Below are positions 1 to 64,000 of a stretch of 64,000 nucleotides of DNA, one piece after another (position 1 is the first letter of the stretch; every line of letters begins with the position of its first letter). The stretch is from Polytrichum commune (lineage: Eukaryota; Streptophyta; Polytrichopsida; Polytrichales; Polytrichaceae): NCBI GenBank assembly GCA_950295325.1, contig OX485805.1:14495501-14559500 (forward strand), in the 5' to 3' direction. Made by a program: the position numbers and the translations under genes. A model generated the notes under the pieces. That model worked only from the letters and a program-made list of their open reading frames with translations. It was not told where the DNA came from and did no database searches.

Positions 1-761
1 AGCTGTAATGTAGAGGGTGCTAAAACACCGAGGTATAATAAGAATGGCCAACACTAATGATATGACATCCCATAATTGCTATGTACGGTGCAACCATGGA
101 TTCTAGGTGGATTTATAGTGATAATGGGAAATTTTATACTTGATATTGAAGAACATGTGAACACATTTATTATATTGGATATGTGACCAATGCTCAAATA
201 CCAATGTAGAATAGTTTGTTGGATGTTGTTATCTTTGGCCAAAAGGTGGTGTATATGGGCTAATTAACACACAAGTGATGGCGCATACATGACTTGATTA
301 CATCATGTTGTATATGATTTCTGGCTTCCCCACAAAATACAATACCAACCTCATGCCAATGCAATTTATTCATGTTGTGAGGGTGTTGCACCCATGCATG
401 CCATTAGATTATCTTACTCCCATAATTGCCTTATGAGGAACTATTTGGTTTCTTAGCACGCTTGAAGGTTCCTTTGAGGTGTGGGTGTGTCCCATGTGCA
501 GTAGTTAACTGTGGCCACATTAGTTCGGAGGGACACTATAGAATTGTTTAAAGATGGTACCGATATAAAGACCTAGCTCGTAGTTGCACCAATGCTTGGA
601 ACCAAAAAAAACCAATGGTTATTGATCAACCAACCCTAATTTGGATCCCATTGTGAAGGCCCCATGCAATGGAGCTTTACAAAATTTCTATGATAGAGAT
701 ACTTAGGAGTGGGAGAGAATGAAAGACAATAGGAATAGTTAGGCATGGTTATACATAATGT
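1..761. other. gene-free stretch
   Basis: No reading frame longer than about 60 codons and no recognisable protein similarity on either strand. The sequence is AT-rich and of mixed composition. I see no RNA gene. Confidence 0.5.
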
Positions 762-1293
762 ACGTTAATGCCCCCTTCCCACATGTCTTTAGCTAAGACT
801 AAAAGTTGGTTCTAACAACCTGGCCTTCACACCATCGACATTATCTAGTGCCGAACCTAGTTGGCAAATAATGTGGCATGGCTTAAAAGTGGAGGTTTTA
901 AGCCTCAAGCACCGACCCTCCCATCAGTACCTAAACATGAGGCAAGAATATAGGACCTTTAAAAGTGTTGCCTCCCGCCCTTGTGATTGATTGTTTTTTA
1001 GTCTTAACTATGAGGGCACGAGGAGCTCCATTAACAAAAACTGATGGTAAGATAGGTGAGTAGTAAGGCATTTGGGGATGGGACAAAAACTACACAACAT
1101 TCATTGCTTGGTAGATAAAACAATGAACATGTGTGAAAGCCACTTAACTAAAACTTACTTGAAAATCTCCAGAGCAAGTTCTTGTAGGTGCATTGGGATA
1201 GCCGGATGCCTCCACTATAACTGAGGGAGCTTTACCCGGTTTTAGGAAATACTTTTAGTCTTAGCTAAAGTCATAGGGAAGGGGGCATACGTG
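762..1293. mobile_element. MITE-like inverted-repeat element
   Basis: The left arm at about 763-806 (CCCCCTTCCC, then TTTAGCTAAGACTAAAAGT) recurs as its reverse complement at about 1250-1292. This gives terminal inverted repeats of roughly 40 nt with few mismatches around a non-coding core of about 440 bp. No protein is encoded, so if mobile it is non-autonomous. The flanking TTAA and TAC do not match, so the target duplication and the superfamily are unresolved. Confidence 0.6.
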
Positions 1294-3529
1294 TGCTCTT
1301 TTCTTTAGATTTGTATTAAAAGGTTTTGTTGTTGATTTAAATAACCACGATAAGTGAACACGTAGTTTTGTGTGAACAACTTCCTCTTGTACTTCCATCT
1401 ATACCAAGAAGCTTAAGTTCATTTATTGTGCATTGTATCCATCGTTCATTGCTCCAACTTACATGTGCTACGATTGCTTCCATTTTCTTGAATGTTGAGT
1501 CAAACTACATTATTCCAATTCATATAGATAACCTTTTTTTAAGCTCATGTTTATCAAATTTCAAAGTAGAATAAAACGTATATTAGGCTAGTCGCTCTCG
1601 GTCAGCATATTATTACGAACAAATTTGGAATTCTTTATGCCAAATTACCATGGATATAGGATGTTAGTGGGTATATTTCCATATATTTTTCCTCCCTTGC
1701 TGCTCATATGTAATTGCTCGCTACTCACCACTCATATGATAGCGTTCCCCTCATAGTTTGGAACGATGAGTTTAGGCACACCTTGTGTTGGGGGATTGTT
1801 TTTGAGGTGAAGAACAAATGTAGCAAAGTGGATTGCATTGGCTTTAGATATTGCCAAATGAGGGACCCATAGTGATGGTAGTAGGGATTTGTATTCAACA
1901 ACATAACAAACTTACACGCATAACATGATCTTGAAGTGATATAGTTGTCAAAATGTCTCTTGAGATGTGAGCACTTCATGAGGTATACATGATAATCATT
2001 TATGACATTTCATAATCAAGACATTACTTTAAGTAAATCTAGACTCATGCATAGTTTCTTGATACAATGAAATTAGATGTGTGCACATTTATCAACAACA
2101 ACACCTATGATAAAAATGATAGAAATGATAGAATCTAATCCTAAATGTGGACTACAAATCTTGTTGTAATACTTTTTAGTTGCATGCACAACATGTTGTT
2201 TGTGAAAAAAATACACATTTAGAGGGATTATTTCACCACATTGCTTCATTATTTGACCATGCCATTATTGCTACATTATTGTATTTTCATCATCTTCTTC
2301 TAGTTATTGCCCCCAATTTAGTTTACTGCAATGTACATGTCTTGACTATGCACAAAGTACTCTCGTATGCATTATTGAGTTTGGACAAGTCTATTGTCCA
2401 TATGTACTAAAATCCTCGTCTCAAGCTTTTGGAGGAGATGTGAAATATCAACAGCTACATTGTGGGGGGAAATTTGCTTGAAAATTGTAGCTCTCTAGTA
2501 GCTTGGGCACCTTTATGCCTAATAATTCACCAAAGTGCAAAAATATGTTAGGTAGCCCATAAAATAATATTCTAAAATCGGACAAATTAGAAAATCGTTT
2601 AAAATAAGTTAGACATTCATCCAAGTCATTTTTATAATTCATGAATGGTTTTCCTAATTTTATCTATGGTAGCTACAATTAACCTAAACACTTCCCTTAA
2701 CCAACGTTTGTCTTTTTACTTGTATGTCAAGGATTTAGGCATTATTATGATTTTAGACACTCTTTGAATGATACTTTTTAGACACTCAACGAAATTAATT
2801 TCCCAAAGATTTAGACTCTTTTATTTATTTATTATTATTTCCCAAGCTACTAGAGAGCTACGGTATACTTACTCATTTTTTTAAGCAAAAAATGATCAAA
2901 TTTTGGAATTGGAATTCCACATATTGATGTTTAGGTCTTAAGAGGAGACTTCCTTTGATGATAGACATAGCATAACCCAACACATACCATGAAAATCCGT
3001 GACATTAAACGCAAGAGTAATAGGCCATCCTAGTAGCCATTTCTTAAGGGTGACTTGCATTTTCTTCATAATTTCCATATTGCACGATGATTCCAAATTT
3101 AAGAAAGAACTTAAAAAAGAAGACGGATGTGACCGTACTGAGAGCACTTCCAACTCCACATACAAAATCTTCGCCATTGGATCACATTGAAAGTTGTGTG
3201 AGTTGGTTAGCAAATGTGAAGATTAAAGATTGTCACTTGAAATCTAATAATCAAAGTGAAGATGCATAAGTTTTGAGAGGTCGAAGCGAATTTTCTTTTC
3301 TCTGTCAATGATCACATAGGCCCTCTGTGTTCACAATCAAACCTAAGAGTGTTTCTATAGCTTGATAACATAATCCAATCTCTTTGTGGTATGTGTCGAA
3401 GTTAGGGTTCTTTTGGGATTGACACTTGAAGCTCCTCTCGTGCGGTGGGCGTAGCCACTTCCATCATCCCGAGTAACAATTATGTGTGAGGAGCAGAGCC
3501 CAACATTTTCCTTTTTAATTGCACCCATA
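1294..3529. other. gene-free stretch
   Basis: Only short open frames (up to 91 codons), with no family features and no splice-joined continuation that I could find. I consider it non-coding intergenic sequence, probably decayed repeats. Confidence 0.5.
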
Positions 3530-3975
3530 CCCAGACCATGCCCATCAGTAGTGACCTATGCCCACCCATAGCATGACATGTGCGCACCCATGCCCACCCA
3601 TGCCCACACATAGCATGACATGTGCCCACCCATGCCCACCCACGCCCCACCCATGCCATTCAAATTACGCCCATGTATTCAAAAATTGTGTAATGTGTAT
3701 TGTGTAATTATGTAATGTGTCTTGTATGATTGTGTAATTGTGCCCCACCCATGCCCACCCATGCCCACCCATTATAATATCAAACCCATGCCCAGCCATG
3801 AACAATAATATCGCAATCATGCCCACCCATGAACAATAATATCGCAGTCATGCCCACCCATGAACAATAATATCGCAGCCATGCCCACCCATGCCCACCC
3901 ATGAAGAATAATATTGCACCCATGCCCACCCAAAACCCATGGGCATGGGTGGGTATGGGCATGGGCACCCAATGT
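3530..3975. repeat. CCCATGCCCACC minisatellite with inverted end
   Basis: Degenerate tandem copies of CCCATGCCCACC run through the block. At 3785-3915 they form a higher-order unit of about 30-45 bp that adds GAACAATAATATCGCA. At 3930-3970 the motif flips into its complement (GGGCATGGGTGGG), which could pair with the upstream copies. Short open frames here translate to low-complexity His/Gly/Trp/Met strings and are not genes. Boundaries are approximate. Confidence 0.8.
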
Positions 3976-4188
3976 AGGGCTCTGGTGAGGAGTACTAAGC
4001 ATTATGTTTCTATGATCGAGTGAACAAAAGACGGAAAGTCTTTTGTGGATGCTCCGAAGGGCTTGGTGGGCGGGAGAAGGTGGTGAGTCCGGTGGACTAG
4101 GAAAGGGACCTCAGGGAGGTTGCTAGAGCTAAGGCGGAAGACGGATCGGGTCGAAGTGACATCGTGCGTTGCTCCCCAAATCGCTCTA
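3976..4188. other. left flank of pogo element, TA target
   Basis: A moderately G-rich non-coding stretch ending in TA at 4187-4188, directly before the transposon end. The same dinucleotide follows the right end at 9633-9634. Confidence 0.6.
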
Positions 4189-4210
4189 AGGTAGGGGTGC
4201 CAATTTCCGT
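4189..4210 (+). repeat. left terminal inverted repeat of pogo element
   Basis: Starts AGGTAGGGGTGCCAATTTCC directly after the TA at 4187-4188. It pairs with 9611-9632 at about 20 of 22 positions. Confidence 0.9.
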
Positions 4211-4609
4211 CCAAATTTCAGGTTGCATGGTTAGGTCTGTGAAAGAAAAATTTTATTATTTTTGGATGCTTTGCAAGGCTGGTGCAAAAACATCCCCCCA
4301 AAAAACATTTTTTTGGCAATGGCTAGAATTTTTTGTGATTTTCTACATCGGAGAGCGTAGACTGCCCAGTGGTCGCTCATAGGATTCTTGTTTTTTCAAG
4401 AAGTTTGCTTCCTAAAGTCATGGACTTATTATTACAATTCTGACCGAAAAGGCTTTAATATTCAGTTTCGTGGGGCATCATAAATCGTGCATGTGGTTGG
4501 ATTGACCATGCCAATTAAGTCGAAGATGCGTGCAAGGTGGAACTCTAAAATTGGGATCCAAGGAAGATAAAGTGTTGTAATGATTGCTTACGCCACCCAG
4601 GCTGGTCCA

Positions 4610-5200
4610 AAAAAACACGCAGTTGTAGGGTAGGTGCGGGCCCGCAACCCTGTTAAACCGTCACTAACATGCCCATATTCCAAGCCAATGCGTTTAAACC
4701 TCGCGCATCCCAGCTCAGCGTCTGGCGCGGGAGCGTCAAATCCGCCAACAGCTAACTTACGGCGTCCTCTCCGATGCCGCTCTCTGCCCATTCGTTCATT
4801 ATCGTCCTCTCCGATTCGGCTCAGTTTCCTTTGTCTCGGCTCTCTTTTCCTCTCCGCTCAGGTGCGTGGTTGTTTTTGCTGCGGTTGTTTTGGTGTGGTT
4901 TAGCCCCGAGCAACTCATCAAAGCGAGACAAGACGAGAGGTACTCGTCGTCACCCGAATCTCGCTCTCGTAACACCAGAAGAGCACCGTCTCGAGGGCGA
5001 TCTCCAACGGGAGCTTGCTTGAAACGAGGATCAAACATAGAGGATCAAGATGAAGAGGATGATGCTGATGAGTCCATGACGAAGCACCATGTGAGGTTCT
5101 CCATTTCCTTGCCGATGCGACCTAAGGAGTCTTTGCCATTCCCTTTCCTCATGAGGCAGTCCCAGTCGTCTTTCACATGTATGTATGCGTATCCTTAATT
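4610..5200 (+). other. GC-rich cargo segment inside pogo element
   Basis: Clearly richer in GC and CpG than its surroundings, with overlapping plus-strand open frames at 4634-4903, 4774-5022 and 4866-5198. The last contains an acidic run (EDQDEEDDADES) followed by KHHVRFS, reminiscent of an RVxF phosphatase-docking context, but I cannot assign a family. The composition looks like the promoter and first exon of a plant gene, so I suspect a captured host fragment. That is inference; no intact product is claimed. Confidence 0.35.
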
Positions 5201-5214
5201 CTTCGCCTTCAGCT

Positions 5215-5840
5215 TGCTTTAATCTTGCAAGGATTGGTGTCGTAGTTTCCGGCCATATCTATTTCTACAATCATTAGGTCCAAGTTTGATGCCAAATCCT
5301 TCTTAAAGCTTTTGAAATTGGAGTCAGTTTGTCTAAATTATAATGCTCTTCATGATCTTTCTTAGCCGTCAGCTTGCCATGATCTTGCAAAATATTAGTT
5401 TTGATATTTCTGGCCATCTCTAATTCTACAAAATTAGGTCTACATGAGATGTGGACTGATCTTCCGAACGCAGTCTGATTCAAGTTCTTGAAATTGGAGT
5501 CAATGCGTCTATATTAGAATGCTCTACAAAATCTTGCCATGATCTTGCAAGGGATTGGTTATGTAATTCCCGGCCACAAACATTAGGTCGAAAGGAGGTT
5601 GAGACTTGATGTTTTGAACACTGTCTGATGCCAAATTCTGTCAGAGATCTTATGCGCTGAATTTAACATTTCCAATCTAGATTTCTCAAATTGGAGTTCA
5701 AATACGGAGTAAATTGTTGGATGAATGCTGTGGTGCACGAAAGTTGATCATTGCTTGGCCTTGGCACACTTGGCGGTCTTGGTGTATCAATATAGTTCTT
5801 GAAATTGAGTCCAAATGTCTTAATTAGAATGCTTTTCAAA
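5215..5840. repeat. degenerate ~150-170 bp tandem repeat in pogo cargo
   Basis: Three to four diverged units share landmarks in the same order: ATCTTGCAA, TTCCGGCCA or TTCTGGCCA, CATTAGGTC or AATTAGGTC, TTGAAATTGGAGTC, then TAGAATGCT. They occur at about 5220-5360, 5370-5520, 5530-5690 and partly at 5785-5840. There is no coding potential. The array lies wholly within the pogo element and is absent from its MITE relative. Confidence 0.65.
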
Positions 5841-5842
5841 AG

Positions 5843-6129
5843 TTGTTATTCAATGGACAAGTATTCAGTAATCCATCACTATTATGTTCGGAGGAGAAAG
5901 GGCATGTGAATGGAATTTGGGTTTGCCTGGAGCAGGGGAGAGACGTCGGAGCAATTTTGGGTTGGAGGTCATTCCAAGTGAGAAATGCTTCGAAGGGGAA
6001 CTACACATTGACAATGGACGTTCTATTGTTGCAACACCACGAGTTCCTGGAGACCAGGAATGGCGAGACGCCACCAAGGAGCCGCCATCAATCACCAAAA
6101 ACCTTGCCATAAAAGGCTCTGCATACTAA
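5843..6129 (+). other. unassigned overlapping open frames in pogo cargo
   Basis: Two overlapping plus-strand frames of 89 and 81 codons (5843-6112 and 5884-6129) and one on the minus strand. None resembles a family I recognise. They may be the end of a captured gene fragment or chance open frames. I do not call a gene here. Confidence 0.2.
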
Positions 6130-6491
6130 ACTACACTGCTGTATTTAATATTTAGGAGAAGGCTACACTTGACACAGGTAATTACTTAGCAGATTGTTGT
6201 CTATTTTATCAACAGAGTAAGCAAAGTGTGTGTGCTAATTCTACCTGCAATGTGGTGGTAATAGAAATGCATATTACTTCAATCTAAGAAGATATAGGTT
6301 TGGAGCCTTGTGAATAAGTCTTTGCTAGTTCATCCAATCATGTTTCACATGTGCAGGAAGGCGACAAGTAAAGTAGCCTTTATTTTTACATGAAAACTGA
6401 ATATATAGCCTGGAAAAAGTTCGTGAATGGCGAAACAAAAGGATGGACCATCAATTACTATTTGGTTTGACCATAAAATCCTGGTACGTAT

Positions 6492-8891
6492 CTATCTAGG
6501 TGGTTGAGGAGTCACATCGTTGTATGCACTTGAGTAGAATGGGTTTGTGTGGGTATTGTAAAAACCTCTCGCGACCTCTTGCATCATCCAAAGGATGCTC
6601 ATGTTTGCAGGTGGTGGCGCCATTGCTGGTTGCATGGGAGGCAAAAATGATGGTTGTAGTAATGTCCACTGCTGCGGGATAGCTTGTTGCAAGGAAAGGA
6701 GGCTATTTGTCCCTTGTTTCACCGCATTTGGAGTGTCACTAGTGCTCGGGAGTTCACTTGCCCCTGCTGTTGTGTCGTCACGATCAGCTGTCCCACGACG
6801 GCACCTTTTGGTAAGTTGTTGCATCTTCCTCTCTTGCTTCTTCTGTGCTTTTTGAGCTACGCAATCTTGCTTCTCTTTTTGTTGTTGTTCTCGCTGTAGC
6901 TTGCGTTGCTCCTAGCTTGCATTTTTATTTTTATTTTTTTGCGCTGCAGCTGCTGTAGCCTCTTTCTTAGCCAAGAGCTCCTCTAATCCTTTGATATAAT
7001 CTCTGGATGTTAAAATTATGCTCTTCGTGTAGTCTAAGAGAGGTTGTTGTTTTCTCCTTTTCTTTGTTGGGATTAACTCAGGCAAGGAAAGAAACTCATC
7101 AATGTTGCTATCATTTCTCTTTTTGAACTCCTCTCGGAATTCGGGGTCTATGGTGATGTGCTGATCATTCAAATCGCAATTGTTTTCCTCTGGATTTGGA
7201 ACATCTACATAAAAATGACATGTTCTTGAAGAGTTCTCGTGTCTTGCAGACTCTGTTTGTGAATTTATTTCAGCTTCAGTCACCATGTTGGGGAGGTCAT
7301 GGGAGTTGCCGCCAAGGCCATCACACGATTGCACCAAACTGCCACCTTCAATGTCATCACCAACCTCATCTTCACTTGAGTCTTCTTCACCAAGAGGTTG
7401 AATTTCTTGACCCCCTTCTTCAAATCCTCTACTAGGTTCCATGCGGTTTGTTGCAGCAGTGTCATCTAGTGGCCAAATCCCAGTCTTCTTAAAACTTGAT
7501 TTGATGTTCTTCGAAGTGAATGATCTCTTCAAGGCTTGGGATGTCCATTCACATAGAGTAGTTTTCTCCACCTTTTTGTCTTTGTTCAGCAGGGTCCAAG
7601 AGTCCCTAATTTGCTTAAATGCAGATTTAAAGGGTTTAAAGTAGCTGACATCCAAGGGCTGCAAGGCATGGGAGGTGTGGGAAGGTAGAGAGATAATGTC
7701 CAAATTAGAATTTATTGTTGATTTCACAACTTAAAGAGTGACATGGGAGTTATGCCCATCCAAGACAAGTAAGTGCATGTTTTTCTCATCAATTCCTATT
7801 GTTTTTTTTCGTCCCAATGAAATACAAAATCCAAAAATAAAATAACCACTTGGTCATCCATGCATTGGATTGCATGGCCACTACGGCATCCTCCTCACAA
7901 TTTTTGACATAGTCTTGTCGAAAGTAAGTTCCCTTGAGGATATAGAAATTTGGAATCTTCCCACCATCAACATTGATACATGACAAAACCGATAAGTGCT
8001 TTCTCTAATCTGCTTCAATTGTTTGTACAGATCTGCTTCCCACTTTGGCTAGTACAGTGGCCCCCCACTTCTTCCTGCTTGGACTCCACTCTCATCATAA
8101 TTCCAAATATGTGATGGTGGGTAATTCCAAGTATCATATAGCTCCTTTAGATAGCAATAGAAGCTAGCAGCCGCTGATGGGCACAAGCCTCTAGCTCTTG
8201 CTAATTCTAAAGGTTGGTTTTTTCTATTCACTAGTTCAGGGTGCTTTTGTTTGAAACTTCTTAGCCATGATTTTCCAGAAACCCCTGTAGCACTCCATGG
8301 GGTCTCTCTTGTTTGGGTGGCTTGGGCCACTTTTAACCTCAGCTGCCCTGGGGTTAAAGGATGGCCCAAGTCTTGCATTTTAAATAAATATTCCAATATT
8401 TTTTTTTCTTCATTTTAAAAAAAAATTGTTTTGGCTCCTCTTTTCCTTCCTTGCATTCTTCTATACAAGTGATCACAAATTGAACTAGGTGGAATGCCAA
8501 AGGTACGGGAAGCAACTCTCACCTTCATGCCATCATCAATAATTGCATCTAGGGCTGCCCTGAGTTGTACATTTGTCCAATTTCATGTTTTATTGGGTAG
8601 ATTCCTCCTAATTTTGTTGCAGAGCACTTCTTGGCTATTTGGAGCAACTCTCTCATCAATTATTGAGCCACCCATGAGGTTGTCACCTTCACCTCCACTG
8701 CTAAAATTACTTTGTGAAGGGTTTTGGTGCTCCAAAAGGGCTGAATTTCTCAAGTTTGCTCTCCTTGCTCCACCCATGAAATTGTCATCTTCATCCCTCT
8801 TTCTGAAATTACTTAGTGAAGAATTTTGGTGCCCGAAAGAGGTTGAACTCATGAAACTCATTCTCCTTCCTTTTTCTCTCTCCTCTCTCAA
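6492..8891 (-). pseudogene. pogo/Tigger-type transposase, degraded
   Basis: Read on the minus strand, the domains come in the normal pogo order. First is a psq-type helix-turn-helix (WTNVQLRAALDAI ... SRTFGIPPSSICDHL, about 8465-8585). Next is a CENP-B-like HTH (TGVSGKSWLRSFKQKHPEL, about 8230-8300). Last is a DDE_1 core with the first Asp in IWNYDESG, the second in LLVLDGHNSHV, SLPSHTSHALQPLDVSYFKPFK, and the terminal GIWPLD. The C-terminal tail is Gln/Lys-rich and low-complexity. Damage: a 1-nt frameshift in the G run near 8060, another in the A run near 7800, stops replacing codons at 8011, 7730, 6910 and 8580, and a repeated Ser/Asn-rich segment near the N-terminus. The full frame would be about 800 codons. 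It is not expected to be functional. Confidence 0.88.
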
Positions 8892-9610
8892 ATTGCCATC
8901 TAGTGTATTGTGAGTTTGTGGAGTGGAATTGACATGTAGGGATGGTGCTGAACTTCTATATTTTTTCCTTGATCGATGCTCAAATTATACCATATAGTCC
9001 TCAAAATCTAATATTTCTTGTGAACTCTCTTCATGACCATGTGCAAGAATGTGTTCTTGATAACTTGCTATAACTTGAGTTTCTGGCACTATGTCCCCTC
9101 ACTCAAACAACCCTCATTTCCTTGCATTATGTTGTTCTTTACTTCTCTCATGCTCTCTCCACTAAGCACTCAATAATTTATTTTGTTCTACCACCATAAG
9201 CATCATTTTTGCTCACAAACACGCCCATTGTTGTATGCAAAATATGTCTTCACAGCCTTGGAAGGATGTGCATAAAAAAACCCTAAACCATCCACTTGGA
9301 AGCCCAAATTAAAGCTTGTTTGTTGCTAAACCGTCCGCTTGGCAACCCCAATTAGAGTTTTTTTATTGCAAAATCAGCCCCCAAAGTGGGCAATTTTTTG
9401 AGCGTACAAAACGTTAATTACCTCCTCTTTCCACCATCATTTTGTTCAACAAAATTTACTTTTTCATCCACAATGGAGCCTTATTTCGACCAACAAAATA
9501 TCTAAATTACTCAACTTACTATAATGTGCCTTTGTGGGTATTTTTTCAAACAAAGTTGGACGGATTTGTGGACCCAACCCGAAATTGTAGGGGGCGATTT
9601 TAGGACCCGC
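8892..9610. other. non-coding 3' part of pogo element
   Basis: AT-rich non-coding sequence between the transposase start and the right inverted repeat. On the minus strand it probably contains the transposase promoter and leader, but I can point to no clear TATA or initiator element. Confidence 0.4.
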
Positions 9611-9632
9611 ACGGAAATTAGTACCCCTACCT
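9611..9632 (-). repeat. right terminal inverted repeat of pogo element
   Basis: The reverse complement begins AGGTAGGGGTACTAATTTCC and matches 4189-4210. It is followed by the TA duplicate at 9633-9634. Confidence 0.9.
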
Positions 9633-9709
9633 TATTCCTATTCACTCACCTCCCCGGGCTCTGAAAGGCCACCCTCCAAACCCACCTACCCCACCGACAT
9701 ACCATATAA

Positions 9710-9973
9710 ATGATACGAAAACACAATCCGAACCCCAAATATGTCGAATTCACCCCACACCCCAAAAGTCTAAACGGGATAAATACACCATCACAAGTAG
9801 AACTTACTAGACTTGGATTCTTGGACGTAAATATAATACTAGCAAATACGGTAGAGGCCTTGGAAGACACACCTTCTAAGTGGTTGACAAGACAAAAAGT
9901 AAAAATCATGATGGAAGGGGAGAGCTCGAAATTACATCAAGAAATGACGGAGAGGAAAAAAAAATGCATATAA
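9710..9973 (+). pseudogene. LINE 5' open frame, function unknown
   Basis: An 87-codon basic frame near the 5' end of the LINE, with the same A/C-rich sense composition as the rest. It shows no zinc knuckle or RRM that would identify an ORF1 protein. It could be a remnant of ORF1 or of the N-terminal extension of ORF2. Confidence 0.3.
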
Positions 9974-10260
9974 TAGAATGATAATATACACCGACAAATA
10001 TATGACATCTATTGTAGCTCAACTCACAATCTTCAAAAAATAACTACTAACAACAATAGACTACATTGAAAGTGTAGCAAGAGACTCGGAAGGTGCACCT
10101 CATAAATGCAACATGAACACTTCAAACTAGTGAACATAAACAACGCCCCGGATGTATACGACAAAATCATAAGAGTATTCTTCGATACTCTAAAATATCA
10201 CATAAATAATAATTAAGGTGTTTATAAGTACCACCAAACAAATAGAGAAACTTAACTCCA

Positions 10261-11517
10261 ATGCCCACAACAAACACCCAACAAACCACAAACCACAACC
10301 CACAACCAACACACACCTTTAGAAAACAATACAACAACAAACCCATAATTAAAAAATTACATAAACCAAACACAAAAAACCAACGGAGTACACCAAATCG
10401 AAAACACAAGGGCGAACAAATACCACAAATTGAAGAAAATACACACAACTAATAGAACCGAAATAAAAAACAAAAACTTGCATAAAACTACACACATAAT
10501 ACTATAAAAATGTGAAGACATAGAATCAAACCTGGGACCTATGCCTAATATATTGAAAGAACATCCACCGACACATAGGCGGAGATCTAAAACATACTTC
10601 ATACCATGCAAAATAAAACTCCACCCAGAATACCAACACATTACACAAAGCTTCTCCCCATTATTAAAAACAAACCATCCTAATCACAACAATGCCTCTA
10701 GGACATTCCCCAAGGTCTCACTATATATTAACCAAAAAAAACCAATTCCCAACACCAAATATACTATTTACACTAATCACAACACCAAGCCCAAACATTA
10801 ACACATGTGAACATCTCATCAGTAACTTAAACCTAGACTGGCCTACAATACTCCTAAATAAACTAAACACCTTAAGAAACCCCCTTGAAAGACACATCAA
10901 CACTATATACCCACACACCCAACTCATACAAGAGAATCAAAACCTAATCAACCCACAATCTATCATACACAAAAGCATTTATAAACTTATACACCAAAAC
11001 CATGACCCGCCAAACCTCCAAACACTCAAAGATAAATACCCTTACTTACCTATAAACATTCTTAAGGAAACATTAAGAATATTTGAGCCCCTAACAAAAT
11101 ACACACACCCCCCACCCACACCATTGCCACCCTCACCACCACCACCACAACTAAGCCAAAACACCAACCACCACACCCAAATCATTACATGGAATGCCGC
11201 GTCATTAAGCACAACACTACCCAACATACAAGACATTATCCACCACTCACAAGATAAACCTGCCATAATTACCATACAAGAAACTAAATGAATGGCATCT
11301 AAATCAACTAAATACATACAAAATCTATTCCCAGAACACAAACTAATCTTCAATAACACACATGCACTAACCATATGTATCCAACAAAGTATGTTGTACA
11401 CCCCAACTAGAGGAGGCCTACTTACACTTATACACAAAAAATACACATTCCAAGGAAACATTACCAAAATACCCTCCCCTGCCAACATATCATCACACCT
11501 ACAAATCATCCATATAA
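10261..11517 (+). pseudogene. LINE N-terminal region and first half of APE endonuclease
   Basis: Fragments at 10261-10452, 10541-10801 and 10692-11291 continue after a TGA (11289-11291) into 11292-11517. The frame 10692-11517 has a proline-rich linker (about residues 138-155), then ITWNAASL, the N-terminal strand of an APE nuclease with its Asn, and IITIQETK, which supplies the catalytic Glu. It then runs to LQIIHI, where the DNA element at 11518 cuts it. The second half resumes at 17922. The large minus-strand frames here (for example 11042-11509) are shadows created by G depletion. Confidence 0.75.
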
Positions 11518-11532
11518 CATTAGAAAAGTTAT
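11518..11532 (+). repeat. left terminal inverted repeat of two-gene element
   Basis: CATTAGAAAAGTTAT. It matches the reverse complement of 17907-17921 except for one G/A difference. Similarity beyond 15 nt is weak (a GGC is shared). Confidence 0.7.
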
Positions 11533-11864
11533 CGGGCCTTTAAGTGGCCTCCAATATTCGTACCCAATGGAGCCTATGTGCAGAGCCTGCCCGTGGCTAC
11601 ATCAAGAATGTATGACGTGGAAGGCAGTTGTACAGGTATGATTATCCATCGAATGAGAAAGTGGGATTTAGGCGCCAAGAAGCCTTGCGCGCTTACGTTG
11701 TTTTGAAGTGTCAATGTTTCGCGCGCTTCTGTGGTTTCATTGTCTTTCTGACTGCTCTTCTTTTTCTATGTGTCTTTCTATGTGTCACTTCTCTTTGCCA
11801 AGGAATTTTGCCAGGTTTAGGTTTGCTTCTAGGAACTCTCTGGTTCTCTACTTCTGTTTCGGCA

Positions 11865-13649
11865 ATGGCTATCGGAGTGATTGAGTCAGTCAGTATTGAA
11901 AATAATTCTGAAGCAGGAGTTAGGGTTTCATTGAGAGTAGAAATTAATTCGTGGGTTTCTCTTAGGCCTGGAAAAAAAGGAGGGCACGCAAAGGATGCGG
12001 CAAGGCACGGTGGTGCAGATAGCATTGAAGGATCTTATAAGGCAAGGATTTCGGGATTCCGCATGAGTCCAAGATGCAAAGGCGTTTCGGCAGTGCAAGT
12101 GCAACACGCATATCAGCGCCGTCAACTGGACTTAGATCCCACAGTCTTAATTGGGCTAGGCGCCGTAAACTGTAAGTTAGAAGCTTCGTTTCCTTACAAC
12201 ATGCTTATTATTGTATTGTTAACTTTTTCCCTTCAAACATTGAGGGTTCTGTATATTGTTTATCTTGGCAAACTTTTGATGGCTCGAATTCTCTCTACTC
12301 CCTGAGTTCTCCTAATGTCGTTCACTTTTTTTTCTTGTCAATCAGTATGTAGACTGGTTCTCACCTTCTTCAGTCAGTTTCTCGTTTTGTCCGATTCTAT
12401 ATTGGTGATGAAGTTGTGAGTTCCGTGCATATGAATGGTAGTGCATGTAAATTATTAGTTCATAATTAGCGCCGTGACAAGAACGACGGTACCAGTCATG
12501 CTACTATGCAGCTGTGGAATGAACTCCCATGACATCACCAGTAGCTACTCGTTGCTGCAATAGAACTCATATGGAATTTTGTGAAGTGTTGTGGCACTTA
12601 TCATTACCATGCCTCGGTGGGCTCTGAGCTAAATTCTATCGAAAATGTGTGCTCCTGAAACTCATAATTTTGTCTCCTTCGTTTCCTTACAGCATGCTTA
12701 TTATTGTATTGTTAACTTTTTTCCCTTCAAACATTGAGGGTTCTGTATATTGTTTATCTTGGCAGACTTGTATTTGAGTGACTTCAAAGATTGGGTACAC
12801 CCAGAGAGCATCATTGGAGTTATTGTGGTTCTTCATGCTGAGATTGGAGAGCGTACTCGAGGGGTCAGGTCACATGCGGAGCTCTTAAGGGACAATGTTT
12901 TCTTTTATAATGCTACATACATACCAAGATCAAATTCTTTGACTTTTGGGACAGTGATCCCAATTCCACTTCCTGGACTCGAATCAGCTGAATGGCCGTT
13001 GCCAGATATGTATACAACAGAAGCTTTTCAGGCCAGATTTCGCACAGAGTTTCAATCTGCAATGAGGCCTACTACCGGCAACAAACAGACACATTTCTCA
13101 TGCTTTCTACCTATTCACGTCTTTGTTGATCTGTTTGTTGTAGCAAGTTCAAATGTTACAAGAAAGCCAACAATGTTCGTTTTCAAACCTGTGAAAAAAG
13201 AACTCACAGATTCCTTGATGGATCAAGGATGGAATATTAAAGTTTCAATAGGCGTTGATCACATCAAATGCACAGTCGATTCTACTCCACTGGTATTCCG
13301 TTATCACATTGGTAGGTCAATTCTATACACAAACTTTGTGTACAATCGAGAAAGGCAAGTTGGTCTTAATAAATGGCAAGCTATGGATAATTTTGAGCCT
13401 GAAGTTATTGTGACTATCCAGTGCGAGATGGGAGACATGTGGAGCCAAGAGCTGGAAGTTGGAATGTCGTGGTTCCTGTCAGATGTGAGAAAAGAATTAG
13501 AAGTGTATTTGGGAAGTGATATTGAGTTTAGGCTTGCGATCATTGATTGTAATAGAGCGAATTTAGTCAACTACAAAAACGAAAAGAAGAAGTTTGTTGT
13601 AGACTTGTTACCACCAAAAAAACTTCGCCTTATAGAAAAATTAGCTTAG
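11865..13649 (+). CDS. unrecognised two-exon gene of nested element, about 396 aa
   Basis: Exon 1 is 11865-12171 and exon 2 is 12766-13649. The donor AACT|GTAAGT and acceptor TTGGCAG|AC join in phase (one base plus two) to give a frame of about 396 codons ending in TAG. I prefer the ATG at 11865 (MAIGVIES). An upstream in-frame ATG at 11628 would add a hydrophobic stretch (about 11690-11850) that looks like translated leader. The N-terminal 100 residues are basic and low-complexity (RPGKKGGHAKDAARHGG). Exon 2 is a mixed alpha/beta sequence with no catalytic motif I recognise (VHPESIIGVIVVLHAEIG, IPIPLPGLESAEWPLPDMYT, WNIKVSIGVDHIKCTVD). It is an accessory or DNA-binding protein of the element, or a captured host gene; I cannot decide. 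There are no internal stops, unlike the opposite-strand partner. Confidence 0.6.
12184..12276 (+). repeat. intronic direct repeat, copy 1 (inactive acceptor)
   Basis: About 92 bp beginning CTTCGTTTCCTTAC and ending TTTATCTTGGCAAACTT. It is nearly identical to 12677-12769. The position of the splice-acceptor AG in copy 2 reads AA here. Confidence 0.85.
12677..12769 (+). repeat. intronic direct repeat, copy 2 (active acceptor)
   Basis: The second copy of the same block, ending TTTATCTTGGCAG|ACTT, which supplies the acceptor of exon 2 (12766). It differs from copy 1 by an extra T in the T run and a few substitutions. Confidence 0.85.
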
Positions 13650-13666
13650 TTGATCAAGATGTTAAA
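13643..13666 (+). repeat. 24-bp direct repeat at 3' end of plus gene
   Basis: Starts AGCTTAGTTGATCAAGAT and contains the TAG stop of the plus-strand gene. It is identical to 14186-14209. Between and after it, GTTGATCAAGAT is repeated several times (to about 13735). Confidence 0.85.
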
Positions 13667-14185
13667 TTCTTGATATGTTGATCAAGATGTTGATCAAGAT
13701 GTTAATCTTAATATGTTGATCAAGATGTTCATCTTAATATGTTTCTCATGGTCATCCACTTCAATAAGTTTGTAGCAATGCAGATTGTTGTTCATGATCA
13801 CTCTTTGCATCACAAATCACCTGGCTGTCTGTTTAGAGCTTGCTCTGAATTTTGCACGTCAAGTGTGTAAGTGTGTAAGAGTCAACTTGTTAGTTGCACG
13901 TCAAGTGTGTAAGAGTCTGTATTTGTAATCACGAGAACCAGGCTAAACAACAGCAAAATGGTACAACAAGATGAGTTATATGCGTTAGATACTGTCAAGG
14001 GGTCTTCACAACTTCCCTCATTAGACACGTTCCTTCAAACGATGGAGACTTTACAAAATGGCCTAGGATAGTTCCATTTGATCAGCTTACCAGTCTGGCG
14101 GTCTCCCTATCAACATCCAACTAATAAACCCAGGCCTAGAACTTCAAGTAGAACGTCGCAGTACACCTGGGGCGCGAACATATTA
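13667..14185. other. spacer between convergent genes of the nested element
   Basis: Holds the GTTGATCAAGAT micro-repeats (to about 13735), a repeated AAGTGTGTAAG motif (about 13860-13915), and no supported gene. Confidence 0.4.
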
Positions 14186-14209
14186 AGCTTAGTTGATCAA
14201 GATGTTAAA
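14186..14209 (+). repeat. 24-bp direct repeat at 3' end of minus gene
   Basis: Identical to 13643-13666. On the minus strand it encodes the end of the last open frame (…NILIN, stop at 14189-14191), so the same repeat terminates both convergent genes. Confidence 0.8.
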
Positions 14210-17200
14210 CACTATTGTAGTTGTGCATGCTTCTTCAGTGATTGGCAACCACTTGCTGCCTTGGCGTCGACACTTGGATCTCCATGCTGCACTGTGAGCA
14301 GCTGCACTAGATCGTAAGGAAGCCTCCCACCTTGCAGCTATTGCTAGCTCGGCTTCTAGAGTGTCGAATTCATTCACAGGAATCTGAGTATCTTTATTTC
14401 GAAATCTATGGGCTATAATCCGGTACCAATGTTGAAAAGTTTGTACCAAAGGACTCTTCTTCACTCTACCTCCTGAGTGTTGGGTGTGGCGTTGGTAGGC
14501 AGTTTTAGCGGCATGATGACTATTTTCCATTCCCTGACAGCTCCATACTGCTAGAGAACCATATTTCTCTACAAAAAACACAGCATGTCGTACTAGAACA
14601 TGTTGTTTGACAAGTGAGGTGATATAGTTAGATATGATTAGTGAGGTGATAATATTAAACAACATGTAATATACTTATATAATCGAGCATATAGCAACAA
14701 AGCTCTCTATTAGTACACCGTTTGTTGTTCAAGGCACATTTCCATACCTAAGATGAATTATAGCTGATTTGCACTCTTACATTGAGGAGACACTTTGACA
14801 GGCAGACGTACCATACAGACATGAAGTTGTGGAAACGTACCATATAATGAGTCACATGTTGCTCTCCGAAGCATTTCACAAATAGCCTACCCCATGCTTC
14901 AACCTTTTGTTTGAAATCCGCAGTTGATTGATTCTCTTGCAATCTCAGACCTTGGCAATAAGGACGGAGTTCATCTAATAACCTCCAGAGCTCAAGCTGG
15001 TCTCTTTTATCTTGGCCCCTATTAGCAAAATTTTGCTCTGTATTCACTACATCAACATATAACTTTCGTGGTGTAGATCCTGTAATCGTTTCAGGATTGA
15101 GCTTGAAAAGCTTCATAGCATGAGGTCCACTGAAGGAACATTTGTTTGGAATGTTATTACACTTCCATGACAAGTCCTCGTCTTTAAACATAATGACATT
15201 GCCACCGTGGGCTCCAGTGAGTGATACGGCTTTCTGCATCTTGATAATGGCCTCCTTCTGTCGTGCTTCATTTTGTATCACCCACACTTGCATGAAGTGC
15301 AGATGCACAAGCTTCTCTATGATTCGATTCAGACAATGGATTGTACATATGTGTACACGGTCTAAGGGGATGGGCAACACAGGCTTCCACCGCTCGTGTC
15401 CAATTGTTGGACTTGCATCAATTGTGTTGGAAAACAAGCCATGACTCCATGAGTACTTCTGTTTTTCCTTCATTATTGTCTTAGCTTGCTCGATCGTTCC
15501 TATCATTGACTTACATCGTTGTTGATTGCAGTATATGCAACTAAATGGGTTGTTTGCTCCCATTGAAAGGCCATACATGCATTTCACTGTTTTCATGTCG
15601 GCTGCCATGTGCCATTCGACTTTGAATGAACCTATTCCTGCAGCTTCAAGCATTTGTCCTCTCTCTTGCTTATCTATCAATGATGGTATTTTAGTTTGGG
15701 AGAACACCCAACTTAGTATCTTATGCGACTCTTTAGGAATCTGAAATGCAGCTATAGGCCAGACTTCTCTTTCGCTTTGCACTGAAAAGTATTTCTCACT
15801 TTTAGGATCTATACTACTGTCAAGGGCTCTATTCATCAGTGTTAAAGAGACTCTCTCAAACTTTTGAGCATGCACAACTTCTGCTTCATCGAGCTTAATA
15901 CAAAACATGAGTGGATTCCCGTTCAGCTCTACAATAAAAAAATTCAAACAACATGTCAAAAACTTATATTCAATGATGCACAAATCAATGAAATTGAAGT
16001 GAACATGCAGCTTCATTTCCAACTCTAATATAAACTCTTGAAGGTGAACATGAACTCATGAAGAGTTGTGATACATACAATTGAGTTTAGGTTGTGGTAC
16101 ATACCTTCAACTGTGATGCCATATAGTTCAACCATTGTGCGTTGCACTTGCTCCACATCAGCAAAAATGTTGTTGTATTGATTCAAGGAAACGATGACAG
16201 AGTCTTTCTCCTTAGATTTGGTTGGTAGTGGAAATGTGTTTGACTCAGTCAACGAGTAGTAATCACCAATGAACTCTGCTAACTTTAGATTGAGCATTTG
16301 TCTGGTTTTGGACACTCTGAAAGGCCTTGGAAGGCAACCTATTCGCAAACCTCTGTTTGACACCTTTACAGCACTTTGGAAACGTTTGTAAACAGCAGCG
16401 TAGCCATTCTGTGTGATGCCATTATAGTCCATTGTTTCGACAATTTCCTCTGGACCAATGCTCTCTCCAATCTTGTCCATATATTCATTTGCAATTCCGA
16501 CTCCTACTTTGTTCATTCTTGTTGTTTTGCAGATTGCAGATACTTCATTCACTGACAACATATTTGCAAGGACCTTCCCTGTTTCAGCTTGTTTTTCACG
16601 ACTACCACAAAGACGCCGTCGAGATCCAGTTTCGGAATTCTGACTGCATATTTTTGTTAATGTGGTTGGCGCTATGATCGCCCTGGCCAATCTCATTGTT
16701 CTTTTTGCTTGACCCCCTCCTGGAGCGAGATCGCATAGATCTTTGCGTGGTCTAACTATACTACGATACCCGAAAGGCGTTCGAATCAATTTTCCAATTT
16801 TTGCTTCTCGCCGTCTCAAAGTCGCCTTGGTTCTTTTGAGTTGTCCCTAAATTAATTTGAATTTCTCTTCATTTTGCTCCTTCTCACTTTCGATCAATAT
16901 CCACAAGTCTAATTCAACTTGAAAGCGATCTTATGCACTTTGTGATTCAATAGCAGTGAAATTGCGGATACGCTCTTCGTGATCAAACTGCATGGCAGAA
17001 TATTCTTCTCTCAACGTAGACAACTCGCCTCTCAAAGAATCGGTGGTTACAAGGACCTCTCTACTTTGCTGAACTATGCTCTCACGTGATTGAATTTCGG
17101 AACGAGCGAAGTTAAGTAGTTGATTCTTTTCCTCAACATCATTTGTCAATCGCAAAATATGCTCACGAAGTGCTTGTATCTCTCTCTTCCCTTCATCAAT

Positions 17201-17503
17201 TTTGAACAACATTGTACTGTCAAGTGAGCATAAACTTTCTACATAGCCTAAGAGACCGTTTTTCCCCTCTCCAACATATTCTAGTAATTGGTTGACGCTT
17301 CGAAAACAAGGTCGTTTATCCAAGACAGGGTGCTTGGGATAAAGAGATCCATCAGTCCAAAGGTCAATACATGTAGCTCCCGCCTCTCTTAATGCTGGAA
17401 ACTTTGACTTGTGAGTTTGTTCATGCAACATGCGACTGCGATTTATCAATGGTGCATATTTAGAACCGATGGTAGCAGATAGTTTATAAGGTTTGTCTGC
17501 CAT
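14189..17503 (-). pseudogene. transposase-like gene of nested element, damaged
   Basis: Starts MADKPYKLSATIG at 17503. The first exon, 17503-16105, stays in one frame but holds two stops (TAA 16931-16933, TAG 16847-16849), both explicable as CAA/CAG to TAA/TAG. It begins with a CxxxW-type patch, then a coiled coil (about residues 105-185), then a basic region (RRREAKIGKLIRTPFGYRS). The next exon starts at 15928 (phase agrees: GAAG|GTATGT to TTGTAG|AG) and carries EWHMAADMKTVKCMYGL and CIYCNQQRC, then HCLNRIIEKLVHLHF and SGPHAMKLFKL. A final exon (about 14625-14189) reads RHAVFFVEKYGSLAVWSCQGMEN. ADMK...GL...CxxC followed by a late CQGMEN...H pattern recalls large uncharacterised, repeat-encoded proteins seen in cnidarian, fungal and plant genomes. 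A transposase role is inferred. The junction near 14840/14625 is uncertain. Confidence 0.6.
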
Positions 17504-17906
17504 TTTTTAACCAAAAAAATACTGTCAATCCAAAATTTGACAGACACAAATGCTACAGTGTACTGCACAATCACGCTGCAAAAGCATCACGCCAAATCTA
17601 AAACCATACAGACTAGCAGACGTTGCTCTTCATGACACACAAAATGCCACGAAAAGAAAATGGAACCGCATGAAAAGAAAAGGTATGTTCATGGACAGAA
17701 TTGGAGCGGCAAAAATGGAGCGGGAAAGCTGACGACATGATGACGTGTGACAGGCGCATGGGCATGACAGTGAGCATGGGAAGCTTCTTTGAACTTCCCG
17801 CTCGATGACCGCCCATTCTTGGATGGGAATATTCCCGCTTGCCCGCCCATTCCTGGAGGGACATTGTCAGGATTTGATCAAAGGACCAAGGCCTTCTCCA
17901 TGCCTC
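17504..17906. other. right subterminal non-coding region of nested element
   Basis: Upstream of the minus-strand gene's ATG and inside the right inverted repeat; it should hold that gene's promoter. It contains an imperfect inverted pair (CATTCTTGGATGGGAATATTCCCGC-like around 17813-17845, of which only short parts match). No protein is supported, and the plus-strand frame that starts at 17805 belongs to the LINE only from 17922 on. Confidence 0.4.
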
Positions 17907-17921
17907 ATAATTTTTCTAATG
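17907..17921 (-). repeat. right terminal inverted repeat of two-gene element
   Basis: The reverse complement is CATTAGAAAAATTAT, matching 11518-11532 at 14 of 15 positions. LINE coding sequence resumes at 17922. Confidence 0.7.
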
Positions 17922-18689
17922 AAAAATAACCCACTTCGATCGTGGTTATTAATTCATATGTACATGCCATCACATGAAGAGGACACTAGATTAAACCTTG
18001 ATATAATGCATACCATCAATACACAAATAACAACACACCCGAACTACGTACACATAATCTGTGGAGACTTTAATAGAGACATTGCATTAATAGGTAAGCA
18101 AAATGAATACGGTACCACCCCCCCCCCTTTCAAGAGGAGGATACTAGATGAAGGATGTACATTGATAAGGACAAACACTAGCCTCATAAACGGTTTTTAT
18201 ACAAACACACAACATGCAACAACATACACATCGATCACACTCCAAGAACAAAACCTTAACTCCGACCATTTACCAATAATTCTAAAAATACCACCTAACA
18301 CCCTAATAGCTAGAGTATCGCAACCTCCACCACCCTTAACAACTAAAATTAAGAACCCCATCCCACAAGAAAACCTATATAAATTCAACACCAAGTTTTT
18401 TGAAAAAAATGCAATCCAACTAAATGAAATAACTACCCTACTATCTAACAACCATCTACCAAATGTACCATGGCACATAGCATGCACACAAATGGACAAT
18501 ATCACCCACAAAATCTCAAGAACCATAAAAGAAACATGTAAAGCCACACCCATACCCACACTAACCAATAGAACCAATCAACAAGGAGGCTACCTACCTA
18601 GAAAACTCCAAAAAATATGGAGAAAACATATAGCAACCTATCACCTAATAATAATAAAAACAATATACGTACATCGTAAAAAAACATAA
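17922..18689 (+). pseudogene. LINE APE endonuclease, second half
   Basis: Continues the domain interrupted at 11517: NNPLRSWLLIHMYMPSHEED, then HIICGDFNRD (the GDFN active-site motif with catalytic Asp and Asn) and LNSDHLPIIL (the SDH motif with catalytic His). The core motifs of an APE-type nuclease, normally used to nick target DNA for reverse transcription, are thus conserved, although the gene is split by 6.4 kb of foreign DNA. A basic linker toward the RT follows and ends in a stop at 18687-18689. Confidence 0.85.
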
Positions 18690-20230
18690 TGAATTGACAC
18701 ACGCACCCCATAATTGCTACACTAGGGAGGCACAATCACGTACGCATACCCCCCCCGCCCGAAAACAACTCACAACAAAATACATGGATTAAGGAATTAG
18801 CAACATTAGCCAAAGTAGCAAATGTACAAGCTAGGAAAATCACAACTAAATACACCAAATAATGCATTAAGAAAGCCATATCCAATATAGGAAATTTTAT
18901 GAAACTAGCCCCCCGCCCCAAAAAAAAAATTCTTTAGAAACATCGACACACCGCCACTAGACCGCATCACCGACCGAACAACAGTACACTCACAACTCTT
19001 GAAGATATAGCAAATGAAATACATATACAACAATCTATCAGCAACAAACCCATTGTACCCACATGCTACTACTTACCAGACCACCCTCCATCATGTACGT
19101 GTGCAGTTAGATAATACCCATGGCATAACCTAAAAGGACTTATTCTCAAAAAACGGGATGACCTACATATATCCCCATACACATATTTTGACTTAAAAAC
19201 GTACAACCTGTGCCTTAAAAACTTAGCAAATAAAAAAACTCCAGGCCCATAAAAGATACCCAACTCTATACTAAAAGACATGCCCCAAAAATTCCAACAT
19301 GTATTATTCTTATTTTTTACACACTGCTATAGTCAGAAGAAAATCCCAGCCTCTTGGAAAACCAACCTTACAATACTATTATATAAAAAAGGCAATCCAT
19401 TTGTACTATACAACCACAGACCGATGGTACTTGCAAATACATTATACAAACTTTTCACTAGCGCCCTAACATCAATATTCTCATCATATGGAGAAAAATA
19501 CCAAATACTAGAAGACAACCAAGAAGGATTTAGAGCAAAAAGGTGTACGTCAAGACAAATACAAACACAAATAACAGCATTAGAAGACACCCAATTCACT
19601 AAATACACCTTCAACACATCTAAATACATAGTCAGTTTTGTAGCATATGCAAATGATCTAGCCACCATCACCAACAGACTCACGTCAATACAATCACAAC
19701 TAAACAAAGTAGATAAATATTGTGAATGAGCATGTATGGACCTTGGAATATCAAAATGTGCAGTCACAGGGTGCCCTAACAAATCCAAAATGAACCAAAT
19801 ATCATTCAAAAGAGAATTCCAAACTGCCAACGTTACATATAGAAACCAGACCATCCCCGTACTACACCAAAACAAACCATATGTGTACCTAGGTATCCAA
19901 CTTGTCCCCTCCCTCAAACGGAAAATACAAATGCATACCACAACCACCAAGGTGATCAGTCAATGTAGTCAATTAGCAAATTGCCCAATAATAATTAAAC
20001 AAAAAATTAGTATGGTAAATATAGTTATTGGAGCATGAATAGCATATAGCTTCTATGCAATACCATACTCACTACATGGAGTTATAAAACTAGATTAAAA
20101 AAAGATAACAATTCAAAAGAAAATATGCGGACTCCCCAACTGCACACCAAACATGGTCACTCAACTACCTCAAGAGATGTTTGGGGTAGAAGCATTTTCA
20201 CTAAAAAAATGCCTACCTTAGATGTATCAG
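18690..20230 (+). pseudogene. LINE reverse transcriptase with internal deletion
   Basis: Motifs can be read in pieces: KIPASWKTNLTILLYKKGNP and NHRPMVLANTLYKLF (fingers), EDNQEGFRAKRCTSRQIQTQ, then SFVAYANDLATI, MDLGISKCAVTGCPNKSKM and PYVYLGIQL, GLPNCTPN (thumb). The YADD box reads YAND, a loss of the second metal-binding Asp. Between SRQIQTQITALEDTQFTKY and the YAND box about 80 residues that hold motifs A and B are missing. A TGA replaces the Trp expected before ACMDLG (19727-19729), and others follow. The protein could not work. Confidence 0.8.
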
Positions 20231-22170
20231 GGAACAACTTAGAAATCCACTAAATGATAAAGGCAAACTTGGAACAATCTACAAGGGTCTTACACACTAT
20301 ATACTTGCTAAACATCGAGGCGAGAAAAACATACCTAGAATCAAACACCACGATTGTAATAGACCACCCACCACTAGGACAATATACCTTATAAAAACAA
20401 CAGGTGGTGCCCATCTCATAAGTTAGATAGAAATTTTCCCTTTGGAAGCAACACCACTTGAAGAAGAGTGGCATAAACTCTCCACAACACCTCCCCCCCC
20501 CCAAAAAAAAAAAAAATTATACTCAAAACCTAAAACACATACACAAACTTCTTTTAGAAAACATATACGACATAAAACTTACTTTACGGAATGGGACACA
20601 CTTGATGTCCTATACTGAATATATAAATCATTACAAAAACCAACACACGTGATAAAACAAGCACTAAAAATAGCAAACTAATTATTTTTACCACCCAATA
20701 TGCGATGAAAACTATCAAAAGCCATGCCAAAATCATTATCCACCACGCACACTAAAACAAGAATACATCACAACATGACATAATATAGAACCACTAAATT
20801 ATGATACCCACACATACCCACCAACCCTAACACATCCAATACACCCGCCCACACCAATATATATATATAATAAACAACCCAATAAAATACCCTATGCACT
20901 CAATCATAGACCATTATACGATACCAACCAAAGACAAACATAAAATAATAATAAAACAATACACATACCTATGCCAATGGATACTACCCAATGATACAAC
21001 TTATAATAAAAAAACTCCCACAAAGAGAATTGTTTCCCAATAATATCCCAAGAGTCATTTAACACAATACACATATAATACTCACATACTTTACCAATAA
21101 ACAACATACACTATACGAAAACAACATACAAGAAAACAATTTTTGTACCCAAAACAAAGACCCAAGACACATATCCCCGCCCCTAAACATCCCCCTCGTA
21201 AAAATCTCAATACACAAATGCAACCCTGGAAAATATATCAATACTAACACAAACAAAATTCAAGTATAAGATGACATCGCCCACATATATGATGAAATAG
21301 GCAAACATCTTATAACCATTCCTTATAATAGATTTGTATGGCTTTGGACCCAATAAAACCAAATGCTACACCAACCACACGACCTAATACCCCCCACCCA
21401 AACATTCAAATTAGAAATAACATGGCTATATCAATGATATAAACACATAATCCCAAAAATGACCCACTCAAAAACTCACACCACGCCCTATCCAAAGTAT
21501 TATTAGACTACATCACAACATTCTTTGATATTACCCATTCCTACTTCTCCTCTCTAGTTACATGCTCCACTCAACTAACAAAATTCTTCTCGTCATTTCC
21601 TAGAGATAATTTTTTGGAGCCCTTGGTACTGCATTTTCACATAGATGGCAAGAAATAGGATATGCTCACCCCCACAATGATAACGAAGCCCAAACAATCA
21701 TTCATTGGGCTAAGTTAGCAACTAAACATGACCCTAACACCATCACAATACTCACCATCCCATATATTAAATGGTATCAAAACATTACCCCATGCACGCC
21801 TTCCTAGACACCCTTCCTAGACAGACATGAAATCACTCATATACTGGCATATACCACTAAATACGAGGAACCAACTAAACCGCCAGAACTCAACGAGCCA
21901 CGTATAGAGCCACTTGCTATTAGAATCCTTTGCATACACCACCGAAATACCAACATTGGTACCATAGAACAAATGGACACACTAAAATATGTATGTAATA
22001 ACCTTAACATAAACAATACAATCACACAAATTGCTCCTCCTAGCCCGCAAAATATAAAAGTTAACAAAAACAAAACATGGAATGCCCTCACTTACCCAAG
22101 CCCAAACACACACTATCATAGGACAACCCCACCAATCCCAAACTACGAGAACGAAACACCCCTCAAATTC
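20231..22170 (+). pseudogene. LINE linker region between RT and RNase H, decayed
   Basis: Shows the same G-poor, A/C-rich composition as the flanking domains, but only short frames (for example 20458-20652 and 21973-22299) and no recognisable domain before the RNase H. Long minus-strand frames here are hydrophobic shadows. Confidence 0.5.
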
Positions 22171-22633
22171 TCTCCCCAATACTGCTTTTACATGGACGGA
22201 TCCTTCAACCCTCCAAAAAAAGTAGGAGATATTTGGCTACGGGAAGAAGCTAGTTACGGCATAAATAACCAAGAAAAAAATATCAAACTTGCAATATGAC
22301 TACCATGCCTACAAAACATTTTCAGAGCATAATTAATGGCCATACACCGTGCCCTTACAATAATAAATAAAGACTTCCCAAATGAACCAGCACATATCTT
22401 CACAGACTACCTCAATGGCCTATATGTGATAAAAAACCAAATAAAACACCTCACACTACATAAGAAGTTAACTTCCTTACACAAAGAACCCAACCCACAA
22501 CGCTATATAAAGTAAGAGCACATGCAAACATCAAGGGGAATGAAGAAGCTGACACACTTGCTAAAGAAGGTAGATCAAAAGAACATCTCGATGCCTCACA
22601 ACCACATGAATTCGCACACTCAACTCCATACTA
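22171..22633 (+). pseudogene. LINE RNase H domain, catalytic Glu lost
   Basis: CFYMDGSFNP has the first Asp. NIFRA*LMAIHRAL has a TAA at 22330-22332, where the catalytic Glu of RNase H is expected. AHIFTDYLNGLYVI has the next Asp. VRAHANIKGNEEADTLAKEG, in another frame at about 22507-22570, has the final His/Asp box. The order and spacing fit a type I RNase H as carried by I- and Dualen-type LINEs. The domain is followed directly by the MITE at 22634. Confidence 0.8.
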
Positions 22634-23018
22634 AGGTAGGGGTGGCTATTTCCGTCCAAATTTCAGATGTGCCTAGTTGGGATGCTGAAATTATTTTTTT
22701 ATAAATTTTGAGCGCTCCGCAAAGCTGGTGCAAGAGCAACTATGAAAAAATAAAAAAATTCCAACATGTTTATGATTTCCTACAAATTTTTAAAGGAAAC
22801 CTTGTAGAGTGACCAACACTCGCACATAGGGTACATGGTATATCCACAGGGTGGATTTCTAAAACCGACCGCTGGCAGCCAATGAAATGTTGGCAACGCT
22901 GTGAATAGTAAAAGCACCTTGATAGGTGCTTTTGTAAACCCAGGTAAAAGCACCTAAAAAGGTGCTTCCGACATAGGGGTCGACTTTAGGACCCGCACGG
23001 AAATTGCCACCCCGACCT
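22634..23018. mobile_element. 385-bp MITE derived from the pogo element
   Basis: Begins AGGTAGGGGTGGCTATTTCC and ends in the inverted counterpart, with TA on both sides (22632-22633 and 23019-23020). Its first 100 bp or so (CCGTCCAAATTTCAG ... GGTGCAAGAGC) and its last 40 bp (TTTAGGACCCGCACGGAAAT) match the ends of the 5.4-kb pogo element at 4189. It is therefore an internal-deletion derivative. A small internal hairpin repeats AAAGCACCT / AGGTGCTTTT. It has no coding capacity. It sits inside the LINE, so it is younger than it. Confidence 0.92.
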
Positions 23019-23875
23019 TACTACCAAAGAGACAATTGGCCGTCAATGGAAACAACCCCGGACAAAGGTCCTATTAGATTCCTTGAAAAATATCTTACAA
23101 AACACGATAAAATATAAATCTAGAACTAATCCCCATACTATATCCCAACATAGATAAGTGGATAGCGAATGAGAAAATAGATAATGAATTATCAAATAAA
23201 AATTGGACGAACAAAAACATAATCGACTCCCAAAAAACATGCCTTCTAAAACTAAGACATGGCCAATATATGGGGAACGCCATGAAGCAACTGTTCGTCG
23301 ACAGAGAAGCCTTCCCGTCAATCACATGCCCCATATGTAACTCTCCAAACCCCGACACATGGCTACACGTACTTCTAAAGTGCAAACAACAACACATACA
23401 TGCCCTCTGAACCAAAAGGCACAATAAGGCAATATGGGAATTAAGAAAACTTATAGTGGCAACAAAAAAGTCAACATGTTATATTCTTATGAATGTAGGC
23501 ACATTTAATAATAACCCACTAGAAAACACAGTCCCCCCATGGCTACTACCTTGCACATGTAGTCAACAAAAATGCAATTGCAATGCGAGATTCAAACTAG
23601 ACATATTATGTGTGAAAGGGCTACCATACCAATCCCCGCCACCAACAAAACCGAATGAGAACCTAACAATACAATTCATGGAATTCACATACTGTAATGA
23701 TAGAATACCAGACAATACTATTGATACTATAATCAGAAAAATACAAAAATACAAACCACTAATAGACAATATTATCAATAAAGGATGAAAGCTAAACCCA
23801 CTAATAGTCATCACGGCTGGTGCTGGGGCAACCACACACACCCCTTTTATGAGAAATATTGAAATCATATTTTAA
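23019..23875 (+). pseudogene. LINE C-terminal zinc knuckle and restriction-like endonuclease
   Basis: After the MITE the LINE frame reads CPICNSPNPDTWLHVLLKC, a C-x2-C-x9-H-x4-C knuckle, then RTKRHNKAIWELRKLI. This is followed by FKLDILCVKGLPY, FMEFTYCNDRIPDNT and RKIQKYKPLIDNI. A knuckle followed by an R-H box, D-I-L, about 20 residues, then an acidic E/D strand and K-x2-KY is the layout of the restriction-like (PD-D/EXK) endonuclease at the C-terminus of R2/NeSL-type LINEs. Here the expected PD reads LD. The end (LIVITAGAGATTHTP) is also well kept. The frame from 23456 is open to 23788. Assignment is by pattern, not by search. Confidence 0.65.
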
Positions 23876-24039
23876 ATCCCCAAAATAAGCATCAAATACA
23901 CATTTGAGGAAATCAACATCATTGCCATACAATCTGCCATGTCCATAATCCTACACAAACGGAGAATAGAATACAACGAACCACTACCAACAAACACACA
24001 ACCTACATAATAACCCCAAACACCCACCAAAAGATATAA

Positions 24040-24085
24040 TTTTTTTAAAAAAATTTAAAAATTAAGAGCATTCAAAAAAAAAAAA
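24040..24085 (+). repeat. A-rich 3' tail of LINE
   Basis: TTTAAAAAAATTTAAAAATT is followed by a run of 13 A at about 24075-24087. It fits the 3' end of a reverse-transcribed LINE. The composition changes to normal directly after it. Confidence 0.55.
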
Positions 24086-24087
24086 AC

Positions 24088-24966
24088 CAAAGAGAGCCAA
24101 AGAATTGATACAAAAATTATTTAGTCACTAAGTTCCCATGGCCACCTTGGTTACCCTGGTTACTATAGTGCCCACCCTGAGAGGGGTTAGTAGTCTTGCA
24201 CCACTGTTATTATGCCCAACGGGCATAATAATAAGCGTGGGTCGAATGGGCATTTCAATCATGCTGGTCCATAAAACCAATGTTCTTCTCTTTTTGGTAG
24301 GTGTCCGTGTGGTGTCTGTTCTTGACTACTATATGCTACTCAAATATAGGTGTCCAATCAACTTGAAGAAGAATGACCACATAAAGCCCGCATCCTTACA
24401 CACTTTTGACAATTTTATCATCATACACGGCACAACTTTGTACTAGCCTTGTTTTTTATCAGTCCCACAAGTACACTAAATTGTTGTATTACTATTTGTC
24501 ACAATAATTTTCTAGAGCCCACACTAATTCTCATGATGAGATTTAATGTGGGCCACATTAATTTTCAAACCATGCTAGACTTCTATCAGAAAAATAGCAT
24601 GGACCACATTACTTATTTTGCTAGAGGATCAACGTGGGTGATTATTTTATTTTGTGCTACTTATGTCCTATAATTGATATTCAATGTGTTGGTCGGAGTC
24701 TTCATGAAGGCTTAGGCGGAGACCGGGGGTTTTGGACTCATGTAAATTCCACCTTGACTAGAAAATTAGTGTGGCCCACGCTAATTATCTCCACGCTAAT
24801 TTTCCACCCACACTAATAGGACTATTTAGTGTAGTTGGGTTAGTGAGTCATGGCTATGCATGACCCCATAAGTATGGTCTATGGGGTATGTATGGCCATG
24901 TCCATGGCCATGGGAGTAGTGCTGAAGGGCAGGAAGGGGAGTGTAGTTGCAGAGGAAAACTGAGCT
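24088..24966 (+). promoter_or_regulatory. upstream region of APC4
   Basis: Non-coding stretch between the LINE tail and the APC4 start codon. AATTAGTGTGG- and CACACTAAT-type inverted segments (about 24470-24825) suggest a further small foldback repeat. Just before the leader lies a palindromic ATGGCCATGTCCATGGCCAT (about 24891-24910). No TATA box can be named with confidence. Confidence 0.35.
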
Positions 24967-27900
24967 ATGGCGGAGGAGGAGGTTCTCGAAGAAGCCGAAG
25001 AGGCTGCCACTAATCTGGCCTTCACTTTGCACTTGGACAAACCTCTCTCCTGCCAGGTACTCCTCAAATCCCCTCAATTTTATTTTTATTTTTATTTTTG
25101 TCTTTTGTTTTTTCCCCCCTCTTTTGTTGATGCTGCTGTGAGGAACTATATCTGCAAAACCAAAACCCACAGGTTTGTAGATGATTACTTTGATTTCTGG
25201 AGGCCCATTTTTCGCACTCGGATTAATCTCGAAGATATCTCACAATGAGAAATTGATGTATGGTGTAGAGGTCTAATGTGAACATAATTGAAGTGTCACC
25301 CGATGTTTTGCATTACTTAGCAAATCGAGACCATCAGAAGTGAAACTGTGAAGCTTGAATGCTGCATTAGGGCTTGGAAGGTGAAGGATATTTTTCTGGT
25401 ATTTTGTTTTCTGGGAATTGTTGTTTTTGTTGTTCCTGTGATGAACCTCAATCAAATTGCATAGCTCGTGGAGGTTTTGTTAATTGCGGGAGGCTCATTT
25501 TTCTTGCGATTAGGGCTTAACGAAAATATTGGTGTACTTCTTCACAATCTGTGTATGAAGGGTGAGGTGTAATGTAATGTGACATGAGAAGGATCGAAAT
25601 GTTTGACAAGGTTAATTTTCCAATAACTTGGCAAAGAGTTGGATCATCAGAAATGAAAATGAGAAGTTTGAATGTTGATGCATTGTTGGGCTTGAAGGTG
25701 GAGATTGCAACATGGAATCCAGACAAAGATCTGCTCGCCATGGTCACCCGGGACCACCAACTAATTGTGCACCGGTTCAATTGGCAACGGCTTTGGGCAG
25801 TTTCCCCAGGTTTGAATTTCCAGTTACCTAACATGTTGAATCATCGTTGGGTTATCTCTTTATTCACAAGCACAACAAGGATTAAATTCCGGTGAATGCC
25901 AGAGGGAGCTGACATCCTGGACACTTTGTTCTTTGAATAATTGGTGAAGATAGTCCTTCAATCTGGTGTTGAGTGAAGGTATTAAGTGTCAGTTGTAGAA
26001 TTGAATACTTAACAGCATTATATCCTATTTTAATATATATTTTGTTATTATTATATACTTTTGGTTTCAGAACAGAACAAATAGGTTTCGCTGGTTTCTT
26101 CCATGCAGATAGGTAGGTTCTTGTGGACGGCCCCAGGTCAAATGGCTTGCTACCATTTGGTGATTGCCACACGTGTGATTTCTTTCTAAGTCACTCTAGT
26201 TTTGAAGGCTTTGAAATGAGTTTGTAACTCCTAAGAGATTTGGATTAACTATCTTTCTTGATTCTTAGATTGTGGTTTACTGATTACATGTATCTGCAAG
26301 TGTTGTGTGAACTTCGACACTTATAAGTGTTTTTGTTCTTTTTTCCCAGAGATGAAAGTTACGTCGCTGTGTTGGCGTCCTGATGGAAAGGCATTGGCAG
26401 TTGGCCATGATGATGGAAGCATAGCTATCCATGATGTGGAGGTAAGGCTTTTTTCTTTCTGAAATTTGAAGCCATTATGATGAAATTCTGAGAAGTTAAA
26501 CCCTTGACCTAGGAGTGACAAACAAAGTCCAATGTCATGCTATCTCCATTCATGAATCAAAACATATAAAAATTGGTGATGATTTTTTCTGGAAATTTTT
26601 AAGTAAGCCTTATGAAATGTTCAAGTCAGATAGTGATATATGTCCTCGCTCTGTTGATGAACTAAGCCTCACTCTTATGGTATTGATTGCATTTCTTTTC
26701 TTTTCTTTTGCATGGGTTCAAAGAATGGAGATGTGTTACGGCAGCTCGTGACACATAAAGCTGCGGTGCAGTGCTTGTACTGGGCTGAAGAGGGTCAGCC
26801 GCTGCCGGTATTATGCATCTCTGTGGCCTTTTGTTCCTAGCTTAAACCCTAAACCCTAGCAATTGCACGAATGGTAGTGTTTTCCTAGTCCTTCTCCACC
26901 TAGGTTCTATGCATGCTCAATTATCTGATTTTATGACACAAAAGCAGATATAGAATTCAGGTGAAAAGTCTACTGTTTGAAAGGTAGGGAAACAACCCCT
27001 AATCCAGAGAGCTAACCCAAAATCACATACTCGATAGACAGGGGTAGCTCTTATAGCTGCTTCATTGGCTTGAAGCCACGGAAACTAGCAATTAATTAAC
27101 AACGCAGCGTGACCTACTCCTTTCCCATCCTAAAAATAATTGAACAAAGTTACCTCCAGTAACTAACATTAACATAAGAAGGTGAAGGGTGGCTTCAGGA
27201 TGAGATTTTTCATGGGTTAAATTTATTTTTGGTTGTGTATGGCTGATTACATGCTGAAATTTCTGAGCATACCAATGCTAAACCCTGCCATCCTCCCACT
27301 GTTGCAAGCAAACTGCGTCAACACCCATGCACCCTCGCCGTTTCAAAGTTCAAAATTTATAGAAGATTCATACTCAATCTTGAGTGAGAGTTCAACTTCA
27401 GAATGAGGACTCTGATGGGTTTAAAAAAAAAACAAATTGGATGTGTGTGGCTGAGTGTATGTTTATAGGATCAAGATGACGATGTATTTTGCTATGAGGA
27501 TCGAACGCCCAGGTTCATGCCATCACCGCCACGTGTACCTCAGACCCCTGGAACTGCCCCAGCTTTTGACATGTCAGGTGTGCTAAGACCGGCAGCTGAA
27601 GACCAAAGCAATGCAAATCGAAGAACTGTGTTGCGTGCAGTCCAGCAGCGGCTTTGCATTCTCTGTAGTGGGGATGCAAATGGCATCATCTGCCTGAGCG
27701 CATTTGGTGTTTTCCCTATTGGAAAGCTGGTGAGTTTTTGTTACTTGACAATGCATTTCAGTGGTTGATGGTTGTAGGCTACTTCCTTTGATAAGGAGAG
27801 ATAAGGTGCATTGATGGCAACCGCAACCACGACTACTCTACCTTGCCCAACTACAATGCAAGGTGCAATTGGGAGTAGTTGCGATGGTTGTAGTTTATTT

Positions 27901-30900
27901 TCTTTGATGTTTTTGAGGGATAAGGAGGGATAAGGTGCTTTGATGACATCCCCAACCACAACTACAGCTATCCCTTGCTCAACTATGATACAAGGTGCAG
28001 TTGGGAGTAGTTGCAGTGATGGTTGGGGTTTACTTTGTTTGGTTCTATTTTGTTTGTAGTTACTATGTGGCACTAGGAGGGACTATCATTTAGGTCAAAA
28101 TCCGCTCTTTAACTACAAGTAGTAGTTGCGTGTAAATGATTTTTTTGTAGTTGTGGCTGAAAGTGGACCTGAACCATAACCACAATTACTTGAGTAGTTG
28201 TGTGTAAATGTCCCTTGAGGTGCAGCAACATATTGCTATGATAATAAACACAAGTGAGTATTTGATATGAGCTTACTAGAATGCATTTTTATTTTGTTCT
28301 TGCATTTCAGGACATCCGAGACTTGGCCATCAATGGGATGGGTGCTGATGAATACGAGAACAGCAGCAGGCCGGTGTACCGATTGCTTGATGCCTCCGCT
28401 CTACAGGTAAACACTTCTTGTCAAACACAAAGCAATGAGGAGGATTTATTATATTTGGCAGTGGTTAGGTAGGTTTCCATTTCACAATAAATTTTTCACT
28501 CCCTTGAGTGAACATTGTTCAAAGCATAAGGCACGTGGGCCTTATTAGGTTACTAATCTTAGTAAGAACACCTGTACTTGAGTGGTGTGTGGTTAGGTGC
28601 GGATCTAAGAATGAATACCAAAAAGACATACGTCTTAAAAGAGACTGGATTGGAAGTGCTCAAAATTGCTAACTATTCCAGGCTGAATAGTCCACATAAC
28701 TGGGGGGGACCTGTATGATCAATTAACAAGAAAGAGAATCCTGTTCATTTTGATAATGAGTAAGTTTCATTTAACTCATTATGAGCTCAAAAATTACAGG
28801 AAAAAGGGTGATGGCCTCAATTTGGATTTGCTAGTCATCTTGTACTAATCACGTGTTTCAATATCCTAGGAGAAGTGGGTGCAGAACTAGAATTTCTATT
28901 TCAGGCCCACTTACCTTATAATAAGAATACTTGCAATGTTGACAGGTTTCTCTGTCGAATGATTTACGCCACATGACAGTTGTCTGCAGTGGAGTTCAGT
29001 CTGTGGAGAGCTTACATATCATGGCAGGTGCTGGGTCTAGGGCACCTGGCCTCTATGCAATCTCTGTTGACACATCTCTGCTAGGAGATAGGTGCACTCC
29101 TTGAAACATATCACTTTGGCCATTACCCCATTTGTTTAGGCTTTTTTTTGTTTATTTTGTCATGATATCCTTCGGTACTTTTGGTTCTGTGTGTATACAC
29201 ATTGTGCCCTAAAAGTAGGGGCCGATCTCAGATCTATACTATAGACAGATATATAGCTTGTCCCTAGAAATAGTACATGTACCCTTGTCTGAGCTTTCCA
29301 TTGTTGCACCAAGCACACTGACAAGCAAGATGCAATTGTTCCTCACAAGTTTAAGTAGGTCTTTCATGGCTGTTTCATGGTTTGGTGCATGCATCTTATG
29401 GTATCTGTGTTGAATTCACTCTAGAGTGACTGTGTTGCCTCTCAAATCTTTAGCCCAAATGGTTTATATATGTAGCAATTTGGAGTTCAATGTGGCGATC
29501 ACTTGCCATGAGTTGTTTATATGCAAAGGAGCTCAAATACTTTTAGATATTTTAGAGTGCCATACCTACCATACCATACTGTACGTTGAAATTGATTGAG
29601 GGATTTATTTCACAGAAGAAAAGAACTGCGTCAAGTTGCCCTTCAAGCATCCAGTGTTGAAGAGCTCCTGGAGGTTGTAGAGGCGACAGTGGGTGTGATG
29701 CACAAGCAGTGGAATGAGGCGATCTCTTCATTTCAAGAGAAATTTCGTCTTTTGTCTGGCTTACTCTTGGAACATGGTAAAATTCATCAGACAAGGAAGT
29801 TTGTGCTAGACTGGTTTCTTTTCTACACTTGAATTATTGGCATAGAATTATCAACATTGAAGTCATAGAAATCAATCTTATCAACACATTTATTTAATAA
29901 ATGAGCATGTGACTTAGACATTTTTGAAGAACAACATACTTAGTGGTAAATTTTGCTGGCAGGCTCCACTGTGAAACCTCGAGACGAGTTTTTGAGTCTC
30001 TTGGCCTGTGGGTCAGCAAGTGCAGCCTTGCATCAGTTTCTTGCTGCATCATTGGGAGAAGGGGTAATATTACAACACAGAGATTGTTTCTGTTCTTGTA
30101 ATTCTATACATGGAACACGCATCTAGCAAAGCATGTACAGTGCATACCTACAATTTTACATCTAAATGTTGACATTACATGGCTTATTTGTAATGGTGTG
30201 AGAGTGAGAGCATCAAAATGATTATGGGTCTCACCTGATTTGATGTTGCTCTTGAGTGTTGTGTCAACAGGGTCTGAAAAGGCTTGCAAAGATAATCGAC
30301 ACTGCTGGAAGGGAACTGCACACACTTATCTCAGAGAATTTACAGGCAAAATTACTTCCATGTGACTACTTGAGCTTCTATCTCACAAACTCAGGGCATA
30401 TATATACAAGCAGATTTTAGAACACTGAATTCATATTTCTATATTTAAGTGCACTTCTTTACAATTGGAATATACTAGATGGAGGTTTCTGCAGGCAAAG
30501 ATCGTAATTTTTTTCAAGAATTTCTCAGTGGGAAATCTGATTCTCTTGCTCCTGTCTGAACAGCCAGCGGCAGAGATAATTGCATTTAGGATTGGTGAGC
30601 TGCGAGGACTCTCAAGATGGAGGGCACGGTTGCGAAGAGTTGGATTACATGAATCGCTTATGGAACGTGCAATGGAGGGTTCTGGCATGCTTCTTGTCCA
30701 AGTTGAGCGTCTCCTCCGAACTGTCTCTGAAACCACAGGACAGGTATTTCTTCACTGCTAGCCCTCAGGAGGTGCCTTCTTCATGAGGAATAGAGAATAA
30801 CATATGTGCTTCACCTTCAGATTATCACCCCTATATACAAAATAATTTGCAAGAAAAACAAGAATATACATACAATTGTAGAGATTACACACATCCTCAA

Positions 30901-33900
30901 TTATATGCACCCACCCATGGCTAGAATCTTAATTTCTAGTTTGGCATTTCCTGCTTGGATGATGGGCCTATTTATTTTTTCATATTAGAAACATCACATA
31001 ATCCCAAAATTTACATACAAACCTTACCTTCAACAACATCCCTCCTATATGTACGATGTACTTGAATATGTTCAATTAATATCTGTGGGTAGGTACTGCA
31101 ATGTAGAGTGCACCCCCTGGGTGCTAGCCCCCAGTTTCCAGCAAGTCCCCATTTCTAATGAAGGTAATATGAGGGCACTTTACACTCAAGTTTGAGGGCC
31201 CGTGACCATTAAAATCTAAAATCTCTCATTTGTTGAAAATTTCAAGATCTTCCCACTTTACTTTACACTAGAGCTTGAGGGCGTAAGGGACCAAGGAAAT
31301 GTGAATAGATGACAAACCTACATGGAGTCCCACATGGCATGAAATGAGTAATATTTCATGCTCTACAGGGTTTTGCATCAAGTGCACCTTCAAAATGGTG
31401 GGTCTAACTCAAAAGAGGGAGACCAGGACACTTGATTTACTGTAACGTATTGTGTAGAAGGACCAATACATAGAAGTGCTCATATGAAAAGGATGGTAGT
31501 GAAAAAAGCATTCAGTTGAGAGCTTGGCTGTGTATGTCTTTACACTACACTTGAAGTCCTGTGACCACGTGAAGTTCAATTCAATTTTCTATCCTGCTTC
31601 AGATGTTTTTCAAGGCCCCTCCCAATTTCATGGTCATGGCCCTTGGCTATAGTGTAAAATGGCCCTGAGTCTGCATCTGTCCAAAGTAACTTAAGGTAGA
31701 CAGACCTAATTTTAACATAACAATAATCTGGACACCTATATTTGAGTGGTATCTGGTTAGGTGTGGATCTAAGAAAGGACACCAAACAGACATGTGTTTA
31801 AAAGAGATTGGACCATTCTAGGCTCAACAGTCAACATGATTTGGGGGGGGGGGGGACCTATATGATCATAATGAGCACGAGAATCTTCACTCTGATAACT
31901 TTGAGGCAAATGGCTACGGGCATGATTTGGAGTTGCTAATCATTGTGCACTAACTGTGCTTCATATCCTATGAGAAGTGGGTGCAGAGAGAAAAGTATCC
32001 AAATAATGCACGTGTACTTTATCTGCACCCCAACTTTGTCTTGCTCTTGGAAGAATGATATATCAATTTTAATGCATGGAAGCTAATTGAGGTCTAATTC
32101 ATATGGTTGTGTTGTTTGGTCTTGGGCAGTTTCGACTCTTTTTTGTTTGGCTTACTAAGTCGTTGAGGCAACTGAATGGTGATGTCATACCCCAGTCCAA
32201 CCAGCTGCCAGTCATTGACAGGTGGGTCTGTCTTCATACTTATGCCTCAAGTCTCCTTGTATTCTGAAATACTCCAATACAGTGATGAAAAAGTTGCTCC
32301 TTGTTGGTAAGGCGATACAGTTGGATAATAACAATGCTTGTATGGTGGACATGTTGGCAATTTCAGCTCAGGGGTAGCAGCTTTCTTACGCTCTCATTTT
32401 GAGAAGGACCCAATTGGCCCGCATCTGGCGCCCCATTCAGAGGGCTTTGTTGTGGATGTCGATCCGTAAGTCTATCACTCCCAGTTGCTTGCAAGTATTG
32501 GAGTGGTTAACCCAAGTGATTTTTGCTGACATGTCTAATTCCTGATTAAATATGAGGAGGGGTAATATCAGCTGTGATTGATGACCTTTTAATGTTCTCA
32601 TCACGTGTCGCCCTGCCATTGGTTGTAGCTGCAGTACCTGCATCGCTGCTACCGTGGCTCAGTAGGTTGGGCACCTACTAAACTTGTGGCAGGGCTCCTC
32701 ACATCTGTTACCTAGTTCATTGTGACTAAGAAGAATATTCAACCCACTCCAAAATCCTGGTGGAGATTCAGCTGTGGCTTTTGAAGAAAAAGAGATTCAC
32801 ATGCCTTGGTTTATTGTGTGTTGTATGGTGAATAAATTGCTGGATAATCTTACTGAAGGTGTGCTCTGCAGTGAAGAGGAAAGCAGGATGGTGGAGCTTG
32901 CAATGATGGGAGGATATTCTGACTCAAAATTCATACGCCGGACTTTGTCGTCACAAATTTATCAACTCCATGTCAGGTCTTTTGTCTACAACCAACACTA
33001 ACATTTCAAATGCCAAATCTGCTATTGACATAACAACCAGGTCTTCTCGTACTAGGCTTGGCCTGTCAAGGGTTGTTTAAACTATAAAGGTGGTTGTGGT
33101 TGTGGTTGGGTTTAACCACCGCAATCAACCACAACTATGAATTTTTCATTCACACTTTAGTGTGCAGATCCTTGTGGTGTCGTTGATGGTGGGGTCTGTC
33201 TTCCATATTGCAATCTATCATTGGTTTAGGCCTTGGACTTGAGAGAAGAAATTAAAGTGATTATTATTCTGTTTGCTTTGGAATGCAATGTTAAAGTGGT
33301 TTGCCTCCTCAACTTTCTCCCTGAACCTTGGCCTTGAAGCTCTCTAGTGATGCCACATGAACATGAACATGAACAACCACCGTGCGGTTAGTTAACCACA
33401 TGGAGTAGTGGGATTGATAGGGGTAGAGGGCGGTTGTGGTTGCTTCTAGCATTTATGATGACTTTCTCGAAAATAGAACCAAAGAAAGTAAATCACATCT
33501 ATGACCATGACCACGCCTAGTGTAAACAACCATCACAATCCTTTATTAACCACCAATGGAATCCCCAAATTAAAATTTCCAGCACAATCCTTGAATATGT
33601 GTCAAAACTGTCAGAAGCGTTTCGATTTTCACTCATTTTTTGCATGTTGTTCTGTGAGCAGTTGTGAAGAGGCATTTGGAATGCCGGTTAAGGAAGTCTC
33701 CCCCAATCTTCGAGTGCGTTGCATGCTGCTGCTGTGCACCCTGCCACCTTCGTTGCCACCTCTTATGACCATACCGCTTTCTTTATCCTATTTTGAGGTT
33801 CCACATCACAAAACCCATCTTTGAGCATGAAATGATTGCATGTTCAACTTTCTGTAAGGGGTGGCTAATCTTGCAGTTGAGGCCTTCTGTATCTCTTCAT

Positions 33901-36666
33901 GTTGTTTCCTGGATGCTCGCGTAAAGTGTACATACATGTTGTATGGTTGCTTAAACCCAAGGTTTTAACTTTAACCTCCTATGGGAACTCTAAGGGCTTA
34001 AGGCAGTGTAAGGCTAGAATATTGCTAAGATGAGCGACCTTCCTAGCAATTGATTTTTAGAGTGGGGGTATTGGGGTGAACTGTATATTTTCAACCAACC
34101 ATGTGGGAACCCAAGGGCTTGCCCTTGGGAGAGATAAGATGTGGGGTTGCTCTTCCACGCCTGTTCAAGGTATTCACCTTTAATAAGAGGCAGTAATCTT
34201 GAGGGTCCCTCTAATTCTTGTGATGTCCATGTTGGGATTGTATATAAAAGTAGACTAACTCAAAGATGAAGCATCACCATAATTCATGCCAGTGGCAACA
34301 TCAAAGTCATCTCTCTCTCATTCATTTTCCATATCTCTGCAGGAAGCAAATGTGGCAAAGAAGGTGGGGTCCTCTCCTGATGACTATGTTTGTCTAGGGA
34401 TGGAGGATGAAGCGAGTGCAAGTCACCAGAATGTTGTGGCCGTCTTGCGTGGCTTCACAGTGTCTGAGTATTCTGGGACAGCCTGTGCAAGAAATCCTCA
34501 CATAATCGCGTTGCGATTGGACGAAAGCTTGCACTGTATTGACCTTGCACTCTACAAGGTACTATGCCTGCTGTGTTAAATATTGTGGGTGAAGTTTCTC
34601 CATTTTCCTGGAAGTTTTAAGGTCATTGGGCCTAATTTGGTTACTTCTCTTGAATATACACCTACATTCGAGTGGTGTGTGGTTAGGTGTGGGTCTAAGA
34701 AGAGACACCAACAAGGCTTCATGTGTTTAAAAGGGAATGGACTGCGTTCTTAGAATCTGTTAACCATTATAGGGTCAATAGTCAACATAACTGGGGTGGA
34801 CCTATATGATCATTTAATAAGAAAGAGAATCTACACTTTGATAACGAATCATATATTCATATGAGCTTCAAAAATTATGAGGTAAATGGCTACGACCTCA
34901 ATTTGGATTTCCTAATCATCTTGCCTTAATCACGTGTTTCATATCCTAGGAGAAGTGGGTGCAGATCTAAATGTGTCCGTTTTAGGCCCCCGTACCTTAG
35001 AGGTCATTGATGGTGTAGATTGTGTTGTATCGCGACGAGCACAACCTTCCTATTTGCAAAACTGTTTGGAAGTGCATTCTGTGCGAAGTTTTATGATTTT
35101 TTGGTTGTGGTTGCAGCAAAGGCAGGTACTACTGCTGGTCAGTGAGAAGGATTTAGCGGACAATGGAAAGACTCTACAGACCTACTTGATGTTGCTGCAG
35201 CTGGATGAGCTTGAATTCAGGCCATTGTCCGTGCCAACTGCCACCCTGAACCGTCTGTCCCTTTTGCATCTGTGCTCCTCCCTTGTAAGTCTGCTTCTCA
35301 ATACTTTGCACTGTTTTCGACTCCATAGAGGACAATGTATTTGTCCCACTTCCTATCCTTTTGGTTTCTCTCCCTAAATCTCCGAAGGTCTTCAAGTTAG
35401 TGGTTTATTCTTGGCTTTCTTATGTGTCATCTGAAGGTATGTGGCCTCATGTAATCTCTTTTCTTAATGGGACACCTATATTTGAGTGGTATATAGCAAG
35501 GCTCGTAGTCAGAACAAATACCAAAAGAGATGTGCTGCTATGAGATTGGACTATGTGCTCAGAATGTAGATACCATTCTAGGCTCAGAAGTTAACACAAT
35601 TGGGAGGGTCTATGTGATTGTTTAAAGAGAAAGAGAATCTTTATTTTAATCTCATAGCTTTTGCATCTAAACCTTGATATTTAAATTGTAGTGGCAGTCT
35701 TTGTGGTTCACAATTCCTAACCAAATGAGACATTTCCTGATTCAATTTAATGGTGAGTAAAGTTTGTGGAGTTGGAAGCACCCAGAATAGGGCCACACAC
35801 CTGCATAGGTGTGTGATGTACCTTCTCTTAGCAGTCTTTTTGGGGGATTTTTTCACTACTTCGGTGGATTCTATTAGAGTAATTATAAGCATCAATGGGG
35901 TTTGCATAAAGCACTTGTGTGATGAGTCTGTTTAGAACATGACTATGGGATGGCCAGTGAAGTTAAAGTATTCTGGGTAGACTAGGATAAGTCATTGAGC
36001 TTTGATAACCTTGGTATTGGTGCGTTTTGAACAGGGTGCAGTTGTGGATGTCACTCTGACCAGCGGCAAAGTAAGAGCTGTTGCACAGGTTGATGCAGTC
36101 CCCCCCTTGGCTGTTAGTGGTATGTTGACACATCTTTCTCAAATAGTACTTTAGATTTTCCTGAGATAAACATGCATAAGCTTGTTCATTGTTGAAGTAT
36201 ATGAATGTCTAGTCTAGACAATGTAAAATGCATGACAAATAACAATGCTGCATCCTGTATGGTATTTAGTGTTATTTACTATTCGGAGTTACACAGGGCT
36301 ATAACTTTTTGCTGGGAATGTATTTTTTTCCCAAGAAAAGTTTTTTATGTTGTAAAATGTCCATACAACCTCTTTCCTCTATTGGTTAAAAATTAATTAT
36401 ATAGTAAGAAGTTATAGCTACGTAATTCCAAACAGCAAGTGATACTAAATACCGTAAATGGTGTAGTTGTGGAGGGAGGGGAATGACTTATTGTTGCCCT
36501 CGTGAACTGTCCAAAGGTAACATGATAGTGGGGCAGTCATCAATTAATGACGTGCTTTTTTTGGACAGCTTCTCGGGGCCTTGCCTGTGTCTTTGCTGGC
36601 CAACGACGTGCACTGCTTTACGACCTGGAGGAAGATGAAGAAGGTAGAGATGATGAAATGGAATGA
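24967..36666 (+). CDS. APC4: anaphase-promoting complex subunit 4
   Basis: Subunit of the APC/C ubiquitin ligase platform that degrades cyclins and securin. Nineteen exons join in one continuous frame (798 aa, near the plant APC4 length): 24967-25056, 25698-25809, 26350-26441, 26724-26807, 27469-27729, 28311-28406, 28946-29091, 29616-29776, 29963-30063, 30271-30345, 30564-30743, 32130-32221, 32367-32465, 32872-32976, 33662-33797, 34343-34558, 35117-35284, 36035-36119, 36569-36666. The N-terminal WD40-like part shows [46 protein letters not shown] and [11 protein letters not shown]. The APC4 helical domain includes [15 protein letters not shown] and [16 protein letters not shown]. The C-terminus ([20 protein letters not shown]) returns to the propeller, and the protein ends in an acidic tail before TGA. 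Intron 10 has a GC donor. Introns 6, 11, 14, 15, 16 and 17 carry dispersed repeats. Looks intact. Confidence 0.96.
27180..27467 (+). repeat. direct repeat in APC4 intron 4
   Basis: A block of about 75 bp (GGCTTCAGGATGAG ... GGTTGTGTATGGCTGA, 27190-27250) recurs, diverged, just before exon 5 (CTTCAGAATGAGGAC ... GATGTGTGTGGCTGA, 27399-27456). The second copy runs into the functional acceptor at 27468. Confidence 0.5.
27762..28240. mobile_element. foldback repeat in APC4 intron 5
   Basis: Two tandem units of about 140 bp (GGGATAAGGTGC..TTGATG ... CAAGGTGCAATTGGGAGTAG) at about 27790-27900 and 27920-28030 each contain inverted arms (CAACCGCAACCAC / GTTGCGATGGTTG). The segment continues into TAGTAGTTGCGTGTAAATG, which recurs as TTGAGTAGTTGTGTGTAAATG at 28190-28212. 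No coding potential. Confidence 0.55.
28535..28925 (+). repeat. dispersed repeat family A, copy in APC4 intron 6
   Basis: Shares landmarks in order with copies at 31715, 34640, 35455 and others: CACCTGTACTTGAGTGG, GTGTGGTTAGGTGCGGATCT, TTAAAAGAGACTGGA, AACATAACTGGGG-type, GACCTGTATGATCA, AAGAAAGAGAATC and finally CTAGGAGAAGTGGGTGCAGA. About 390 bp. No terminal inverted repeats or box A/B seen. Confidence 0.75.
31715..32000 (+). repeat. dispersed repeat family A, copy in APC4 intron 11
   Basis: Contains GGACACCTATATTTGAGTGG, GGTTAGGTGTGGATCTAAG, a run of 13 G at about 31842-31854, ACCTATATGATCA and GAGAAGTGGGTGCAGAG. It is shorter than the copy at 28535 by an internal deletion. Confidence 0.75.
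32520..32725 (+). repeat. dispersed repeat family B, copy in APC4 intron 13
   Basis: TTTGCTGACATGTCTAATT ... GAGGAGGGGTAATA ... CACGTGTCGCCCTGCCATTG ... AGGTTGGGCACCTACTA ... GGCAGGGCTCCTCACATC ... TTACCTAGTTCAT. It matches two tandem copies in a SOQ1 intron (51885-52350). About 205 bp, non-coding. Confidence 0.8.
33070..33545. mobile_element. foldback element in APC4 intron 14
   Basis: The left arm TAAACTATAAAGGTGGTTGT with GGTTGTGGTTGGG (about 33076-33108) faces a diverged right arm with CATGACCACGCCTAGTGTAA (about 33502-33522). An internal pair GGTTTAACCACCG / CCACCGTGCGGTTAGTTAACC also inverts. GT-rich and CA-rich arms could fold into a long hairpin. Confidence 0.45.
33945..34140 (+). 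repeat. dispersed repeat family F, copy in APC4 intron 15
   Basis: GCTTAAACCCAAGG ... CCTATGGGAACTCTAAGG corresponds to the reverse complement of 52960-53035 in a SOQ1 intron. A second part repeats TGGGAACCCAAGGGCTTGCC. Confidence 0.55.
34640..34985 (+). repeat. dispersed repeat family A, copy in APC4 intron 16
   Basis: Near full length, with TACACCTACATTCGAGTGG, GTGTGGTTAGGTGTGGGTCT, CAACATAACTGGGGTGGACC, TAATAAGAAAGAGAATCT and CTAGGAGAAGTGGGTGCAGA. It ends shortly before exon 17. Confidence 0.8.
35455..35690 (+). repeat. dispersed repeat family A, copy in APC4 intron 17
   Basis: The 5' half of the family: GGGACACCTATATTTGAGTG, AGATTGGACTATGTGCTCAG, CATTCTAGGCTCAGAAGTTA, AACACAATTGGGAGGGTCTA and AAGAGAAAGAGAATCTTTA. 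The 3' landmark is absent. Confidence 0.7.
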
Positions 36667-38023
36667 AACAGGGATAAATTTTGTTGCAGCTTTCTGTTTT
36701 ACCGATTCTAAGACCAACATAGTGAGACACTATTTTTGCAAAGTAGCTGACACAAGGGTTCATGGAAAGGTCAACTTGCTATGGCAGGAGTACTGCGAGT
36801 TTATTATCCCAAAATACAATGGGTGCATACTTGCAAGGGAGGAGCTATCTGGCATCACGCCATGCAGTGGAATTGTTCATAGAAACCAACTAAGAATAAT
36901 TGTTACATAAAGAAATTCAAGCATTTGTGTCTGGAGCAGTTTATGGACTTAAACAGAATTCTGGCATGAACATTTTCTGACTGAGAGGTTACTGTATAAA
37001 ATTTCTAAAATTGAAATTGAATGTTGAAATACCCTCATTCGTACAATCACCTGTTTCTACCTTTATCCACATTGTGATCGTAGCCAAAACTGTAGTGGAA
37101 TATAGAAGTGTTGAACATAAGAGCCATCCTTTTCAACAACAAACCTGTTTCTTTGACACTAATCACTAAAATATTGAAAATTGTTATTATATTCCCCAGG
37201 GAGCTTTAGTTAAAATCAATTTGAATGGTGAAAAGCAAGATTTTGATTTAGTTCGAATCAAAATCTAGGTTTCCAGTGCATTTACCTGAAAACATTTCCC
37301 TGTGAATGTGTAACCTACTAACCAATAGCATGTTATATAACAGTGAACTGCTTGAATTCGTAAAAGTAGTTGAAATTAGTGTACCCAACATCAATTTTCT
37401 CAACGTGCCCAGAAAAAATCATAGTCTAGAGTAAAGGTTTAAAATTGCCATGTGGCCGTTACAAAAACAGTACAGAATAAATTCAGAATGGAGAGGAATA
37501 AACACTTAGAATTAGATGAATAGAGAGGAAATGAAATGAGAAGACTCAAAATTAGAAAACCAGTGGAGATCATTCACAAAAATACTAACATCCTCCATCT
37601 AAAAAGCCAGTGAAGAACATCTCCAATTTTTTGATCATGATACAGTAATTGTACTGCAAGATACACATTAAAACGTCCAATAAGGACAAACACATCGTTG
37701 ACCACCAGAAACACAAAATGCTGGATACATTGTACAAAGTGATCATAAAATTTTCCGAAAACAATTACCTCTTGATGAAGGCAATCCATAACGGAACAGG
37801 TTACATACCTTAACCGCATCTACCTTTCAAATCAAATAGCCTACTACCTCAAAAGTATTTACACCTTCAGTTTACAGTAATAGAACATTCCCGATGTGTA
37901 GCAGGTATGGTACTCGTCTCCTAAAACTCGGTAAGCAATGTGTACGTACCAACGGAATGAGCACATCGATGCAATTATCCTCGAAGATACATCCCATTGC
38001 ATTGCATTAGTCTGACGGTACAT
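36667..38023. other. intergenic region between convergent APC4 and RHD3
   Basis: No gene. It should hold the 3' UTRs of both convergent genes. The sequence is AT-rich; I name no polyadenylation signal with confidence. The open frames at 36581 and 37574 are not supported. Confidence 0.5.
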
Positions 38024-40959
38024 TCAATTGGCATGCGCCATTTTGTTGGGTTCCCTTCTTGCAGAGTTGCTACTGGCCTCCGATTCCTTTGGCCGGCCTG
38101 ACCCTGCATCGACGAGTCCCTTGAAAGTCTCCATAACCGTGGGCAGAAATTTGCTGGAAACCGTGACGATTCCTGGCAAGGCTCCATACTGGAATTGACG
38201 ACCCAGGTCGAATTGCACCCACAATGCCTTGGCGATCAAGAATAATACAAATATCACTGGAAGATACAGAGGATTTCGGAGTAGCGCCATGAATTCGTTG
38301 AATCCAAGTACAACGATTGCAGCAACTGCCCAAGGTGGTGGCAACCAAGTATTCCCATGCCTCTTTGCTTCTTGAGCTGAGAGGGCTTGACTAATACTAT
38401 ACTCTGTTTCTACTTTAAACTGTCTCCATAATGATCTGCATTGAGCAGGAGTCAGCATTGTGTCCGCAGGGGCAACACCGGGCCACGTGGAAGACGCCAA
38501 GCCATTATTCGAACTTGGGGGACTATCCCCTGTTTCGGAATTTTCTGCTCCCTCAATGGCGAGTTGATCGGGGTCTCTCAATAACGTCAATAGTGAGGCT
38601 TCTATACCATCTGGTGGACCGTCAGAATCCAGTCGGAGAACAGCGATAACTGAAAGCAATTTCAAAGAAGCAACTCTCGCAGCTTTTGTGATGGAACGCA
38701 CATCATGCTCCTCTCCCCATACCCTAGGCAGGGAATCCTCATCATGTCCAAACGTATTGCTGAATCGATCCTTCATACGAATCAGCGCCTGAGATGATTC
38801 ATCCCTGGCCTTCTTCTCCACGATGCTCCGAGAATGATTCACCAGATTCATCAACATGGAACTCTTCTCTTCCCCTGTTGGCTCGAACGCGGATAATGCT
38901 TTTGCAAGACTTTCTGTGGCGACCCTGTTCTCATGCTCTAATAATCTTCTAATAGACGGCCACGTGTCTTGCGTAGCTTGATCCAATAGGGAAGACACAG
39001 GTTCCGCGATTGCAGCCTCTAGCTCCTTCTCACTCGTAGATCGAAGCTCCTGGAGTTTTGCAGCTCTTACGGATTGAGCGTGAGCATTAATGTCTCGCAC
39101 TAATTTCTCCCGGATCTTGGATGTGTCCCACTTTGCCTGCACCACGCTTGCATCTGCATACAACACATCGAATCAATGGCACGACACTTGTCTACTCTCT
39201 ACTCACCATTCAAATTTCAAACATTCTAAATTTAAGTGATAGACACCTGCTCCTGAGAAAGAGAGCGAGAGAGAGAGAGAAGGCCTTACTTCCAATACTG
39301 GATGGTATTAGAAGATAGTGCAAGAAAGTAGTTGGCAAGAAGCCATTGATTATGCTACAATTGCGTGGGAGAAAGCTCTCAAACAATCGAAGAGGGGGGT
39401 TATTTTTATGATGACGTCTTTGCAAAATTCGACACTATTCAGGGTGAAACGACCTCCTCTATCATAGGTCCAATTATAGGATTATGTGGACCAATCAAGC
39501 GCCTGATGTTGGGTTAGTTGATCATGCTTAGGTTCTTCATCTTCTTTTAGTTGTACATCCTTCTTGAGGTTTTGTGGTTACCGTAGAGAGTCCACAGCTT
39601 GTATGTTTTTTGGAAATGAGACAAAACTTGTTGCATTTGTGTCTTTACTCTACTCACCATTTCCAAATTCCAAATATATAGAGAGAAAACGAGAAACTTA
39701 CCATCGCAAGCACGATCAAAATGATCCAGAGCAGTTTGAGAACACTGCCTCGTTGTGGCCGCGAAGCCCTGATTCCTGGAGTCAATGGACTGCTGAAGGT
39801 TTATCTTGAATTTCTCAAATGCCTCCGTACGATAGTGACCGATAACAGCATCGTAGGACGGTTCCACCAAGTCAAGAGCTTGAGACACGAGGTAATTTCG
39901 TTTTGACGTCCGAACACCTTCATCAAAGAAGCCTGCCTCGGTTTCATACTCCTGAACATATCTATCCAAAAGCGCGCTCACTTTCTTTCCAAATCCAGGC
40001 ACTACACCTCCATTAGAAGCCTCCTCGAGCTTCTTCCACTTATCATCACTTTTCAGATTCTCAAGCTTCTCATGAGCGATCTCCTCACATCGCACCGTGG
40101 CCACCATGACTTTGTGCGCGGGCAGGTCCAAATCCTTATTCTCCTTGATGACTTTCCAAATCTCATGAGCGCTGAAAGGAAATCCTGTCCCCGGAACCAC
40201 AGCTCTCCGATCCCCCGCCAATCCTCCAGGCGCAACCGAGTTGTTAAACCGTTGCCTAAGCTTGTCGACTTCAATCCGAAACTGGTCCTCCTTCTCCTCA
40301 TAATTCGATAACGCCGTCACCTCCAGATTAAAAAACTCGCTTATCGGCGTGTCCTTCAGTTTACCAGGCTTCGGCACACTGTCCCATATCTTCTGCACAT
40401 CATCTCGCAGGATCGGCTCCAAAACTTCCATCGGCGTCTTCGTCTTGTCACGAATCACAAACATAAGTGTCGTCTTCCTAGGTGAAAACAGCCGCATCAT
40501 CACCTGAAACACCGTCTTCAACAACGGCTTATTCGATGCCTGCTCCCTACCAATATCATGACACCACATGTTAATCAACACAATGTCCGCCACGGCCAAA
40601 GAGAACAACGCACTCTGCTTCTCGAACGCTGTATCGTCCTCCCCTCGTTCCCTCCCGTCCGTCCCTTCCAAATCCATTATCAAAGTGCACGGCTCCAACC
40701 CATCGGCTCGCTGCATCCACACCCCTTTCGTTGTCTGATTCCGTCCCATGAGCGCATCCATCTCCCGAAACTTCGTGTGGAACAAATGATTCAACAGCGT
40801 GCTCTTCCCACTGCTCTGCGGTCCCATAATCGCCACCACTGCGTATGAGAGACCGCATTCTGCAAGCCGCACTCGCTTGCAGAAATCCACGAGATCCTGT
40901 TCGATGAATTCGCCTCTCTCATTGATCAATTGTATCGCAGGTGCGCCTTCCTGCGCCAT
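38024..40959 (-). CDS. RHD3: RHD3/SEY1-type dynamin-like GTPase, ER membrane fusion
   Basis: Plant atlastin/SEY1 counterpart that fuses ER tubules and shapes the ER network. Two exons (40959-39702 and 39153-38024) join in phase at GATG|GTAAGT to ATGCAG|AT, giving 795 aa, close to Arabidopsis RHD3. The GTPase domain has the P-loop GPQSSGKST at residues 46-54, switch Thr in QTTKGV, DLEGTDG at 96-102 and RDK at 170-172. A long helical region follows to about residue 680. Then come two membrane segments ([18 protein letters not shown] and [17 protein letters not shown], about residues 693-733), typical of the ER hairpin anchor, and a short cytosolic tail. The start [20 protein letters not shown] matches the usual N-terminus of the family. 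Oddity: a single 548-bp intron. Stop TGA. Looks intact. Confidence 0.97.
39154..39701 (-). other. sole intron of RHD3, with GA microsatellite
   Basis: GT-AG intron of 548 bp. It contains a (GA)n stretch at about 39262-39281 on the plus strand (CT on the sense strand) and no open frame. Confidence 0.9.
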
Positions 40960-41143
40960 CGCAATTCAAAATTCTCAACCCTCAGTTCTCAATCCTCGAT
41001 TCGCCCTCTCTCTATTCCCGTGCGTCCCTAATCTGCGAAACCCTTGCTGCTCAATCGTTCGAGCCAGCGTGCCATGTCCAGGCGCTTCGGCTACGTCTTC
41101 CTTAAGCACGAAGAAGCTTGAAGCTGTGAGCCCCGCCCCCCGG

Positions 41144-41195
41144 CCACGTCAGCGCTCCGCTCCCGGCCCTGGCACCAGCTGGACCTGCCACGTCA
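41144..41195 (-). promoter_or_regulatory. paired TGACGTGG (ACGT-core) motifs upstream of RHD3
   Basis: CCACGTCA occurs twice, at 41144-41151 and 41188-41195, in a GC-rich patch 185-236 bp upstream of the RHD3 start codon. On the sense strand each reads TGACGTGG, matching the plant unfolded-protein-response element core bound by bZIP28/bZIP60. Such cores also bind ABA- and light-response bZIPs, so the regulator is a guess. Two copies 44 bp apart in a promoter position are seen directly. Confidence 0.5.
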
Positions 41196-41754
41196 CCGGG
41201 CCTGACCCCTTCCTGGGGCTCACACGCCTGCCATCTGGGGGAGCGGGGGTGGCCAGCTGTCAGCGCCTTGGGTCACCGTGCGCTGTTTGGATATCATGTC
41301 CTTCCATTTGTCATCCTCCAGTCCTTGTGACATTCAATGCCAGTGTCCTGCAATTAGTTTCGGGGTTGATTTCAAGAATTTCGGAAAATTCCAATTCCCT
41401 CAAAGATTCCGGGTGGAGTGGGAATATGCATCGAGTTTTCCACTAAATCGGGGTTTTATTGAATTAAGGGGGCCTAAGTTAATCTACCGCTTTTTTGCGG
41501 CTTTGTATCACTTCTCGTAAGATATGAAACATGTGATTATGAGTGCCTTATGATTAGTGAACCAAAATCTCGTCCACAAGGTATATATGCGGGTGTTATT
41601 TGGTCCGTTTTTCATCTTCTCCAACTTCTACCGATTAGATTTTCACAACACAAGTTATATCTGTTGCAATAGCAAATCTTACGATGCAACATCTACAAAA
41701 ACTGGATTGAAAATCTGATCGCTCTTGATTTAGTTATGGTTATAGGAAGTGCAT

Positions 41755-42280
41755 GTTTGTTGATTTTTTAGTTGGATACATATATAGGTCCTCCCGGTTG
41801 TGTTCACCATTGAGTTTTCTTATTATAAGATCATATAGGTCTCCTCCCTATTATGTTGACTATTGAGCCTAGAATGGTTAACAAAATTTGAGCACGTAGT
41901 TCTGTTGTAATTTTACTTTAACATACTCCTTTTGGGTGTTTGTTCTTGGATCTACATACCATGCAATTATGGGGGTCCTTTTAAAATGAGTGACCGAACG
42001 AGGTCCATGTACCTTAACCCTAAAAATGGCATCTTTGTGATCACTAATGTGCATGGGCCTTATGTGACCATTCTTGGCTTCCTATCCTTGATGGTATATG
42101 GGAAGGCTTGTAAATAACCACAAGCACAAATCACATGCGTTACAATGATTGGATTATGTGTTCAAATGTATACTCCATTCTAGGTTTGATATTAAACACA
42201 ACTGGGAGGGTCTTTGTGATCATTCAAAGGTAAAGATAAAAATGAACTTCACTTTCGCCTACAATAACTATTGTATCTCA
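41755..42280. repeat. dispersed repeat family A fragments, intergenic
   Basis: GACTATTGAGCCTAGAATGG (41859 on) and CCATTCTAGGTTTGATATTA / AACACAACTGGGAGGGTCTT (about 42174-42215) match internal landmarks of the family seen in APC4 introns. The first fragment lies in the opposite orientation to the second. Confidence 0.6.
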
Positions 42281-44359
42281 ACTCTGATCCCATAACTTGA
42301 AATAACGATCTTTGTGTTTGCAATGTGACTGAACATATGAGACAATTCCCAATCCTATCAACGACCAAAAACCGTATGTGGTGTTAAAAGTCACACAACG
42401 GGGCCACATGCTTTAATGGGTGTGAAAGGTGGTGCATTGAAACTCTAGGACATCCACAACATTGTGTGTTGTGGAGGGAATCTCCGAGGTGAGGCCACCA
42501 TGTGTACCACCCTTATGGTTACAAGATGCACTTTATCATTTGTGTTTTTTATCCTCATCGATGACTTCACCCCAACTTCACTAGAGTGCGGTAAGAGGCA
42601 ACAATAATTATTATGACTTTCTCCGATCATAGCTAGTAGGTGACATGGATAAAAGACTTGAAAATGCAAAGGAAATGTTAGGGATTGTGGGTTCACCTCT
42701 CCCAAGAGATGACCACCAAGAGATGATCAAATCTAAGCTTGGAGTCAATGTACCAATTATCAACCTTAGAGTGATTGGTTGCACATTCATTCTTATTTGC
42801 ATGAACTTTTAGGTCCCAACCAAGGGGGACATACTATTTGTGCAATGACATAGAGCATTGAAACGAAAACCAATATTGGTGCCGGTGTTATCTAGATGAA
42901 CTCGTCCATTGGGAAGGTGAGCACACAACGAACCATTCTATTGAATCTTTTAGAATAATTGACTCCAAAAACAACACCTAGAACCTTGCATGATTCTAAA
43001 GGGAAGCAACTAGACTAAATCATATCTTCGTGCATGATGGATGAGTTACTAGAGCCCCCTCATCTATGATGGATGACTTTACATAGACATCATGAAGCTC
43101 TAGCTCATGCACACTTGATTTCATTCGACAATTACAAATCTTAGAAATGGTGGAATAACATTTGAGTTTGGTTCAAGAAACATGGGTCACAAAACATCCC
43201 TTCCTGGAGCTTCATTTTAGACTAACTTGAAGTTTAGTTCTTCAAATTGGGTGGAGTGGAGACCCACAATACTTGGCAAGAAAGTGGCGTTGCGTCAACG
43301 CCACTTTTGATTTCGGATCTTGATCCTAGTGTGAAATCTTTTGGTCCAAAGTTTTTCCTTTGACCAATAGTATGCACAATTTCAAAGTTTATTTGGTCTT
43401 GGACCCTAATGTAAACCAACCCCTAAGTTGCATAGCCTCAAAATTCAAGCATTGCAATTTTGCAAAAACTTAGACAACCACAAATTTCGACACATTCAAG
43501 TTATTCGTCAATTCAAACAGAGTTTTGTTCAAGAGTTGGTTGTTTTACATACAATACGCTCATGTTCAACAAAGTTTTTGATGCATGCTTGAAGTTGGTG
43601 TGGAGACTTGATCAAAGACTATTTTTATTTCGATTTGTTAAAGCGAAACTTATTCCCCCAACCAAACACCGGTAGAATCAAAGGATAACTCTATTGGCCG
43701 GCTCTCTTGTCTGATCCAGTCGTTGTCTCCTTTGACACTCTCAAATCCTTTTCTTTAACTTGTGACATAACATTACTAAACATGTAGATGATGGTCTCTA
43801 CCCAAAGAAAGAGCTGCAATTTTAAAAACTCTAAATCTATAGCTACTTGTCGAAACTTCAAAATATACAACTAGAGTGCTCCCCATAAATAAAGGAATCC
43901 CATAATCAAAGAAGAAATATTCTCGGCTGATACTCGGTCCTCCATAACACAACCAAGGAGTTGAATAATGCTATGAAGTGAGGGAGTTGTGAACCTACAA
44001 TATAATGCTCCAAAGCCCCTCAAAAGGTGGCCCTATGATCAATGATCATGAGGTCAATTTGCACTTATATTCTCAACCGAAAGAGCAAAGGAAAATGATT
44101 CTCAAGAGTGGACCACCCATTCGAGGTTTTGAATAAGTATAGGTGTCGGGAATAGGTGCCGGTGGACGTCGACCCAAATGTGACTTCTTCACCAAAAGGT
44201 CCATATGTGTTGCGTTTGGATTCTTGAGCTCGACTTCCTAAAAATGGTTCACCATCACTCGTTCCAATGACCTTATAATCTTCATGCAACATAACCGTAA
44301 AGTGTGGGTTGAACGTGGCCACTCTTTGAAATCGGTATAACCGAGAGGCATATGTTACG

Positions 44360-44670
44360 GATGGGAGTTAAGAATGGACAATGTAAAAAGGCGTACTTGT
44401 GTTGCATTGAGACTCGACTATGTGCTCAATTTAATATAGCGACCGCTCTAGGTTCAATAGTTATCATAAGGTTAGTTAGACGGGTCTTAAGTGGCTTGCT
44501 TTCTTAATTGGATCTCTATATCTGACTAGTATGTGGTTCAGTGAGGATCACATAGCAAACATCATAAAGACACATGTTTAAAAGAGATTGGACTACATTT
44601 TCATATATTAATAAAAACTCTATAGTCATTAGTGAACACAACTGAGGACCTATAAATCCAGTTAAGAAAT
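44360..44670 (+). repeat. dispersed repeat family A, intergenic copy
   Basis: GACTCGACTATGTGCTCAAT, CTCTAGGTTCAATAGTTATC, then GGATCTCTATATCTGACTAG, CATGTTTAAAAGAGATTGGA and GTGAACACAACTGAGGACCT. Two overlapping, diverged partial copies appear to lie in tandem. Confidence 0.6.
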
Positions 44671-47249
44671 CAACGAACACCCACTTCTGTTAATCGTAAT
44701 TAAGTAAGGGGAGGTCTGATTTTCAAATAGTTGTTTTGCATATGTTCTATGCATCATAGATTTGCTAATGCGACACATGTTTTGTTGTGTAAATATGATT
44801 GGTAGAAGTTGGAGAACATGAATAATGAACCAAATACACACATACCTTATTTGGAAAGGAAAGGTCGTACATTGAGCACTAATTTCAACTGGTTATTTCC
44901 CAAACTCAACAGGTTCACCTGTAACTAGTGGTCGGTTCTCCCCATTCATTGGACATGACAACGTTGGTTTTCACACGCAAACCAAGTGGGGATGATGACT
45001 GAAATAAAACCTTTGTTTAACCCTTAATGTCTTATGTGACCATAATCTAGTCGTGAACAATTCACTTTGGCCCCTTTCACACCATTTTCGATAGTTTATG
45101 GATTGTTTCAACTACTCCTCTTGTTCATGTTCAAGTATGCTATGTCTTGTCACTTGGATAATTTTGATTCAGTAGAGTTAGTTATTTTTGGATTATTAAA
45201 AATAGGGGAGGGTGCTCTCAATTGGTTTAGAGTGGCATTGGTCCATGAATGCCTGCTTGATATTTGTCACCTCCGTGGTTTAGGGGTAACATATCCTAAA
45301 CATATTTAAAAAAAAAAATTGATTCCTTTATGCAAATGATTCTCAATTCATCTGAAGATTTGCACGACACTCAAACGCAACATATCCCAAACATCTACCG
45401 TTGGAATTTTTACTTGGACATGTGTTGGTGGGTGTAATCCCATCTGGAAGGTGCATGGTTGTGGCATTGCTGCCTCCAATTGCAAAGCTTCCCCAAAAAT
45501 CATAAAATAACAATTTCAATATTTTTGAGTTGGCTTAAGTAGGTGTATTGCCCCTCTTTTGAACGGAGGTAACATTGTGTCATTTGGAAATGATTCGAGC
45601 GAAGGTTCGATAAAAAAAAAACCCCCAAGTTAATTTCTGAATTTTCAGCCCTACAAAACCACTTTTGACCTTCCTCTTGTAATCTCCTACATAACAGAAC
45701 TGCAACGTTTGAAATGTTGGACTGTGAATAGTCGTCACCTCTAACTTGCAAATATATGTGTGGTTGGATTTGTCCAAAAAACTTTAGATCTTCAGCTACA
45801 ATCGCTCAAATCCAGACCACATAATCTGACCAAATTTGAGGGAAATTGGGCGTGGGAAGTTAGGGACCAAAGTGTCCCGAACATGGCTCCTGACAGTGTG
45901 AATGGGGTCCCTCCTACTTTAAGTGGAGAATTCTCCCAAGATTGTAGCAAGGAACAAAGGTGTTTAGCTAAAGCCACGTGGAGAAGGGGCCTAAGCTCTC
46001 TAATAACTAGGAGTTTTGTGATGTCACATTTGAAGTGTTGACCCAAGGCTTTACGGAAAACTCTAATTTAATTATATTATACCTATATGTAAAAACCACC
46101 TTGAAGTTCATTGACATATTTAGGCATCGTTACAAACCATGTCATATTTTCTTATTACTATATTATTTGCTACATCGAAACAAGTGTGCATGAAGGAGAA
46201 GTTTTTTGGCTTTGTCTGTAGGACAAAGACTATGCATCGACTACTATGTTTCAAAAGTAAATTTCCTAACCACTTTGCATTCACACTTGAACATTACTTG
46301 TTCTTCTTATTTTTGGTCTAGTTTATTTAACGTGGATGGTGAAAGCTTGCATACCTTGGACAATTAACCAACTAATTCAATTATTAATCTACTAGTTGCC
46401 TTTCATAACTATAGCTGTTCACGATTTGACCTACCAAAAAATGTAGTAAACTATAGTTGTTCTAAAATCTAGTTGACTATAGTTATATACGTCTAATTAA
46501 TTATAGTTGTTCCCTAAAATGTATTGAAAAAAAATTGATTGAATGTAGTTGGTTATAGGTATAGTAAATAGCCGTGAACGGGCATGAGCAAAGTATACAA
46601 CTCTAATTATAGTTTTTCATAAGAAAGGACAGAGCCACACGGTTCTACCGTTTTCTTGTTATTATGAGAACCTTACGTACCTGAGCATGCATCGATCAGT
46701 CAAAATTCAAGGGAAGCAAGAACATTTGACACCGATCTTTACCGATCTGCAAGTGTGGATTATCTTGCAAGCTTTGATCCAACTTACCATCTTTAACCTT
46801 CTAACACGCCTTGTACAATGATGTATCCAAGTTTTAATACAAACCTGAGACAAAATCCCCCTTTTTGGGAGTGGGAGGAATATAGTGTGCCTCACGCTAG
46901 TTATGGACTAGATAACCAATAAGAGAAGAGCTACTTGAGCTGGTTATTAGTTATAACCAATCAATTGATTTACAAACCCTAAAAATAACATGGTTGACAT
47001 CATGCCTCCATGGATGCAAAATCACGACGAGTTGTGATGACCCTTTTCCTCTTGGTCGAGTGATTGGTTATGAACTAACATGATGATGTTTGGATTGTGC
47101 TTATTTAGTTCTAAGCATGTTGATTAATTTGATACTTTGAGTTCTGAAATCATTATTATATATCTTATTACAAAAACACGATAAAATATCAAATAGTTTA
47201 TCCATAATGTTTTGATTAGGTTTGAGATTAGTGTGACACTCAATGAATC

Positions 47250-47600
47250 TTAGTATACTAAATATTGCATTATAGTGTTGCCAATTCTATATGTCGTGCT
47301 CAACACTAATTGTAAACCATCCGTGTAAATGTCACTAATGTGTAAACTTTACATTTTTTTTATCATATCTTGTAAAACGTTTTTAGCATCAAGGTATCAA
47401 CTTTGCAAGTACTGTCACTTACTTAGTGTTTTTTCATCCAAATTTTAATCATCAATGACAATATTTATCACATGATTATTAGGATGCAAAGTATACCAAA
47501 CTTTGTTTCAATAATTGGTATGGATTTCATCCAAATTTTAATCCATGACAATGCTTCATAAGAAGTGTCATTAAGATGGTTACCACAGTGACGTAAAATA
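47250..47600 (+). repeat. dispersed repeat family D, copy 1
   Basis: TGCTCAACACTAATTGTAAACCA ... CTGTCACTTAC ... TTTTCATCCAAATTTTAATC ... GACAATATTTATCACA matches 50620-50970 in the same orientation. Non-coding. Confidence 0.75.
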
Positions 47601-48706
47601 CTATATGACTCTAAATACAAAAAAGAATTTGGTAATGGATAAAATTAGAACAAATTGCTTCCCTTTATGTGTAGACTAAGGGCACACTTTCATGTGCCAA
47701 CAAAGTTGGCGAAAAGCACTAGATGACAAAAACTAGACCCCAATACACATGGGAGTGTGCGCTAATGTTTCCCAAACAACAAGAATAAGGGATTGGCATT
47801 ATTGTAGGGAGGTATTGAGGAGGGGAGCTTGACTGGGTCTCTATTCCGTAATTGGATATTGGCATTCATTTGAGGAAAAAAAATTTGATGCATAAACATG
47901 TTGGTGTGGACATGAGATTGTTGTATTTTAAATTGATTTCATAGTGGCATATTCTTACTATTCAAGCATGCCCAAAAGTTTCCTATTTTATTGGTTGTAT
48001 TTCCGTTTTTCTAAAGTCTCAAGATATGAAATTGTTTGTTGAATCCACTCATGCAGTATTCAACATGCTTAAGTGTGAGGACCAGTGTTCAAGTTTGAAG
48101 TGTGCACATGCATTTCAATGTGAAGGGCTTCAAAATAATCGCACTTCACTCAAACTTTCAAACTATTCTGCAACACTTCACAAAAAAAACTTGATGTTGG
48201 CCGTTTTGTATTGAATATGAAAATATTATGATGTCTCACTATATTGCAGAAGTACATGCAATCAAATGATGCACTAAGATTATTTAGATGCCCTACATAG
48301 TGCACTTAATCATCATTCAACTCCAAAGACAAAACCTTCCGGTTTTTGGTTGATTTCCAAGTGTCAAAATTCTAGCCCAATCCATATTTTCCATCGGAAG
48401 ACCGCATGATGACACTTGCATCAATGCATCCAGTGTTTCAAGTTTCAATTGACTTATGCAATCACTCTTCACCCAATTTTGTTTGGAAAATCCACGTTCA
48501 CATATAGCTATGCTGCCAAGCTGAAGTTACAGTCAGTGCCAAGTCGAAGTTGCAAAGTGAAAATTGCAAGAGTTATTGGAATTTGGAAGTGTCTGCTAGA
48601 GTGCCAAGATTGGAGTCCAACTATGTTTCTATTTCTGCCAGGCAGTTTTTGGAGAGGCCTTCAATGTGAAGGGTGGAAACTTTGCAAAGCACATTTTTGT
48701 GAAGTG

Positions 48707-48737
48707 CCCCCCCCCCCCCCAAAAAAAAAAAAAAAAA
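48707..48737 (+). repeat. C14-A17 homopolymer junction
   Basis: Fourteen C followed by seventeen A. Similar but shorter C-then-A runs occur at 20489-20516 in the LINE. Length is likely unstable and prone to sequencing error. Confidence 0.9.
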
Positions 48738-49998
48738 CTTTTTTGAGGGCCAAAATGGGATAGCCAACACATGGACTTAGTGTGCCCTGAGTTAACTTAG
48801 GCCGTCCTTTGCCATAGAATGCCTCCAATCTCATGAATGGCAATATTGGGACCTCTTTATTAAGATATGAAGAAGAATCATTGGCCCAATAATATTGCAG
48901 TCTTGCATTATGGAGGAGTTTGGAAGACCACGCATTGAATGGATCCACATATTGAAGCTCCTCAGGTGTCTCGGGTACACGAACAATTAATTGGGTGTTT
49001 TACAATAGAGTGATCTACACTACCCAAGTTATATAATTAGAATGGGAAAGCATACAACAACACAAAACTTTAGGAACGGTTAGAGGATACTTCTACATAT
49101 CAACGAAGCTTAGGATGAAATTTCTTGATATTTTGTAGATTGAGCATGTTCATGTGGAGTAAGGGGGTCAACATATGAGAGAGTAGATTTGTCTTGTTGT
49201 CAAGCATGCAGATTGGGATGTCACTATCATCCCATTTATCTATTTTGGGTGTTGCGCGAGTACATGGACATGTGCAACTAGGTTGCCTTCAAAAGTAGGT
49301 TGCTTGAGTCAAATCAAATCACAAACACTTATAACTTTGTTCATCATCCATATCGCAACTACAATATGGAAAATCACTCTTTATTACTATGATGATAGAT
49401 ATTCAAAATAGTGTGAAATGTCAATGAATTAGTGTGGGGCAACCTAATTGTAAAGAGAGACAGAGAGAGACGACAATGCCAACTGCTTGTATTGATAACC
49501 TAATCGCGCATATACCTTTCCATCTTATAATTTTCGATTTCCAGAAATTAAGTCCCAAAAACATGAAAACTTCAAAGATAATTCGAATATTAAGACATTC
49601 CACATGGGATCCCATCACGCTGCCGCCTGCAATCTAAGCGTGATAAGCCCAGCAAAAAGTAAACGCTCTCAAGTTGAATGATACCTCTGCATATGAATTC
49701 CGAGCTTGATGGATTTTCTGAGAGTATTTCCATATGTGAGAAGGACGACATCACTTCTCAAAAATTGCAACCACTCTTGAATTTCTCGTCCATGTGTTGT
49801 CAAACATGCAATTATAAGATAACATCACTATGCTTGATGAATCCAATGTTCATATCAGAAACATTTGGTCTTCACCCGGTCTGAGTCAGCTACACACCAA
49901 ATACTTCACCAGTCTAATAGAAAAAAATAGCCAATTTCGGCTCGGAACAGCAATGTGCTGCACAGAACTAGTATACAAAGTCCTCCCTTGCCACATCA

Positions 49999-52900
49999 TC
50001 ATTGGAGCTTTGTAAATCCTCTGGCAACCTGAACTGGCTTGACAGTATATGAGAGGGGCACAATCTGTGTCGGCTGTCCGGCGGTCAATTCAGAAGAGAA
50101 TGGCACTTCAAACGCCAATGCTTTGTACAAGCACACTTGATCCTCCTCACAAAAGTAGACCTGCACATTGCAGTTTCATCGTAACACTCCTCAGCCTGTG
50201 AAGCTTCTTGATTTCCAAACTTCTGCAAATCTTGCTCTCTTCCATCCACTTCAGAGATGGGTTGGAATTATATCAAGATTCTGCATCTTGCACTTTTATT
50301 CTATAATCGAAGTGCAGCCATCTAAGTTTATATATCTAGGTAAAGAGAACATGAGCCCCCCACTTAATAAATGTACATGTTATGTTCCATCCGGGGTTCA
50401 TGAGTTTGAGGGGCCCCATACATATCTAGAAACTGAACAACGGCAACCAAAAAGAGCGAGGGTGAATGATGGGTGTGAAAGCAAGGGATCAGGCCAAGAG
50501 ACTTGGGGTAGATGGACCTATTAGGTCATGTGCGTATTCCTTTTCGACGATCTTGACAATTGAAACTACTGTAGTTTGAAGGATACATTGGACAGTGAAG
50601 CCCGTCAATTTAGTCTCTTGTGTTGACTACCGGTACACTAAATATGATATTTAGTGTCACCAATTCTAATTGTCTTGCTCAATACTAATTGTAAACCACG
50701 GTGTAGTGTTACTAACACTATATGTCAACCCAACATTATTTGTCATTCCTTGTAAATGTTATGGGGGATTATAGATTTACAGTATTGCAATTACTGTCAC
50801 TTACCAAGTGATTTTTCATCCAAATTTCAATCATCCGTGACAATATTTCATCACACATTGGTGACAAGAGAAGGTAGGGTTTTGGCCAATGGATGAACTC
50901 ATCCATCATCCATGATAGTTTTTGTTCACTTATTCATAAGGAGTGTCATCTGAAAGTTACCATAGTGACATAAGTATTGTATTTAGTGTACTTGTATGTC
51001 TTTTATTTTTCTTGGTTGTTTCATTGACTCACACAATCTAGTTTTCCCTTGATCAGGATCTTGGAAATTCTTGAAAGTTACTTGAACATAGTGTACATGA
51101 GGGCAAAGGAAGACCCAAGGAATGCATAAGGTAGGAAAAAAGGGAGAGAGAGAGAGGAGAGTATCACAAGGAAGGGGGAGAAGAAGGATGGATGGAGGGA
51201 GGGACGGTAGTTTTTACATGTTTTTGGCAGACCATATGTAGTCAATTTTGCAATGAGCTTTCTTTCTCTAATGATTTGTGGGATATTGTTCATAGGGATC
51301 TACTATGAAAGTAGAGACAAATTATTAAGTAGGAAGTGTGAATACATAAACATTAGGTTGCTTCTGTGGAAAACAGTAGCATCTACATGCTTAAGATCCA
51401 CTACAAAAGTTGAGTTGAGATCTTGAACCTTGCACGAGACTCGTGTGGTTGCTTTTGATTCAGAATTTGGATCTCGCTTGAAATGAATGTTGGCCTTCCC
51501 ATCTGATCCAATAGTTCCTGTGGCAGGCTCCAACACTATGCCACTGTCTGCCTCCAATTCTATTTCATATTTGCTTTGAGCTTCCTGCAATGTGTAGATA
51601 CGGCGACATTAGACTAAACCTTGATCCGCGATTTGCAAGCCAGTGAAACACAAACAAGAAGCAATTGACCAGTTGAATATACATACAATATTTTCTACAT
51701 CAATCTCGTTACAATTAAGCAACAACAATAACTGAGGTTTGGCGCTATAACAATGTGGGAGTCTATCTTCTTGTGCACTTCTTTGAGTGCCTACTCTCAA
51801 ATGCCAAACACATCCTAAAAGAATGGTTGGCAGCGTTCTCTTTTGAGAAGGAAGCTTGTGCTCAAGAAGCTCGTAGTGGTAACGCTAAGCAATGTTGTTG
51901 ACATGTTTGAATTTGATTAGACACGAGGAGGCACACTATCACCTATAATGGATGACCTTGTCATGGCTTGACCACTCGTCCAGTAACGAACATGTGTCCC
52001 CCTGCCATCAACTGCAGTATGCACCCAATACTAACCTCATCACTAGCGCAACTTTGCAGGTTGGGTGCCTACTACATCATGTGGTATGGATCCTATATCC
52101 ATAACCTAGTTTAAGCAATTTTGCTAACCTGTCTACCCTCAATTGGATACAAGGAGGCGCATAATAAATCGTAATGGATGATCATGCCATGACCTGACCA
52201 CTACGTCTGATAATGGACACATGTCGCCCACCCATCGGTTGTAGTAGGCACCCAATACCCACCTCGTAGCTACTGCACCTTGGAAGGTTGGGCACCTACT
52301 ACTACAGCCTGTGGCAAGGCTCCTCGCATCCATTACCTAGTTCATAAACTGGTCACAGATGGAAATAGAATCTCACATTACTGAAATGGTATCCAGAAGC
52401 CAGTGAGATTTGAAGCTGCAAATCACCGCTGACGGCAGTGATTGGATTGATTCGAACAACTTGTGTATCAGCCGAAAGCCGTTGCCGGAGTCTTCTGGGG
52501 CCAGTGCTTGTTGCAGGAGTTGGAGGAAGCACACCTTTCAACTCCAGTGTCCTCACTGTGGGTCCTCCTTCAGCGCGGAGATCAATCACCCGGATAAGGC
52601 TGTTGTTGGTGTCAGCCACATACAACTTTCCTGCAAGATTCATCAGAGCAGCTTCATACTTAAAATTTGACGTGAGGAAAGAAAACAAACCTACTGAATC
52701 TCAGAGAAAGTGGTGACTCCAACGTTGCCACCATTGTGAATTAAGGTGTTGCTTCATCTTCAAGGAAGTCTATTTCTGTATGTAATCCTGAAATGGGCAT
52801 CATGAGAATTGAAGGGACTTCGAAGGTTATTGCCTCCAATTAGAGGTGAAGACCTTAATAGGGCGTGGACAAGTTCACCCGGACATTCCCCCTTTGATTG

Positions 52901-55900
52901 GGTGGACCATAGTGGTAGGGGCACCTGAAATTGTTTTCTACAAATGGTATCCAAGCACTATTCCAGCCTTGGGCAGCTTCACCTTAGAGTTCCCATGGGA
53001 CCCGGATTTAAGGCCTTGGGTTTAAGCCACCTTTCACTAAATCTCACAAAATGTATTCACGAACAATTTCCAATTTCAACACGTCTATTCAAAATATAAT
53101 CCCTTGTTTATGTATGCTTCATTACTTGTGACTCTGCATTCATCAACAAGGTCAACAGAAAGGACACCCCAAGGGCCTCGAACAATGCTGTTATCAGAAA
53201 TTGTTAAAGTGATGCCACCTCATCATGTTTAGGAATACTCACCATCTACTCCCAACGCCATTCCAGCAGGCTCTGAAAGCTGCATCACAGATCACATACC
53301 TTGTCCAATAAAAAGGCTTTCCAAGAGAAGATATGAGGATGAAGCTTCTTAGCTATTCTATCAGACTCTTAACAATCTGTGAGAGCTAACAGAGTTCTAT
53401 GATGACAACACAATGACAATGATCTTATGTTATAATTTTGACTAAATTTTTTTGTTCGCCCTGAAGCTGTGAATTGGCATCCAATACTGCTTACCCATAC
53501 AAAGTCCAAGACAGTTCTTCAGTGCACATAAAGTTGGAAGTCTTTGACTGGACAACACCTAATCTTGTTGCACCACATTTCCATGGAAAATAGAACCATG
53601 AAGTATGGCTCTTGTTAACATGTGTAAAAATGCAATTACACATTCTCTGTCTTTGTAGTTGCTGAAGAAAGTGAAAAAGTAAAGTACCTGTGCAGCTTTA
53701 GCAACCCCATCTTTAAACCCTGCAGTTCCAGTGCCAGCAAGTGTGCTGATTTTTTGACTACTTGGCTCTAGAACCTTAATCTGTAAAACGTCACATGATA
53801 GTGAGTGCCCATTGAGATTGTCATTGAGATTTTTACAAAGATGGCTTTCCAGTTCCCTTTTGAATAAGCTGGAAGTGACTTAGGAATTGCCTTAATTATG
53901 GGAAATGAGAAAAATGGAATGACTGGTATACTGAGCCATCAGTATGAGAAACTTGGGTATGTGCTGCTTCTGACACTTCTATTCCTTGAAAAATATTTTA
54001 AAACTCAATGGCAGAATCTGACCTTATGATTGTAGGAATCAGCAACGTACACCAAGCCATCTGGTGTGTGGAGAACACCCAGAGGATGCTGCAACTGCGC
54101 CTTTGAACCCACTCCATCCTTGTCACCAAACTGGAGAAGTATCACCATAATTCAGTTAGATTTCCTAACAAAATTTCATGGCCCAGAAAGTCACCACTGG
54201 TAGATGGAAGATATATTAGGGCGTCTACAACTATCACTTTGATATTACTATCTCAAGAATCTGCTTTCTAGGATTCTTTGGAGCAAAACTACGGACACTT
54301 CCTACAAGGCCCAAAGGTTATCCAAATCTTTATTGCCCACCAATTATTGAGAGGGAGACAACCCTCTAAACCCCTACCCACCCTTGACAATCAAGTGACC
54401 AAGGACTTTACAGGGTTATCCCTCCCTCAATACTCGGTGGCCAAGGAAGATTTTTGATATAGATGGACTTCATTTATGGATTTAGGGCCAATTATTGAGA
54501 GAATCATTTTACAGTGACCACAGGAGTTGCTCTTAACCTTGCTCATTCAAAATGCAAAGTACTGCTCTATTTGATTTTCACGCTGAAAACAAAAGAATGT
54601 CTTTGCAGGAATAATGTGATAGTACCTCAAATAAATTATCTGCAAACGTGGGGTCACCACCAGCCAGCAACTTGGCACCACCTGTTGTCAGATCCACTCT
54701 TCTAACAGAGCTGCTCTCACTGTCCGCTAGATATAATGCTTTCAAGTCTGCCAAAGTATTGCCACCCATTAAACATAGTGATTATATTATTAAATAGGGC
54801 CTTGTTCCATCTGGGGTGATTAGTTTGCGGAGCCCTAGAAATTAAATAGTTAGCAAACCAATGAGAGTAAAGGGCATTGAGGGGTATGGAAGCTACAGAT
54901 CAGACTAGAAGCATTGGAGAAAGGGACCTATTAGTCCATCTACACATTCCTGACCACTAAATTGAAGGATGCAATGGACAATCAAGGCTGCCAATCTAGT
55001 ATTTCCTGCATTGACTAGTAGTTGCATGTCTTTTGGGTCCACAATTGGCAGCCGATGCAAAAGAAGTAGACATGATGGCGTCAACAGAAGCTTTATTTTA
55101 TTTTATTTAAGAAAAAAAACATACCTGAGGCCAGACTAATGCCAGAAGGTTGGGCAAACGATGTGTCGGTCCCTCTACACCACAAAATCCATGAGCACAA
55201 ATGATCACCATGTTCATATATCAATGAATAACATAAGTAAGCAATGGCTTCACTTTTCCTTCTCAGGTTTTACATAAGCCAGGAAAATTAATAAAACAAG
55301 GGATGCATGACCTACCTTCGGCCATTCAAGTTGCGCTCATAACCATCCCCACTAAACACTTCAGTTACACCATCTGCAACCCGATGTCGCCAAATTTGAT
55401 GTTGACCGGCCATTGCAATATAAACAAATCCATTTTCCGCATCATGAGAGACATCCCATGGTGAGTTAAGGACCTGTTTCAAAGACATTGATATGATCAA
55501 ACACTGTTGCCAAGAAAATAAAGAGATTTATCTACATTTTCCCATTCAAGTGCAAAAATCTTGGAAGTCACAAGCAGTGGGGGTCAAGTGAACCTGAGCT
55601 GAGCCCTTCTTGCCACCCCTGTAATCTGCACCCTTAGTGCCATTTCCAGCAAGTGTTCGCACCGTCTCTTTTACAAAGTCAATCTCCCTGAACCACACAC
55701 AGATTCACTTCATCAGCTAATGCAATGTCACAAGGTTATGCAACTGACCTAATTGAGCAGTTCAAAACGATACCATATTCTTCTACTCATTGTGACTTTT
55801 TATGAGTTGATCCCATATGATTCTCCATTTGCATATATTATCAATTACTTCTTGCCACCTGTGGTGCATGCTTGGAGGTAGTGTTTGAGATTGAATCTAT

Positions 55901-58900
55901 AGCAACCTATTTCGGTTCATTAACAGGTCAACCTAATTTTAGCACCTCATGGCATGCCAAAATGAGTTTGACTCTCAATGATTTGAAATAGAATGTTCTT
56001 CATTCAAACCAATGTTGGACTGATATTGTCTTCTTTTGATACCATTGGGGTATCTATAATGAGGATTTCATATTTTTTTGATACCAGTAGGGTATGAGTA
56101 TTTGATGGTAAATTTTTTTCCGATACCATTCAGGTCTATAGACCATGCAAGAACCTTCATACATAGGTACAATTGCCCTAGTATCAATATGGTTTAGAAT
56201 GGTATTGACCCAAATAATAACTTGGGTATACAAGGATTCTCTCACCTTGACATACCCATCGATTCAACTGATATTACAATTTTTATAGCCACGGGTAGGT
56301 TCTTTGATACCTTTATTGATGTTAATTGATGATACCATGAATTCACCTATATACCAGACCAACACTGGTTCAAACCTCCACACTACCTCCAAGCATGCAC
56401 CAAAATCTTACCGAATATGAAAGGTGTTGTATGTAAAATAACAAACTCCTGACCAAATGTCAAGCTGAGTTAGCAGATAACTCTAGAGACTAAGAACTGA
56501 AACAAGAACAAAATTATCACACATACTGAAGGGCATGGGGTCACGAACACAAATAGCTTCACCACTGCCCAAAAAGTCACAATTCAAAGGATTTTGCAGT
56601 GGCTGATATATCAGATTGAAGGAAGCTGTTAAGTGCACCTATACACAGGTAGATCAACTTATGTTGAACTCCCATTGATCAAGATGAAATGAATGATACT
56701 CAACTAGACGTGATAACTTGACCATTTACAAAAGAATAAGATTTTACCTTAGGGCGTGGTTCTCCGTGTCTGCAACATAAAGCACATTCTTTACCGCATT
56801 GTACGCCACACCCTGCACCCATATATTTGGAATTATTAGTAATGCTTCTAAGTCGTTCTAAAGGTAAAGATAGTTTCTGACAACTCACAAGAAATTGCAT
56901 TAGTTTCATGTTGAACCTGCGGTCGGTTGAACAATGCATTTTCGAATGAGCCATCCTTCAATCCTTCACCTCCACCTCCCACTTGAGTGATGTAATTTCC
57001 ATCCAGGTCGGTTACAACCTGGTCATATTACCAGAAAATGAATTATAATTCAGCTCAGATTCCACCTCATGCTGTCTTACTTTAAGATTGGCAGCCTTCA
57101 AAACATCGCAACATGATTATGGAGAAAATTAGGGACCCCAATGGAAATTGAACCACAGTGACAGTTTACATAACCTTAAGCCCTAAGTGTCCACGAGGCC
57201 AAATCTAGGCCTCAAGGTGTCATACGTAGGGGTTTAAGATTACTTGTTGATAATTTTAGCTAAACGTGTCAAAAGTGACCCTATACAAAATTAGCCCAAT
57301 TATCATATGCAATGTTACAATCGGAGCATACATATATACAAATAAATTATAAGACTTTAGCTGAATATGGATTCAATATCAAACACTAAATAAAAAATGA
57401 ATTCCCTAGTTGTTGGGTTTGTACAGATTAAGGATTAAGTTTATGTAACCTACAGGTTGAGTAACTACTTCATGACAAGATCTTGAGGAGCCAGACAGGA
57501 GCAATCTTTCAAGAAATGGATTTTATTCAAGGGAGTGGAGTTTCATGGATTACAATGCGGTGGTGATTGCTGTCTGAGACAAACAAGCGGCCATTCACAA
57601 GATCCGTTGTGAGCTTCCCAGGGAATTTGAGAGGTGAGCCAACAAGAAGTGTGTCCTTGTCCTTCTCTAAGGTCTGAACCAGTGGCCGACTATCCAACAG
57701 CTTCTTCTCTCCATAGTACCCAAGTGCTGCTTCAATTAGGTCATCTAAGTCCTGTCCACAACAAAACAGGAAACATAACCTCATAATCTTAGACCTTGGA
57801 CACAATAGAGTTTCCTTTAACTCATTGGGACTTTTCCTCAGGAGTTGGTCCCCTATGGTTTTCCATTGGTTTGCATACAATATCTATAGTTTCTTTCCAC
57901 ACGTGATGGTGCATGCTCAGAGATAGTGCTTGAATTTGAATGAAGAGCAACTTTCTCTCGGTTCAATGAGGGCCAAACTCATTTTAGCACCCCTTGACAT
58001 GGGTTGACCCTCAATGAACCAATATGGAATGTTCTTTGTTTAAATTTCCAGAATACCTCCAAGGATGCACCACAAACTTTACCACACATTGCAGTCTTGT
58101 ATACAAACAACCTACTCCCAAACTGATATACATGTTGACATGATGACTCTAATATGCTCACCAACCCAAGATGTCATTGATTGGAAATCCAATACAACTG
58201 CAGCTCATGTCCTACGAGAATATGACAAGGTCTCTGAGGATAGTAAATAAAGAACTACTTGTTTTTTTGCATGAGAAATAGTCAGGGGTACACGATAGGA
58301 CCTGCCGATGGCCCTCCCCAGCCAGCATGGCAATCAACCTTCCCTTTGGACTCACTAGTGCCAGGGTTGGCCATGAACTCACACCCAATTGCCTCCACAT
58401 TGTCATCTCACCATCATTTACAACCTGCCAAGGAACAAATCCATCCCACCACAACTTAATACACATTCTGCAAAGTAGCAGAGAATATTTATAGGAAAGT
58501 ATCTGAAACACATGAAGCTGAGAATTGAAGAACTCTTTATCAAGAATTCAGAATTTTGATAGTGTAACATAGGCCTAGTCCTGATCCACCCAAACAGTGC
58601 AAAACAACAAGAGATAGAGTAGCCAAATGAGACTTGCTGGAACTTATAAGAGAAAAACTGTCTGATCAGCTTACTGGGTGTGTGACATCGTAACGAAGGA
58701 CGGCATTGCGAATGGCCCCTGAATCCTTCTCATTGTCAAATTTAGCTGAGTGCACCCCGACAACTGTTAACTGTGGCCCACCAACAAAATAACAATTAGA
58801 TCTGAGTTTCGGAAAAGTAAATCTGGTGATTCATAGCCCAGCCTGTTTACTCAAAAATGTTTGATTTAAAGAGGGGTTTCCATCAACTTACTGGCTGTTG

Positions 58901-61900
58901 GCTGTACTTGTTTTCCAGGTATGCGAGATCTGGAAGCACATGCATGCAATTGATGCAGCAATATGTCCAGAAATCCAGCAGCACCAATTTCCCCTTCAAG
59001 TCCTGTCAGAAATTTTGAAAGCCATATTCAGTCGTCATTGATCTCAGGTAGTTGTGTTTAGGGCTGTTCGTTAGAAGTAGTCAAGTCTAATACATATTGC
59101 CATTGTAAGGATCAGCTTTTAGACAAATTTATTGAAGGAAAGTTATAGTCACAACCTTCTTTATGGACAGAGGAGGGCTGTTCAACCACTCAAGCTTTGA
59201 CTGGAACTCAGGCACCACCTGCCCAGCTCCTCTGCAAACGTGTGTAGCAAACAAAGTTTGAAAAAACTTTGATTTTCATTTTAATTTCAAGTTGATTAAT
59301 TGATTTCACACAGAAAAATAAGTACTGTCCTTTCACACTATCCTAAACTATCAAGAAGTCGTAAACTGATATAAAAATTGTTCAAAAACTTTCTGCATTC
59401 AATAAATCATAACATTGTTCAATAATTATGACAAAAGTGTGGAGCAGAATAAACGGAACTTTGCTTCTAGCTCGCTTATGTACTGCGTAAATTGACGAAC
59501 ACGGTCTGGACGAGTCAATTCTGCATGCAAACCAGAAATAGTGTCTCAGATTTGATACATTGTAGATTTTTCCGTTGCATGAGTAAGAGCACTCCAATTT
59601 AGAGCTTACTAAGAGATGAGAGCCACTATCCTTAGCAAAATCCCACGTCAAGGTAAAGCTCCAGCTTGGCAACATCTAATGCATGGACAAAATATACTTT
59701 GTCTATGCATGGTATTCACAGGGGAGCTAGGTGTCTTGGATTCTCCCTAACTTACAACTTAATTAGAGTTTCAAGTCCAAATTCAGAGTTTTGGAAGGAT
59801 GGATAGAGGTGCTACCAAACTTATTCTGCTACAATAAGCTACGTAGGCTGTGATTGACGTTGCTGGTTCCAAATTCTTCATCCTTCAATTATGAGTTATT
59901 GACTGCCGTACATTAATATATACTTTATGAGCACATATGGTTGTTTTTTAATATACAAAGTAGAACAAATATACCCCAGTATTGGAAGAGCAAACATTTT
60001 CTCCAGTATTGCAATCAAGAGTAGAAAATACAGCCACTCTGACTGCATAGTTCATTTAATAAGGTATGCACTCCAAAAGGTATTGATGGATGAAAATACC
60101 TGAACTATTTGCAGGAAGAGGCCGGCTATCTCCTAGAAGTGCATTTAAGAGGGCCTTGGGGGATGTATAAGACATTGCCTGCATGCCCGAATTTTTTTGT
60201 TAAATAATATCTGCCTGAAATATTTGGGGGACTGCAATTCCTCCAAACAGTGACGTATTTGCCCCATCAATTATCAACGTAAAATGGCAAAGCAGAAAAT
60301 TGCTAACAATTCTTATATAAGCTTGTAAAATTTGAACATAGACAGATCGGACTTAGAAACATCGCTGTTTTCAAGCCCTTCCAGCAAGACACGCAATACA
60401 ATTTACTCATAAAATTAACGTTTAGAACCACGTGGCTTTCCAACCCTTTGATGAAGAGAATATGTAGGACACATAAGGCCAAGCCCAACCTTAAGGTGAG
60501 TAAGCGTGAAGTAAGAGCTCCCTAAACCAAGTGCAAGACTTCCGAGCTTCAACACATCACGTCTTGTTGTGAACAATCTGCATTTTACAAAAAAATATGG
60601 TAGCTTTAAGCACCCATGAACTGATACACAAGGAGTGCAAGAACTAAACCCTGAAACTTAAACCCTTGCAAATACTACGTAAAATCCATGTGTTTTCGCA
60701 CTCATCAACTACAAAGTACCCATACTTCAAACTTCAATTTCAAAAGCTCATCACTGTCAATATTTTGGAGGAACAACAAAAATAGGAACGAAGTTTGTGA
60801 CAAATTGACGCACACTTGGCTTTATTAAAAATCCAGCTATGGTGGGCTGATAACCTGACCCGTTGGGTAAAGGAATTTCCACATTGAGGGCTGCCTGAAT
60901 GCTGTTGGTGCTAGTAGCTGGATTGTTTGGTTCATCATCACGTTTTGTACCATCTGCATTTAATTGTGGTAAGAGTGAATAATAAACTTTGAATCTCCTC
61001 TACATCCTCTCTACAGAGGTCCACCATGTCACTGCCTACTTTTCCTCCACATCCCAACTGCTTTGAAAATCAATTTGTGGCGTCTGTGATGTCCGGATTT
61101 ATCACTTTGAAGTAGGGGACAAACCTAGCTCAAGAATGTCCTCCAGAGATATTCTGGAGATATCTTTCCTAATGAGAGCAGGCTTTCCCTCCATCAGCTT
61201 CTCCTCACTTAGGGTTGTCGTCACTGTAATACATCTGCTCCCGTAAAACAACTGGTTAGTACTTTGGTTTCCAAAGCTTTCACTTCTACAAAATTCATTC
61301 AAAGAAGCCAAAGGTATTATTTGCTATTTTGAACCAACATGTGCATATGATCCTTTAATAGTGCCTCACAACTTCTCTCAGTTGTGATACTTCAGAAGAA
61401 ACCCTTTAAAATGATTTTTTATAGCACAACTTAAAGAGCGCTTCACCCCTACTAAGAAAAAATGTCCGGTTTAGGCCCACTTATACAATATGTTGAGGTC
61501 TATAGATCTAATGGGTAGTTATTTGGACCGCCCAAGTTTTTGTCTGGAAATTAATATCTTAGATTGTGAGGGTTTCCCTTTTGTTGGAAGAGTTGCATTC
61601 TTGAGTGCAATAAAGAATCAAATCTAGAAACCATCAAACACAGGTTCTCTTGCCACAAATAGGCCATTAAATCTTTTCAGAACCGCAGCCCAAATTATTC
61701 AAATGGCAACTGTAAAAGATCAGAATTGTAATTACCTCATGCCAGCAGATGTTGCAGCCTGTAGGCCAGCAAGTGCATCTTCAATCACCACACACTGCAT
61801 AAAAAGGAAATTCCATTAAGTATACACAATCCAAATTTTACACCTATGGAAGTAAAGAATCCCTCAAACTTGAAGAGTACTATTTTCTGATAAATTCATC

Positions 61901-64000
61901 ACCATCAGTGTTTTTGTAGATGATACCTCATGGGTTTGTAAGCCGAGACTTTTGGCTGCTGCAAGGAAGATGTCGGGAGCGGGCTTCAAGTTCACAAACA
62001 AGTCCGCGGAAACTATTGCGTCAAAACTGCCACCAACCACTTGATGTCAAAGTCTGAATGTACATGAAAAAGACATAAACAAAATTCAACTATCATGAAC
62101 TCCAAAGAGGTTGAATGTTCTAAATCTAACTCTTTTGGAAAAAGAAAAGAAAATTTTATAATAGTGTTTCGAGATTAGGAGACTTTACTTGGACTGGGGC
62201 AAGCCCGCTGCTGCTAGGTTGGCATCCACCTTAATCCTATCTGCACTTGAGGCCACTGCAATCTTCAGACCAGCCTCCTTACACTGCCATCCAAAAGTGA
62301 ATTTAACCCATCAATAGCAAAATGCAATCTTCCTTCATCAGGTCCAGTTTCAAAAATGATTAAGCAAAATTCGAAGCATGACAAAATTTTGATAAGTTAG
62401 GAGGCCAGTAGAGTTGTCCTCTAATTCAACATGCGTTTGGTCGGGATTTGGTTGTTTTGCATACAACACCTTCCATGTTTGATAAGTTTCCGGTGCATCC
62501 ATGGAGGTAGTGTGGAGGTTTGGACAAAGAAAATTCTATATAAGTTAATTGAGGGTCAAACTCATTTTGACATGCCAAGAGGTGCTAAAATGAGTTTGGC
62601 TCTCAATGACCAGAATAGGCTACTCTTCATTCAAATTCAAGCACTATCTCTGAGCATGCATCACAGGTGGAAAGAAATTCCTGATTTTATACGCAAAATA
62701 ATCAATGGAAAATTATATGGAATCTACTCCAAACAGAAAGTCCCATTGAGTTTAAGGATAACTCTAATATCCAGAAAACAAAAGAATTTTTACTTGTATA
62801 ATTTTAGCTCTTTGTGAACTATGAGAGTCCAAAAATTAGTGTTTTTTTCATAATAAATTCAACAATGATATGTTGCAATGTCTGATTTCTAAAATTAGAT
62901 TATTTCTAGGGATACGGTACTTGGGTCCTCAGAACCTTGCACTTTTACCTATGCGGTAGTGCTATGGCAAAATGCTTTTCGACAAGACTTGTAACTTGCA
63001 ACAACAAAAACTGAATCCCAACAAATAATAAGACGAGAAGAATAATAAGCTTACCTTGAGAATGAGGTCCAACGCCCCAGGGTATCCCAGACCTGAATTA
63101 GGCTTGGCGTACTGTCACAACCAATGAAGTTGATGCTATCAGATTCCAGCATTACAATTTTATTTGAAATTCAGAACCTCTCTCACTTTGTAGCTTGAAT
63201 ACAAGTAACAGTTCTAGGGTGTACCTTATCTATGTAAATTTGAAAAAATCGCTTCTTCGCTACAATAACATCAAAATTTGGTACTGCAAATTTCTTTGCA
63301 ACTCCCCCCAAAAAGTTGGCCTCGCCTGCACCACGAGAAAAGCATATGCTTGATATCAATCTTTCAGAGTAATTTGTATTGAGATTGTACATGACCGATG
63401 CTAATATAATGTATGCTGATATGATCCATAGCTGAGTAGAATTAACAGTTTCCAGTTCAATTCAATCAGAATAGATGAGTCTTCTGTCATGTGCTAATTC
63501 TCCAAATTTAGGAGTTTCCTAATTTAGAGTGAGCAGTGTGGCAGACTCGAGCAAATCTAGAATTCAACCAATTTCTTCCGAAGCAGAAATCCATCAGAAC
63601 CCATCAGCTTAGGGATATGGAAAAATGTTGGTGTCCGGTTAAGAATCTTTGAACCCACAAAGATGGGTATATTTTATCCACAATCTCTAGCTGGGACGTA
63701 ATTACCTATGCTCTGCATTACTCAAGAGGTAAAATTAACCGCCACAATCGGCAGTTGAATTCAAAATCAACTGCTGGTGAATTCCAGAATTCAGCTGCTC
63801 TCGGCCATCTTAAAAATGCGCCTACCTCTCAACCCAGGGTCGAAATTTAGCTGAGAGTCGAAACTGCAAGACACAAATATGATGATCTAAAACATTTCCA
63901 CACTCAAAAATTGCTAACCGGTACCAATAAACGGAAATCCTCCGCAGTGACAGTGTACCCCATCCCTCGAAAAGCTAATTCCCAGCCTCCCATGAGCAAT
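49999..64000 (-). CDS. SOQ1: SOQ1, chloroplast HAD-thioredoxin-NHL protein (5' end outside window)
   Basis: Thylakoid-membrane suppressor of sustained energy quenching (qH). 28 exons on the minus strand: 64000-63919 (partial), 63325-63225, 63111-63055, 62283-62189, 62026-61927, 61794-61736, 61234-61125, 60953-60860, 60577-60490, 60178-60100, 59520-59460, 59231-59156, 59002-58892, 58770-58675, 58424-58302, 57751-57554, 57018-56917, 56812-56748, 55687-55594, 55473-55316, 55174-55125, 54747-54626, 54130-54023, 53780-53688, 53279-53243, 52630-52377, 51584-51429, 50160-49999. After the first exon they give 949 aa plus [33 protein letters not shown]. Membrane segment: [17 protein letters not shown]. 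Thioredoxin-like: [18 protein letters not shown] propeller: [56 protein letters not shown]-terminal beta domain: [12 protein letters not shown]. The edge exon has an apparent 1-nt frameshift near 63935. Confidence 0.96.
50375..50640 (+). repeat. dispersed repeat family E, copy 1 (last SOQ1 intron)
   Basis: TGTTCCATCCGGGGTTCATGAG ... GATGGACCTATTAGGTCATG ... TTGAAGGATACATTGGACA matches 54793-55045 in the same orientation. Both are within SOQ1 introns. Confidence 0.75.
50641..50975 (+). repeat. dispersed repeat family D, copy 2 (last SOQ1 intron)
   Basis: TTGCTCAATACTAATTGTAA ... ACTGTCACTTACCAAGTGA ... TTTTTCATCCAAATTTCAAT ... TGACAATATTTCATCACA. It directly follows family E copy 1 and matches 47250-47600. 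Confidence 0.75.
51885..52350 (+). repeat. dispersed repeat family B, two tandem copies in SOQ1 intron
   Basis: Units of about 225 bp at 51885-52125 and 52126-52350: GAGGAGGC.CA, ATGGATGA.C.TGTCATG, ACATGTGTCCCCC or ACATGTCGCCCAC, GGTTGGGTGCCTACTA or GGTTGGGCACCTACTA, CATAACCTAGTT or CATTACCTAGTT. They match 32520-32725 in APC4 intron 13. Confidence 0.8.
52960..53045 (-). repeat. dispersed repeat family F, copy in SOQ1 intron
   Basis: AGAGTTCCCATGGGACCC ... AAGGCCTTGGGTTTAAGCC is the reverse complement of the motif at 33945-34020 in APC4 intron 15. Confidence 0.55.
54793..55045 (+). repeat. dispersed repeat family E, copy 2 (SOQ1 intron)
   Basis: TGTTCCATCTGGGGTGATTAG ... AGGGACCTATTAGTCCATCT ... 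TTGAAGGATGCAATGGACA. Same orientation as 50375-50640. Confidence 0.75.
55785..56480. mobile_element. foldback MITE family C, long copy in SOQ1 intron
   Basis: The left half GTGGTGCATGCTTGGAGGTAGTG faces the right half CACTACCTCCAAGCATGCACC (about 55860-55885 and 56383-56404), a near-perfect inverted repeat. Between them are a second inverted pair around AATGTTGGACTGATA / TACCAGACCAACACT (about 56010 and 56352) and GATACCATT-type short repeats. Related shorter copies are at 57820 and 62445. No coding capacity. Confidence 0.75.
57820..58150. mobile_element. foldback MITE family C, short copy in SOQ1 intron
   Basis: TTAACTCATTGGGACTTTTCC ... GATGGTGCATGCTCAGAGATAGTGC ... CCAAACTCATTTTAGCACCCC ... 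CCTCCAAGGATGCACCAC. Same family as 55785, lacking its central part. Confidence 0.75.
62445..62790. mobile_element. foldback MITE family C, inverted copy in SOQ1 intron
   Basis: GGTGCATCCATGGAGGTAGTG ... GGTCAAACTCATTTTGAC ... GTGCTAAAATGAGTTTGGC ... GCACTATCTCTGAGCATGCATC ... AAAGTCCCATTGAGTTTAAGG. Opposite orientation to the copy at 57820. Its centre is a palindrome built from CAAACTCATTTT / AAAATGAGTTTG. The 128-codon open frame across it (62431-62817) is not a gene. Confidence 0.75.

Follow-up and report, generated by a model that had tools for sequence, protein, structure and literature searches.

Extent, termini and copies of the element

The block at positions 11518–17921 of the window (the whole 64-kb stretch of DNA that was analysed) is a real multi-copy mobile DNA element of 6404 bp, with no strand assigned to it as a whole, its mobility being evident because other copies share its ends and because copies of a LINE that lack it are continuous across the insertion point. 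It is probably a cut-and-paste transposon of the CMCT (CACTA-Mirage-Chapaev-Transib/RAG1) clade, in which gene 2 would code for a DDE transposase and gene 1 for a second transposition protein with a BAH-like N-terminal half. The initial annotation had proposed a two-gene DNA element on this stretch, a proposal that the further copies with the same ends and the empty LINE sites bear out.

A re-reading of both ends confirmed the 15-nt terminal inverted repeats that had been claimed: the left core at 11518–11532 (+ strand), CATTAGAAAAGTTAT from position 11518, and the right core at 17907–17921 (− strand), CATTAGAAAAATTAT read in reverse from position 17921, agree at 14 of their 15 letters, with weaker similarity extending to around 11550 on the left and back to around 17889 on the right. 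Besides the window copy, two more full copies and one deleted copy with the same ends were located in the genome, and the loci L001, L002 and L003 proved to be bounded by the end letters of the window element within unrelated flanks; at a fifth genomic place just the initial 71 bases of the left end are present. The termini read CATTAG..CTAATG in four copies, the window element among them, and CATTAC..GTAATG in L005 and L022. Element ends were also sought in L004, L020, L021 and L024, none of which yielded convincing candidates, and a search for the far end of L006 and of L023 found neither. The two element proteins gave 69 and 62 matches in the genome, so that neither corresponds to a single-copy host gene, and a host gene or chance repeat was ruled out by the further copies with the same ends together with the multi-copy proteins. 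An Rfam search of the window returned no match.

Insertion into a LINE and the target site

The element splits the endonuclease of a LINE, as had been supposed at the outset, and this is supported both by LINE sequence on either side and by the empty copies. To the left of the element, the interrupted endonuclease region covers 10668–11517 (+ strand); to its right, the remaining endonuclease domain plus the reverse transcriptase covers 17922–19729 (+ strand), where Pfam Exo_endo_phos_2 (E = 4.7e-5) and RVT_1 (E = 0.0035) both scored under their curated cut-offs. Nine of ten aligned empty LINE copies were continuous through the junction across the whole stretch shown, and the tenth (L011) aligned over just some 14 bases to the left of it.

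Comparison with empty sites indicated that the element appears to insert without the usual target-site duplication, or with one of at most 1 bp, and the initial choice between ATAA and AAAA was accordingly replaced by neither. In three of the five testable insertions (L001, L002 and L022) the duplication is 0 bp: a plain join is correct at the L002 junction in all ten empty sites, one of which carries a substitution four bases off, no base is missing at L001 in any of seven, and at L022 a plain join gives back a perfect 17-bp inverted repeat. The 3-bp duplication of CACTA elements and the 5-bp duplication of Transib were both ruled out by these comparisons. That the true figure might be 1 bp, produced by a minimal stagger and a base matching by chance, is suggested by the single extra A at each of the other two insertions (window and L003), and by four insertions out of six (window, L001, L003 and L005) in which the bases flanking the ends are identical; but this reading is decidedly unlikely given the three plain joins, and both exceptions lie in A-runs, with two of the ten LINE copies varying by one A at the window insertion point anyway.

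Gene 2 as a candidate transposase

Gene 2 (− strand) was modelled as three exons: exon A (17503–16105), coding for a conserved N-terminal part; exon B (15928–14841), with the putative catalytic residues D1 (15888–15890) and D2 (15597–15599) and a zinc-type CxxC (15537–15539 and 15528–15530); and exon C (14602–14189), with H(4)H (14600–14602 and 14585–14587) and the putative catalytic E (14525–14527). Both the ADMK...CxxC core and the CQGMEN box noted initially are present, the CxxC reading CIYC. Across the eight transposase rows D59, D156, C176, C179, H411 and H416 are invariant, and E436 is kept in seven.

In a profile test the D, D, CxxC, H(4)H and E of gene 2 aligned with the corresponding RAG1 residues (P = 0.00095, with none of 150 shuffles scoring as high), a match that was weaker with unedited rows (P = 0.045). 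A second RAG1 alignment, insignificant alone (P = 0.33), placed D156 opposite D708 and the two cysteines opposite C727 and C730. On this residue evidence gene 2 is taken to be a DDE transposase with a RAG1-type active-site layout; the earlier view of it as a transposase from a little-described class is thus supported, and the catalytic and zinc-site residues narrow the class to CMCT. No Pfam transposase model, including Transposase_21 of the EnSpm/CACTA group, matched any of the eight rows at E up to 1, and PDB sequence searches with the transposase exon and with both protein profiles gave chance-level matches only, so that neither element protein could be placed in a known family at a trustworthy score by Pfam or PDB sequence searches. 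A tblastn search of phage records with the transposase exon produced no result, and none of the 131 pattern matches recorded when viral contigs were scanned with the transposase profile was confirmed.

The window copy of the gene is predicted to be unable to make an intact transposase, because it contains two in-frame stops in exon A, TAA and TAG at residues 191 and 219 (16931–16933 and 16847–16849), both absent from L001, and because its last intron lacks an AG acceptor. That intron, which precedes exon C, ends in AA, as against AG in nine of the 11 homologous loci listed; the AG-less acceptor is common to the window copy, L001 and L002, and the splice model for exon C is therefore uncertain in this subfamily.

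Gene 1 and its BAH-like domain

The predicted two-exon structure of gene 1 (+ strand) was upheld, with 396 codons free of internal stops and followed by a stop codon. Exon 1 (11865–12171) runs from the ATG at 11865 to the donor GTAAGT after 12171 and would code for the first part of a BAH-like domain; the GT..AG intron occupies 12172–12765, with the acceptor CAG before 12766; and the first ~60 residues of exon 2 (12766–13649) would complete the domain, the remainder being conserved with no family placement. A single-sequence AlphaFold model of exon 2 was useless (mean pLDDT 38).

Gene 1 seems to start with a domain resembling BAH, a fold that EBS and SHL, two histone readers of plants, possess. 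Profile–profile comparison gave P = 0.00034, collinear over ~91 columns. The match was better with intron read-through removed, the values before splice correction being P = 0.0027 and 0/100 column shuffles, and it was weaker with unedited rows (P = 0.022). The result was stable when the BAH subset was varied, with P between 0.00011 and 0.0097, and four cross-comparisons conducted for the same test gave no match (P = 0.28–0.74). The SHL aromatic cage comprises Tyr41, Trp63 and Tyr65, according to the available portion of PMC6013494. At the two tyrosine positions all seven gene 1 rows have Tyr, and at the Trp63 position one row (L026) has Trp and six have His. The alternative that the resemblance arose by chance, the true fold being something else, draws on the weakness of all BAH scores by database standards (the Pfam BAH model reached E = 0.19 in one of seven rows, with 12.1 bits against a curated cut-off of 30.8), and on BAH having been looked for after the pattern was spotted by eye; set against the long collinear match, its improvement and stability, and the four cross-comparisons without any such match, this alternative is unlikely. 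The ~91 aligned columns correspond to the BAH domain of EBS and SHL, but the PHD finger of those proteins was not seen in gene 1, Pfam finding neither a PHD nor a kelch match.

Pairing of the two genes

The initial annotation had left gene 1 as either partner or cargo, and of these the partner reading fits better and cargo falls away, because the genes occur as convergent pairs, their divergences correlate, and both are under purifying selection. All 18 transposase/gene 1 pairs lying within 5 kb of each other are convergent; the divergences of the two proteins correlate at r = 0.931 (0/5000 permutations), consistent with the joint descent of the genes; and dN/dS ranges of 0.14–0.41 and 0.09–0.41 mark the selection on the two genes. 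For at least 19 clusters of gene 1 there is no match to the transposase within 12 kb, and an equal number of transposase clusters lack gene 1; decay and overlooked matches could account for these.

The cargo alternative supposes that a host BAH gene was acquired by the element and is useless in transposition. The host genome does hold nine matches to BAH genes, the best of which shares 94 of 118 residues with Arabidopsis EBS, which puts the host among the land plants; others look to be of plant type. Fungal transposons are also described as carrying and swapping the chromatin-related gene TET/JBP (PMC12730594, in the part of that paper available). Against this stand the uniform convergence of the close pairs, the correlated distances and the remoteness of gene 1 from the host BAH genes implied by its Pfam score, which together make cargo very unlikely.

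Proposed mechanism

With gene 1 read as a transposition partner, the gene 2 transposase would excise the element after binding its CATTAG...CTAATG inverted repeats and would then join it to a target, presumably in a near-blunt manner, the putative C(2)C/H(4)H zinc site of the enzyme apparently being positioned as in RAG1. The gene 1 protein would act with the transposase, probably through protein contact, and its BAH-like half could bind and read histone marks, and so direct the machinery to a particular chromatin state or keep it active there, by analogy with the RAG2 PHD finger serving RAG1.

Comparison with known systems

The CMCT clade includes EnSpm/CACTA, Plavaka, ESTA and Lanisha; its marks, as given in the available text of PMC12730594, are D, D and E, the second D and the E enclosing C(2)C and H(3-4)H, 5'-CA..TG-3' termini in most cases, and target duplications of 2–5 bp. 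By its predicted catalytic and zinc-site residues (D, D, C(2)C, H(4)H, E) gene 2 fits the clade, and both the CATTAG..CTAATG and CATTAC..GTAATG ends conform to CA..TG, but the element differs in its BAH-like partner gene and in leaving 0 bp, or the one A of the window and L003, in place of the reported 2–5 bp; insertion without duplication would be unusual for a CMCT transposase. The EnSpm/CACTA transposases of the host genome have by eye a similar D, CxxC, H..H, E layout, although profile comparison with gene 2 gave P = 0.44 against a set of six near-identical copies, and the element ends in CATTA, not CACTA, with no 3-bp duplication.

Lanisha, compared here by description only, could be the same thing as this element, in which case the class is already named and only this family is new, a prospect given somewhat less than an even chance. 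The Lanisha authors study the moss Ceratodon, which would suit a land plant host outside the flowering plants. Lanisha was put forward in Repbase Reports in 2020 as a cut-and-paste superfamily and was later placed in CMCT. The C(2)C and H(3-4)H motifs are ascribed to it too (Kojima 2025, PMC12730594, available in part); but that source also reports Lanisha as similar to EnSpm, which the above comparison with host CACTA copies does not favour, and gives 2–5 bp duplications for CMCT lineages including Lanisha. Rather doubtful is the proposal of an unrecognised superfamily in which a RAG1-type transposase has a BAH reader as obligate subunit, independent of RAG2/PHD, and joins without stagger to leave no duplication.

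Transib shares the RAG1-type catalytic and zinc residues, and plants are reported to contain Transib-like proteins (PMC9435367, available in part), but the element differs in having two genes, other ends and no 5-bp duplication. Spy, of the PIF/Harbinger group, is a DDE transposon likewise described as lacking a target duplication; it belongs to another transposase group.

RAG1-RAG2, which generates antibody diversity, goes back to a transposon with two genes, the second of which includes a histone reader. If the present reading is true, it would suggest that chromatin readers were paired with RAG1-type transposases more than once, and plant cells would allow the reader's job in transposition to be tested. 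Literature searches, with Repbase Reports and many subscription papers outside their scope, produced no paper on RAG1-like transposons with a BAH domain; among the matches listed for BAH domains with transposases none contained "BAH domain"; and among those listed for duplication-free elements, bryophyte or lycophyte DNA transposons and Ceratodon no counterpart was recognised, publication elsewhere being possible. Next to the CMCT clade, the closest likeness is, in layout, to RAGL/ProtoRAG, in which RAG1L is found with RAG2L: as described in the available part of PMC7204232, these elements also combine two convergent genes, a RAG1-type active and zinc site and a partner with a probable histone-reading domain, but their partner is of kelch plus PHD type where that of the present element is BAH-like, and they have CAC heptamer-like ends with a 5-bp duplication where the present element has CATTAG ends and none.

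Copies and Ends of the Element

Searching the genome (408 Mb, 64 contigs) with the middle of gene 2, the minus-strand transposase gene of the element at 11518–17921, as a DNA query yielded 16 matches: the window itself, two full-length copies (98%), one partial copy (98%), and 12 diverged copies. The initial annotation had proposed a two-gene DNA element to be sought elsewhere by its ends, and that expectation was borne out by complete elements at loci L001 (6347 bp) and L002 (7074 bp, enlarged by additional sequence between the genes), and by a copy of 3760 bp with an internal deletion at L003. All four copies share the start CATTAGAAAAGTTATC and the end TAATTTTTCTAATG, and their flanks are unrelated. 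Since five places carry the left end (one of them just 71 bases of it) and four the right end, the subfamily has few copies; C3:25942995–25943065, the element's first 71 bases standing alone (99% identity), is either a remnant of the end or a short derived form.

In other subfamilies, CATTACAAAA was located at both ends of L005 and L022, single ends were found at L023 (beginning CATTAGAAAAATATTCAGGC) and L006 (beginning CATTAGGAAGAATCTCAGGCC), and the likeness between L008 and L009 stops directly after CCTAATG. Ends were also sought at L004, L020, L021, and L024, where none was convincing.

Two further features were assigned in the window: a host gene encoding an atlastin-like GTPase of the RHD3/Sey1 type on the minus strand at 38024–40965 (two adjoining ORFs; Pfam RHD3_GTPase E 1.3e-107, Sey1_3HB E 3.2e-85), and a minus-strand remnant of another DNA transposon at 6912–7730 (Pfam DDE_1 E 1.6e-5, exceeding its cut-off).

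Target Sites

The element's right flank, part of the interrupted LINE, has at least 55 matches in the genome, many of them beginning immediately after the element's last base. Alignment of ten LINE copies to the window's joined flanks, the means by which the initial annotation had hoped to settle the target-site duplication, indicated that nine continue uninterrupted through the junction across the whole stretch shown; the tenth, L011, aligns just ~14 bases left of it. The A-rich stretch at the junction comprises seven letters in the window as against six in eight of the ten copies and five in L015 and L018, so that the window carries one extra A.

The L003 insertion likewise has one extra A relative to its single empty relative (89% identical), and the base next to the ends is identical left and right in four of six insertions, including L005 with GG flanks on both sides, for which no empty site was present among the 40 matches listed. 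These data favour a rival reading, a target duplication of 1 bp, which is retained as improbable. Both extra As sit in A-runs, however, and plain joining of the flanks was correct at the junction of the L002 insertion in all ten empty sites (L042 having a substitution four bases off), left no base missing or added in the seven empty sites for L001, and reconstituted, for L022, a 17-bp inverted repeat in the target without mismatch. The target duplication is consequently read as absent, and the extra A as slippage in A-runs.

The target of the L002 insertion (L036–L045) is itself a very uniform repeat with 2895 candidates at first look, 40 of the 42 matches listed being 97–98% identical over 440 bases, and is perhaps a recently active family.

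Transposase Gene

If splicing follows that of homologous loci, the transposase is encoded by three exons totalling 966 codons plus a stop, with the last intron between HYM and HV. The acceptor of that intron is AG in nine of the 11 homologous loci printed and AA in L006 and L025, L023 not being shown far enough to be read. Because the position is occupied by AA in the window and L001 and by AT in L002, the acceptor would appear to have been either lost in this subfamily or replaced by another. No copy of the four seems capable of encoding an intact transposase: codons 191 and 219 are in-frame stops in the window, L002 carries one stop further along the same exon, L003 is shifted in frame, and the match to exon B in L001 contains one TGA. 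In the family alignment (eight of 17 rows), D59, D156, C176, C179, H411, and H416 do not vary, and seven of the eight rows retain E436.

The strongest local profile alignment with mouse RAG1 set VTHYMHVLVRHAVFFVEKYGSLAVWSCQGME against 31 RAG1 residues without gaps (P 0.00095; score 34.7, compared with a top score of 26.9 from 150 shuffled RAG1 sequences), both histidines and E436 falling opposite H937, H942, and E962. A second alignment, insignificant by itself (P 0.33), matched D156 to D708 and the two cysteines to C727 and C730. Prior to splice correction the best match gave P 0.0076, reached by none of 100 shuffles; omission of the hand-trimmed rows gave P 0.001, and inclusion of all 17 raw rows P 0.045, the best match then shifting to the D2 and CxxC region. 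Host CACTA copies returned P 0.44 against the transposase family and 0.35 against RAG1, values from six near-identical copies which say little on distance. RAG1 was absent from a PDB profile search with the transposase family at E up to 10; with RAG1 itself as the query, the Transib transposase is reached in the PDB only at E 0.003. CACTA transposases are very numerous in this genome (643 candidates; all of the 150 that were scored exceeded the Pfam cut-off).

Gene 1 and its BAH-like Domain

A BAH-like pattern in the alignment of gene 1, the plus-strand partner, was initially noticed by eye; a Pfam scan run later returned BAH as the sole family for the window protein, far under the cut-off (E 0.19; one of seven rows). 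Set against seven host BAH domains (from nine matches), the family profile gave P 0.0027, a level attained by none of 100 column shuffles. The corresponding values were 0.00034 with two intron-read columns removed, 0.00023 once the composite row was left out, 0.00011, 0.0027, and 0.0097 for three BAH subsets, and 0.022 with raw pieces. Four cross-comparisons, setting gene 1 against RAG1 and CACTA and the transposase against BAH and CACTA, gave P 0.28 to 0.74. The trimethyl-lysine cage of SHL, a plant BAH histone reader, is formed by Tyr41, Trp63, and Tyr65 (passages of PMC6013494), positions aligned in gene 1 with Tyr, His (Trp in L026), and Tyr. The C-terminal half is conserved but assigned to no family. 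The two ends of the gene 1 intron carry a repeated stretch of ~92 bases (12184–12275 and 12677–12769; 96–98% alike in two pieces), as they do in L001 and L002.

Pairing and Joint Evolution of the Two Genes

At least 69 genomic matches to the transposase exon and at least 62 to gene 1 exon 2 were recorded, those listed being merged by strand and distance into 45 and 43 clusters, respectively. Among the matches listed, all 18 pairs within 5 kb were convergent, as were 21 within 12 kb (plus one tandem) and 22 within 25 kb (plus two tandem), three pairs near C2:23.2 Mb resembling copies of one locus; around half of the clusters of either gene had no partner in reach. In some subfamilies (L007, L026, C4:47679549) the two genes lie 6 to 7 kb apart, and comparison of L007 with L008 revealed DNA full of internal repeats beside the L007 transposase.

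For eight of 11 two-gene loci, the near-identical L001, L002, and L022 being dropped, protein distances of the transposase and gene 1 were correlated with r 0.931, reached by none of 5000 permutations. Values of dN/dS, rough for pairs with few changes, were 0.14–0.41 in seven of nine transposase exon pairs and 0.09–0.41 in six of eight gene 1 pairs, the remaining two being saturated in each case.

Proposed Mechanism and Comparison with Known Transposons

The anatomy of the element and its conservation are matters of observation; its working is a proposal. Excision by the transposase would take place at the CATTAG ends, and it would then insert the element into its target with no or nearly no stagger; alternatively, capture of the excised piece by repair could also leave no duplication. 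The BAH protein may contact the transposase as well as the methylated tail of a histone, and might choose sites or keep the complex active in silenced chromatin.

In passages of Kojima 2025 (PMC12730594), C(2)C, H(3-4)H, mostly CA..TG ends, and 2–5 bp duplications serve to define the CMCT clade, and Lanisha is cited as a recently reported lineage; the element agrees in motif and ends but differs in lacking the 2–5 bp duplication. Reports exist of plant Transib-like proteins and of an algal RAGL element (passages of PMC9435367); Transib differs from the element in its ends and duplication. RAGL elements combine convergent RAG1L and RAG2L genes with heptamer-like ends and 5-bp duplications (passages of PMC7204232), from which the element departs in ends, duplication, and partner gene. 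By analogy, it would work like a two-gene RAGL transposon, a likeness in working rather than membership.
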